In this document: one piece after another, positions 1 through 39,327 of the stretch
Numbering within the stretch: position 1 is the stretch's first letter
How the letters are laid out: every line of letters starts with the position of its first letter
From: Clostridia bacterium
Lineage (GTDB): Bacteria; Bacillota; Clostridia; TANB77; CAG-508
DNA length: 39,327 bases
Direction: 5' to 3'
NCBI GenBank assembly: GCA_017528375.1
Contig: JAFXOY010000020.1
Location: forward strand, 1-39,327
Translations under genes and position numbers: made by a program
The notes under the pieces: generated by a model
What the model was told of the DNA's origin: nothing
The model's database searches: none
The model's input: the letters and a program-made list of their open reading frames with translations, nothing else

Positions 1-141
1 TTATTAAAAATATTGGAGGTAAATGATGCAAAAAGATGAAATAAAAGAAATATTAGATTATTTTAGAAAATATATGTCTATTGGAGATTGTATTAGATTA
101 AGTAAAATAGAAGATTACATAACTAATTTACAAGAAGAAAA
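1..141. repeat. Terminal overlap, copy 1 (circle junction)
   Basis: Bases 1-141 are identical to 39187-39327. The repeat cuts through a gene (starting at 26) and the end of the HNH gene at 38686-39225, which join naturally when the ends are fused. A length of exactly 141 equals a common largest assembler k-mer, so this is most likely the overlap of a circular assembly rather than a biological terminal repeat. Confidence 0.95.
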
Positions 142-355
142 TGAAAGATTAAAATTAGAGTTATCAGGTTATAGGGAAGCAATATTAAGAAATGATGAAT
201 TATTAGGTTTGCAAGATTATAAATTTTGTTGTGAAAAAGCAATTGAATATATAAAAATAGGTAAAACATTTGATAATAAAGATGTAAGAAAAGTAGTTAA
301 TAAAATACAAAATGATTTATTAAACATATTACAAGGAGAAAATAAAGATGAATAA
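26..355 (+). CDS. Hypothetical coiled-coil phage protein
   Basis: I do not recognise a family for this 109-residue protein. Its middle (about residues 30-50, ITNLQEENERLKLEL) is a short leucine-spaced coiled coil. A second ATG lies at 23, but the GGAGG at 15-19 is better spaced for the ATG at 26. On the circle its start overlaps the end of the HNH gene at 38686. It is followed with overlap by further small coiled-coil ORFs, the usual make-up of phage early regions. Acidic, no membrane segment, presumably cytoplasmic. Confidence 0.75.
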   Translation: MQKDEIKEILDYFRKYMSIGDCIRLSKIEDYITNLQEENERLKLELSGYREAILRNDELLGLQDYKFCCEKAIEYIKIGKTFDNKDVRKVVNKIQNDLLNILQGENKDE

Positions 356-542
356 TGAAGACTTATTTAAAAGAATATTAAATAAAGTTTGCATACATTT
401 TGGATATGATGTAGCACACGACCTAGAATATTTATTTTTAACAAAAGAACAAGAAATAGAACAATTAAAAGAAGAAATAAAATCATTATACAAATATACA
501 CCTGAAGAAGGATTTAGGAGGGTTGAAGATGTTAAAGATTAA
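348..542 (+). CDS. Hypothetical small phage protein
   Basis: This 64-residue protein overlaps the previous stop by 8 bases, which suggests translational coupling; the ribosome site is AAGGAG at 334-339. The C-terminal half (KEQEIEQLKEEIKSLYKY) is a short coiled coil. No family recognised. It shares charge and composition with its neighbours and probably belongs to the same early operon. Confidence 0.7.
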   Translation: MNNEDLFKRILNKVCIHFGYDVAHDLEYLFLTKEQEIEQLKEEIKSLYKYTPEEGFRRVEDVKD

Positions 543-753
543 AGATGCTTTAAGAAAAAAAGACGAATATGAAATATTTCTAATAACTCTACAGGAATGT
601 TTCGACGACGCTGTGAATAAAACAACTGATATGAGTATTAGAAAATGGTTAAGAGAATTAAATTGTCAAATAGACAAAGTATTAGAAATAAAAACAACTA
701 CTGAGTATTGGCACGATTTATCTTTGGAAAAGGTAGGTAATGATAATGAATGA
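529..753 (+). CDS. Hypothetical small phage protein
   Basis: About 74 residues. I choose the ATG at 529 over a TTG at 523 because AGGAGGG (516-522) sits 6 bases before it and overlaps the TTG itself. The gene overlaps the preceding one by 14 bases. Predicted mostly alpha-helical with one Cys in DALRK...ECFDDAVNK...RELNCQ. No recognised domain; function unknown. Confidence 0.65.
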   Translation: MLKIKDALRKKDEYEIFLITLQECFDDAVNKTTDMSIRKWLRELNCQIDKVLEIKTTTEYWHDLSLEKVGNDNE

Positions 754-1009
754 AATACTACATAAAGCAATTCAAAGAGAATTAGATAGAAAAGACAAAG
801 AAATAGAAAGATTAAAAACAAGAGAACAAGAATGTATAGATAGATACCTTGCTGAAAGTAAATATAGGGGTGAAGTAGAAGGAAAATATGTACATGCTAA
901 ATATATAATAGATGAATTAGAAAAATGGTTAGAAGAAAGTGCCAAATATGAGCCTTATGTATATAATGGTATTTTAGATAAATTAAAAGAATTGAAAGAG
1001 AGTAAATAA
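746..1009 (+). CDS. Hypothetical coiled-coil phage protein
   Basis: About 87 residues from the ATG at 746 (an ATG at 740 also exists; AGGT at 735-738 fits 746 better). The first 30 residues (RELDRKDKEIERLKTREQE) are strongly coiled-coil. It overlaps its upstream gene by 8 bases and its stop shares the TAATG with the next start at 1009. No family recognised; a small early-region protein. Confidence 0.7.
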   Translation: MNEILHKAIQRELDRKDKEIERLKTREQECIDRYLAESKYRGEVEGKYVHAKYIIDELEKWLEESAKYEPYVYNGILDKLKELKESK

Positions 1010-1263
1010 TGACTATAAGAGAACAATTAGAGCAAGATAAAGTATTAGAAGAATATTATTATTTTGTACAACCATTTAGTGAGGAGGAGTTTATGGAAGA
1101 TAGAAAAAAGGAAATAATAAAAAGATTAGGAGAAATTAAAGCTCAACTAGAATGTTTAAAATATCAAAAAAATGCTTTAAATGTAGAATATGAAAATATG
1201 ATGTTAGAATTATGGGAATTATTACCTGGAGTAGAAGAAAAGAAAGAGGTAAAAATTAAGTAA
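1009..1263 (+). CDS. Hypothetical coiled-coil phage protein
   Basis: 84 residues, start coupled to the previous stop through TAATG. Acidic N-terminal part and a helical heptad-like segment (residues about 30-70, KRLGEIKAQLECLKYQ). It is the last gene before a non-coding stretch holding a promoter and a small-RNA candidate, so it closes the early operon that runs across the circle junction. Function unknown. Confidence 0.7.
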   Translation: MTIREQLEQDKVLEEYYYFVQPFSEEEFMEDRKKEIIKRLGEIKAQLECLKYQKNALNVEYENMMLELWELLPGVEEKKEVKIK

Positions 1264-1264
1264 T

Positions 1265-1293
1265 TTGCCTTTTTTTATTTTATATGTTATACT
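1265..1293 (+). promoter_or_regulatory. Sigma-A promoter for candidate small RNA
   Basis: TTGCCT (1265-1270), 17-bp spacer, TATACT (1288-1293), with an extended -10 TG at 1285-1286. No reading frame follows before the terminator at 1391, so it would produce a short non-coding RNA starting near 1300. Confidence 0.6.
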
Positions 1294-1299
1294 TATATT

Positions 1300-1397
1300 G
1301 GCAGATAAAGCCACACAATTCACACTGGAGAATAGGCAACCTTTTTATTCTTTTTCATGAATCATGAACCCCTTATTATTATGCCTATTCTTTTTTT
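1300..1397 (+). ncRNA. Candidate phage small RNA, about 98 nt
   Basis: The stretch between the promoter at 1265-1293 and the T-run at 1391-1397 has no plausible ORF. It has GGC/GCC (1300-1302/1310-1312), a palindrome TTCATGA-A-TCATGAA at 1354-1368, and a 10-bp stem AGAATAGGCA/TGCCTATTCT (1329-1338/1382-1391). A shorter competing hairpin, GAATA/TATTC followed by TTTTT (1331-1355), uses the same 5' strand. Family unknown; an antisense or regulatory RNA is possible. Confidence 0.45.
1329..1397 (+). terminator. Intrinsic terminator of the small RNA unit
   Basis: 10-bp perfect stem AGAATAGGCA (1329-1338) with TGCCTATTCT (1382-1391), a 43-nt loop and a T7 run ending at 1397. The long loop is unusual, and the inner hairpin at 1331-1350 could act as an earlier terminator. 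Confidence 0.6.
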
Positions 1398-1398
1398 A

Positions 1399-1428
1399 TT
1401 GACAAATTTGTGATCCACATATTATACT
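1399..1428 (+). promoter_or_regulatory. Strong sigma-A promoter
   Basis: Consensus TTGACA (1399-1404), 18-bp spacer, TATACT (1423-1428). It begins two bases after the upstream terminator and drives the gene at 1454. Confidence 0.75.
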
Positions 1429-1453
1429 TAAACTAAAGAAAGTAGGGGTGCAA

Positions 1454-1705
1454 ATGGAAGCAAGAATATACGTGAATCCAAGTTGGACTTTTAAAGATGT
1501 TATTGAAATTATTAAGGCGTTAAAGCAAGATTACTATGGAGCTTTAGCGCTTTTTGATTGCTTTAATATCAAAGACAAAGTAGATTTAATAAGAAAGTTC
1601 AAACAAGATATCTATTCTTTAAAGTTTGAAGAATGGAAACGTGATAGAGTATGGGATTACTTAAATGACAACATAGAATATGAAATATTTGATAAAATAC
1701 GTTAA
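1454..1705 (+). CDS. Hypothetical phage protein before terminase
   Basis: 83 residues from the ATG at 1454. A GTG at 1448 is in frame, but AGGGG (1444-1448) overlaps it and is well placed for 1454. It has its own strong promoter at 1399-1428. Residues IYVNPSWTFKDVIEIIKALKQDYYGALALFDCFNIKDK suggest a compact alpha/beta fold. No recognised domain. Its place just before the packaging genes says little about its job. Confidence 0.65.
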   Translation: MEARIYVNPSWTFKDVIEIIKALKQDYYGALALFDCFNIKDKVDLIRKFKQDIYSLKFEEWKRDRVWDYLNDNIEYEIFDKIR

Positions 1706-1716
1706 GGAGTGATTAT

Positions 1717-1797
1717 ATGGTTGAATTAGCTGTTATAATGATGCTTATATACTTGATATACTGCATATACCTTTTTATTAAAAATTGGCGTGATTAG
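1717..1797 (+). CDS. Tiny membrane peptide (26 aa)
   Basis: A 26-residue ORF with AAGGAG 7 bases before its ATG. After MVEL it is almost all hydrophobic (IMMLIYLIYCIYLFI) and ends KNWRD, the look of a single transmembrane helix with a short charged cytoplasmic tail. It could be a small inhibitory or superinfection-related membrane peptide, but nothing beyond location and hydrophobicity supports a role. The -35 box of the next promoter overlaps its stop. Confidence 0.5.
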   Translation: MVELAVIMMLIYLIYCIYLFIKNWRD

Positions 1798-1823
1798 ACA
1801 CTTTTAAAGTTGTGTGTTATAAT
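1795..1823 (+). promoter_or_regulatory. Sigma-A promoter of packaging/head operon
   Basis: TAGACA (1795-1800), 17 bp, TATAAT (1818-1823), extended -10 TG at 1815-1816. The start of RNA is expected near 1830, so it should drive the 62-aa gene, terminases, portal and minor head gene. Confidence 0.75.
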
Positions 1824-1858
1824 TTATATTGAAATTTAGAAGAAAAGTAGGTGATAAT

Positions 1859-2047
1859 ATTAACATCGACAAAATGATAAATATATTATTGCTAAAACTA
1901 TCTAAAAATCATAAAATATTTTTTATGGAAAAAAGAAATTACAAAGAAATGAAAGTTTTTAAATCTTATTTTATTAAAATAGATGATGATAAAAAAGAAT
2001 ATAATAGTAAAAGAGATTTATTAATATATTTATCTAAAAGGAGATGA
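1859..2047 (+). CDS. Small basic protein, probable ATT start
   Basis: The reading frame is open from a TTG at 1829, but that TTG lies at the expected transcription start of the 1795-1823 promoter and has no ribosome site. AGGTG (1849-1853) sits 5 bases before an in-frame ATT at 1859; the first ATG (1874) has no ribosome site. I therefore propose an ATT start, giving 62 residues. The protein is Lys-rich, with a C-terminal segment EYNSKRDLLIYLSKRR. No family recognised. The stop is 5 bases before the small-terminase start. Confidence 0.5.
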   Translation: MNIDKMINILLLKLSKNHKIFFMEKRNYKEMKVFKSYFIKIDDDKKEYNSKRDLLIYLSKRR

Positions 2048-2052
2048 TATAA

Positions 2053-2496
2053 TTGGCTAGTGATAAAAAAAGAAAACAAATTGTTGCTGATTATATCGAG
2101 TGTAATAATTATAGTGAAGTAGCAAGAAAATATAATGTTAGTGTTGATACTGTCAGAAGATATGTTAGAGAAGATAAAGATTTCGTAAATAATCTTATGC
2201 AAAAAAAAGAAGAAAATACTCAATCTACAATAGAATATATGCAAACACAACACGAAACAAAGAAAAGAATACTCGATAAAATACTTACTGCGATAGAAAC
2301 AAAAGCAGAAGATATAGATATGTTTACCAATATAAAAGATTTAGCTACTGCTTATGGAATTATATTAGATAAAGAATTAAAAGTATTAGAATTGCAACGT
2401 GGAAGTGCTAATAAAGATGATTTGCAAAAAGTTGAAGAATTGCTTGGTAAATTAGAAAAAGAAGCAAAGGTTGATATAAATGGAACAAATACTTAG
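2053..2496 (+). CDS. terS: Terminase small subunit
   Basis: 147 residues, TTG start with AAAGGAG at 2037-2043. The N-terminus (residues about 10-40) is a helix-turn-helix, SEVARKYNVSVDTVRRYV, that in this class binds the packaging site. The rest is helical (KRILDKILTAIETKAEDID...LEKEAKV), fitting oligomerisation and contact with the large subunit. It overlaps the large-subunit start by 17 bases, the usual terS-terL coupling. Known role: recognises phage DNA and hands it to the motor. Assigned from HTH and position. Confidence 0.85.
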   Translation: MASDKKRKQIVADYIECNNYSEVARKYNVSVDTVRRYVREDKDFVNNLMQKKEENTQSTIEYMQTQHETKKRILDKILTAIETKAEDIDMFTNIKDLATAYGIILDKELKVLELQRGSANKDDLQKVEELLGKLEKEAKVDINGTNT

Positions 2497-3745
2497 TGAT
2501 AAACAAAAAGAATTTATTAGAAATGCAACTCATAGATATAATTTAAAAGTAGGTGCTAGACGTTGTGGAAAAACATATCTTGATAATTTATATGTTATAC
2601 CTAAAAGAATAATTGAAAGAAAAGGCAAAGATGGTTTATATTGTATATTTGGAGTATCAAAAGGAACTATTGAAAGAAACGTGCTTCAACCATTAAGACA
2701 AATATATGGCAAAGGGCTTGTTGGCACAATTCAATCAGGAACTAATATAGCAAGATTATTTGGCGAAGAAGTATATTGTTTAGGTTGCGAAAAAGTAAAC
2801 CAAGTAAGTAAAATACAAGGTACTTCAATTAAATATGCCTATGGTGATGAAATAGCTAAATGGAATCAAGAAGTATTTGTTATGATACAAGCATCACTTG
2901 ACAAACCTTATTCAATGTTTGATGGAGCATTAAATCCCGAAAATCAAAATCATTGGTTAAAAAAAGACTTTTTAGATCAAGTAGAAGAAAAGGGATTAGA
3001 CGTTTATGTTCAACATTATACAATATTTGATAATCCATTTTTATCAAAAGAATTTGTTGATAATTTATGTAAAGAATATGAAGGAACAGTTTATTATGAT
3101 AGATTAATACTTGGCTTATGGAAAAATGCAGAAGGTATTATTTATAGACAATTTGCTGATAACCCCAGTTTGTACATAAAAGATAATGCTGATGGTATTA
3201 ATTTTATGATAATATCAATAGGAATAGACTACGGAGCTACTGAAGGTGAAACTGAATTTAAAGCAACAGGAATAACACCTTACTTTAAGCAAGTATGGAC
3301 ATTAGATGAAGAAAAACTAACAGGACTACATACACCAGAACAAATGTATGAAAAGTTTGCAGAGTTTTATAAGCGAGTGGTAAATACTTACGGCAAAGTA
3401 ACACATTGCTTTGCTGATTATGGAGCATTAGGTCAAGTTCTTACTTATGGTATGAATAGATACTTACAACAACATGGAATACCTTTACAAGTGCAAGACT
3501 GTATCAAAGGTAGAATAGTAGATAGAATTGAACTGGATTGTCATTTATTTGGGCAAATGCGAAGATTTATACTTAAAAAGTGTAAATATCTTATAGAAGC
3601 CTATTCACAGGCTTTATGGGACGAAAAACACGAAGATGAGCGACTTGATGATGGAACAACACCAATAGATGACTTAGACGCAAGTGAATATAGTATATTT
3701 CCATTTTATGATAAATTAATGATGGATATTAAAGGAGGATATTAA
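2480..3745 (+). CDS. terL: Terminase large subunit
   Basis: 421 residues, typical length. The ATPase domain has Walker A GARRCGKT (residues 25-32) and a Walker B-like YGDE near 121-124; the nuclease domain begins around 'ISIGIDYG' near residue 250 and has further acidic residues (FADYG, DDLDASEY) toward the C-terminus. It powers DNA into the procapsid at the portal and cuts the concatemer. It resembles PBSX/SPP1-type terminases (Terminase_3 class). The stop overlaps the portal start. Confidence 0.95.
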   Translation: MEQILSDKQKEFIRNATHRYNLKVGARRCGKTYLDNLYVIPKRIIERKGKDGLYCIFGVSKGTIERNVLQPLRQIYGKGLVGTIQSGTNIARLFGEEVYCLGCEKVNQVSKIQGTSIKYAYGDEIAKWNQEVFVMIQASLDKPYSMFDGALNPENQNHWLKKDFLDQVEEKGLDVYVQHYTIFDNPFLSKEFVDNLCKEYEGTVYYDRLILGLWKNAEGIIYRQFADNPSLYIKDNADGINFMIISIGIDYGATEGETEFKATGITPYFKQVWTLDEEKLTGLHTPEQMYEKFAEFYKRVVNTYGKVTHCFADYGALGQVLTYGMNRYLQQHGIPLQVQDCIKGRIVDRIELDCHLFGQMRRFILKKCKYLIEAYSQALWDEKHEDERLDDGTTPIDDLDASEYSIFPFYDKLMMDIKGGY

Positions 3746-5181
3746 TGAAATTAGAAGATTTTTTACAAACAAATTATAATTATAACCCTGATGTTAAGGA
3801 TGTATTGAAAACATACATAGAACAATGGAAAAGTTGGTATGCAGGAAATGTTAAAAGTTTCCACAACTATTTTATCTATAATGGTAAAAAGAAAGTAAAT
3901 CAAAAAAGATTTACAATGAATATGGCAAAAGAAATAAGTGAAGATTGGAGCGATATTCTTTGGAGTGAAAAATGTGAGATTAACATGAAAGATGAAAACT
4001 CACAAGAACAATTTGAGGAACTTGTGAACTCGCTTGATTTATACTCACTTATTAACCAATCAATAGAAAAGTCAGGAGCATTAGGAACTGAATCAACAGT
4101 TGTTAGTGTTTATGATTTAGTACAAAATGAAGATGGTATGTATTTAGATGTATCAAATGCTAAAACAAGAGTAGATTTAGTAGATATTGATTGGATTTAT
4201 CCATTAAGTTGGAACAACAAAGGAATAACTGAATGTGCTTTTGGAAGTGTTGAATATAGTAAAGGTCAAAAATATGTAGTATGTTCAGTACACAAAATAG
4301 CTGACGATGGTAATTATGTGATTTACAATCACTTATTTAGAGATAGCAATGGTAATTTAACTGAAATAACAGAAGAAGAAGGAACAATGAGTGTGTTTGA
4401 TACAAAATCAAATATACCTTGGTTTGCAATATTTAAACCATTACTTACAAATAATTTATTTAGTAATAGCCCATTTGGTATTCCACATTATGCAAATGCT
4501 ATTGATAATTTAAAAGCAGTAGATATATCATTTGACGCACTTAAAAACGAAATACAAGATGGAAGAAAAAGAACATTTGTAAGAGCTGATATGCTTAACT
4601 ATGATGATGGAACTCAAAAAATGACATTTGATCCAAACGATACAACAGTTTATCAATTACCAAGTGGAGCAACAAAAGACGATTTAATACAAAGTGATAG
4701 TGATAGTTTAAGAACTGCACAACAAATTGAAACATTAAATACCAATTTAAACATTTTAGGAAATAAAGTTGGATTTGGTGAAAACCATTACCACTTTGAC
4801 GGTGTAAACTTATCAACTGCTACTGCTGTTGTATCTAGTAATAGTAAACTATTTAGAAGAAAGAAAAAACTTGAAATTGGTTATGAAAGTGCAATATTTG
4901 ATTTAGTAAGAGCTATATGCTATGCAAGTAGTACATTTGGAACTTATAACATTAACACAGAAGATATGGTTATTCAATTTGATGATTCAATAATTGAAGA
5001 CAAAGAAGCTGAAAGCAATAGAGCATTAAGAGAAGTAAATGCAGGATTAATGAGTAAAATTGAATATCGTGAAAAGATATTTGGTGAAACTCCTGAAATT
5101 GCTGAGCAAGAAATAAGAAAGATACAAGAAGAAAATCCAAGTGTAAATGATTTATTAGGAACTAGAAATAATGAAGAATAA
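3745..5181 (+). CDS. Portal protein (SPP1 gp6-like)
   Basis: 478 residues, usual size for the Phage_prot_Gp6 family. It directly follows terL with a shared A of TAATG. Segments seen in this family include the N-terminal 'YIEQWKSWYAGN', the central 'PWFAIFKPL...SPFGIPHYANAIDNLKAVDISFD' and the C-terminal helical 'SRALREVNAG.MSKIEYREKIFGET'-like region (here SNRALREVNAGLMSKIEYRE). It forms the dodecameric ring at one capsid vertex for DNA entry, terminase docking and tail attachment. Confidence 0.93.
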   Translation: MKLEDFLQTNYNYNPDVKDVLKTYIEQWKSWYAGNVKSFHNYFIYNGKKKVNQKRFTMNMAKEISEDWSDILWSEKCEINMKDENSQEQFEELVNSLDLYSLINQSIEKSGALGTESTVVSVYDLVQNEDGMYLDVSNAKTRVDLVDIDWIYPLSWNNKGITECAFGSVEYSKGQKYVVCSVHKIADDGNYVIYNHLFRDSNGNLTEITEEEGTMSVFDTKSNIPWFAIFKPLLTNNLFSNSPFGIPHYANAIDNLKAVDISFDALKNEIQDGRKRTFVRADMLNYDDGTQKMTFDPNDTTVYQLPSGATKDDLIQSDSDSLRTAQQIETLNTNLNILGNKVGFGENHYHFDGVNLSTATAVVSSNSKLFRRKKKLEIGYESAIFDLVRAICYASSTFGTYNINTEDMVIQFDDSIIEDKEAESNRALREVNAGLMSKIEYREKIFGETPEIAEQEIRKIQEENPSVNDLLGTRNNEE

Positions 5182-5195
5182 GGAGGTAATTCCTT

Positions 5196-6431
5196 ATGAT
5201 AAGTGAAGAACAAATAGAATTATTAGTTGAAAGACTAATTGATAGAATAGAAGAAGCAAATACCTATTTTCTAATGAAAATGGGTTCTTCTATTAAAAAA
5301 ATAAGAGAATTAACACCAACACAAGCACAACAACTTGTGAATATCTTAAAATATGGTGGCGATTATGAAGATATTATTAAAGAAATATCTAAATATACTA
5401 ACTTAAATATAAAAGATATTGATGATATATTCTCTAATTACGCCAAAAAAGACCAGCTGTTCTACGAAAAGTTCTACCAGTATAGAAATATACCTTTTGT
5501 AGAATACGAGCAAAATGAGGCATTAAAACGTCAAACAAAGGCACTTGCGAACATAGTTAAGAATGAAATGTATAATTTCACTCGTGCAAATGTGTTAGGC
5601 TATACTATTCGTGATATAAATGGTCGAGTTCAATTCATGGGATTAAGAGAAACTTATAATCGTGTACTTGATGAGGCTTTGTTAAATGTCGGCACTGGAA
5701 AAGAAACATTTGATTCTGCTATGACTAGAATACTTAAAGACATTGGTGGGAGTGGTTTAAAGACTATTGAATATGCTAGTGGACGTTCAATGAGATTAGA
5801 TAGTGCAGTTCGTATGAATTTAAAAAGCAGATTAAGAGAACTACACAATGAAAATCAAAAGTTATTAGGTGCTGAATTTGATGCTGACGGTTATGAAATA
5901 AGCGTTCATAGTAATCCAGCAATAGACCACGAGCAAGTTCAAGGTAGGCAATTCTCAATTGCTGAATACGATAGATTAAATAGTGGGCTTGAAGCAAAAG
6001 ATTATAAAGGTAATGTTTATACACTAGATCACGATGGCAAAAATGGTTATCGTCCAATAAGCGAAATGAATTGCTACCACTATATATTTAGTATTGTATT
6101 AGGTATAAGTGAACCTGAATATAGCGACAAACAACTTAAAGAAATAATTGATAGCAATAATAAAGGTTTTGAATTTGAAGGTAAGCGTTATACTAATTAT
6201 GAAGGAACACAACTTCAAAGAAACCTAGAACGTGCAATTAGAGAACAAAAAGACACACAAATACTAGCCAAAGCAAGTGGCAACAATGAATTAGTAGGAG
6301 AAGCACAACAAAGAATTACACAACTAACACACAAATACAATGAATTATCTAAAATATCAGGATTACCTACAAAAGCACAAAGGCTTCGTGTAAGTGGCTA
6401 CAAAAAAGTTGCAAAAAGCAAATTAAAGTGA
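5196..6431 (+). CDS. Minor head protein (Phage_min_cap2)
   Basis: 411 residues with AGGAGG at 5181-5186. It matches Phage_min_cap2-type minor capsid proteins: the 'NVLGYTIRDINGRVQFM' region, the 'SAVRMNLKSRLRELHNENQ' helix, and the 'VHSNPAIDHEQVQGRQFS' and 'PISEMNCYHYIF' motifs of the MuF-like domain. In SPP1-like phages this class is packaged or portal-associated and aids head assembly or DNA ejection. The stop TGA also forms part of the extended -10 (TGATATAAT) of the next promoter. Confidence 0.9.
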   Translation: MISEEQIELLVERLIDRIEEANTYFLMKMGSSIKKIRELTPTQAQQLVNILKYGGDYEDIIKEISKYTNLNIKDIDDIFSNYAKKDQLFYEKFYQYRNIPFVEYEQNEALKRQTKALANIVKNEMYNFTRANVLGYTIRDINGRVQFMGLRETYNRVLDEALLNVGTGKETFDSAMTRILKDIGGSGLKTIEYASGRSMRLDSAVRMNLKSRLRELHNENQKLLGAEFDADGYEISVHSNPAIDHEQVQGRQFSIAEYDRLNSGLEAKDYKGNVYTLDHDGKNGYRPISEMNCYHYIFSIVLGISEPEYSDKQLKEIIDSNNKGFEFEGKRYTNYEGTQLQRNLERAIREQKDTQILAKASGNNELVGEAQQRITQLTHKYNELSKISGLPTKAQRLRVSGYKKVAKSKLK

Positions 6432-6437
6432 TATAAT
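6409..6437 (+). promoter_or_regulatory. Sigma-A promoter of the giant RNA
   Basis: TTGCAA (6409-6414), 17 bp, TATAAT (6432-6437), extended -10 TG at 6429-6430. It lies over the 3' end of the minor head gene and predicts RNA starting near G6444. Confidence 0.8.
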
Positions 6438-6443
6438 TAAATT

Positions 6444-7034
6444 GCGACTACGAGAGTGATATACTCGTAGGCAAATATCAAAATTATTGTGTTACCTTTA
6501 TAGGTAGCATTGAGTAGATATATTATAGTTCCACCTATTTAGGAGAAAGATAATATTAGCAATAGTATTATGTATAATGCTGTTTTATATCTATTCAATG
6601 GTGCTTATAATAGGCACTTCTTTCTTGGAGAAACAATAACACTATCTTTTATAGGTAGTGTACTGATGATATATAAAACAATTCGTCCATTAAAGGTTAT
6701 CTATAAAGAGTAAGATGTAGGGTATATAGATTAGACGGAACGCATCCTAATTGGGATTAATTAACCCATAAGCCTTTATATCATTAGTACAGTATCTATA
6801 ATTAGATATGAACCCTGAATTGGTAGTTTGAGGCTGTAATGACAGATAAACTCACTCACATATCTATTAGATACAAACAAGACCATAGAAATCTCAAAAG
6901 AGTAAGTTATGGCAATAATGCATAGTGGAAACACTATTTCATACACTTCGTAATCCTGAAACATAGGTTGCTTTAATTAGCACGGTAGGGAGTAATGTGG
7001 TGTATGTGAGAACATAGAAATATGTTCTTTTTTT
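6444..7034 (+). ncRNA. Giant structured phage RNA, ROOL-like (about 590 nt)
   Basis: A stand-alone unit with its own promoter (6409-6437) and terminator (7009-7034) and no credible ORF. Local hairpins are dense: CTACGAG/CTCGTAG (6448-6454/6464-6470) inside TTGC/GCAA; GTTACC/GGTAGC (6491-6508); ACACTATCT/AGGTAGTGT (6639-6661); TATCTA/TAGATA (6793-6808); AGTTT/AAACT around CTGT/ACAG (6825-6852); CCATA/TATGG (6883-6912) around CTC/GAG; ATAGTG-GAAA-CACTAT with a GNRA loop (6922-6937); and a long-range ATACAC/GTGTAT (6941-6946/7000-7005) closing a multibranch domain. Length, phage setting and low-GC Firmicute context fit ROOL (roughly 580 nt on average), an RNA reported to form RNA-only multimeric cages. 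GOLLD is longer (about 800 nt). I cannot align it to the family model, so a new ornate class is possible. Confidence 0.7.
7009..7034 (+). terminator. Intrinsic terminator of the giant RNA
   Basis: Perfect 8-bp stem AGAACATA/TATGTTCT (7009-7016/7021-7028), GAAA loop, T7 run. It ends the unit that starts near 6444. Confidence 0.9.
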
Positions 7035-7035
7035 A

Positions 7036-7064
7036 TTGACTATTATATAATTATATGATAATAT
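7036..7064 (+). promoter_or_regulatory. Sigma-A promoter of glycosylase operon
   Basis: TTGACT (7036-7041), 17 bp, TAATAT (7059-7064), TG at 7056-7057. It abuts the preceding terminator and drives the genes from 7088 on. Confidence 0.7.
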
Positions 7065-7087
7065 GATTATAGAAAAGAGGTGAGATG

Positions 7088-7504
7088 ATGCGTTTGTGGC
7101 ATTATAAATTGATTCCATATCTACCAAAAGATATGTTGGTAAGTCAATGGAGAGAATGTATAGCTATTAAAAGACAATGGGAAAAAGGAACATTAAAACA
7201 TAGGTTGGTTAGTTATGTTATGGATTATGCTAAAATCTATTTTATGAATTATGTTATAGATGTAATAACTGAAATGGATAATAGACAAATAAATTATCAA
7301 AGTAAGTATTTCTATGAAATATGTGATTTTTGTCAATCATTTGGCGGTTCAGGTCAAATAAATTACAAAGAACACAACAATAGATACTTAACACAATGCT
7401 ATTACAACTTGCAAGAAAAATATGATCGTGGAATCATTACAGAAGAAGAATGGCAAAAGATAGATGAATATTACACAAGAGAGGTTATGGGTTATGGAAA
7501 TTAA
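7088..7504 (+). CDS. Pyrimidine dimer DNA glycosylase-like protein
   Basis: 138 residues. There are two adjacent ATGs (7085, 7088); the GAGGTG at 7077-7082 fits the second. The start MRLWHYKLIPYLPKDMLVSQ, followed by WRECIAIK, is the signature of the Pyr_excise family, homologous to T4 endonuclease V, which cuts the glycosidic bond at UV-made cyclobutane dimers and nicks the site. The C-terminal half (CYYNLQEKYDRGIITEEEWQKIDEYY) is helical. It probably repairs phage DNA. It sits first in an accessory operon right after the giant RNA, not with replication genes. Substrate not proven by sequence. Confidence 0.8.
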   Translation: MRLWHYKLIPYLPKDMLVSQWRECIAIKRQWEKGTLKHRLVSYVMDYAKIYFMNYVIDVITEMDNRQINYQSKYFYEICDFCQSFGGSGQINYKEHNNRYLTQCYYNLQEKYDRGIITEEEWQKIDEYYTREVMGYGN

Positions 7505-7524
7505 TAGGAAAAGAGGTGTGAATA

Positions 7525-7752
7525 ATGAAAGATATGAGAAAAGAAGCAATAAATCAGTTAATTAAAAGATTAGAACAAATAAGAGATACTGATGAAATAA
7601 AAGAAGTTAATGTTATACCATTTCATATTGTAGAAGAATTTAGAATGGTAAATGGTGAAATATATGGTATTGGCTCACAAAATATTGAAATTAGATATGA
7701 AAAAATATTTGTTAAAAAAGATGAATTTGATGAATGGAAACAAATGAAATAA
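7525..7752 (+). CDS. Hypothetical small phage protein
   Basis: 75 residues, ribosome site AGAGGTG (7511-7517). An N-terminal helix (RKEAINQLIKRLEQIRDTDE) is followed by alternating hydrophobic beta-like stretches. No recognised family. It lies in the run of short accessory ORFs downstream of the glycosylase. Confidence 0.6.
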   Translation: MKDMRKEAINQLIKRLEQIRDTDEIKEVNVIPFHIVEEFRMVNGEIYGIGSQNIEIRYEKIFVKKDEFDEWKQMK

Positions 7753-7774
7753 AAGATTTATTTAAGGAGGAAAT

Positions 7775-7975
7775 ATGAAAATAATAACATTTTATTTTGA
7801 TAAAGATAGAAAAGTAAGTATAACTACAAACAAAACTGATGAAGAAATAAGAGAAATATTTGATAATCATAATTGGTTATATAATGTTGATTTAGAAAAT
7901 AATACAATGTCTTGCATTAATTTAAAAGAAGTAAAATATGCAGAAGTTAATTTATTTAAAAGTGAGGTGGAATGA
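7775..7975 (+). CDS. Hypothetical small phage protein
   Basis: 66 residues with AAGGAGG directly upstream. The alternating pattern MKIITFYFDKDRKVSI...NWLYNVDLENNTMSCINLKEVKYAEV suggests a small beta-rich fold. It ends TGA one base before the next ATG. Function not recognised. Confidence 0.6.
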   Translation: MKIITFYFDKDRKVSITTNKTDEEIREIFDNHNWLYNVDLENNTMSCINLKEVKYAEVNLFKSEVE

Positions 7976-7976
7976 A

Positions 7977-8225
7977 ATGAATAAAAAATTAGAATTATTA
8001 AGTTTAGCAAATAATTTTAGCATAACTAAAAATGAACAATTAAAAGAATATAAAATAGAATGTATTAATGATAATCTAGGTGCGACAATTGATGAAAACA
8101 ATAAAATTACTTATTATGTTACAGGTTGTTATGATAGTGGCTATGATTGGATTGATTTTGATGAGAAAAAATTTGAAAAATTAAAACAATTTTGTGAACT
8201 AATGATAGAAAAGGAAGTGTCGTAA
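7977..8225 (+). CDS. Hypothetical small phage protein
   Basis: 82 residues. The frame opens earlier, at 7938, but GAGGTGG (7964-7970) points to the ATG at 7977. Contains 'NNKITYYVTGCYDSGYDWIDFDEKKFEKLKQF', beta strands then a helix. No family recognised; part of the accessory small-gene run. Confidence 0.6.
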   Translation: MNKKLELLSLANNFSITKNEQLKEYKIECINDNLGATIDENNKITYYVTGCYDSGYDWIDFDEKKFEKLKQFCELMIEKEVS

Positions 8226-8226
8226 A

Positions 8227-8436
8227 TTGAATAATAGAAAAATAGACAAATTTATAAATGATTTGTATGATAGCATAGAAGTTGTACATAAAGATTATGA
8301 AATAGATAAAATGAATTGTTTTATACAAAATAACATTGTTTATACTTATGTTGAATATTGGAAAAACAATAAAAAATATAGAAAAGTTTTTGAAAATAAA
8401 TTATTTGATAAAAAAGGAAGTGGAGTAAATGAATAA
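8227..8436 (+). CDS. Hypothetical small phage protein (TTG start)
   Basis: 69 residues from a TTG at 8227 preceded by GGAAGTG. It begins one base after the previous stop. Lys/Asn/Tyr-rich, with a beta-like middle (FIQNNIVYTYVEYWKNNKKYRKVFENK). Function unknown; the start codon is uncertain. Confidence 0.5.
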   Translation: MNNRKIDKFINDLYDSIEVVHKDYEIDKMNCFIQNNIVYTYVEYWKNNKKYRKVFENKLFDKKGSGVNE

Positions 8437-8680
8437 TGAATTGAAAGAGGCATTAGAAGAATTTATGAGTAGTTATTATGCCGATATAACACATAGTCAA
8501 TATGAACTAATATGTAATCACATAAACAATTTACAATCCAAAATAGACAAGGCTACTAAAAAAGCAGATGAATTAAGAAAATATATTTATAGTGAACTTG
8601 TAGATTTTAATGTTTGTGGTTCAACTGAAGCACATTGTTTAGCAAAAGACTTATTAGATATTTTAAAGGAGGATAAATAA
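8429..8680 (+). CDS. Hypothetical small phage protein
   Basis: 83 residues overlapping the previous gene by 8 bases, with GGAAGTGG upstream. Helical, with two Cys (YELICNHINNLQSKIDKATKKADELRKYI; NVCGSTEAHCLAK). No domain recognised. The stop TAATG overlaps the start of the AbrB-like gene. Confidence 0.6.
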   Translation: MNNELKEALEEFMSSYYADITHSQYELICNHINNLQSKIDKATKKADELRKYIYSELVDFNVCGSTEAHCLAKDLLDILKEDK

Positions 8681-8844
8681 TGCCAAAACTAGCAAAGAAT
8701 ATGTGGACTAATTCCAAAGGTGAAAGAAAGCTGAACTGTTATGTATGCAACATACCAAAGGAAATAGTAAATAAAACTGATCTAGCAGACAAGGAACTTA
8801 AAATAACTTCAAAGGACAACAAGATCATAATTGAAAGGGTTTAA
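8680..8844 (+). CDS. AbrB/SpoVT-like small DNA-binding protein
   Basis: 54 residues, start coupled to the previous stop, AAGGAGG at 8665-8671. The segment 'YVCNIPKEIVNKTDLADKEL' followed by 'KITSKDNKIIIERV' matches the swapped-hairpin AbrB pattern (IPKEIV...L.D.ELKI...KIII). Such domains bind DNA as dimers and act as transition-state or antitoxin-type regulators. Codons with C and G (CTG, TCC, CTA, AAG) are more frequent than in its neighbours, which may mean recent acquisition. No toxin gene is evident next door. Assignment from pattern only. Confidence 0.55.
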   Translation: MPKLAKNMWTNSKGERKLNCYVCNIPKEIVNKTDLADKELKITSKDNKIIIERV

Positions 8845-8846
8845 TT

Positions 8847-9017
8847 ATGAGTTTAGAAGAAGAAAATAAATTATTAAAACAAACACTTGCCAAGATAGTA
8901 CATATATTAAAAGAATCTAATGTATATCCGTCAACTGATTGTAGATTATTTTTAGAAGATGGTGTAAAAGTTGTAAAGATTATAAAGCAATGCAAAAAAA
9001 AATTGAAAGAAGAATAG
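8847..9017 (+). CDS. Hypothetical small phage protein
   Basis: 56 residues, two bases after the AbrB-like gene. N-terminal coiled coil (MSLEEENKLLKQTLAKIVHILKES), basic C-terminus (KQCKKKLKEE). Composition is typical of phage accessory peptides. No known family. The next promoter's -35 box starts five bases after its stop. Confidence 0.55.
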   Translation: MSLEEENKLLKQTLAKIVHILKESNVYPSTDCRLFLEDGVKVVKIIKQCKKKLKEE

Positions 9018-9022
9018 GCAAT

Positions 9023-9051
9023 TTGTCAATTTAATAAAGTGGTGTTATAAT
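9023..9051 (+). promoter_or_regulatory. Sigma-A promoter
   Basis: TTGTCA (9023-9028), 17 bp, TATAAT (9046-9051), TG at 9043-9044. A near-perfect extended -10 promoter for the gene at 9082. Confidence 0.8.
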
Positions 9052-9081
9052 TTAATCTAGTAAGAGTATTAGGGAGGAATT

Positions 9082-9414
9082 ATGACACAAACAATAATTA
9101 GTACAGCAATCACATTTATAATTAGTAGTATTTTAGGTTATTGTGTGAGTGTTATAAAACAATATAAGAAAAAAGTTGAAGATAAAACTGAAAATGAAAA
9201 ATTGCAAAATATTGCATTACAAACATTATTAAAAAGTCAATTAACTAATACATATTTTGTATATCAAGAATTAGGTGAAATTCCAGATTATGTGTATCAA
9301 AACTTTTTGGATATTCTACAAGTATATGAAGCACTTGGAGGAAATTCATATATTCATACAATTGCACATAAAATGGAAAACTGGAAGATTACTAAAACTG
9401 ACATATTAAAATAA
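9082..9414 (+). CDS. Membrane-anchored phage protein
   Basis: 110 residues. Residues about 3-24 (TIISTAITFIISSILGYCVSV) form one transmembrane helix, followed by a charged helix and a C-terminal domain 'YVYQELGEIPDYVYQNFLDI' then 'LQVYEALGGNSYIHTI'. Proteins with this layout are frequent in gut Firmicute phages and are sometimes labelled holin-like, but a canonical holin is present at 26587, so I leave the role open. It heads an operon with its own strong promoter. Confidence 0.7.
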   Translation: MTQTIISTAITFIISSILGYCVSVIKQYKKKVEDKTENEKLQNIALQTLLKSQLTNTYFVYQELGEIPDYVYQNFLDILQVYEALGGNSYIHTIAHKMENWKITKTDILK

Positions 9415-9427
9415 GGGGGGATTTAAT

Positions 9428-9667
9428 ATGAAGAAGAATGAAATTGTAAACATTCCATTTGTAGCGCATGAAAGTTCTATGAATAGAATGGAACGAGCAA
9501 ACAAAAGACTTGGTATTATTGCTATTATTGAATTAATTGTAATACTTGCAATGTTTGCAGGTATAATGATATATTTCTATTTGCCAACTGAAATTGAAGA
9601 AACAACAACAAGCCAAGATATTAGTGAAATAGACAATAGTGAAATTCATCAAACAATAGAGGAATAA
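9428..9667 (+). CDS. Small single-span membrane protein
   Basis: 79 residues. The cytoplasmic-like start 'NIPFVAHESSMNRMERANKRL' precedes a clear transmembrane helix (about residues 28-49, GIIAIIELIVILAMFAGIMI) and an acidic Thr/Ser/Glu-rich tail. The 'IPFVAHE.SM.RMER' motif recurs in gut phage proteins of unknown role. Position after another membrane protein suggests a shared envelope function. Confidence 0.7.
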   Translation: MKKNEIVNIPFVAHESSMNRMERANKRLGIIAIIELIVILAMFAGIMIYFYLPTEIEETTTSQDISEIDNSEIHQTIEE

Positions 9668-9668
9668 T

Positions 9669-9743
9669 ATGGCAAAGGCAAGTCAAAAGAAGACTACTAA
9701 AAGAATAGTTAGAAATCACAGAAGAACTAAAAGAAGAAAATAA
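9669..9743 (+). CDS. Highly basic 24-aa peptide
   Basis: MAKASQKKTTKRIVRNHRRT then KRRK: 13 of 24 residues are Lys, Arg or His. It starts one base after the previous stop and shares TAATG with the next gene, so it is translated in a tight chain. The charge suggests nucleic acid binding, inferred from composition only. Confidence 0.55.
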   Translation: MAKASQKKTTKRIVRNHRRTKRRK

Positions 9744-9988
9744 TGGCTCAAGCTAGACCTAATATTACTGATGAATTAAAATCACTACCAAATGACAAAT
9801 GGGAATACATTATTGATAATTACATTAAGAATGAGATAGATAGACAAATTGCCAAGATGTACTATCTTGATGGAATACCTCAAGCTGATATAGGTGCAGA
9901 AGTAGGCTATTCAAGAAGTGCTATTAAAAAGAAATTGCCTAAAATATTGAATATAATTGAAAAGTACCAAAAAGTAACCATAGACTAA
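9743..9988 (+). CDS. Sigma-70 region 4-like HTH protein
   Basis: 81 residues. The C-terminal half reads 'RQIAKMYYLDGIPQADIGAE' followed by 'VGYSRSAIKKKLPKILNII', the helix-turn-helix of sigma region 4 and related phage proteins (position -35 recognition in true sigma factors). No region 2 is present, so it is not a full sigma factor; it could tune phage or host transcription. The stop lies within the following terminator stem. Confidence 0.7.
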   Translation: MAQARPNITDELKSLPNDKWEYIIDNYIKNEIDRQIAKMYYLDGIPQADIGAEVGYSRSAIKKKLPKILNIIEKYQKVTID

Positions 9989-10007
9989 CCACAAGGTTAG
10001 TTTTTTT
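9985..10007 (+). terminator. Intrinsic terminator
   Basis: CTAACC/GGTTAG (9985-9990/9995-10000), ACAA loop, T7. Ends the operon that starts at 9023. Confidence 0.85.
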
Positions 10008-10023
10008 GTGGTTAAATTTAGTT

Positions 10024-10116
10024 AGAAGGAGGAATAATAGATGAAAAAATTACAAGAAGGCAGTGAGCCAATTGTTAGTCTAAAAAGACAATATCTATTT
10101 GCACTCCTTCTTTTTA
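10024..10116 (+). promoter_or_regulatory. Possible attenuator around a leader peptide
   Basis: AGAAGGAG (10024-10031), which includes the ribosome site of the 26-aa ORF, is complementary to CTCCTTCT (10104-10111), and the latter runs into TTTTTATTT. If formed, the helix hides the ribosome site and resembles a long-loop terminator, so translation of the leader peptide could control read-through. Confidence 0.35.
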
Positions 10117-10121
10117 TTTAA
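10041..10121 (+). CDS. Possible 26-aa leader peptide
   Basis: ATG with AAGGAGG 8 bases upstream. Sequence MKKLQEGSEPIVSLKRQYLF then ALLLFI: charged half, then hydrophobic end. It is wholly enclosed by the complementary pair described at 10024-10116. It may be a real micro-protein or only a regulatory leader. Confidence 0.35.
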   Translation: MKKLQEGSEPIVSLKRQYLFALLLFI

Positions 10122-10136
10122 AAGGAGATGAAATAA

Positions 10137-10592
10137 ATGTATAACAATCCATTTGGAATGTATAGTCCACAGGCTAATTTAGACAGAATAAATGCACAAA
10201 TAAACGAATTAGAAAAAGCAAAAGCACAATATCAACAACCAGTGCCTATAACACAGAACTTTCAATTAGCAACACCTACGCATGATGCTATAAGGTATGC
10301 AAATTCATTAGAAGAAGTTCAAAGAAACATAGTTATAGGAGATACGCCATATTTTAGTAAAGATATGAGTGTTGTATGGATCAAAAACACAAAAGGAGAT
10401 ATAAAGACATACGAATTAAATGAAATAATACCTAAAGACGAAAAAGATATGCAAATAGAAACATTACAAGCAAGAATAAAAGAATTGGAAAGGAATGTTA
10501 TAAATGAACCAAGTTATGAATATGCTAATGAGCCAATTGAAGATGAAAAACCCTCAAGCATTCAAGAGATACGAAGAAATAAGAAAAAATAA
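10137..10592 (+). CDS. Hypothetical phage structural-region protein
   Basis: 151 residues, AAAGGAG upstream. N-terminus 'YNNPFGMYSPQANLDRINAQ' with a following coiled coil and Gln/Pro linker, a globular middle (AIRYANSLEEVQRNIVIGDT, PYFSKDMSVVWIKNTKGDIK), and a coiled-coil tail ending in RRNKKK. Proteins of this pattern are common in gut siphophages beside the Asn/Gln-rich protein that follows. Exact function not established; virion-associated is a fair guess. Confidence 0.65.
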   Translation: MYNNPFGMYSPQANLDRINAQINELEKAKAQYQQPVPITQNFQLATPTHDAIRYANSLEEVQRNIVIGDTPYFSKDMSVVWIKNTKGDIKTYELNEIIPKDEKDMQIETLQARIKELERNVINEPSYEYANEPIEDEKPSSIQEIRRNKKK

Positions 10593-10728
10593 CAATAATC
10601 CACAAGAGTTATTAAAACAAGTAACGGGTAATTATACTCCTGAACAAATGCAACAGTTTCAAAGGTTTGTCAATGGTTTTGGTATAACTAATGAACAACT
10701 TAATCAATTTGGTATCAATGCAAAATAG
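10504..10728 (+). CDS. Gln/Asn-rich phage protein, overlapping start
   Basis: 74 residues, ribosome site AAAGGA (10489-10494). It overlaps the previous gene by 89 bases in the +1 frame, an unusually long overlap for two genes that both look real: 'MLMSQLKMKNPQAFKRYEEI' and 'NYTPEQMQQFQRFVNGFGIT' match a small Met/Gln-rich gut-phage protein type. Function unknown. Confidence 0.65.
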   Translation: MNQVMNMLMSQLKMKNPQAFKRYEEIRKNNNNPQELLKQVTGNYTPEQMQQFQRFVNGFGITNEQLNQFGINAK

Positions 10729-10764
10729 CATTTGATATAAAAATATTTAGAAAGGAGAATGAGA

Positions 10765-11559
10765 ATGAACAATGGAATACAACCAACTGTTGAATTAGCA
10801 ACAGCTAACAATGGTTATGCTTATCCAGTAGTATATGGTAATGGTGGATATGGCAATGGTGGTTTCTTTGGAGGAGATGGAATCTGGGCTATCGTACTTC
10901 TAGCACTATTATTCAATAATGGTGGTTGGGGTGGATTCGGTGGTGGAAACAATAATGACTTTGCATGGCTTTCAAATGGTCAAAAAGACATTATGACAAA
11001 CACTAATAATGGTTTTGACACATTACACTTATCTAACCAATTAGAAGGAAATAGAGATGCAATTAATGGTATTTCTAATCAAATCTGTAATAGCACAGCA
11101 GATATTACTTCTGCCGTAAACAATGGATTCTATGGTCTTAACACAAGTTTCTTGAATTGTTGCTGTGAAAATAGACTAGCAACTGCTGATTTAAAATCTA
11201 CTATCATAAGTGAAAACTGTGCTGATAGAGAAGCATTAAGTAATGGTATCAGAGATATTATAGCTAGTCAAACTGCTGGAACTCAAAGAGTATTAGACCA
11301 ATTATGCCAAGACAAGATTGATGAGAAAAATGAAAAGATTGCAGACTTACAAAGACAATTATCTATGGCTGATTTAAAAGCTAGTCAAATAGCTCAAAAC
11401 GCATTCATTTCACAAGGATTTGCTGATGAAGTTGATGCTTTATACAACAGATTAAGCAATTGTCCAGTACCATCAACACCAGTTTATGGTAGAACACCTA
11501 TATTCACTTGCAACAATGGTTGCGGATGTGGAATGGGTACATCAAGTCAATTTATTTAA
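10765..11559 (+). CDS. Gly/Asn-rich membrane-like phage protein
   Basis: 264 residues from the ATG at 10765; the ATG at 10759 is too close to AAAGGAG (10751-10757). Order: Gly/Asn-rich N-terminus, hydrophobic stretch 'GIWAIVLLALLF' (about residues 39-50), Gly-rich loop, long Asn/Ala helical region with a Cys cluster (NCCCENRLATADLK), 'ENCADREALSNGIRDIIASQ', coiled coil, Cys-rich end (CNNGCGCG). This protein type recurs in Clostridia and Bacilli gut phages near head genes. Function unproven; possibly virion-associated. Confidence 0.75.
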   Translation: MNNGIQPTVELATANNGYAYPVVYGNGGYGNGGFFGGDGIWAIVLLALLFNNGGWGGFGGGNNNDFAWLSNGQKDIMTNTNNGFDTLHLSNQLEGNRDAINGISNQICNSTADITSAVNNGFYGLNTSFLNCCCENRLATADLKSTIISENCADREALSNGIRDIIASQTAGTQRVLDQLCQDKIDEKNEKIADLQRQLSMADLKASQIAQNAFISQGFADEVDALYNRLSNCPVPSTPVYGRTPIFTCNNGCGCGMGTSSQFI

Positions 11560-11568
11560 TAGCATATA

Positions 11569-11623
11569 GTCGATTACGACACGCTCGATTACGAGAACTT
11601 GCTAAAATGTGTTGTTACAACAC
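11569..11623 (+). other. Three tandem hairpins in leader
   Basis: GTCG-ATTA-CGAC (11569-11580) and CTCG-ATTA-CGAG (11584-11595) are two mini-hairpins with the same loop and compensating G-C/C-G closing pairs. GTGTTG-TTA-CAACAC (11609-11623) is a third. They precede the terminator-like stem at 11638. No ORF fits; a folded untranslated region is likely. Confidence 0.5.
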
Positions 11624-11637
11624 AAATGCAACACAAT

Positions 11638-11670
11638 GAGAATAGGCATAGTTCTATTCTCTTTTATTTA
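11638..11670 (+). terminator. Terminator-like hairpin
   Basis: GAGAATAG/CTATTCTC (11638-11645/11654-11661), 8-nt loop, then TTTTATTTA. It lies just upstream of the ribosome site of the next gene, so it is probably partial or regulatory. Confidence 0.65.
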
Positions 11671-11686
11671 TGAAAGGAGAGATAAT

Positions 11687-12148
11687 ATGATAGAAACAAT
11701 TATAAATGAACCATTAGTATTGCCAAGTAATGCAAGCCCTATAACATTTGATGAAACTGATATAAGAACTAGGTGTGCTACTTGCAATGGGTGGTTAGAT
11801 TATTCAAATGGAAATCCTAATTTCAAAATATTTGGAAATGGATACACAGGTTATTATGATGTAGAATTTAGTGCTTCAGTAAGTACAGCAACAGCAGGAG
11901 TTGTAGCAATAGCATTATTCCAAGACGGAGTAATGATACCTGATACTGTAAGAGCAGTAACAATTGCAGCAGCTGATGATTATGAAACAATATCATTTGA
12001 TAAGAAATTAAGAGTATGCCCTAGAGGAACTACTAATATATCAGTCCAAAGTGTTTCAAGTGTACCAACACCAACTGACCCTACAACACCAATAGCAACT
12101 ACACAAGCAATTATAACTAACGCTACATTTAGTATATCTAGGGTTTAA
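11687..12148 (+). CDS. Beta-rich head decoration/fibre-type protein
   Basis: 153 residues from the ATG at 11687 (AAAGGAG at 11673-11679); an upstream open stretch from 11609 crosses the terminator hairpin and is not used. After 'ETIINEPLVLPSNASPITFD' it has alternating strands (YYDVEFSASVSTATAGVVAIALFQDG, GVMIPDTVRAVTIAAADDYE) typical of a TNF/C1q-like jelly roll, as found in phage head fibres or decoration proteins and spore-surface proteins. It probably displays on the virion. Assigned from fold pattern. Confidence 0.6.
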   Translation: MIETIINEPLVLPSNASPITFDETDIRTRCATCNGWLDYSNGNPNFKIFGNGYTGYYDVEFSASVSTATAGVVAIALFQDGVMIPDTVRAVTIAAADDYETISFDKKLRVCPRGTTNISVQSVSSVPTPTDPTTPIATTQAIITNATFSISRV

Positions 12149-12357
12149 TGAAAAACAATTTAGATATGACATCTTTAATCTTGCAAATATATAGTGTTGT
12201 TTTGTTATTACAAGATTATAACAACAGAGATTTAATGCAAGAATTACAAATACAAGATGAAAAGTATTTAAAAACGATCATTAAACAAAACCAAGAAATA
12301 TTGAACCTTTTAAGAAAGGAGGATAACAATGCACGAGAAGTTAGAAAAGAAAACTGA
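12148..12357 (+). CDS. Hypothetical small helical phage protein
   Basis: 69 residues, coupled to the preceding gene (TAATG overlap). An amphipathic to hydrophobic helix (LDMTSLILQIYSVVLLLQDY) is followed by 'LMQELQIQDEKYLKTIIKQN'. It overlaps the next gene by 29 bases. Small proteins of this type sit beside the Tyr/Gly-rich protein in gut phages. Function unknown. Confidence 0.65.
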   Translation: MKNNLDMTSLILQIYSVVLLLQDYNNRDLMQELQIQDEKYLKTIIKQNQEILNLLRKEDNNAREVRKEN

Positions 12358-12802
12358 AGAAAGTATAAATAAGATACTAGAAGAAGGTATTACTACCAAT
12401 AATCTAGATCATTTGTATAAACTAACTAAAATAAATCATATAGCAAAGGAGGAAGAAAATATGAATTACGGAAATTATGGCAATTATGGTGCAAGAAGAC
12501 CAGGATATGATAGTTATGGACGTGATAACTATGGAGAATATGGAAATTATGGAGATAACTATGGTAGACGTGGACGTGATATGAAATATCGTGGTGATGA
12601 TTCATTAGATAGAATATCAGGGGAATATGGACGTTATATGGAATCTAGAGAAAGATATGGCGCTGGAAGCCAAGAAAGTGATAAATCTTTTCACTACATG
12701 GTAAAAGCACTTGAAGATTTTATTATGGTATTAAAACAAGAAGCTGAATCACCACAACAAAAACAACAATTAATGGAAGCATTACAAAATAGTATGAGAT
12801 AA
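12329..12802 (+). CDS. Tyr/Gly-rich phage protein, probable in-frame fusion
   Basis: 157 residues. There are two ribosome sites: AAAGGAGG (12314-12321) for the ATG at 12329, and an equally perfect AAAGGAGG (12445-12452) for an in-frame ATG at 12461. Residues 1-44 are a charged helical module (ESINKILEEGITTNNLDHLY). From 45 the protein turns Tyr/Gly/Asn-rich (NYGNYGNYGARRPGYDSYGR), with a helical C-terminus (KALEDFIMVLKQEAESPQQK). Likely two ancestral genes joined by loss of a stop, with both the 157- and 113-aa forms made. Function unknown; low-complexity part possibly structural. Confidence 0.7.
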   Translation: MHEKLEKKTEESINKILEEGITTNNLDHLYKLTKINHIAKEEENMNYGNYGNYGARRPGYDSYGRDNYGEYGNYGDNYGRRGRDMKYRGDDSLDRISGEYGRYMESRERYGAGSQESDKSFHYMVKALEDFIMVLKQEAESPQQKQQLMEALQNSMR

Positions 12803-12803
12803 T

Positions 12804-13160
12804 ATGTATAGATATTATAATAACAATGCACTAGGCTTATTTGAGAATGATTGCACTGTGCGTTCTATTTCAACTGCTACAGGTAATAGTTGGGATGATA
12901 CATACGAACATTTAAGTAATATTGCAAGATTGCAAGGAACTATGATGGACGATAGAGATTTTATTATAGATTATTTAGACAAACGATACGATAGAATAAA
13001 TAATATACCATTAACTGTTGGTGAAGTCGCAGGAGCTTATCCTGATAATGTCTTACTTATAACAATGAACGGACATATAGTTTGTGCCAAGTATGGTATT
13101 ATTTATGATAGTTTTGATTGTCGAGATAGAATTGCAGAATATTGCTGGAAAGTTAAATAA
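12804..13160 (+). CDS. Papain-like cysteine protease
   Basis: 118 residues. 'LFENDCTVRSISTATGNSWD' carries the catalytic Cys17; His91 in 'NGHIV' and Asp102 in 'IIYDSFDC' complete a Cys-His-Asp triad in papain/C39 order. Small proteases of this kind are recurrent in gut phages near head genes. It could process capsid proteins or act on host targets; the sequence does not say which. It starts two bases after the previous stop and ends at a terminator. Confidence 0.7.
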   Translation: MYRYYNNNALGLFENDCTVRSISTATGNSWDDTYEHLSNIARLQGTMMDDRDFIIDYLDKRYDRINNIPLTVGEVAGAYPDNVLLITMNGHIVCAKYGIIYDSFDCRDRIAEYCWKVK

Positions 13161-13182
13161 AGGGCATGATTTGTCCTTTTTT
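13161..13182 (+). terminator. Intrinsic terminator
   Basis: AGGGCA/TGTCCT (13161-13166/13172-13177, one G-U pair), loop TGATT, T6. Its 3' arm doubles as the -35 box of the next promoter. Confidence 0.75.
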
Positions 13183-13199
13183 GTTTGTTATGATATAAT
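13171..13199 (+). promoter_or_regulatory. Sigma-A promoter of glycosyltransferase operon
   Basis: TTGTCC (13171-13176), 17 bp, TATAAT (13194-13199), TG at 13191-13192. Predicted start near 13206 leaves a leader of only about 11 nt before the ATG at 13217. Confidence 0.75.
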
Positions 13200-13216
13200 T
13201 AACCTAGGTGATAAAT

Positions 13217-14287
13217 ATGAAAATTGCCATTGATAAAAATAGTGTGAATATTGCTAAAAATGATGGCAATGAATACATATATTTATTTGATAATGAAGAT
13301 TATAGAGAATTGTTAAAAATAGGTTTACATTGCTTAGATTATAGATATTGTGAATTTGTAGATATAAACTTAACTGATTATAATGTAGAGTGTATTAAAA
13401 AAGCAAAGCCAATTGATAAAGATTGGGATAAAGTAGAAAGAAAAAATTATAAGATAGGCATAATAATACCAAACTACAATTATGAACATACTATAGAGAA
13501 ATGTTTAGAAAGTATATTTAGCCAAACATATACTAATTATGAAATTATATTTGTTGACGATATGAGTACAGATAATAGTATAGATGTGGCACAAGCAACA
13601 TATTTAAAATATTGTGCAAAAGAATTAAAAGGACAAGACCCTGAATGGACAGAACTACCTAAAAACTTTAAATTGGTAAGGTTACAACAAAAAAGATTAA
13701 ATGGTGGTGCTAGAAATGAAGCATATTTACATTTAAGCGATGATGTAGATTATGTATATTATGTAGATAGTGACGACTGGTTATATGATGAACATTCATT
13801 AGAAAAGATAAACAATAAATTACAAACACAACCTGATGTATTGTTTGTAGGCATGGCAAGTTATAAAAATGATAAACTAACAACTTGCTTTATACCACAA
13901 TATAAAGACAAATATGAAGCAATACAAGGCTGGAGTGGTAGTTGTGGCAAAGTAATCAAAAAAAACCTAGCAACACGTCAAGAATGCCTTTACAACGAAG
14001 GTACATTAAAAGAAGATAGAAACCAGCATAGAAGAATATGCATTTATATGAATGATTTTAAATTATTACAAGAACCAGTATATGTATGGAACCAACAAAA
14101 TACAAAATCAGTAACAACAATACGTGAAAAAGTTGTATGGGGAACAAGTACAATAAGACAATATGCTGATACATTGCAATTAGCATTAAGTGTTAAAGGA
14201 AAAGATAAAGAAATAGATAGATTGTTAGATAATGCAGTTAAAAAGTGTAAACAAGAAATGTTAGAAGGGAAAGATAGACAATGGTAG
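13217..14287 (+). CDS. Glycosyltransferase family 2 (GT-A)
   Basis: 356 residues from the ATG at 13217 (AGGTG at 13206-13210; the GTG at 13208 lies inside that site). Residues about 1-75 are an unassigned N-terminal module. The GT-A domain then starts 'YKIGIIIPNYNYEHTIEKCL', with 'IIFVDDMSTDNS' for nucleotide binding and the metal motif 'YYVDSDDW'. It transfers a sugar from a nucleotide-sugar donor, probably onto phage DNA, capsid or tail, or onto host surface glycans. First of three overlapping sugar-transfer genes. Acceptor unknown. Confidence 0.85.
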   Translation: MKIAIDKNSVNIAKNDGNEYIYLFDNEDYRELLKIGLHCLDYRYCEFVDINLTDYNVECIKKAKPIDKDWDKVERKNYKIGIIIPNYNYEHTIEKCLESIFSQTYTNYEIIFVDDMSTDNSIDVAQATYLKYCAKELKGQDPEWTELPKNFKLVRLQQKRLNGGARNEAYLHLSDDVDYVYYVDSDDWLYDEHSLEKINNKLQTQPDVLFVGMASYKNDKLTTCFIPQYKDKYEAIQGWSGSCGKVIKKNLATRQECLYNEGTLKEDRNQHRRICIYMNDFKLLQEPVYVWNQQNTKSVTTIREKVVWGTSTIRQYADTLQLALSVKGKDKEIDRLLDNAVKKCKQEMLEGKDRQW

Positions 14288-14868
14288 ATAATATTAAACT
14301 TTCAATTATTATACCTTATTTTGAAACATATGAATTAACCGAAAGATTATTAAAAGGATTATCAGTTCAAACTACAAGAGATGTTGAAATAATTGTTATT
14401 GACGATGGATGTAATGAAGAAAGACTAGATATTTTTAATGGCTATATGGGTATCAAAATAATACATCACGAACACAACTTAGGAACTGCTAAAACAAGAA
14501 ATGAGGGTATAAGAAAAGCAAAAGGGCAATATATTTCCTTTATAGACTGCGATGATACAGTTACAATGGACTATATAAGCGTATTATTAAAAGCAATAGA
14601 TGAAACACCAACAGAAGTAATTAATTTTAATTGGCTAGATTTAAGTGAAAATGTAGTTATAAGAAGACCATGTAATCCAGCAATGTGGAAAGCAATATAT
14701 AGAAATGATATATGTCCTTTATTTAGAGAAGATTTAGAGTGGGGAGAAGAAGACGTTGATTTTCAATTAGAAGTTGGTAAAATGGAAACTACTTATTTAG
14801 ATAGAGTTTTATATATATATAATTCAAATAGAGAAGGAAGCCTTTTTTGGAGGAAGACACATCAATGA
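14281..14868 (+). CDS. Glycosyltransferase family 2 (second)
   Basis: 195 residues, overlapping the previous gene by 7 bases. GT-A features: 'LSIIIPYFETYELTERLLKG', 'EIIVIDDGCNEE', 'NLGTAKTRNEGIRKAKGQYI', metal motif 'FIDCDDTV', and acidic catalytic-like 'WGEEDVDFQ'. It is short for GT2 but has the complete core fold. It probably works with its neighbours to build one sugar structure. No membrane helix, so cytoplasmic. Substrate unknown. Confidence 0.85.
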   Translation: MVDNIKLSIIIPYFETYELTERLLKGLSVQTTRDVEIIVIDDGCNEERLDIFNGYMGIKIIHHEHNLGTAKTRNEGIRKAKGQYISFIDCDDTVTMDYISVLLKAIDETPTEVINFNWLDLSENVVIRRPCNPAMWKAIYRNDICPLFREDLEWGEEDVDFQLEVGKMETTYLDRVLYIYNSNREGSLFWRKTHQ

Positions 14869-15497
14869 TTTATATAATCAAACACAGGGAGTATAGTAAC
14901 CCTATACCAAAGAATTATGTAGAATTAGGAGTAGGAAATTATTTTGCAGGACAAAAAGACAATATAAATGAACTAAATCCGTATTTGAATGAAGCAACAG
15001 GATTATATGATATATGGAAGAATAAAAGTGAAGAAATAATAGGATTATGTCATTATAGAAGATTTTTTTGGTATAACAACAATATATTAAGTCTAAAAGA
15101 TAGTAAAGAAATATTAAAAGATTATGATATTATAATTACAAAAGAAGTACAATTTGATAAAGGTATATACGAACAATTAAGAAGTGAAATAGAAAATCCT
15201 GACGTTTTAGATAAATATTATAATATTTTAATAGAAAAAGAACCCAAATTAGAAGAATGGTTCAAATTGACATCATTTAGTGCTAAGGAAATGTTCGTAT
15301 GCAAAAAAGAATTGATAGATAAATATTGTGAGTGGCTATTCCCTATGATAATACCTATAATAGAACAATTCATTAAAGAAGATGCTGATAGAGTAGTAAA
15401 TAAACGAATGATAGGACATTTAGTAGAAAGATTATTTGCATACTGGATTTGGAAGAATAAATTAAAATGTTATACGATGGAATATAAAGATATATAG
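14865..15497 (+). CDS. DUF4422-type glycosyltransferase
   Basis: 210 residues from the ATG at 14865 (GGAGG at 14849-14853; an upstream TTG at 14847 overlaps that site). 'YVELGVGNYFAGQ', 'NPYLNEATGLYDIWKN' and the hallmark 'IIGLCHYRRFFW' are DUF4422 features, a family in capsular and exopolysaccharide loci. 'DYDIIITKEV' and the C-terminal 'RMIGHLVERLFAYWIWKN' also fit. It overlaps the previous stop by 4 bases. Likely adds a hexose to the same acceptor as the GT2 enzymes. Confidence 0.85.
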   Translation: MIYIIKHREYSNPIPKNYVELGVGNYFAGQKDNINELNPYLNEATGLYDIWKNKSEEIIGLCHYRRFFWYNNNILSLKDSKEILKDYDIIITKEVQFDKGIYEQLRSEIENPDVLDKYYNILIEKEPKLEEWFKLTSFSAKEMFVCKKELIDKYCEWLFPMIIPIIEQFIKEDADRVVNKRMIGHLVERLFAYWIWKNKLKCYTMEYKDI

Positions 15498-15508
15498 GAG
15501 GTGAAATA

Positions 15509-15835
15509 ATGATTAAATGTGAAGTTATAAAAGAATTTACATTAGAAAGATACAACGAATTAAAAAATATTCAAAGAAGAAGAATTGATACAAAAGGCAA
15601 GTTATATGTAGGAGATACTTTTGAATGCGATAAAGAAATGGCTGATTACTTAATGGGAGATAACAAAGATAGACAAGTAGTTGTTAAAGTTATTGAAGTT
15701 GAACCAAAAGTTAATATATCAAAAGAAACTATTGAAGAAGGCAACAAAATAATATCTGATGGGTTAAAAGAAATGATATTTGGCGAAAACATTTTAAAAG
15801 AAAAACCTAAAAAGAAAAAATCAAGCAAGAAATAA
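15509..15835 (+). CDS. Small phage protein with basic tail
   Basis: 108 residues, AGGAGGTG upstream. The N-terminus 'MIKCEVIKEFTLERYNELKN' and 'GKLYVGDTFECDKEMADYLM' form the small beta domain seen in many phage proteins encoded near head-tail genes; the C-terminus is a Lys-rich tail (KPKKKKSSKK). Role not known. It closes the glycosyltransferase operon before a terminator. Confidence 0.65.
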   Translation: MIKCEVIKEFTLERYNELKNIQRRRIDTKGKLYVGDTFECDKEMADYLMGDNKDRQVVVKVIEVEPKVNISKETIEEGNKIISDGLKEMIFGENILKEKPKKKKSSKK

Positions 15836-15848
15836 TCTTGCTTTTTTT
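15824..15848 (+). terminator. Intrinsic terminator
   Basis: AGCAAGA/TCTTGCT (15824-15830/15836-15842), loop AATAA, T-run to 15848. Overlaps the stop of the preceding gene. Confidence 0.9.
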
Positions 15849-15875
15849 GATTTTATTTATAAAATGTGATATAAT
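15847..15875 (+). promoter_or_regulatory. Sigma-A promoter of HNH endonuclease
   Basis: TTGATT (15847-15852), 17 bp, TATAAT (15870-15875), TG at 15867-15868. TGATATAATATATATGT (15867-15883) matches the GIY-YIG gene's promoter (31158-31174) at 16 of 17 positions. Confidence 0.75.
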
Positions 15876-15881
15876 ATATAT

Positions 15882-15935
15882 GTATTGGAAGTGCCGTAAT
15901 CACTTCCTTTACAAGCATTTATTACGGAGGTGCTT
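15882..15935 (+). promoter_or_regulatory. Pseudoknot leader hiding the HNH ribosome site
   Basis: Stem 1: GGAAGTG (15887-15893) with CACTTCC (15901-15907). Its whole 7-nt loop CCGTAAT (15894-15900) is complementary to ATTACGG (15921-15927), which overlaps the ribosome site GGAGG (15926-15930), an H-type pseudoknot with a 13-nt crossing loop. AAGCA/TGCTT (15913-15917/15931-15935) offers an added or competing stem around the same site. Expected effect: translational repression of the endonuclease. Confidence 0.65.
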
Positions 15936-16625
15936 ATGGAAACAAAAATATGCAAAATATGTGGAATAGAAAAAAACATACAAGAATTTAGAAAATGGTT
16001 TAGTAAAAAAGATAATAATTATTATTTTAGAGGACAATGTAAAAATTGCGAGAAAAAAATATCAAAAGAATATTATAATCTTAATAAACAATATTTTACT
16101 AATCGTTATCAAAATAATAAAGAAAAAATAAATCCAATACAAAGATTATATTATTCAAATAATAAAGATAAGAAAAGAAATTATTATTTAAAAAATAAAG
16201 AAAAAATAGATAAATATCAAAAAGAATACTATTTAAAAAATAAAAATAAAATAAATGATTATAAAAAACAATATGATTATTTCAAAAGGGAAAATGATGA
16301 TATATATGCTTTTAAAGCAAGAATAAGACATTTAATATGGAACTCTTTTGACAAAAAAGGAAAAAATAAATCAAAAAAAACAGAAAACATTTTAGGATGT
16401 TCATTAGAATTTTTATATAATTATTTGTTAGAAACATATAAAAATAACTATGGTATTGAGTGGGATAATATAGAACCAATACATATAGACCATATAAAAC
16501 CATTAAAATATGCTAATACAGAAAAAGAAATAGTAAAACTATGTCATTATACCAATCTACAATTATTAAAAGCACAAGATAATCTTGAAAAAGCAAATAA
16601 ATTAAATTGGGAACTAGAAAAATAG
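15936..16625 (+). CDS. HNH homing endonuclease
   Basis: 229 residues from the ATG at 15936. An N-terminal zinc-finger-like pair of CxxC motifs (KICKICG; GQCKNCEKK) is followed by a Lys/Tyr-rich repeat linker (YYLKNKEKIDKYQKEYYLKN) and a C-terminal HNH fold: 'HIDHIKPLKYANTEKEIVKL' and 'CHYTNLQLLKAQDNLEKANK', with HxDH, Asn and His. It makes site-specific DNA breaks that spread the gene between related phages. Inserted between the glycosyltransferase operon and the scaffold gene as its own cassette: promoter, structured leader, terminator. Confidence 0.85.
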   Translation: METKICKICGIEKNIQEFRKWFSKKDNNYYFRGQCKNCEKKISKEYYNLNKQYFTNRYQNNKEKINPIQRLYYSNNKDKKRNYYLKNKEKIDKYQKEYYLKNKNKINDYKKQYDYFKRENDDIYAFKARIRHLIWNSFDKKGKNKSKKTENILGCSLEFLYNYLLETYKNNYGIEWDNIEPIHIDHIKPLKYANTEKEIVKLCHYTNLQLLKAQDNLEKANKLNWELEK

Positions 16626-16635
16626 TTCTTTTTTT
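16611..16635 (+). terminator. Intrinsic terminator of HNH cassette
   Basis: GAACTA/TAGTTC (16611-16616/16623-16628), loop GAAAAA, T7. The stop codon TAG is inside the stem. Confidence 0.85.
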
Positions 16636-16642
16636 ATGCAAT

Positions 16643-16671
16643 TTTGCATTTTAAAAAAAATATGTTATAAT
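16643..16671 (+). promoter_or_regulatory. Sigma-A promoter of scaffold/capsid operon
   Basis: TTTGCA (16643-16648), 17 bp, TATAAT (16666-16671), TG at 16663-16664. The -10 is excellent, the -35 weak. Confidence 0.7.
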
Positions 16672-16677
16672 TTATTT

Positions 16678-16767
16678 ATAAAGTTCAACAGAACTTTAGT
16701 TGAACATAACAACTTTAAAAAAATGGTTAAGCTAAACCTAATAGCTATATAAGAAAGGGAGATAGTT
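16678..16767 (+). promoter_or_regulatory. Folded leader with competing hairpins
   Basis: About 90 nt before the scaffold gene. AAAGTTC/GAACTTT (16680-16686/16691-16697) competes with GTTCAAC/GTTGAAC (16683-16689/16699-16705), which competes with AGTTG/CAACT (16698-16702/16710-16714). GGTT/AACC lies further on (16734-16747). It may stabilise or tune the capsid message. Confidence 0.4.
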
Positions 16768-17283
16768 ATGGAAAATAACGAACAAATAGTAGAAACTGAA
16801 ACTACTACAACAGAAAATGTTGAAACAACAGTTGAAGAAAAAACATTCACACAAAAAGAATTTGATGAAGCATTGCAAAGGGCAGTTGCTAGAAAAACTA
16901 AAAATTTACCTTCTGCTGATGAATTAAAATCTTTTAATGAGTGGAAAAAAACTAATCAAAATGATAGTGAAAAAATCAATGAATTAACTGCACAATTAGA
17001 ACAAGCCACAAAGGAAAATACATTATTAAAAGCAACAAATGAAGTTGCTAAAAGCGATGTAAAGCCTGAATTTTTAAAGTTTGTTACAAGTGAAGTAATG
17101 TCAATGGTTAATGAAACTACTGATTTTGATACAGCACTTAAAAATTACAAGAAAGAAAATACTCAATATTTTGGGGAAGTTGTAGTAAAAAAAGTGCAAA
17201 CTTCACCTACATTGACAGGTGGAACAAAACCACAAACTACAAATGATATTATGAATAGTTTATTACGTGGTACAAAAAATTAA
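16768..17283 (+). CDS. Capsid scaffold protein
   Basis: 171 residues immediately before the major capsid gene. Acidic Thr/Glu-rich start (ENNEQIVETETTTTENVETT), central 'FTQKEFDEALQRAVARKTKN', coiled coil (KINELTAQLEQATKENTLLK), then 'VKPEFLKFVTSEVMSMVNET' and a flexible tail: the layout of DUF4355-type phage scaffolds. It guides capsid shell assembly and leaves before DNA packaging. The 'ENEKELLK'-like register and position make the call secure. Confidence 0.88.
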   Translation: MENNEQIVETETTTTENVETTVEEKTFTQKEFDEALQRAVARKTKNLPSADELKSFNEWKKTNQNDSEKINELTAQLEQATKENTLLKATNEVAKSDVKPEFLKFVTSEVMSMVNETTDFDTALKNYKKENTQYFGEVVVKKVQTSPTLTGGTKPQTTNDIMNSLLRGTKN

Positions 17284-17300
17284 AAAAAGGAGAGATAAAA

Positions 17301-18212
17301 ATGATAACAAAAACTGAAGCAGGTGCATTAATCGAAGAACAAGTAGTTCGTGAGATATTTGAAGATGCACAAAAAGAATCAAAAGCATTATCACTATTCA
17401 GAAGATTACCTAATATGTCTAGTGATAAAACAAAATTAAGAGTATCTGATGCTTTACCATTAGCATACTTTGTAGATGAAAAAACAAATAATGGTAGAAA
17501 AAATCTAACAACATCAGCTTGGAAAAACGTATTTATTACAGCTGAAGAATTAGCAGTAATAGTTCCAATTAAAGAAAACTTATTAAACGATGTAGATGTT
17601 GATCTATGGGCTGAAATTAGACCACAATTAGTAAGTGCTATTGCTAAAAAAATAGATGAAGCAGTATTTAGAGGAGAAGGAGCTCCACAATCATGGGGAG
17701 ATGGTATTATTCCTGAAATTATTGCTAAAGGTAAAACAGTTACTGAAACTGGAAAATTATATAGTGATATTAATGACACAATGACACAAGTTGAAGAAAG
17801 TGGATTTAATGTAACAGCATTACTAGGTGGTGTTGGTCTTAAAGGTAAATTCCGTATGATGACTGATACAACTGGTCAACCATTAGCATCAACTGAAATT
17901 GGTAGTTTAAGACGTGAATATCTTGACAATGGTGCATGGGATAAAAATACTGCAACATTAATCGCAGGTGATTTCAATAACGCAGTTTACTCTATAAGAC
18001 AAGATGTTACTTATAAAGTATTAGATCAAGCAGTTATTCAAGATCCATCAACTGGAGAAATCTTATATAACTTAGCACAAGAAGATATGGTTGCTTTACG
18101 TGTAACATTCCGTATGGGATATGCTATACCTAATCCAGTTACTGCATTAGATGGAACTGAAACAAGATATCCATTTGCTGCATTAGTACCAGAAGGAACA
18201 GTAAGTTTATAA
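17301..18212 (+). CDS. Major capsid protein (HK97 fold)
   Basis: 303 residues with AAAGGAG upstream. 'SLFRRLPNMSSDKTKLRVSD' and 'ALPLAYFVDEKTNNGRKNLT' followed by 'ITAEELAVIVPIKENLLNDV', 'EIRPQLVSAIAKKIDEAVFR' and 'GEGAPQSW' are typical of the small HK97-fold MCPs of Firmicute siphophages; the C-terminus 'LRVTFRMGYAIPNPVTALDG' fits as well. It forms the icosahedral shell. No long N-terminal delta domain, in line with a separate scaffold. Codons are somewhat richer in CGT/GGT, as expected for a highly expressed gene. Confidence 0.95.
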   Translation: MITKTEAGALIEEQVVREIFEDAQKESKALSLFRRLPNMSSDKTKLRVSDALPLAYFVDEKTNNGRKNLTTSAWKNVFITAEELAVIVPIKENLLNDVDVDLWAEIRPQLVSAIAKKIDEAVFRGEGAPQSWGDGIIPEIIAKGKTVTETGKLYSDINDTMTQVEESGFNVTALLGGVGLKGKFRMMTDTTGQPLASTEIGSLRREYLDNGAWDKNTATLIAGDFNNAVYSIRQDVTYKVLDQAVIQDPSTGEILYNLAQEDMVALRVTFRMGYAIPNPVTALDGTETRYPFAALVPEGTVSL

Positions 18213-18229
18213 TATAAAGGAGGCATTTT

Positions 18230-18634
18230 ATGACATTTGAAGGACAATACCTAACTTATGCAGAATATCAAGAATTAGGTGGTTCTGCAATTGGCGAAAT
18301 GCCTTTTAATCTATTAGAATTTGAAGCAAGAAGACAAATTGATTCAAGAACCTTAAATCGATTAAAAAATAGTATAAACATACCACAAGAAGTAAAAATA
18401 TGTGAGTATGCTTTGATAAATAGTATAAATGAATTTGCAAAGTCAACAGGTAATGTTGCCAGTAATGGTAATGTTGCTAGTGAAAATACTGATGGTTACT
18501 CTGTAAGTTATATAACAAGTGATAAAATAAGTGATATAGTAAATTCTAAACAAGATGAAATAAATAGTATTATAGAAACTTATTTAATGTTTGTTACATA
18601 TAATGGAGAACACTTAATGTATATTGGTGTTTAA
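18230..18634 (+). CDS. Head-tail connector (gp6/gp15-like adaptor)
   Basis: 134 residues, AAAGGAGG upstream. 'YLTYAEYQELGG' at the start, 'LLEFEARRQIDSRTLNRLKN' helix and 'VKICEYALINSINEFAKSTG' are found in phage adaptor proteins that bind beneath the portal. First of four small connector genes between capsid and tail tube, in the standard siphovirus order. Confidence 0.8.
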   Translation: MTFEGQYLTYAEYQELGGSAIGEMPFNLLEFEARRQIDSRTLNRLKNSINIPQEVKICEYALINSINEFAKSTGNVASNGNVASENTDGYSVSYITSDKISDIVNSKQDEINSIIETYLMFVTYNGEHLMYIGV

Positions 18635-18635
18635 T

Positions 18636-18986
18636 ATGATAACTAATTCAAGTTTAACTGTTTATCATAAAGACGGATTAGATGTGGCAACACATTTTGA
18701 AAAATGGACTAGACATAATTACGATAAAGTATGGTTTTTTGGTGGCAAAGGTGCTGGTATTAATAAAGGATATGACAATGCAAATGACGTACAGGTGCGA
18801 ATACCTTATGACCAAAATGAAGTCAATATAAATGATTTTGCAATTGGTGATATTCTAGTTCAAGGCACTCTTGACATAGATATAGAAACACAAGAAGATT
18901 TATCTAATTACGATATATATAACATAACAAGCATAAATAATAATAACTTTGGTAATAATCAACACATACATTTAGGAGGCAAGTAA
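18636..18986 (+). CDS. Head-tail stopper-like protein
   Basis: 116 residues from the ATG at 18636 (an in-frame earlier start at 18624 overlaps the adaptor gene). 'SSLTVYHKDGLDVATHFEKW' and 'NDVQVRIPYDQNEVNINDFA', then 'IGDILVQGTLDID', give a beta-rich protein of the DUF6751-type found in second connector position. Expected to plug the head-tail channel. Position and size support the call; the family name is from memory of the pattern. Confidence 0.7.
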   Translation: MITNSSLTVYHKDGLDVATHFEKWTRHNYDKVWFFGGKGAGINKGYDNANDVQVRIPYDQNEVNINDFAIGDILVQGTLDIDIETQEDLSNYDIYNITSINNNNFGNNQHIHLGGK

Positions 18987-18987
18987 T

Positions 18988-19338
18988 ATGCCTGTTAAAA
19001 TGCAACCTACAAGTGTAATTAAAGCACGATTAGGACTAGAACCTAATGGCAAAGTACAAAAATTCTTTACTAACACTTGTTATAAGCACATGGACAAATA
19101 TGTTCCTATGGATAACGGAGATTTAAGAACCAATGTTGATATACAACCAAATAGTATAACTTATGAATCACCTTATGCTAGATACCAATATTATGGTGTA
19201 AGAGAAGATGGGACACATGAAGTTAAAAACTATACTACACCTGGAACAGGGCCATATTGGGACAAACGAATGGTAAGTGCCGAAATGCAAGATGTTGTTA
19301 AAGAAGTACAAAATTACGTTAATCGTGGAGGTAAATAA
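18988..19338 (+). CDS. Minor capsid / neck protein (gp10-like)
   Basis: 116 residues, GGAGG upstream. 'VPMDNGDLRTNVDIQPNSIT' and 'YESPYARYQYYGVREDGTHE' with 'GTGPYWDKRMVSAEMQDVVK' match the Minor_capsid/HK97 gp10-type family that joins head to tail. The stop overlaps the next start (TAATG). Confidence 0.8.
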   Translation: MPVKMQPTSVIKARLGLEPNGKVQKFFTNTCYKHMDKYVPMDNGDLRTNVDIQPNSITYESPYARYQYYGVREDGTHEVKNYTTPGTGPYWDKRMVSAEMQDVVKEVQNYVNRGGK

Positions 19339-19772
19339 TGGGAGTTAACGATTTAAGAATATCAAAGTTGAGAAGTTATCTATTTGAAATTATAAATACT
19401 CTTACTACAAATAGTAATTATCAAATAAATGCTAATATGTTATCGAATAAAGTTGGTGATTATTCACTTGACAAGATACCTACTGATACAGAAGTTGAAA
19501 GTTGGATTATAGGTGTTGTAAAACGTAGAGATGTTTATTCATTTAGAAGTCGCAAGTCTTATTCACAAGATACTATTAATAATCTAAAAAACATAGGGTT
19601 CTTTGAAGAATTTGAAAGAAAGGTCAAATCTAATAATGACGAAGGCATATTGCCTGATATAGATAATATCGAAAGTATTGAGTGTTTAAATTGTGGAACT
19701 ATGATTAGTAATGATGATGGCAAAACAGGAACATTTGATATTCAAATACAAATAACATATAGAGAGGAGTAA
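19338..19772 (+). CDS. Tail terminator / minor capsid protein
   Basis: 144 residues, fourth in the connector series. 'RISKLRSYLFEIINTLTTNS' at the N-terminus and a C-terminal beta segment 'GKTGTFDIQIQITYREE' typify tail-completion proteins (strands pairing in a hexameric ring atop the tail tube). A CLNCG motif is present near residue 117. Called on position, size and strand pattern. Confidence 0.7.
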   Translation: MGVNDLRISKLRSYLFEIINTLTTNSNYQINANMLSNKVGDYSLDKIPTDTEVESWIIGVVKRRDVYSFRSRKSYSQDTINNLKNIGFFEEFERKVKSNNDEGILPDIDNIESIECLNCGTMISNDDGKTGTFDIQIQITYREE

Positions 19773-19777
19773 AACTT

Positions 19778-19966
19778 ATGAAAAAAGTAATTGCTAAAAT
19801 AAACTTTACTGCAAATGGTAAAGGATATATTGCTGGTGATGAAATTAATGACTTAACTTATGAACAAATAGTTAAGTTAAATGAAAAAGGTTTTATTGAA
19901 CCTCTTGATTTTAAAGATTTAGTTCTTATAGAAAGAGAATTAAACAAAAAGAAAGAAAAACTATAA
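19778..19966 (+). CDS. Small phage protein before tail tube
   Basis: 62 residues. 'KKVIAKINFTANGKGYIAGD' and 'EINDLTYEQIVKLNEKGFIE' form the small SH3/DUF-like domain often encoded next to head-tail genes, like the N-terminal part of the 15509 product. Function unknown, possibly structural. Confidence 0.65.
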   Translation: MKKVIAKINFTANGKGYIAGDEINDLTYEQIVKLNEKGFIEPLDFKDLVLIERELNKKKEKL

Positions 19967-19979
19967 GGAGGAATAAACT

Positions 19980-20465
19980 ATGGCATTAATACCAAGTGAT
20001 ATAGAAAAAAATAAAAGAAGTCAATATCAAAAGTTTTTAGATATAACACCAAGTTCAACAGCTAGTTGGAAAGTTATCGGTATTGGTATATCAGAAGCTA
20101 GTGTTGACTATAATCCTTCTGTAGATACAGAACAATGGATAATAGAAGACAGTGCAAGAAATGACCACACTGGTAATCAAAAACAATTAAGTGTAACTCA
20201 AAGATGTTATAAAAACGATCCTGAATTTGAATTTATTAATGCAGGACGTGATAAACTTAATTATGTATCACATATACTTGAAATTGATACTTGGAATGGA
20301 AATAATGGAAGTTATCCAGCTAAGAAAAGTGATTGTTTAGTAACAGTTACATCTTATAGTGGAGAAGAAATAGAATATACAATATATTTCAATGGTGATC
20401 CTACTGAAGGTACTGCATCAATTGCTGATGGAGTTCCAACATTTACACCAACAACAAGTTTATAA
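19980..20465 (+). CDS. Major tail tube protein
   Basis: 161 residues, AGGAGG upstream. 'SSTASWKVIGIGISEASVDY' and 'NPSVDTEQWIIEDSARNDHT' followed by 'LSVTQRCYKNDPEFEFINAG' are typical of Firmicute major tail proteins; 'IYFNGDPTEGTASIADGVPT' ends it. It polymerises into the tail tube. A strong hairpin with T-run follows, which commonly lowers expression of the genes after the tube gene. Confidence 0.88.
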   Translation: MALIPSDIEKNKRSQYQKFLDITPSSTASWKVIGIGISEASVDYNPSVDTEQWIIEDSARNDHTGNQKQLSVTQRCYKNDPEFEFINAGRDKLNYVSHILEIDTWNGNNGSYPAKKSDCLVTVTSYSGEEIEYTIYFNGDPTEGTASIADGVPTFTPTTSL

Positions 20466-20478
20466 TAAAACCTAATAA

Positions 20479-20512
20479 AAGGTGGGTGAAATAAATCACC
20501 TACCTTGTTTTT
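20479..20512 (+). terminator. Intrinsic (probably partial) terminator
   Basis: AAGGTGGGTGA/TCACCTACCTT (20479-20489/20496-20506), 11 bp with one G-U pair, loop AATAAA, then G and T5. No new promoter is evident before 20539, so read-through must supply the tail genes. Confidence 0.85.
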
Positions 20513-20538
20513 AATTAAGAAAGAGAGGAGATAATAAT

Positions 20539-21039
20539 ATGACAGACAATATTATTAAGTTAAATAAAGACAATGTATTAAGATTAGGAATACAAACAAA
20601 CGATGGAAAAGATACAGGAGAAGTATTAGAATTTGATTTAGAGGATATTGAAATACCTTTAAGATACCAAGAATTAATGGAAAAGGATAAAAAGAATAAA
20701 GAAAACTTAAGAAATCAAATGATAATAATTGATAGAAGACAAGATGTTAAAGGCAAAAAGTTGTTAAGTAAAAATGAAGAAGATAAAATCAAAGCATTAA
20801 ATGAGTTCTTTAATAAAGAAGTTGAAGTTTATAATATGTTTCTTGGAGAAAACGGAGTTCAAAAACTTTTAAATGGTAGAAAGTTAGGATGGACTACTTT
20901 ACAAGAAATAGATGAAATCATAGAAAAACAAATTGCACCATATATTGATATAAATATGAAAACAATTACTGATAAAGTAAAAGAAAAATATAGCCAAGCA
21001 GTAAATAAAAGCAAAGACGAAATTGAAGTGGTAGAATAA
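20539..21039 (+). CDS. Tail assembly chaperone
   Basis: 166 residues between tail tube and Gp15, the place of tail assembly chaperones. Starts 'DNIIKLNKDNVLRLGIQTND' with 'VLEFDLEDIEIPLRYQELME', then a helical part 'ALNEFFNKEVEVYNMFLGEN' that is the usual chaperone signature. It coats the tape measure protein during tail growth. Its stop overlaps the Gp15 start by one base. Confidence 0.8.
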   Translation: MTDNIIKLNKDNVLRLGIQTNDGKDTGEVLEFDLEDIEIPLRYQELMEKDKKNKENLRNQMIIIDRRQDVKGKKLLSKNEEDKIKALNEFFNKEVEVYNMFLGENGVQKLLNGRKLGWTTLQEIDEIIEKQIAPYIDINMKTITDKVKEKYSQAVNKSKDEIEVVE

Positions 21040-21626
21040 TGGCTTGTACCAAAAAAATACAAATAGAAGATACAATTTATACTGCTAATGTAGATTTTAG
21101 AATTGCAATAAGATGTAATGAAATAGCACAAGATGAAACAATAGGTGATTTTGAACGTGTTTTAGGTATCATTTGCACCATGTTTGGCGCTGATGCGATA
21201 GATAATCCTAATCATTATGAAAAGTTGCTAAAATGGGCTTTAAATTACCTTTCATGTGGGCAAGAAATAAAAGATACACATGAAGAACCTGATATGGACT
21301 ATGTAGAAGATATGGATTATATTGAAGCAAGTTTTATGAGTGATTATCAAATAGATTTAGAAAATACTGAAATGGATTGGCAAAAGTTTAATAAACTCAT
21401 AAATGGATTATCAAATAGTGAAATGGGTAATTGTTGCGTATTAAATAGAGTGCGTAATTTAAGAAACTATGATACGAAAGACATCAAAGACAAAGAAGAA
21501 CGAGATAAAATTATTAAAGCCAAAGAACAGGTAGCTTTAAAGAAATATAAAAAAGAAAAGAAAATTGAACTTACAGAAAAACAACAAAATAGCGTTGATG
21601 AATTTTATAAAGCACTTGGCTTTTAG
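21039..21626 (+). CDS. Gp15-family tail assembly protein
   Basis: 195 residues. 'YTANVDFRIAIRCNEIAQDE' and 'GIICTMFGADAIDNPNHYEK' plus 'YQIDLENTEMDWQKFNKLIN' and 'LNRVRNLRNYDTKDIKDKEE' match the Bacteriophage Gp15 family found between chaperone and tape measure genes in Gram-positive phages. It acts as the second tail chaperone. Here it is a separate gene with its own start, not an obvious frameshift extension. Confidence 0.9.
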   Translation: MACTKKIQIEDTIYTANVDFRIAIRCNEIAQDETIGDFERVLGIICTMFGADAIDNPNHYEKLLKWALNYLSCGQEIKDTHEEPDMDYVEDMDYIEASFMSDYQIDLENTEMDWQKFNKLINGLSNSEMGNCCVLNRVRNLRNYDTKDIKDKEERDKIIKAKEQVALKKYKKEKKIELTEKQQNSVDEFYKALGF

Positions 21627-21640
21627 AAAGGAGTGATTTT

Positions 21641-23392
21641 ATGAACAATACTGATGGTTGGGTAACTATTGGTTTCAAAGGAGATACAAAACAACTTGAA
21701 AAAGATATACAAACTGAAGAAAGACGATTAAAACAATTTGAAAAAGAATCAGAAAAATTGACACAACAAAAAGCTAAATTACAAATAGATTTAGAGGATT
21801 ATGAAAAACAAAAACAATTGATTGAAGAAACTACAAAACAAAATATGATGTTTGCATCTACTGAAAAAGGTAAAAAAAGAATTTTCGCAGAAGAAAATGA
21901 ATCAATGACCTCACTTAATCAAAAATATTCAAAACAAATAAATCAATTAAATGAAATAGAAGATAAATTACAAAGAAATGCTTATCAACAAGGTTTAATT
22001 AATAATAATATATCCGAAATGAATAGAGAATTAAGACAAAGCAAAGGATTAGAAAATATCAAAAATTCAATGGAAGGAATTATAAAAAAAGTAAAACGTT
22101 GGGCATTAGCTATTTTTGGTGTAAGAAGTGCTTATATGTTTGTTAGACAAGCAATGAGTACACTTTCTGAAAGTGATGAACAATTGGCAACAAATATAGA
22201 ATATATAAAATGGGCATTGGCAACCACAATAAAACCTATAATTGAATGGATAGTTAAAGCAGTATATACAGTTCTATCATTAATAGGATCTTTAGTAAAA
22301 GCAATATTTGGTGTAAATATCTTTGCTAATGCAACTGCAGACGCTTTCAATAAACAAAAAAATGAACTTGGTGGTGCAAATAAAGAAGCTAAACAACTAC
22401 AAAAAACACTTGCAGGATTTGATGAAATGAATGTATTACAAGATAATGGAAGTGTTACAGCAGGTGGTGGTGGTGGAGGATTTGCTCCGGAAATAGACTT
22501 GAGTGATATAGCACCAAATTCAACATTTAAAAAGTTAAAAAACTTTTGGAAAGAAATTTTTGATTTTTGGGAAAAAGATTGGAAAAATGTATTTAACAAT
22601 ATTGGTGGTAAATGGGGTTCTTTTATTCAAGGATTAATACTAACAGTTAAAGGTTTTTGGGATGTTTTAAAAGGTATTGGAGAATTAATAATAGGATTAG
22701 CTGACGTTATTGTTGGTTTAGTTACTGGTAATTTTGATTTAGTAAAACAAGGTTTCAATATAATGATTGAAGGTATCAAAAATATCTTAATTGGTGCTGT
22801 AGAAATAATTACAGGATTATTACTTGGAGTATTTGGATTTGTTAAAGGAATATTTTTAGAAATATGGGATTTCATTAATAATTATTTTGTAAAACCAGTA
22901 ATAAATGCTTTTAGTGGATTAATAGGCATTGTAAAAAAACCATTTACTGCAATAGTTGATGCCGTTAAAGGATTATGGGACAAAATTAAAAAACCAATAG
23001 AAGAATTAGTTAAAAAAATCAATAAAGCATTAGATAAAATAAATCCTATTAATCTTTGGGATGATATCAAAAGTGGTGCCAAAAGTGGTTGGAATAAAGT
23101 TAAAAGTTTCTTTGGATTTGCAAAAGGTGGTATCGTAGTTCCAAAATTGGCAACAGGTGGTATCATTAATAATCCAGGTAGTGGAGTTCCATTAGCAACT
23201 GCAATTGGTGGTGAACGTGGTGCAGAAGGTGTTATACCACTTACAGATAGTCAACAAATGAGTTTACTTGGTGAAGCAATTGGAAGATACATAACTGTTA
23301 ATTTGACAAATATAACCGAACTAGATGGAAGACAAATTGCAAGAAAGGTAGACAAAATTCAACAAAACACTAATTTTGTCTTAAATAGGTGA
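21641..23392 (+). CDS. Tape measure protein
   Basis: 583 residues. An N-terminal coiled coil (about residues 12-140) is followed by a hydrophobic 'RWALAIFGVRSAYMFV', a Gly run near 280, repeated hydrophobic/amphipathic segments (300-480), and the typical tail-tip motif 'FAKGGIVVPKLATGGIINNP' with 'AIGGERGAEGVIPLTDSQQM'. It sets tail length and may help DNA cross the membrane. At the usual 0.15 nm per residue this implies a tail of roughly 85-90 nm, short for a siphovirus. Confidence 0.93.
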   Translation: MNNTDGWVTIGFKGDTKQLEKDIQTEERRLKQFEKESEKLTQQKAKLQIDLEDYEKQKQLIEETTKQNMMFASTEKGKKRIFAEENESMTSLNQKYSKQINQLNEIEDKLQRNAYQQGLINNNISEMNRELRQSKGLENIKNSMEGIIKKVKRWALAIFGVRSAYMFVRQAMSTLSESDEQLATNIEYIKWALATTIKPIIEWIVKAVYTVLSLIGSLVKAIFGVNIFANATADAFNKQKNELGGANKEAKQLQKTLAGFDEMNVLQDNGSVTAGGGGGGFAPEIDLSDIAPNSTFKKLKNFWKEIFDFWEKDWKNVFNNIGGKWGSFIQGLILTVKGFWDVLKGIGELIIGLADVIVGLVTGNFDLVKQGFNIMIEGIKNILIGAVEIITGLLLGVFGFVKGIFLEIWDFINNYFVKPVINAFSGLIGIVKKPFTAIVDAVKGLWDKIKKPIEELVKKINKALDKINPINLWDDIKSGAKSGWNKVKSFFGFAKGGIVVPKLATGGIINNPGSGVPLATAIGGERGAEGVIPLTDSQQMSLLGEAIGRYITVNLTNITELDGRQIARKVDKIQQNTNFVLNR

Positions 23393-23397
23393 TAATT

Positions 23398-23781
23398 ATG
23401 TTTTTAGATAAAAATAGTATAATTATAAATGGAGTCAATATGGGTCAGTACATAGTACAAGCTCAATATAGCTACAATAAGTTATGGTCTAGTGATAGTG
23501 GTAGAAATCTTGCAGGAGTTCAAAGTGGAACGTTAATTGGAATATTTCCAAAAATAATATTACAATTTAGAAAACTTACCAAAGATGAATTAGAGGTAAT
23601 AATTCCAATAATAGATAGTGCTAGACAAACAGTAACTTATTATGATCCAAATAAAAAGCAAAATATTACAATGGAAACATATACAGGTGATTATGAAATA
23701 GTAAACAAATACATAATAGGAACTAATAGAAAAAATGAAGGATTTGCTTGTTCATTTATAGCAACAAGTAAAAGGAGTTAG
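23398..23781 (+). CDS. Distal tail-like protein
   Basis: 127 residues from the ATG at 23398 (AGGTG at 23387-23391; earlier in-frame GTG at 23389 overlaps that site). 'GVNMGQYIVQAQYSYNKLWS' and 'SDSGRNLAGVQSGTLIGIFP' followed by 'KLTKDELEVIIPIIDSARQT' are found in short Dit-like or baseplate-hub proteins after the tape measure gene. It would link tail tube to the tip. Confidence 0.7.
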   Translation: MFLDKNSIIINGVNMGQYIVQAQYSYNKLWSSDSGRNLAGVQSGTLIGIFPKIILQFRKLTKDELEVIIPIIDSARQTVTYYDPNKKQNITMETYTGDYEIVNKYIIGTNRKNEGFACSFIATSKRS

Positions 23782-23783
23782 TT

Positions 23784-25763
23784 ATGAAAACGATAACAAG
23801 TGATTTTAAAGAACAAATAACAAAGTTAGGTAGGGAGATAGATTTTCAATTCTTCCTACACACTAACGATAAACTTATTACTGAAGATAGTAAGTTTATA
23901 ATGACACAAGCAAATGCACATTTAGTAGTAGAGCAATTTGATGATGAAGAAGTAGATGAAATAATTGGTGCAGAAGATATTTATAGTGTATCAATAATAA
24001 ACCGTGGTGAAATACTATCAACTATGATGAAAGAATTAGATTTTGAGATAGCACAAGATTTAAGAATTGGCGATGTTATAGAATGTCAGTTTGGATTAAA
24101 AGTTGGCGAAGATTACGAGTATGTAAACTATGGTAAATACATGGTATATGAAAAAGAATACAACGAAGATACTAAAACTTATAGTTATGTAGCATATGAT
24201 AGAATGATGTTGACAATGCAAGATGTAAGTCAAGAGTTCCTAGCAGACCTAGAAGGAAGAACACTTGCTAATTCAATCAATGTAATATGTGGTAAGGTTG
24301 GTTTAAGTTTTAATGCCACACAACAAGAACTTACTGATTATCCTAACTTAAGCAAACAAATAAACGAAGGAACATTTACAGATTTACAAATGACTTATAG
24401 AGATGTATTAGATATGATATGTCAAGCACTAGGATTATCAATGATAATGAATCCTAATGATAAACATTTATTATTAAAACCATTAAACAATACACCAGTA
24501 GATACATTCGATGAGCAATTTTTAAAAGACACAAATGTTAGTTTTGGTGAAAAGTATGGCCCAATAAATAGTGTTGTATTAAGTAGAAGTGAAGACTTTG
24601 ACAATATCTATCGTAGAGATGAAGAAAGCATAAGCGAAAATGGACTACATGAATACAAAATAAAAGATAACTTAATAATGTTATATGACGATAGAGAAGA
24701 TTATATTGATGAGATATTTGAACAATTAAACGGTTTGGAATATTATCCTACAGACTTTAGTTCAACAGGTATTACTTATTTAGATTGGCTAGATTTCTAT
24801 AATGTAACAATTGGAAATAAAACTTATAAATGTTTAATGTTAGATGATGAAATAGAAATTAATCAAGGGTTAGAAGAAAACATTTATAGTGAAGAACCAT
24901 TAGAAACAGTAACAAATTATAAGACATCAAGTAAAACTGATAAAGAAGTATCGTTTATAGTAGATAAACAAAATGGTAGTATTCGAGCAAAAGTTAATAA
25001 AGGCGATGTTATCAATGAAATCAATTTAGATGAAAGCGGTGCTGAAATAAATGCAGATAAAATATCACTTGCAGGTAAAACAATAGAAATGACAAGCGAT
25101 AATATAGCAATTAACTCAACTAATTTTCAAGTCACTAAAGAAGGGAATATAACTGCAAACAATGTAACATTGAATAGTGGAACGTTTAAAGGAAATATTG
25201 ACATTACTTCGACTAATGCAAATAAAAGATTTAGTATTTCATCCGATACGCATAGTGTAAAAATATATAATTCTACAATATGGTTTAATACTGGAGAACT
25301 TAATGATTTAACAATAAGCAAACAAGGAATGTTTTTTAATGGTGATACATACGATACAAAATATTATGATGGTGGCTTAGAAATGTATGTAAGAGGTGGT
25401 TCTGCTTATACTACTGTATATCCTGAAAAAATTACAACTCCAGTAGTAATCCAGACATCATTAGAGGAAAACAAAAAAAATATTGAATTATATAAAGGTG
25501 CTTTGAAAGAAATTGAAAATACAGATATATATGAATACAACTTGCAAAGCGAAAAAAGTGACAATAAAAAACATTTAGGATTTGTCATTGGAAAAGATCG
25601 TAAATATTCAAAAAAAATTGTTGCTTTAGATGATAAAGGAAAAGAAATAGGAGTAGATAATTATTCAATGACAAGTTTATGCCTACAAGCAATAAAAGAA
25701 CAACAAGAACAAATAAACTCTTTAAAAGAAGAAATAAAAAAATTAAAGGAGAGTGATAAATAA
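23784..25763 (+). CDS. Tail endopeptidase-like protein with S74-type chaperone end
   Basis: 659 residues. Residues about 1-370 resemble the Prophage_tail (Tal/gp27-like hub) family: 'ISIINRGEILSTMMKELDFE'-type hub repeats (here VSIINRGEILSTMMKELDFE), 'YGKYMVYEKEYNEDTKTYSY' and 'TYRDVLDMICQALGLSM'. Residues 380-560 are beta-helix-like repeats (NADKISLAGKTIEMTSDNIA). The last 90 (KNTDIYEYN-like 'ENTDIYEYN', 'HLGFVIG', 'DNYSMTSLCLQAIKEQQEQI') look like an S74 intramolecular chaperone that trimerises and cuts itself off. It forms the tail tip and contacts or opens the cell wall. Confidence 0.85.
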   Translation: MKTITSDFKEQITKLGREIDFQFFLHTNDKLITEDSKFIMTQANAHLVVEQFDDEEVDEIIGAEDIYSVSIINRGEILSTMMKELDFEIAQDLRIGDVIECQFGLKVGEDYEYVNYGKYMVYEKEYNEDTKTYSYVAYDRMMLTMQDVSQEFLADLEGRTLANSINVICGKVGLSFNATQQELTDYPNLSKQINEGTFTDLQMTYRDVLDMICQALGLSMIMNPNDKHLLLKPLNNTPVDTFDEQFLKDTNVSFGEKYGPINSVVLSRSEDFDNIYRRDEESISENGLHEYKIKDNLIMLYDDREDYIDEIFEQLNGLEYYPTDFSSTGITYLDWLDFYNVTIGNKTYKCLMLDDEIEINQGLEENIYSEEPLETVTNYKTSSKTDKEVSFIVDKQNGSIRAKVNKGDVINEINLDESGAEINADKISLAGKTIEMTSDNIAINSTNFQVTKEGNITANNVTLNSGTFKGNIDITSTNANKRFSISSDTHSVKIYNSTIWFNTGELNDLTISKQGMFFNGDTYDTKYYDGGLEMYVRGGSAYTTVYPEKITTPVVIQTSLEENKKNIELYKGALKEIENTDIYEYNLQSEKSDNKKHLGFVIGKDRKYSKKIVALDDKGKEIGVDNYSMTSLCLQAIKEQQEQINSLKEEIKKLKESDK

Positions 25764-26575
25764 TGGCAAATATTAAAATAAGTGAATTAAATGAATTATT
25801 AGAAGGAGATAGAGCATACGATGACTACTTGCCAATAGTAGATAGTAGTGCTAATGAAACAAAAAAAGTATCAGTTAAAAACTTGATACCAAACAATGTA
25901 GAATTAATAGCTGTAACTGATACTGCACCTACTTCTTTTGGAACTGGAGATAAATATTACAATACTACAACTAATAGAATATATACTGCAAGAAGTGGCG
26001 AATGGATAAGTCCTGAAGAACCTATTAAAGGAATATTGTATGTAATACTAGAAGACCAAAATACTTTCACATACGATGAATATAATGAAACATTAGTAAG
26101 TGTAGGTAGCGCTTCAGGAAGTGTAGTAAATAATTATTCAACAAGTACAATTGAGGGTTATAGTTGTAATTATATAAACAATACAATAGTAAATGCTTAT
26201 AGTGGAAGTCAAAATAATACATATAGTTGTGATTATGTAAATAATATGATGAGTTATTCTACTACTGAAGTTAATACAGGGATTAAATGGGTAGATGGAA
26301 AGCCTATTTATAGGAAAGTAATTAATTTTGGTGCTTTGCCTGATACATCTACAAAAACAGTTGCACATAATATATCTAATTTAGATACAATTATAGATTA
26401 TAAAGCATTAGCAAAATCAACCAATGCCATTTTGCCTATACCTTATATGGCTTTGACAGTATCTTATGGTATATATATGTATTTTGATGCAACTAATATT
26501 ACAGTTGAAACAGGATATAATAGAAGTGCATATAGTATGTACGTAGTATTAGAATACACAAAAACAACTGATTAA
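25763..26575 (+). CDS. Receptor-binding / tail fibre-like protein
   Basis: 270 residues, coupled to the previous stop (TAATG). N-terminal attachment part 'ISELNELLEGDRAYDDYLPI', a middle with an internal repeat (GYSCNYINNTIVNAYSG; TYSCDYVNNMMSYST), and a C-terminal domain 'TGIKWVDGKPIYRKVINFGA' then 'TKTVAHNISNLDTIIDYKAL', which is a very common beta domain in gut phage tail fibres. It probably decides host range. No lytic motif. Confidence 0.8.
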   Translation: MANIKISELNELLEGDRAYDDYLPIVDSSANETKKVSVKNLIPNNVELIAVTDTAPTSFGTGDKYYNTTTNRIYTARSGEWISPEEPIKGILYVILEDQNTFTYDEYNETLVSVGSASGSVVNNYSTSTIEGYSCNYINNTIVNAYSGSQNNTYSCDYVNNMMSYSTTEVNTGIKWVDGKPIYRKVINFGALPDTSTKTVAHNISNLDTIIDYKALAKSTNAILPIPYMALTVSYGIYMYFDATNITVETGYNRSAYSMYVVLEYTKTTD

Positions 26576-26586
26576 GGAGGTATAAT

Positions 26587-26787
26587 ATGAAACTTAAAAA
26601 TAAAACATACGATTTTTGGAAAAAAGTAGCACAATATTATCTACCAGCAATAGCAACATTTGTTATAACAGTTTTTGAAATATGGGGTATTCCTTATGGA
26701 ACACAAATAAGTGGTACTATAATGGCATTAGATACATTATTAGGAGTATTCCTAGGAATATCATCATACAAATACAATAAAAAGTAG
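26587..26787 (+). CDS. Holin (Dp-1-like)
   Basis: 66 residues, AAGGAGG upstream. Two hydrophobic segments: 'YYLPAIATFVITVFEIWGIP' and 'SGTIMALDTLLGVFLGISSY', ending KYNKK. This order and the 'KTYDFWKKVA' start match Dp-1-type phage holins. It makes holes in the cytoplasmic membrane at the set time so that endolysin can reach the wall. The endolysin follows two genes on. Confidence 0.88.
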   Translation: MKLKNKTYDFWKKVAQYYLPAIATFVITVFEIWGIPYGTQISGTIMALDTLLGVFLGISSYKYNKK

Positions 26788-26795
26788 GCGATATC

Positions 26796-26978
26796 ATTTA
26801 TTCTTGGGAAATTGATGAACTACTAAAATTGAGAAACTATCTTATAGAAATTAAAGATTATATAAACATAAGTAGCACGTCGCCACAAATATACTTGACG
26901 TGCTACGATTATACAAGTGATAATTATTATTGGAAAACAAATGATAATTATGAATGGACTTTTAAAGTAAGGAGATAA
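26796..26978 (+). CDS. Small lysis-region protein, probable ATT start
   Basis: The frame is open from 26781 to a TAA at 26976-26978 and encodes a protein-like sequence: 'SWEIDELLKLRNYLIEIKDY', 'YLTCYDYTSDNYYWKTNDNY', ending EWTFKVRR. It resembles a short protein often found between holin and endolysin in gut phages. There is no ATG, GTG or TTG upstream; AGGCG (26786-26790) is 5 bases before ATT at 26796 (ATC at 26793 is also possible). With ATT it is 60 residues. It also contains a strong hairpin (26872-26906). Confidence 0.55.
   Translation: MYSWEIDELLKLRNYLIEIKDYINISSTSPQIYLTCYDYTSDNYYWKTNDNYEWTFKVRR
26872..26906 (+). other. Strong hairpin inside the small lysis gene
   Basis: Perfect 10-bp inverted repeat GTAGCACGTC/GACGTGCTAC with a 15-nt loop, GC-rich in a very AT-rich setting, and no T-run. 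It could slow ribosomes, process the mRNA or limit endolysin expression. Confidence 0.6.
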
Positions 26979-26980
26979 AT

Positions 26981-27991
26981 ATGAAAAAGTTTTATTTAGG
27001 AATGGAAACAATCCGTATAACACAAAACTATGATGGGAAAACATCACATTATAATCACTCACACGGAACTCCAGCTGATTATCCAATAGATATGGCTGGT
27101 GCTGATGGTGGGCAAAGTTGTTATTTTGCACCAGTAGATATGAAAATAACTGCTATTAAAGGTGTAGGCTCAAGCACAACAAACACAGTATGGTTAGTAT
27201 CTACAGAAGAAGTTAAAACACCTACTTTCATTGATAAAGTATTTATGAGTTTGACACATTGGAACGATAATGCTATGAAGTGGAAAGTTGGAGATATAGT
27301 AAAAGCAGGAGAAGTAATAACTTGGGAAGGTACTGATGGTGCTAGTGGAAATCATTTACACGTATGTTTTGGTAGAGGATATTCTGACAATTGGGTAAAA
27401 AACTCAAAAGGTTCTTGGGTAGATACTGGAGATAATAAGAAACCACAAGAAGTTGCATATATATATGATAAGTTTAGTAAGACAGTAGACACTTGTGGAA
27501 TTAACTTTGAACATACTGATAACATAGATTATGACAATTTCTTACCACCTAGAGGATACTATCAAAAAGGCGATAGTGGAGAAAATGTAGAAAAGATAGA
27601 TGACTTTTATATGACTAAAGTAAGAGGAAACTATTTTGGAGAATATACTTATTGGTGTGTTAAAGCATTCCAACATATCAATCATTTAGAAGAAGATGGA
27701 AACATTGGAGCAATTACATTAGGTAAAATGAAAGAACAAGGTTTAAATAAAAATGTAAGACTACCTGAAAGAGGTTGGTTTACTAAAGGAGATAGTAGTG
27801 ATGATGTAGCTATAATAGATAACTTCCTATGTGAAAAGGTAAAAGGAAATTATTATGGCGACTATACAGAGAATTGCACTAAAGCATTACAAACAATAGG
27901 AAAGCAAGATGGTGTATATGATGACGCTATAGATGGTTGTTTTGGTGCAAAGACATTAAAAACTGCTGAATACTATGGTTTCCATTATTAG
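26981..27991 (+). CDS. Endolysin: M23-like peptidase with two wall-binding repeats
   Basis: 336 residues, AAGGAG upstream. Residues 1-150 look like an M23/LytM zinc endopeptidase: His28 with Asp37 (SHGTPADYPIDMAG), His93 (LTHW), and HLH at 125-127 in 'ASGNHLHVCFG'. Then two similar 65-70 residue modules, 'RGYYQKGDSGENVEKIDDFY' and 'RGWFTKGDSSDDVAIIDNFL', each with a 'RGNYFGEYT/KGNYYGDYT' core, like PG-binding repeats. It cuts peptide cross-links of peptidoglycan at lysis. No signal peptide, so it needs the holin. Confidence 0.85.
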   Translation: MKKFYLGMETIRITQNYDGKTSHYNHSHGTPADYPIDMAGADGGQSCYFAPVDMKITAIKGVGSSTTNTVWLVSTEEVKTPTFIDKVFMSLTHWNDNAMKWKVGDIVKAGEVITWEGTDGASGNHLHVCFGRGYSDNWVKNSKGSWVDTGDNKKPQEVAYIYDKFSKTVDTCGINFEHTDNIDYDNFLPPRGYYQKGDSGENVEKIDDFYMTKVRGNYFGEYTYWCVKAFQHINHLEEDGNIGAITLGKMKEQGLNKNVRLPERGWFTKGDSSDDVAIIDNFLCEKVKGNYYGDYTENCTKALQTIGKQDGVYDDAIDGCFGAKTLKTAEYYGFHY

Positions 27992-28000
27992 GAGGGTATT

Positions 28001-28252
28001 ATGTTTAAATTGTATTCAGATAAAGGAACAAGAACTCAATTAGATGAAAGCAATGACAAATATGATATTATACAAACAATGGGTGAAGAATTAAAACATG
28101 ATTCAGAAGCAAGATTTCTTATTATACATATAGAGAATAAAACACCTATGAATATAGAACTCATAAATGGATTATTTGAATATGCTTTATATATAGAAAA
28201 ATATAATGCAAATCAACATACAAATCTAAAAGAAAAGAAACTAAAAAAATAG
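28001..28252 (+). CDS. Hypothetical small phage protein
   Basis: 83 residues, AGGAGG upstream. 'RFLIIHIENKTPMNIELING' gives a strand-helix pattern; the end (NLKEKKLKK) is basic and coincides with the terminator stem. Last gene of the late region. No family recognised. Confidence 0.6.
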   Translation: MFKLYSDKGTRTQLDESNDKYDIIQTMGEELKHDSEARFLIIHIENKTPMNIELINGLFEYALYIEKYNANQHTNLKEKKLKK

Positions 28253-28263
28253 TTTCTTTTTTT
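28237..28263 (+). terminator. Intrinsic terminator ending the late region
   Basis: GAAACTA/TAGTTTC (28237-28243/28250-28256), A6 loop, T7. The stop TAG is in the stem. Confidence 0.9.
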
Positions 28264-28308
28264 ATTTGACACAAAAAAATGTAAAGTAAAAAAATATTTA
28301 AGAAAGTG

Positions 28309-28348
28309 ATACAAATGTATTGACAATAATACAAGTGTATTATAAAAT
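28309..28348 (+). promoter_or_regulatory. Promoter with two palindromic operators
   Basis: TTGACA (28320-28325), 17 bp, TAAAAT (28343-28348). Two perfect dyads ATACA-NN-TGTAT lie at 28309-28320 and 28329-28340, centres 20 bp apart (about two helical turns); one reaches the -35, the other fills the spacer. A dimeric repressor bound here would block the promoter. The XRE protein at 28884 in the same operon is the likely ligand. The gap 28264-28308 is otherwise plain AT-rich DNA. Confidence 0.75.
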
Positions 28349-28376
28349 GGTATTAAGATGAGAGGAGGTAAGAAAA

Positions 28377-28559
28377 ATGAAATTATTTAAGAAAAAATAT
28401 CATATCAGCAAAAAAGGTAAAGAAAGAATTAAACTTATAGCATGGTTCATAATAACATCAATAGTAGTAGCTACAGCAACAATAATCTATACAAAAAGAA
28501 TAGACAACATAAATGATGGAACATTTGTAATAATAAACGATAGTGAATGTGATAAATAG
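28377..28559 (+). CDS. Small membrane protein
   Basis: 60 residues, AGGAGG upstream. A basic start (KLFKKKYHISKKGKERIKL) precedes one transmembrane helix (IAWFIITSIVVATATIIY), then a short polar tail. First gene of the operator-controlled operon, so possibly expressed very early or tightly controlled. Function unknown. Confidence 0.6.
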   Translation: MKLFKKKYHISKKGKERIKLIAWFIITSIVVATATIIYTKRIDNINDGTFVIINDSECDK

Positions 28560-28570
28560 GAGGTGAAAAC

Positions 28571-28783
28571 ATGAACGAGGTTTTATTAGATATTAGAACA
28601 TACCCTGAATGGATCAAGAAAACATTTGAGAACAAAGATTTTATATCAGTAGAAGAATTATATTGTGCTTATGAAGATGCAGTTAGTGAAATAGAATCTT
28701 TAAAAGAAAAAATAGAAGACATGGAAAGAGATATGGAAGATAATTATAGGCCGATACCACAAAGTGAACAATATGGCATTTAA
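28571..28783 (+). CDS. Hypothetical coiled-coil protein
   Basis: 70 residues, AGGAGGTG upstream. Acidic; the C-terminal half (EIESLKEKIEDMERDMEDNY) is a coiled coil, and 'PEWIKKTFENKDFISVEELY' precedes it. No family recognised; second gene in the control operon. Confidence 0.6.
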   Translation: MNEVLLDIRTYPEWIKKTFENKDFISVEELYCAYEDAVSEIESLKEKIEDMERDMEDNYRPIPQSEQYGI

Positions 28784-28842
28784 AAGACAAATAAGCAAGA
28801 ATTAGTTAAAATAATATAAATAGTCGAGAAAATAAGAAACAA

Positions 28843-28855
28843 GCCCGTAAGGGGC
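28843..28855 (+). other. GC-rich mini-hairpin
   Basis: GCCC-GTAA-GGGGC: a stem with a GNRA-type GUAA loop in the 100-bp gap 28784-28883 between coiled-coil and XRE genes. No T-run follows. It may be an mRNA processing or stability element. The rest of the gap shows nothing clear. Confidence 0.4.
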
Positions 28856-28883
28856 ATAAAAATAAGCGAGAGAGGGTGATTTA

Positions 28884-29114
28884 ATGACAATATTAAAAGA
28901 ATATCGTATAAATAACGATTTTGTGCAAAAAGAAATGGCTGATAAACTAAATTGTAGTCTACCAGCATATAGAAACTATGAAAATGGCAAAAGAGTTATA
29001 CCACATGATGTTTTACTAACATTTTTAAAATTAAGAAATTGGGAAGAAGATGAAGAATTTATAAAATCTCTACAGGAAGTGGTTGATTATGAGAAAAAAC
29101 AATTGGAAAAATAG
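28884..29114 (+). CDS. XRE-family transcriptional regulator
   Basis: 76 residues, AGGGTG upstream. 'EYRINNDFVQKEMADKLNCS' and 'LPAYRNYENGKRVIPHDVLL' form the five-helix HTH_3/XRE domain, with the recognition helix around 'SLPAYRNYENG'; a short helical tail (about 60-76) may dimerise. It probably binds the twin ATACA-NN-TGTAT operators at 28309-28340 and controls its own operon. It is too short to be a CI-like repressor with a cleavable domain. Confidence 0.85.
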   Translation: MTILKEYRINNDFVQKEMADKLNCSLPAYRNYENGKRVIPHDVLLTFLKLRNWEEDEEFIKSLQEVVDYEKKQLEK

Positions 29115-29325
29115 CAATAGTATAGACATAAAGAAATATCAATTTGATACTAATCATAAAGTTTATTGTGATTGTGATGAAGGACACCACGGAGTAGTTT
29201 TTTATGGAACACCAAAAGATAGATTAATATGTAAGAATTGTGGACATTGGATTTATAAAGATGAAAAAACTAAATTAAAATATAAATTAAAGGAAAAGGG
29301 AGTGAATATAAATGAAAAAGATTAA
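29089..29325 (+). CDS. Zinc-ribbon protein
   Basis: 78 residues from the ATG at 29089 (AGGAAGTGG upstream); overlaps the regulator gene by 26 bases. 'VYCDCDEGHHGVVFYGTPKD' and 'LICKNCGHWIYKDE' offer four Cys plus His residues for a zinc ribbon. The last 30 residues are Lys-rich. Possible nucleic acid binding; function otherwise unknown. Confidence 0.65.
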   Translation: MRKNNWKNSNSIDIKKYQFDTNHKVYCDCDEGHHGVVFYGTPKDRLICKNCGHWIYKDEKTKLKYKLKEKGVNINEKD

Positions 29326-29473
29326 ATATACAATACAATATCACAACCAATTAGGCAAATATGTATTATGGAAAGAAGTCGAATCAGAGCATGGATTTGG
29401 AATTAAAGGTATATTTAATGGAACTAGAAAAGAATGTCAAGAATATTTGCAAACATTAAAAATACATAAATAG
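29312..29473 (+). CDS. Hypothetical small protein
   Basis: 53 residues, GGGAGTG upstream; overlaps the zinc-ribbon gene by 14 bases. 'KIKYTIQYHNQLGKYVLWKE' and 'GTRKECQEYLQTLK' give a beta-beta-alpha look. Its last codons form part of the first copy of the 20-bp operator repeat. No family recognised. Confidence 0.55.
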   Translation: MKKIKYTIQYHNQLGKYVLWKEVESEHGFGIKGIFNGTRKECQEYLQTLKIHK

Positions 29474-29505
29474 GTATTGCAAAAATACATAAATAGGTAT
29501 ATAAT
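29458..29505 (+). promoter_or_regulatory. Direct-repeat operator and promoter of RHH gene
   Basis: A 20-bp sequence AAAAATACATAAATAGGTAT occurs twice, exactly, at 29458-29477 and 29481-29500 (period 23). Its core ATACATA-AA-TAGGTAT is an imperfect dyad. The second copy fills the spacer of TTGCAA (29477-29482)-17-TATAAT (29500-29505). Typical operator for the RHH protein encoded next (29530), so autoregulation is likely. Confidence 0.75.
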
Positions 29506-29529
29506 ATTTATTGTAAGGAGGTAGATAAA

Positions 29530-29670
29530 ATGAATAAAAAGAAACTTCACATTGATATTAGCTGTGAAGTTAAAGAGAAACTTGACAAGATTGCTAAAGA
29601 TCGTGGCATTAGAACTAACGAACTTATTAGATTTATCTTATCAGAATATTTACTCAAAGGGGGTAAATAA
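29530..29670 (+). CDS. Ribbon-helix-helix (CopG/Arc-like) regulator
   Basis: 46 residues, AAGGAGG upstream. 'KKLHIDISCEVKEKLDKIAK' followed by 'DRGIRTNELIRFILSEYLLK' is a textbook ribbon-helix-helix: one beta strand (residues 4-10) and two helices. RHH dimers bind repeated operators cooperatively, as in the 20-bp pair upstream. The stop overlaps the start of the recombination nuclease gene (TAATG), so it may set expression of the replication/recombination operon. Confidence 0.88.
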   Translation: MNKKKLHIDISCEVKEKLDKIAKDRGIRTNELIRFILSEYLLKGGK

Positions 29671-31151
29671 TGACAAAAGAAGAATACTTAAAAGAATTAA
29701 ATAAGGCATTTGGTGATTTTAAGTTTTTTGAGGAAGATCATCACTATGAATATAAAGGCGAACGAGTTGGTATATCAGTTACTAGGTTAATTGAAGAATA
29801 TACTAATGAATTTGATAGTCAAGCAGTTGCTGAAAAAGTAGCTATTAGAGATAACAAATCAGTTCAAGAAGTATTAGATGAGTGGAAACAAAAAAATAAA
29901 TATGCTTGTGATAAAGGTCATTTAGGACATTTATACGCACAAAGTCTATGGAATGGTGAAAATGTATTAGATGAAATAGAAAAGTTCACAAATGGGTTAG
30001 AAACACCTTTAGATAAAATATTAGACCAAGCAGATAACTTCTATAATGATTATAAAGATAGACTAGAACATCTTGCTGATGAATATGTCATTGGTAGTGA
30101 AGAATATGATATTGCTTCGGCAATAGATCATTTATTTATCAATAAACTAACAAGTGGACTTTTATTAGTTGACTACAAAACAAATAGTGATATTCACAAA
30201 AATGAAAAGTATGCTAAAAACATGAAAGTACCTTTATCACATTTAAAGGATACAACAATTAATCACTACTTTATTCAGTTATCTATCTACAAATACCTAG
30301 TAGAAAAATACACCAACTTGAAAATTGAAGAAATGTTTATTGTATATTTTAGTGAGAATATCGAAAATTATGAGATAATCGAAATACCTTATTTAAAAGA
30401 TGAAGTAGAAGAAATTTTAGAGAATAGGAGGATTAAAGGAATGAACGGAATGGGAGTTCTATTAATGGGTGCTAGTGGAAGTGGTAAATCTACTAGTTTA
30501 AGAAATTTACCAGCAGAAGAAACTGCTATAATAAATATAACTAATAAGCCTATGCCTTTTCGCAACAAAGATAATAAAAAAATTGTATCTTTACAAAATT
30601 TTATAAAAGAAGGTGAAAAGGAAATAACTTATGAAGAATTATATAAGAGATTAATTGCAACTATAAAAGCAACTAAAAAAAGAATAATAGTTATTGATGA
30701 TAGTTCTTATATGATGGCATTTGAAAACTTTGAAAAAGCAACTAATAAGGGTTATGATAAATTTACAAGTATGGCAAAAAATTATTATGATTTAATAAAA
30801 AGTGCTATAAGTTGTGGTGATGAAAAAATAGTATATGTAATAACACACGAAGAAGTTGATGATGTTAATCAATTATATAGACCTAAAACTATAGGAAAAA
30901 TGTTAAGTAATCAATTGGTAATAGAAGGATTATTTAGTATAGTTCTAAGAAGTATGTATAAAAATGGAGAATATATATTTCAAACTCAAAATGATGGAAC
31001 TTCGGTTTGTAAATCACCAATGGATATGTTTGAGCAAAGAGAAATACCAAATGATTTGTTTGAAGTAGATAAAATTGTTAGAGAATATTATGGTTTTAAA
31101 CCAATTACTGAAAAAATAAAAAAAGAAAAACAACAAGTTGAAGAAAATTAA
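29670..31151 (+). CDS. PD-(D/E)XK nuclease fused to P-loop ATPase
   Basis: 493 residues. Residues 1-257: RecB/Cas4-like nuclease with 'SEEYDIASAIDHLFIN' and 'LLLVDYKTN' (DxK motif) near 150-172. Residues 258-493: AAA-type phage nucleotide-binding protein, Walker A GASGSGKST (267-275), Walker B 'IIVIDDSSYM' near 341. These are usually two genes. A perfect ribosome site AGGAGG (30426-30431) and ATG at 30441 (residue 258) remain at the junction, so the ATPase may also be made alone (236 aa). Likely role: DNA end processing and recombination with the SSB-like protein. Confidence 0.85.
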   Translation: MTKEEYLKELNKAFGDFKFFEEDHHYEYKGERVGISVTRLIEEYTNEFDSQAVAEKVAIRDNKSVQEVLDEWKQKNKYACDKGHLGHLYAQSLWNGENVLDEIEKFTNGLETPLDKILDQADNFYNDYKDRLEHLADEYVIGSEEYDIASAIDHLFINKLTSGLLLVDYKTNSDIHKNEKYAKNMKVPLSHLKDTTINHYFIQLSIYKYLVEKYTNLKIEEMFIVYFSENIENYEIIEIPYLKDEVEEILENRRIKGMNGMGVLLMGASGSGKSTSLRNLPAEETAIINITNKPMPFRNKDNKKIVSLQNFIKEGEKEITYEELYKRLIATIKATKKRIIVIDDSSYMMAFENFEKATNKGYDKFTSMAKNYYDLIKSAISCGDEKIVYVITHEEVDDVNQLYRPKTIGKMLSNQLVIEGLFSIVLRSMYKNGEYIFQTQNDGTSVCKSPMDMFEQREIPNDLFEVDKIVREYYGFKPITEKIKKEKQQVEEN

Positions 31152-31166
31152 AAAATATGATATAAT
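31138..31166 (+). promoter_or_regulatory. Sigma-A promoter of GIY-YIG endonuclease
   Basis: TTGAAG (31138-31143), 17 bp, TATAAT (31161-31166), TG at 31158-31159. Nearly the same -10 region as the HNH gene's promoter. Confidence 0.7.
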
Positions 31167-31171
31167 ATATT

Positions 31172-31280
31172 TGTCTAGGTAGAAAGAGTGTTTAATGATA
31201 TGTAGGACTACCTAGACAATAATCCTATGTATCATTAAGCACTTTTTCTTTACAATTTAAAGACAAAAGGTGGTGATATA
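31172..31280 (+). promoter_or_regulatory. Switch-like leader of GIY-YIG endonuclease
   Basis: A long stem of 25 pairs (31182-31206 with 31224-31248; three G-U in the core and one nearer the base) ends in TTTTTC-TTT like a terminator. Its loop has CTACCTAGACA (31208-31218), which can pair perfectly with TGTCTAGGTAG (31172-31182), or through CTACCT (31208-31213) with AGGTGG (31268-31273), the ribosome site. These pairings exclude each other in part, so the leader could switch translation or termination. Confidence 0.65.
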
Positions 31281-31877
31281 TTGGAAGAACATAATTACAC
31301 AGTTTATATGCACATTTGTCCTAATGGTAAAAAATATATTGGTATAACTAAACAATTACCTGAAAAAAGATGGAAAAAAGGTGATGGTTATAGGACACAA
31401 AAATATTTTAAAAGAGCAATACAAAAATATAGTTGGAATAATATACAACATATTATATTATTTAAAAATCTTACAAAAGAAGAAGCTTGCAATAAAGAAA
31501 TTGAACTAATAAAAAAATATAGGACTAATAATTATAAATATGGTTATAATGTTTCTTCTGGTGGAGATGGAGCAAATGGTGTAATAATAAGTGAAAGACA
31601 AAAAGAAATATTAAGAAAAGCATTAAAAGGAAATAAAAATGCAAAAGGTTATAAGCATACTAAAGAAGAATGTAAAAAAATGAAATTAGCAAAATTAGGC
31701 AAACCAAATATAAAATTAAGTAAGCGTGTATTATGTATAGAAACAAATAAAGAATATCCAAGTGTAGCAGAAGCACGAAGACAAACAAAAGTCAATCATA
31801 TAGATCAAGTTTGTAGAGGTGAAAGAAACTATGCTGGAATGATAGACAATGTAAAATTACATTGGAAATATATTTAA
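31281..31877 (+). CDS. GIY-YIG homing endonuclease
   Basis: 198 residues, TTG start, AAAGGTGG 8 bases upstream. N-terminal GIY-YIG nuclease 'YTVYMHICPNGKKYIGIT' with 'YFKRAIQKYSWNNIQHIILF' and 'EACNKEIELIKKYRT'; then NUMOD3-like 'GNKNAKGYKHTKEECKKMKL' and a C-terminal NUMOD1-like DNA-binding part 'VLCIETNKEYPSVAEARRQT'. It cuts DNA at a specific site to spread itself. It is a free-standing insertion between the nuclease-ATPase and the SSB-like gene, with its own promoter and folded leader. Confidence 0.9.
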   Translation: MEEHNYTVYMHICPNGKKYIGITKQLPEKRWKKGDGYRTQKYFKRAIQKYSWNNIQHIILFKNLTKEEACNKEIELIKKYRTNNYKYGYNVSSGGDGANGVIISERQKEILRKALKGNKNAKGYKHTKEECKKMKLAKLGKPNIKLSKRVLCIETNKEYPSVAEARRQTKVNHIDQVCRGERNYAGMIDNVKLHWKYI

Positions 31878-31897
31878 GAAAGAAGGAGATGAATAAT

Positions 31898-32110
31898 ATG
31901 GAAAAAATGGATAATTTTAAAAAAGAAATGGAAACAATAATAAATAAATTAGGGATTGATAATTACTTTGATATACCTGATTTTATATTAGCAGATTATC
32001 TTGCTAATCAATTAGAAGTATTAGATATAATTAAAACAAAAAAAGATAAATGGTATGGTAAAAAAATTACCATAAATGGTATTGAAGAAATAGAAAGTGA
32101 GGAAAAATAA
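31898..32110 (+). CDS. Hypothetical small phage protein
   Basis: 70 residues from the ATG at 31898 (AAGGAG at 31883-31888). The frame is open further up but no ribosome site suits. 'KKEMETIINKLGIDNYFDIP' and 'DFILADYLANQLEVLDIIKT' are helical; it ends acidic. The type recurs beside SSB-like proteins in gut phages. Function unknown. Confidence 0.65.
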   Translation: MEKMDNFKKEMETIINKLGIDNYFDIPDFILADYLANQLEVLDIIKTKKDKWYGKKITINGIEEIESEEK

Positions 32111-32111
32111 T

Positions 32112-32729
32112 ATGATATTAAAAAAAGCTGATAATTATGATGAAATCGAAGTAAATCAAGAATTTACACCACTTGAACTAGGTGGACACAAAGGAATTAT
32201 TAAGAAAGTAGAAGAATATACAAGCGAAATAAGTGGCAACACTTCACTTAAAGTTGCAGTTGATACTGATTCAACTGATAAACAACCACATTATTATCAG
32301 GAACAATTTGATAACAATACAAACGCAGATAAAAAATGGTCTACAGGTGCAACAAAATATGTTTCACTTAAAGAAGACGAAAATTGTGTAAGAATGTTGA
32401 AAGCATTTATTACAGCCGTTGAAAATTCAAATCCAAACTTTACTTATGATTGGAACAAAGATATAAACCAATTAAATGGTAAAAAAGTAGGATTAGTATT
32501 TGGTTGGGAAGAATATGAAAAACAAGATGGTAGTATTGGAACAGCAACTAAACTAACTCAATTTAGAAGCATTGATAAAGTAGACAATGTTAAAATTCCA
32601 AAAGTAAAATTACTTGATGGATCATTCGTTGAATATGAGAGTTATCACAAGTCAACTACTAACGAAGTTCCTAGTGAATTTACTAATATAACAGTAGTTG
32701 ACAATGATGATTCACCATTTGAAATATAA
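32112..32729 (+). CDS. SSB-like protein (DUF669-type)
   Basis: 205 residues from the ATG at 32112 (GAGG at 32099-32102); an in-frame GTG at 32097 overlaps that site. 'PLELGGHKGIIKKVEEYTSE' starts an OB-like beta domain with 'SLKVAVDTDSTDKQPHYYQE' and 'NGKKVGLVFGWEEYEKQDGS'. The C-terminus is acidic and ends DDSPFEI, like the partner-binding tail of single-strand binding proteins. It probably coats ssDNA during replication and recombination with the 29670 product. Confidence 0.8.
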   Translation: MILKKADNYDEIEVNQEFTPLELGGHKGIIKKVEEYTSEISGNTSLKVAVDTDSTDKQPHYYQEQFDNNTNADKKWSTGATKYVSLKEDENCVRMLKAFITAVENSNPNFTYDWNKDINQLNGKKVGLVFGWEEYEKQDGSIGTATKLTQFRSIDKVDNVKIPKVKLLDGSFVEYESYHKSTTNEVPSEFTNITVVDNDDSPFEI

Positions 32730-32738
32730 TAAAAATTA

Positions 32739-32764
32739 GGCAACTGTAAAGTTGTCTTTTTTTT
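32739..32764 (+). terminator. Intrinsic terminator
   Basis: GGCAACT/AGTTGTC (32739-32745/32750-32756, one G-U), loop GTAA, T8. Separates the recombination and replication operons. Confidence 0.88.
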
Positions 32765-32785
32765 GTTTTTTTATTAAAAAGGGTA

Positions 32786-32814
32786 TTGACTATCAAAAAA
32801 ATAAGATATATAAT
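32786..32814 (+). promoter_or_regulatory. Sigma-A promoter of replication operon
   Basis: TTGACT (32786-32791), 17 bp, TATAAT (32809-32814). Drives the HTH, helicase loader and DnaB genes. Confidence 0.8.
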
Positions 32815-32845
32815 CTAATTATAAAAAGTAGAAAGGAGATAAAGT

Positions 32846-33049
32846 ATGTGGACTTTTAAAGACAAAGAAGTAGCTAAAACTTACAACAAATCACAAATGG
32901 CAAAAGTTGTTGGATTAAATGCTGACACATTAAGAAGAATTATTAATGGTAAACAAGAATGTTCTAAACTTGTTGCTTATTGCATAACTAAATTCTTAAA
33001 TAGTGAAGCTGAAATTGAAGATTATTTTAATTTAGTAAAGGAGGCATAA
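32846..33049 (+). CDS. Cro-like HTH regulator
   Basis: 67 residues, AAAGGAG upstream. 'AKTYNKSQMAKVVGLNADTL' and 'RRIINGKQECSKLVAYCITK' give a helix-turn-helix of the XRE/Cro type (recognition helix around NADTLRRIINGK). First gene of the replication operon, two bases before the helicase loader gene; probably controls its own promoter, though no clear dyad is seen there. Confidence 0.75.
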   Translation: MWTFKDKEVAKTYNKSQMAKVVGLNADTLRRIINGKQECSKLVAYCITKFLNSEAEIEDYFNLVKEA

Positions 33050-33050
33050 T

Positions 33051-33761
33051 ATGGAAAATAAATCTCCAGGATTTGTTTTAGAAAGAGATCAGAAAACTAT
33101 AATTGAAGAACTAACCAATGAAGAAGCTGGTATTATTTTTAAAGCAATTTATGAATATGAAACAACTAAACAAGAACCAAAACTTGATAAATTTTTAAGA
33201 ATAGTATTTAAGCAATTTAAAATAAAATTAGATTTTTATGACAATGCTTATTTACAAAAATGCTTAATAAATAAAGAAAATGCCGAAAAAAGATGGCAAA
33301 ATAAAAATGCGAACGCATGCGACCGTATGCAAATGGATGCAAATAAAAGAAAAGAAAATAAAAATAAATTAAATAAAAGTAAATTAAATCAAATTAAATT
33401 AAATAATAATAATACACCTAAAGGTGTATATAGTCGAGTAGGACTCGACGAGACACAGCTTTTTTCTGAAATTATTGCTTGTTTTAACAAAGTTGGCGTA
33501 AAAGAAGATAGCTTTGTTAGAAATAAAAAAGAATTTCATTTTAAAAATACAAAGACTAATCAAGAATTAATACAAAATATTTTAGACCAAGGTTATACAA
33601 AAGATGATATTATGGATGTTATTTATTTGAAATATGACCAATGGATTGAAAATAATGATAAGAATAATAAAGATATGTCAACTTATTATCGACCAAGCAC
33701 AATACTTGGAGATAAGTTTGATGAATACTTACAGGAAGCAAAAATGAAGGAGATAAGTTAG
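33051..33761 (+). CDS. Replication initiator / helicase loader
   Basis: 236 residues. N-terminal part 'LTNEEAGIIFKAIYEYETTK' with 'LDKFLRIVFKQFKIKLDFYD' is DUF6291-like; then an Asn/Lys-rich linker (about 82-125); the C-terminal domain 'LIQNILDQGYTKDDIMDVIY' and 'STYYRPSTILGDKFDEYLQE' matches the conserved phage C-terminal (phg_2220_C) domain of DnaD-like primosomal proteins. It would bind the origin and load DnaB. The linker-coding DNA holds the origin-like array at 33307-33449. Confidence 0.82.
   Translation: MENKSPGFVLERDQKTIIEELTNEEAGIIFKAIYEYETTKQEPKLDKFLRIVFKQFKIKLDFYDNAYLQKCLINKENAEKRWQNKNANACDRMQMDANKRKENKNKLNKSKLNQIKLNNNNTPKGVYSRVGLDETQLFSEIIACFNKVGVKEDSFVRNKKEFHFKNTKTNQELIQNILDQGYTKDDIMDVIYLKYDQWIENNDKNNKDMSTYYRPSTILGDKFDEYLQEAKMKEIS
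33307..33449. other. Candidate replication origin
   Basis: Four ATGC boxes start exactly 10 bp apart (33307, 33317, 33327, 33337), each continuing RAM (ATGCGAACGC, ATGCGACCGT, ATGCAAATGG, ATGCAAATAA). Next is a 70-bp tract (33341-33411) almost free of G and C. Then come an 18-bp palindrome ATACACCT-AA-AGGTGTAT (33412-33429) and GTCGAG-TAGGA-CTCGAC (33433-33449). Iterons, AT-rich unwinding tract and palindromes inside the initiator gene are the usual form of a theta origin in Gram-positive phages. Confidence 0.6.
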
Positions 33762-33762
33762 T

Positions 33763-35082
33763 ATGGAAAACACAAAAGATTTAGAGTTTAGGATTTTTGC
33801 TTGTATATTATTACATCCTGAAATTATCGAGCAATTTGATTTTGAAGAAAAATATTTTAAATATAGCAATATTCTTAAATATATGGCTGAATTATATTAT
33901 AAATATCAGAGTTTAGATATTAATATTATTACTGAAGACGGAAAAAATGAAACTGCTATGAAACTTATTATTGATTTGTTAGATTATGAAGTTAGTTGGC
34001 AAAGTATATTTGGTTATTATAAACAATTAAAAGAAACTTGGCGAAATAATAATATTGACTTGGTTACTAATCAATTTAAAAGAAAAGAAATATCTTATAA
34101 TGATTTTACTAAAAAAATGTTTGAATTGACTAATGACGATTTTGACGATGAAGAATTGTTAAAACCAAATCAAATTGACAATGAATTAAAAGTTGAACGT
34201 GAATATACTTATATTGACGAGCTAGATTATTTATTAAAAGGCTTGGAATATGGAAAACTAAACTTATTTAGTGGTATTACCAATCATGGTAAAACTACAC
34301 TTATGATACAACTTGCAAAGAACTTTATTAGGCAACATAAAAAAGTATTTTACTTTAGTGGCGAACAAACTGCTGGTGAATTTAAGAATTATTTATATGT
34401 TGGTATGTGCCAAAAGGATCAGTTGGAATTTGTTAGAGATGAACATAATCCACGTATTTATGATACAAAACCAACAGATGAAGTATTACAATATTTTGAC
34501 AACATTTATGCTAATGATTTTGTTGTTTATAATAATAACATTATTCAAAACGATGTCGACAAAATGATTAAGGTTATGAAGAAAGCATTTAATCAAGGCG
34601 TAAGAATATTCTTTATAGATAACTTTATGCAGTTAGATAATAGTGAAAAATTGGAAGAACAAACTAGAATCGTGGAGCTATTTAAAAGATTTGCCATGAA
34701 AAACAATGTTATAGTTTGTTTGGTAGCACACCCTAGAAAGACACAATTTATGAAATCAAGACTTACTATATTTGATATTGCTGGTACTCAAAACATTGCT
34801 AATAAGTCGGCTAATATTTGTACAATTATGAGAACCGACTTATTAAATGAAGCTGACTACAACGAAGTTGGAACTGTTTTAATGAATAACAATTATAACA
34901 TTACAAATTGTGATGCAGTTGTTGAAGTTCTTAAAACCAAAGGTAATGCTTGTAAAATGGTGGGGTTAAAATATAACAAGGAACTTAAAAATTATTATGA
35001 AGCGCCACATTGTACTCAACAGGAATTACAAAGTTTTCAAGAAAGCAAAAATAAAAAAAGGAGAAATGGTAGTTATGAATAA
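33763..35082 (+). CDS. DnaB-like replicative helicase
   Basis: 439 residues, one base after the loader gene. The N-terminal helical domain (1-130) is followed by a RecA-type motor with Walker A 'GITNHGKTT' near residue 170, 'VFYFSGEQTAGEFKNYLY', Walker B 'VRIFFIDNFMQLD', then 'NVIVCLVAHPRK' and 'IAGTQNIANKSANICTIM', the DnaB_C motifs. It unwinds DNA at the fork. No primase domain or phage DNA polymerase is seen, so host primase and polymerase are needed. Confidence 0.92.
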   Translation: MENTKDLEFRIFACILLHPEIIEQFDFEEKYFKYSNILKYMAELYYKYQSLDINIITEDGKNETAMKLIIDLLDYEVSWQSIFGYYKQLKETWRNNNIDLVTNQFKRKEISYNDFTKKMFELTNDDFDDEELLKPNQIDNELKVEREYTYIDELDYLLKGLEYGKLNLFSGITNHGKTTLMIQLAKNFIRQHKKVFYFSGEQTAGEFKNYLYVGMCQKDQLEFVRDEHNPRIYDTKPTDEVLQYFDNIYANDFVVYNNNIIQNDVDKMIKVMKKAFNQGVRIFFIDNFMQLDNSEKLEEQTRIVELFKRFAMKNNVIVCLVAHPRKTQFMKSRLTIFDIAGTQNIANKSANICTIMRTDLLNEADYNEVGTVLMNNNYNITNCDAVVEVLKTKGNACKMVGLKYNKELKNYYEAPHCTQQELQSFQESKNKKRRNGSYE

Positions 35083-35233
35083 TTATTTTATTAAAATATT
35101 AGATAAAACAAGTAATAAAACTTGGCAAGAAGATTTTAATAATTATGAGGAGTTTAGAAAAAGATTTTATAGATTAAAATATAGCAAAAAATTAATTGTT
35201 ATTAGCAGAAGTTTATTAGAAGGTGAGGTGTAA
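35075..35233 (+). CDS. Hypothetical small phage protein
   Basis: 52 residues from the ATG at 35075 (GGAG at 35060-35063; the ATG at 35066 is too close). Overlaps the helicase gene by 8 bases. 'NYFIKILDKTSNKTWQEDFN' and 'EEFRKRFYRLKYSKKLIVIS' form a beta-helix-beta pattern seen in many tiny phage proteins. Function unknown. Confidence 0.6.
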   Translation: MNNYFIKILDKTSNKTWQEDFNNYEEFRKRFYRLKYSKKLIVISRSLLEGEV

Positions 35234-35235
35234 AT

Positions 35236-35460
35236 ATGGAATTATGGATAAGAAGTCAAGATAAAACAGTATTAACAAAAATAAATAGTATTGGAATTGA
35301 ATATGATAAAAAATTAATTGGGTATGGTAATGTTTGTGTAAAATTAGGTGAATATGCTACAAAAGAAAGAGCATTAGAAGTATTAGATGAAATTCAAAAA
35401 TATATACTATTACCAAATACTGATAATAGTGCTTATGTATATGAAATGCCAAAAGATTAA
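35236..35460 (+). CDS. Conserved small phage protein
   Basis: 74 residues, AGGTGAGGTG upstream. 'MELWIRSQDKTVLTKINSIG' and 'LGEYATKERALEVLDEIQKY', ending VYEMPKD, match a small protein type common in phages and plasmids of Firmicutes. Role unknown. It leads the methyltransferase gene group. Confidence 0.7.
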   Translation: MELWIRSQDKTVLTKINSIGIEYDKKLIGYGNVCVKLGEYATKERALEVLDEIQKYILLPNTDNSAYVYEMPKD

Positions 35461-35475
35461 ATTGGAGGGGAAAAT

Positions 35476-36309
35476 ATGAAATTTGAAGATATGATAAATA
35501 CAATACAATTAGGAGATTGTTATGAATTAATTAAGAATATTCCTGATAAAAGTATTGATTTGGTGTATATAGACATACCATATTTATTTAAAGCACATGG
35601 TGGAGGTACAAGTGAATTAGCAAAAAGAAGTGCTAAAAACAGAAGTGAACTTGTTGGATTAAAATATGATGAATCAAAATCAGCAGCAGAAAATATGAAA
35701 AATGCAAATCATAATAAAGGAAATATTAAAGATATTACAAGTGGTATTGATTATGCCATATTTGATGAATTATGTAGGATAATGAAAAATATTCATATTT
35801 ATATATGGTGTAGTAAAGACCAAATATTAGATATAATGAATTATTTTATAAATAAAGGTTGTGTAAATGATTTACTTGTTTGGTGCAAAACAAATCCTAT
35901 TCCTGTTGGAAATAATACATTTTTACCTGATATTGAATATTGTTTATTTTTTAGAGAACCTAATAAAACAAAATTAAATGATGGTTATGAATTAAAAAGT
36001 AAATGGTATGTTAGTCCTATAAATAAAAGTGATAAAGACTTATTTAATCACCCTACAATAAAACCATTAGAACTTGTTAAAAGACATATATTACATAGTA
36101 CACAAGAAAATAACATAGTATTAGATTGTTTTTGTGGAAGTGGTACAACTTGTGTGGCAGCTAAAGAAATAGGAAGAAGATTTATAGGTATGGAAATTGA
36201 TCCAGAATATCACAAAATAGCAGTTGACCGTTTAAATGGAATAACTGCAAATGGTCAAACAAGTATATTTACTGATTTTGATAATTTAGGTGGTGACAAT
36301 AATGAATAA
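35476..36309 (+). CDS. DNA methyltransferase, N4/N6 type
   Basis: 277 residues, GGAGGGG upstream. Catalytic motif DIPY at 33-36 (in the place of DPPY), a target-recognition stretch in the middle, and the SAM-binding motif DCFCGSGT at 217-224 with 'GRRFIGMEIDPEYHKIAVDR'. The order catalytic then SAM-binding is the beta class (N6_N4_Mtase family). It methylates an amino group of A or C, likely to guard phage DNA from host restriction. No restriction gene is adjacent. Second residue Ile instead of Pro is a tolerated variant. Confidence 0.9.
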   Translation: MKFEDMINTIQLGDCYELIKNIPDKSIDLVYIDIPYLFKAHGGGTSELAKRSAKNRSELVGLKYDESKSAAENMKNANHNKGNIKDITSGIDYAIFDELCRIMKNIHIYIWCSKDQILDIMNYFINKGCVNDLLVWCKTNPIPVGNNTFLPDIEYCLFFREPNKTKLNDGYELKSKWYVSPINKSDKDLFNHPTIKPLELVKRHILHSTQENNIVLDCFCGSGTTCVAAKEIGRRFIGMEIDPEYHKIAVDRLNGITANGQTSIFTDFDNLGGDNNE

Positions 36310-36538
36310 ATGTGAATGGTGTGAAGAAGGTAGATATACTTCTATTATACCAACAAGGAATATGAATAGTAGATTTAATGCATTATATTGTTTAGATTTA
36401 CAAGAAAATGAAAAAGGTTATTTTATGGAAATTTATAGACAAAAACCTCCACAAGTTTATTGGAATACATTATTTAAAAAGCAAATAAATTATTGTCCAT
36501 TTTGTGGAAGAAAGTTAGAAAGTGAATCAAATGAATAA
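36302..36538 (+). CDS. Zinc-ribbon protein
   Basis: 78 residues from the ATG at 36302 (AGGTGGTG at 36288-36295), overlapping the methyltransferase stop. 'NKCEWCEEGRYT' at the start and 'INYCPFCGRKLESESNE' at the end supply two CxxC pairs of a zinc ribbon. Such proteins are common in phage early regions; nucleic acid or protein binding is possible. No further assignment. Confidence 0.75.
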   Translation: MNKCEWCEEGRYTSIIPTRNMNSRFNALYCLDLQENEKGYFMEIYRQKPPQVYWNTLFKKQINYCPFCGRKLESESNE

Positions 36539-36980
36539 TTTAATTATTGTTGATACTCGAGAAAAAGGGCATAAATCTATTCTTAAATACTTTGATGAAC
36601 ACAATATTGATTACATTACAAGTAAATTAAATTATGGTGATTATAAAATATACAAAGACAATAGTGTAGTTATAGATCGTAAGGATTCACTTTTAGAATT
36701 AATAGGAAACTTATGTCATACAAGTGAACACGAACGAATTAAAAGAGAAATAACTCGTGCTAAAGAAGATGACTGCAAAGATTTTATATTTCTTATAGCT
36801 GAATCTAAAATTAAATCAGTTGAAGATATTAAAAATTGGAGTTCGCCACATACAAAGGTAAAAGGTGAAACTTTATTAAAAATAATGATTACTATGAAAA
36901 ATAAATATGGTGTTAGATTTATAATATGCCCTAGAAAGAATATGGGGAAGAAAATTATTGAATTATTAGGAGGTAAATAA
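36531..36980 (+). CDS. ERCC4/XPF-type nuclease
   Basis: 149 residues from the ATG at 36531 (a GTG at 36522 is in frame). The nuclease core is clear: VDTREK (7-12), GDY (36-38) and IDRK (48-51), then 'CHTSEHERIKREITRAKEDD' and 'DFIFLIAESKIKSVEDIKNW'. This is the metal-dependent ERCC4 fold that cuts branched DNA. It could resolve recombination or packaging intermediates. Overlaps neighbours at both ends. Confidence 0.88.
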   Translation: MNNLIIVDTREKGHKSILKYFDEHNIDYITSKLNYGDYKIYKDNSVVIDRKDSLLELIGNLCHTSEHERIKREITRAKEDDCKDFIFLIAESKIKSVEDIKNWSSPHTKVKGETLLKIMITMKNKYGVRFIICPRKNMGKKIIELLGGK

Positions 36981-37282
36981 TGGAAGGATATTTAGCATTG
37001 ATAAAAGAGCAACGAGAAGAAATTGACAAACTTAAAGAAAATTATGAAACAAGTGTGGAACATTTACATAATGAATTAAGAAAGCAAAGAAAAACAATTA
37101 AATATTATTTGAGTGAATATGAAAGATTGGATAATATATTAAAAAAATTAAAAGAAATGTTTGCAAATGATGATAAAAAAATAAAAGAATATAATATACA
37201 ACACCCTGAGAATCCATTAGAAAACTATTCGAAATATTATTTAGATAAAATATTAGAATTGGAGAAAGATGAAAATAAATAA
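36980..37282 (+). CDS. Hypothetical coiled-coil protein
   Basis: 100 residues, start coupled to the previous stop, AGGAGG upstream. 'LIKEQREEIDKLKENYETSV' and 'EYERLDNILKKLKEMFANDD' are coiled coil; the end is 'NPLENYSKYYLDKILELEKD'. Overlaps the next gene by 14 bases. No known function. Confidence 0.65.
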   Translation: MEGYLALIKEQREEIDKLKENYETSVEHLHNELRKQRKTIKYYLSEYERLDNILKKLKEMFANDDKKIKEYNIQHPENPLENYSKYYLDKILELEKDENK

Positions 37283-37943
37283 ATTAAGAATATTAGAATT
37301 ATTTGCAGGAACTAGATCTATAAGCAAAGCATTTGAAAAACGTGGTTATAAAACATTTAGTGTTGAATGGAACAAAGATTTTGAAAATATAGATTTATAT
37401 GAAGATATAAATAATGTATCAGCAGAAGATATTATCAATTTATGTGGTGGAATTCCTGATATTATATGGGCTAGTCCTGATTGTACTACTTATTCAATAG
37501 CAGGAATATCACATCATAGAAAAAAGAATAATGAAACAGCTAATTTAGATGCAGTTAGTGATTATGCAAAATTTTGTGATAAAACTAATAAGCACGTTTT
37601 AGATTTAATAAAACAATTACAACCAAAATTATATTTTATAGAAAATCCTAGAGGTGGATTAAGAAAAATGGATTTTATGCAAGGATTACCTAGATATACA
37701 GTTACATATTGTCAATATGGAGATAAAAGAATGAAACCAACTGATATTTGGACTAACCACCCTAATCCACAATTTAAGCCAATGTGTAAAAATGGAGATA
37801 ATTGTCATGAAAAAGCACCAAGAGGCAGTAGAACAGGAACACAAGGATTAAAAGGTGCTAAAGAACGATCAGTGATTCCTGAAAAATTATGTGAACATAT
37901 TGTAGATATATGTGATGAACTACTAAAAAAGGAAGGAGAATAG
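37269..37943 (+). CDS. DNA cytosine-C5 methyltransferase-like protein
   Basis: 224 residues. SAM motif 'ILELFAGT' (8-15), catalytic motif SPDC at 69-72 with Cys72 (cf. PPC), then 'LYFIENPRGG' near residues 122-131 (ENV-like motif IV) and 'QYGDKRMKPTDIWTNHPN'. It is much shorter than usual C5 enzymes (300-400) and lacks a large target domain, like a compact phage family. It probably methylates phage DNA, or is a divergent base-modifying enzyme. Confidence 0.8.
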   Translation: MKINKLRILELFAGTRSISKAFEKRGYKTFSVEWNKDFENIDLYEDINNVSAEDIINLCGGIPDIIWASPDCTTYSIAGISHHRKKNNETANLDAVSDYAKFCDKTNKHVLDLIKQLQPKLYFIENPRGGLRKMDFMQGLPRYTVTYCQYGDKRMKPTDIWTNHPNPQFKPMCKNGDNCHEKAPRGSRTGTQGLKGAKERSVIPEKLCEHIVDICDELLKKEGE

Positions 37944-37946
37944 AAT

Positions 37947-38270
37947 ATGAAAATAACAATATATGAATTATTAGGAATGGTTAAAGATGGTAAAGCACCA
38001 AAAAAGATAAAATGGGGTTATCATAATTTTGAATGGTGTGTGGTAGAATATGTAGCCTTAGATGAATATGGGAAACCAAGTTTATGTGAAGTGGTTGGTA
38101 ATATAGAATGTGTTTTAAATGATGAAATAGAAATATTAGACAATTTAGAAGAAGAAAAGAAAATACCTGAAAAAATAAAAGATAAATATTGTTCACAAAT
38201 AAGTAAAGTTGAATTAGCACAAAAATATAATGAAATAATTGATTATCTTAAAAGCAAAGGAGATGAATAA
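37947..38270 (+). CDS. Hypothetical phage protein
   Basis: 107 residues, AAGGAG upstream. 'MKITIYELLGMVKDGKAPKK' begins a short domain found in many phage proteins, followed by 'EYVALDEYGKPSLCEVVGNI' and a helical tail (KVELAQKYNEIIDYLKSKGD). Function unknown; early-region member. Confidence 0.65.
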   Translation: MKITIYELLGMVKDGKAPKKIKWGYHNFEWCVVEYVALDEYGKPSLCEVVGNIECVLNDEIEILDNLEEEKKIPEKIKDKYCSQISKVELAQKYNEIIDYLKSKGDE

Positions 38271-38273
38271 GAG

Positions 38274-38552
38274 ATGGAATTGCTAGCATTACAAGATTTA
38301 TTGGAAAGTTTAGATAATTGTAGTAATAGAGATGATTTTATATTAGAAATAAGAAACGATAGAGCAAAAGTATTGTTAGATTATATAACAAGATTAAAAA
38401 GAATTGCTGATGAAAGAATGCAAGTAATATTAAAAATAGAACAATATTTAATTAATAATGGTGTAGATGATGAAACATTAAAAATTTGTGATATTTATGA
38501 TATAAATGGAATTGAATTAAAGAAATATATTGATAAAATCAAAGGAGAATAA
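38274..38552 (+). CDS. Hypothetical helical protein
   Basis: 92 residues; ATG at 38274 with AAGGAG at 38258-38263. Helical throughout (NDRAKVLLDYITRLKRIADE; RMQVILKIEQYLINNGVDDE), ending acidic. Overall look of the phage small coiled-coil proteins in this region. No domain recognised. Confidence 0.6.
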   Translation: MELLALQDLLESLDNCSNRDDFILEIRNDRAKVLLDYITRLKRIADERMQVILKIEQYLINNGVDDETLKICDIYDINGIELKKYIDKIKGE

Positions 38553-38554
38553 GT

Positions 38555-38683
38555 ATGAATAAAGGAGATAAAGCACTTTATGGTTATATGATATATTTGC
38601 TTACAAAACAATTTAAAAAAAAAGAATTGCTTAATTTAATTAATAAATTTTATAAAATGAATTTAGAAAGCAAAGGTGAGTAA
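38555..38683 (+). CDS. Hypothetical 42-aa protein
   Basis: 42 residues with AAAGGAG 7 bases upstream. 'MNKGDKALYGYMIYLLTKQF' and 'KKKELLNLINKFYKMNLESK': one amphipathic helix then a basic helix. It fills the gap between two annotated genes with correct spacing, so it is likely real. Function unknown. Confidence 0.55.
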   Translation: MNKGDKALYGYMIYLLTKQFKKKELLNLINKFYKMNLESKGE

Positions 38684-38685
38684 TA

Positions 38686-39225
38686 ATGAAAGAAGAGATA
38701 TGGAAAGATATAGAAGAAACACAAGGATACTATCAAATATCTAATTATGGTAGAGTTAAAAGTGTCCCTAGATTTCATAAGACAAAAGATACAGGTTATT
38801 ATTCAAAAGAGAAAATATTAAAACCTAGTATGGATAATTTAGGATATTTACAAGTTCAAATAAGAAAGCCTGAAGGTTATGATACAAGAAATGGTTATAA
38901 AACTAAAAGGATACATCAATTAGTGGCAAAAGCATTTATACCAAATCCAAATAATTATCCAGTTATTAATCATATTGATGGGAACAAATCTAATAATAAT
39001 GTTGACAATTTAGAATGGTGTTCTCACAAATATAATGTTCAACACGCATTTAAAAATGGATTACATAATCCTGCAACACGAATACCAAAACGATATAGAC
39101 AAAAATGCGATTTGGCTTATGAATATATTATTAGAAATAGAAGAAAAGATGGTTTTCTAAGTCTTAATGAATGGCAAACTGAAGATTTATTAAAAATATT
39201 GGAGGTAAATGATGCAAAAAGATGA
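38686..39225 (+). CDS. NUMOD4-HNH homing endonuclease
   Basis: 179 residues. N-terminal NUMOD4 'EIWKDIEETQGYYQISNYGR' with 'VKSVPR'; HNH_3 core 'INHIDGNKSNNNVDNLEWCS' at 94-113 followed by 'HKYNVQHAF'. It cuts DNA and promotes its own spread. Unlike the HNH and GIY-YIG genes at 15936 and 31281, it has no own promoter or folded leader and starts two bases after the previous stop. On the circle its last 14 bases overlap the gene annotated at 26. Confidence 0.88.
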   Translation: MKEEIWKDIEETQGYYQISNYGRVKSVPRFHKTKDTGYYSKEKILKPSMDNLGYLQVQIRKPEGYDTRNGYKTKRIHQLVAKAFIPNPNNYPVINHIDGNKSNNNVDNLEWCSHKYNVQHAFKNGLHNPATRIPKRYRQKCDLAYEYIIRNRRKDGFLSLNEWQTEDLLKILEVNDAKR

Positions 39226-39327
39226 AATAAAAGAAATATTAGATTATTTTAGAAAATATATGTCTATTGGAGATTGTATTAGATTAAGTAAAATAGAAGA
39301 TTACATAACTAATTTACAAGAAGAAAA
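39187..39327. repeat. Terminal overlap, copy 2 (circle junction)
   Basis: Exact second copy of bases 1-141. It holds the last 39 bases of the NUMOD4-HNH gene and, from 39212, the first 116 bases of the gene annotated at 26-355, cut by the window end. The unique genome length is therefore 39,186 bp. Confidence 0.95.

Follow-up and report, generated by a model that had tools for sequence, protein, structure and literature searches.

Two tandem copies of an undescribed RNA module, each enclosing a variable cassette, form an RNA gene in a phage head region

Background

In a 39,327-nt stretch of Clostridia bacterium DNA (contig JAFXOY010000020.1, hereafter the window), a phage minor head gene (5196-6431, PF06152) is followed by a structured stretch of the plus strand, and the locus raises the question of what kind of RNA is encoded there and what it might do for the phage. 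A preliminary description had proposed a stand-alone giant RNA, a ROOL candidate in view of its length, or else a new class if neither ROOL nor GOLLD fitted. According to PMC12286853, ROOL is phage-borne, is known from the rumen and often lies near tRNA islands, and GOLLD is a large phage RNA, covered by Rfam, that sometimes holds tRNAs in its linker and is often found near tRNA islands as well.

Results

Borders and fold of the RNA gene

The gap between the minor head gene and the DNA-repair gene is indeed free of plus-strand ORFs of 60 aa or more (6431-7085); two minus-strand ORFs of 62 aa (6776-6964 and 6939-7127) overlap the stretch. A hidden or decayed gene was rejected, since there is no plus-strand ORF and it is RNA pairing that is conserved in the relatives. 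Both proposed borders are present. The extended -10 promoter (TTGCAA-17-TATAAT with TG, 6409-6437, plus strand) overlaps the end of the minor head gene, and a similar box recurs in relatives (see below). The intrinsic terminator (GAACATA-GAAA-TATGTTC followed by T7, A+T-rich, 7010-7034, plus strand) was read from the sequence, and its stem occurs in at least three further loci (L038, L041, L055); it is absent from the list of our terminator scanner because the scanner demands three G-C pairs. Promoter-like matches in general were no commoner in the region than in shuffles (6 versus 6.1). The stretch folds at -157 kcal/mol (z -5.7, with none of 100 shuffles equally good), so the earlier claim of structure beyond chance holds; the long-range closing pair that was part of that claim is not conserved in relatives. 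The stretch 6409-7034 is a stand-alone structured RNA gene in a phage head region, as had been supposed. The gene directly 3' of it, still in the head region, encodes a PF03013 pyrimidine dimer DNA glycosylase (7085-7504).

Comparison with known RNA families

The whole window was scanned against all 4227 families of Rfam 15 without a match at the gathering cut-offs, and the same scan of 36 of the 60 protein-related loci (see below) gave none either. A permissive scan of 6380-7090 returned eight matches with E up to 10, all far below the cut-offs; the best of them, SraG on the minus strand (E 0.085), was taken as chance. Neither of the two models named in the preliminary description matched: the window holds no ROOL (RF03087, gathering score 99.1 bits), nor is ROOL among the E <= 10 matches of 6380-7090, and GOLLD is missing from both scans. 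Among 49 module-bearing records the ROOL model does detect true ROOLs in two (E 4e-38 and 2e-40, 162 and 170 bits), which makes its negative result in the window informative. We therefore discarded ROOL and GOLLD identity on the basis of these scans, and the alternative of a new class is the one that stands, the stretch fitting no Rfam 15 family. The tRNA model (RF00005) found no cloverleaf in the window, and it does match some of the relatives' cassettes. Long antisense or guide action was set aside as well, there being no other match in the own genome at E <= 0.001 and two weak ones at E <= 0.1. Among cultured phages, the window RNA found short or terminator-like matches only, and the module of one relative found none.

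Anatomy of the module

The RNA gene contains two tandem copies of an undescribed module, at 6485-6631 and 6636-6821. From 5' to 3', each module consists of hairpin A, the 5' strand of a helix P1, a variable insert (the cassette) at the tip of P1, the 3' strand of P1, and hairpin B, an anatomy of which we are nearly certain. There are two common chassis types, distinguished by P1 (GAGUAGAUA/UAUCUAUUC in type 1 and UACUGAUGAUAU/AUAUCAUUAGUA in type 2), and others with quite different P1. The actual unit is not a giant RNA but a module of some 90-260 nt, present in varying copy number; one to five consecutive modules were seen in relatives, and total length, which had suggested ROOL, is not a conserved property.

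All parts lie on the plus strand. A 5' leader with an internal hairpin at 6448-6470 occupies 6438-6490 and differs in sequence among relatives. In module 1, hairpin A (GUUACC-UUUAUA-GGUAGC, 6491-6508) is recognised by stem covariation among modules, and the two strands of its type 1 P1 (6509-6522, core GAGUAGAUA, and 6586-6599) by the match to a covariance model and by P1 covariation. They enclose a cassette (6523-6585) that has weak BLAST matches only among the fetched loci (best E 5e-4). Hairpin B follows (GUGC-UUAUAAUAG-GCAC, 6601-6617), recognised by loop complementarity across modules; its loop CUUAUAA (6604-6610) can pair with the hairpin A loop UUAUAGG (6498-6504). In module 2, hairpin A (CACUAUC-UUUUAUA-GGUAGUG, 6640-6660) rests on covariation, the 5' strand of the type 2 P1 (6661-6677, core UACUGAUGAUAU) on the model match, the 3' strand (6775-6791) on the model match and P1 covariation, and hairpin B (6793-6808) on its covariation and loop complementarity, loop B UCUAUAA (6795-6801) being pairable with loop A UUAUAGG (6649-6655). 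The cassette of module 2 (6678-6774) has no relative among the fetched loci by BLAST (best E 0.14). The 3' domain between the modules and the terminator (6822-7009) was considered as a third module; this was rejected, since the module model gives no match there. Its positions 6876-6914 are identical over 39 nt to a stretch behind the L150 module, which indicates that the domain holds a shared tail element.

Covariation of the chassis

The covariance model (R1), built from 38 modules, gives E 6e-18 for module 1 and 2.5e-15 for module 2, values that follow by construction because both modules are rows of the R1 alignment. Independent support comes from a finder that uses structure only, which recovered both window modules, and from their loops, which are complementary at 7 of 7 positions (G-U allowed). 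The structure-only search has a high false-positive rate (1414 hits in real versus 906 in shuffled sequence for stems of at least 4 bp, and 284 versus 40 for 7 bp), and it was therefore used for leads and some P1 variants only.

Two alignments were built. Alignment A1 has 42 rows (31 of 33 diverse modules, window module 2, one L036 module and nine structure-finder rows; the antisense image and one L101 module were left out). Alignment A2 has 38, namely A1 minus three misaligned rows and one L152 row, six of its rows coming from the structure finder. Across the 38 modules, both partners have changed in 24 of 29 pairs, and the covariation score is 0.438, compared with 0.199 in shuffled and 0.06-0.12 in slid alignments. 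The four helices covary also when the six structure-picked rows are removed: in 1000 strand swaps, the observed value was reached for none of them. Hairpin A is paired in 60% of the cells of this alignment, a low figure that is partly due to MAFFT having set loops of unequal length in one register. A larger set of 179 modules from all loci was cut out by consensus-arm patterns with up to two substitutions, so that variation in those letters is limited; it includes the minus-strand antisense image in L049 and a certain overlap among loci from the same contig. When 178 of the 179 modules were tested by chassis type, hairpins A and B each covaried independently, with 0 of 500 permutations equal in both types. 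The chassis pairing is thus conserved while the P1 sequence and the cassette change. The preliminary description had named the lack of a covariance-model hit together with missing covariation, or a degraded ORF in homologues, as grounds for giving up its proposal; the relatives conserve the RNA pairing instead.

A knot between the two hairpin loops

In 154 of the 179 modules, all 7 positions of loop A (UUAUAGG) have a complementary partner in loop B (CYUAUAA). When partners were permuted, a mean of 139 modules was still fully complementary, as is understandable with both loops conserved, and none of 5000 permutations had as few mismatches as the real pairs. Covarying loop pairs were found as well, among them UUAAUGG/CUAUUAA (L036, L053), UUACAGG/CUUGUAA (L162) and UUUUAGG/UUUAAAA (L143). 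This complementarity means that a kissing-loop knot can lock the base of P1.

The same segments could also serve a two-state switch, in which loop A-loop B pairing belongs to an extended P1 hairpin whose formation precludes hairpins A and B. Nested folding of single sequences favours this plain extended hairpin, in which the loops lengthen P1, over the knot, and it is the minimum-free-energy fold. However, hairpin A and hairpin B each show covariation of their own in the two types. The additional helix found only in the extended form lacks it in type 2, where 452 of 500 permutations were as good, and has barely any in type 1 (2 of 500, with a tiny effect of 3.91 versus 3.89 pairs). The nested alternative is disfavoured for this reason, and we consider a switch very improbable.

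Cassettes and tRNA-like inserts

Cassettes range from 11 to 177 nt (median 71), and the 179 modules fall into 148 cassette families by BLAST, with inserts shorter than 25 nt counted as singletons. Four families occur in both chassis types (L033/L053/L096 with L145; L165/L208/L216 with one L175 module; L108 with L204; and L212 with another L175 module), which indicates that cassettes can recombine separately from the chassis. In the L033 family we noted by eye a compensatory change from GAAGU/ACUUC to GAUGU/ACAUC, so at least that cassette appears to be structured. Also by eye, otherwise unlike cassettes begin with a sequence like AUAUAAAA and close with one like CCUUUAUAU, which hints at a sub-frame within the chassis; this was seen in cassettes of L153, L204, L211, L212 and L216 and at 6670-6784 of the window.

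tRNA matches are present in 25 of 49 records. They lie inside a module in nine of these, seven above and two below the cut-off; three of the seven represent one shared cassette, and the module of L205 rests on the structure finder. L192 carries a complete tRNA-Trp within its module, and L094 a tRNA-Glu that uses P1 as its acceptor stem. T-arm-like hairpins were found in 17 of 179 inserts, as against a mean of 2.3 (maximum 7) in shuffled, none in reversed and one in reverse-complemented inserts. At the cassette 3' end, such a hairpin with 5 bp and a 7-nt loop occurs in 19 of 126 cases (4.4 +- 2.2 when shuffled), and among loop lengths of 3 to 12 nt none stands out like 7 nt. No trace of a tRNA was found in the two window cassettes or in most others. 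Some module-bearing contigs also carry phage tRNA clusters, with nine genes in L114 (3804-4686) and seven in L167 (2226-2771).

Distribution and gene neighbourhood

Sixty viral loci were selected through the minor head protein, several of which end near that gene. In some of them, short islands with sharp borders are shared with the window RNA, and the sequence between these islands is unrelated. Scans with island patterns yielded 102 and 48 stretches from IMG/VR and a further 15 from genome contigs, the titles of the latter including rumen, omasum and pig samples; of these 15, the model recognises a module in 13 (all except L227 and L233). In 19 of the 60 minor-head loci the model finds a plus-strand module at E <= 0.01; among these, four (L034, L036, L079 and L082) contributed rows to the model alignment, and the same module is present in L081 and L085. 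At E <= 1e-4 the model matches 41 of 42 module-bearing records, with tandem runs of up to five modules (G196); R1 missed the L053 module (G197) that the pattern scan had given. Among genomes of relatives, 5 of 192 have the module at E <= 0.001 with the own genome included (4 of 191 without it). At E <= 1e-4 and with stricter filters, none of 390 genomes of the class and none of 397 of the phylum had it besides the own genome.

Modules sit in gaps between genes. With ORFs of 60 aa or more called mechanically, both flanking ORFs run in the direction of the module at 82 of 138 sites and both oppose it at 3, the other 53 being mixed or having a missing flank. Flanks of the pattern-found set were scanned for protein families (84 of 95 upstream, 89 of 105 downstream), and the 25 commonest families were considered. 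Those recognised most often are a minor head family (8 of 84), a transcriptional regulator (6), HNH endonucleases (5) and portal (4) upstream, and a scaffolding family (7 of 89) and the terminase large subunit (5) downstream. Head and packaging genes are thus frequent neighbours, though many flanks carry no listed name. True ROOLs adjoin modules at L144:834-1435 and in L247 (G225:14908-15499), at a distance of about 160 nt in G217 and abutting in G225, after three tandem modules.

Transcription signals

Of 131 module sites, 25 have a box like TG.TATAATTWAATTG (two substitutions allowed) no more than 250 nt upstream, 15 of them in minor-head-chosen and 9 in pattern-found loci; the background, from 2000 random draws on one strand of pattern-found loci, is about 1%. 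A terminator-like site follows 57 of the 131 sites, and 16 have both signals. In some loci an inserted gene, presumably of the homing-endonuclease (HNH) type, separates the minor head gene from the RNA (L033:1243-1818, L041:5272-5847, and also before the L053 module). In at least these three loci the box is found at the 3' end of the inserted gene and not of the minor head gene, so it seems to travel with the RNA. Given that a promoter is seen at only 25 sites and a promoter with a terminator at 16, many modules may ride in operon mRNAs.

Discussion

The best explanation overall, which we prefer without holding it to be probable, is that the exchangeable cassettes carried by the tandem chassis modules act in trans. 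The RNA would be made during infection, in the window as a transcript of its own, and the knot would let every cassette fold as a domain of its own with no free ends. In this reading the cassettes would work in trans, as stable RNAs for display or as decoys that keep host RNA-handling proteins occupied; tRNA-like cassettes would most plausibly occupy tRNA-directed factors or defence nucleases, and cassette turnover would track changing targets. For the display of cargo in trans we claim a tentative case, and with still more reserve we suggest as the function a phage RNA chassis that presents exchangeable cargo RNAs, which might be decoys for host factors that handle RNA. A somewhat unlikely extension is an RNA counterpart of an anti-defence island, in which exchanged effector RNAs, some of them tRNA mimics, would each neutralise a different host factor and arrays would combine several. 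Counter-defence directed at tRNA-related targets in particular seems to us doubtful.

A cis-acting element of late operons has to be taken seriously as a rival, because most sites (106 of 131) are without the conserved promoter, even if we think it on the unlikely side. Modules would then act on the polycistronic mRNA, by punctuating, stabilising or processing it, and thereby determine gene dosage (scaffold and capsid versus portal and terminase). Their position in gaps, their tendency to follow gene direction and the minor head, portal, scaffold and terminase proteins among recognisable flanks fit such a role, as does the fact that some modules stop just 5' of a start codon (L156, L174, L107). 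However, a cis element has no need of cassettes that differ and exchange, or of embedded tRNAs, and the window copy has a promoter and terminator of its own. The tRNAs could instead point to a carrier of phage tRNAs, with cassettes that began as tRNAs in the chassis, are released or degraded, and are mostly remnants. The whole tRNA-Trp of L192, the P1 acceptor stem of the L094 tRNA-Glu and the tRNA matches in about half of the records agree with this; but most cassettes lack any tRNA trace, the compensatory changes seen by eye in the L033/L053/L096/L145 family are not expected from decay, and a P1 that serves as acceptor stem leaves no free CCA end. We regard the carrier as quite improbable.

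An RNA for virion assembly or packaging, acting in a ring as in phi29 or in a ROOL/GOLLD-like cage through loop contacts between copies, is suggested by the head-region position here and in part of the relatives, by the kissing-type loops (UUAUAA of loop B is self-complementary) and by the two true ROOLs that directly adjoin modules. It is nonetheless improbable. At E <= 0.01, 41 of the 60 minor-head loci, some of them truncated, are without a module, so that the RNA seems dispensable; the cassettes are highly diverse, and no Rfam RNA matched. The match of loops A and B is moreover specific within each module, which fits pairing within one molecule.

Several known systems resemble this RNA in part. 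Like ROOL, it is a structured phage RNA, and the total length of the window gene is similar, but it lacks a ROOL match and consists of a repeated module, with variable length and exchangeable inserts. With GOLLD it shares tRNAs that sometimes lie within a phage RNA, in the GOLLD linker and here in module cassettes; here, however, what encloses the tRNA or other insert is a small chassis, itself repeated, and not one giant RNA. ToxI of type III toxin-antitoxin systems likewise forms tandem arrays of small pseudoknotted RNAs and works in trans, but its repeats are near-identical and are not known to have a large exchangeable insert, whereas our modules have such an insert and no Rfam match. The phi29 packaging RNA has kissing loops, as the modules appear to have, yet 41 of 60 loci with related head proteins gave no module, and the modules carry variable cargo and match no Rfam family. 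We know of no counterpart to the plan of a frame plus cassette. In searches of the open full-text literature we met no description of such modules.

The module represents a recurrent and strongly covarying RNA family without an Rfam 15 match, and it offers a handle on the open question of what structured RNAs do in the neighbourhood of phage tRNAs and ROOLs. Because the frame stays constant while the cargo changes, each cassette is a natural experiment, and the frame could also be of use as a scaffold in expressing folded RNAs.

Elsewhere in the window, at 31160-31270 and before an ORF at 31281, interleaved long complementary segments were noted by eye (GTCTAGGTAG..CTACCTAGAC across AGAAAGAGTGTTTAATGATA..TATCATTAAGCACTTTTTCTTT), and this looks like another knotted or alternative-stem RNA element.
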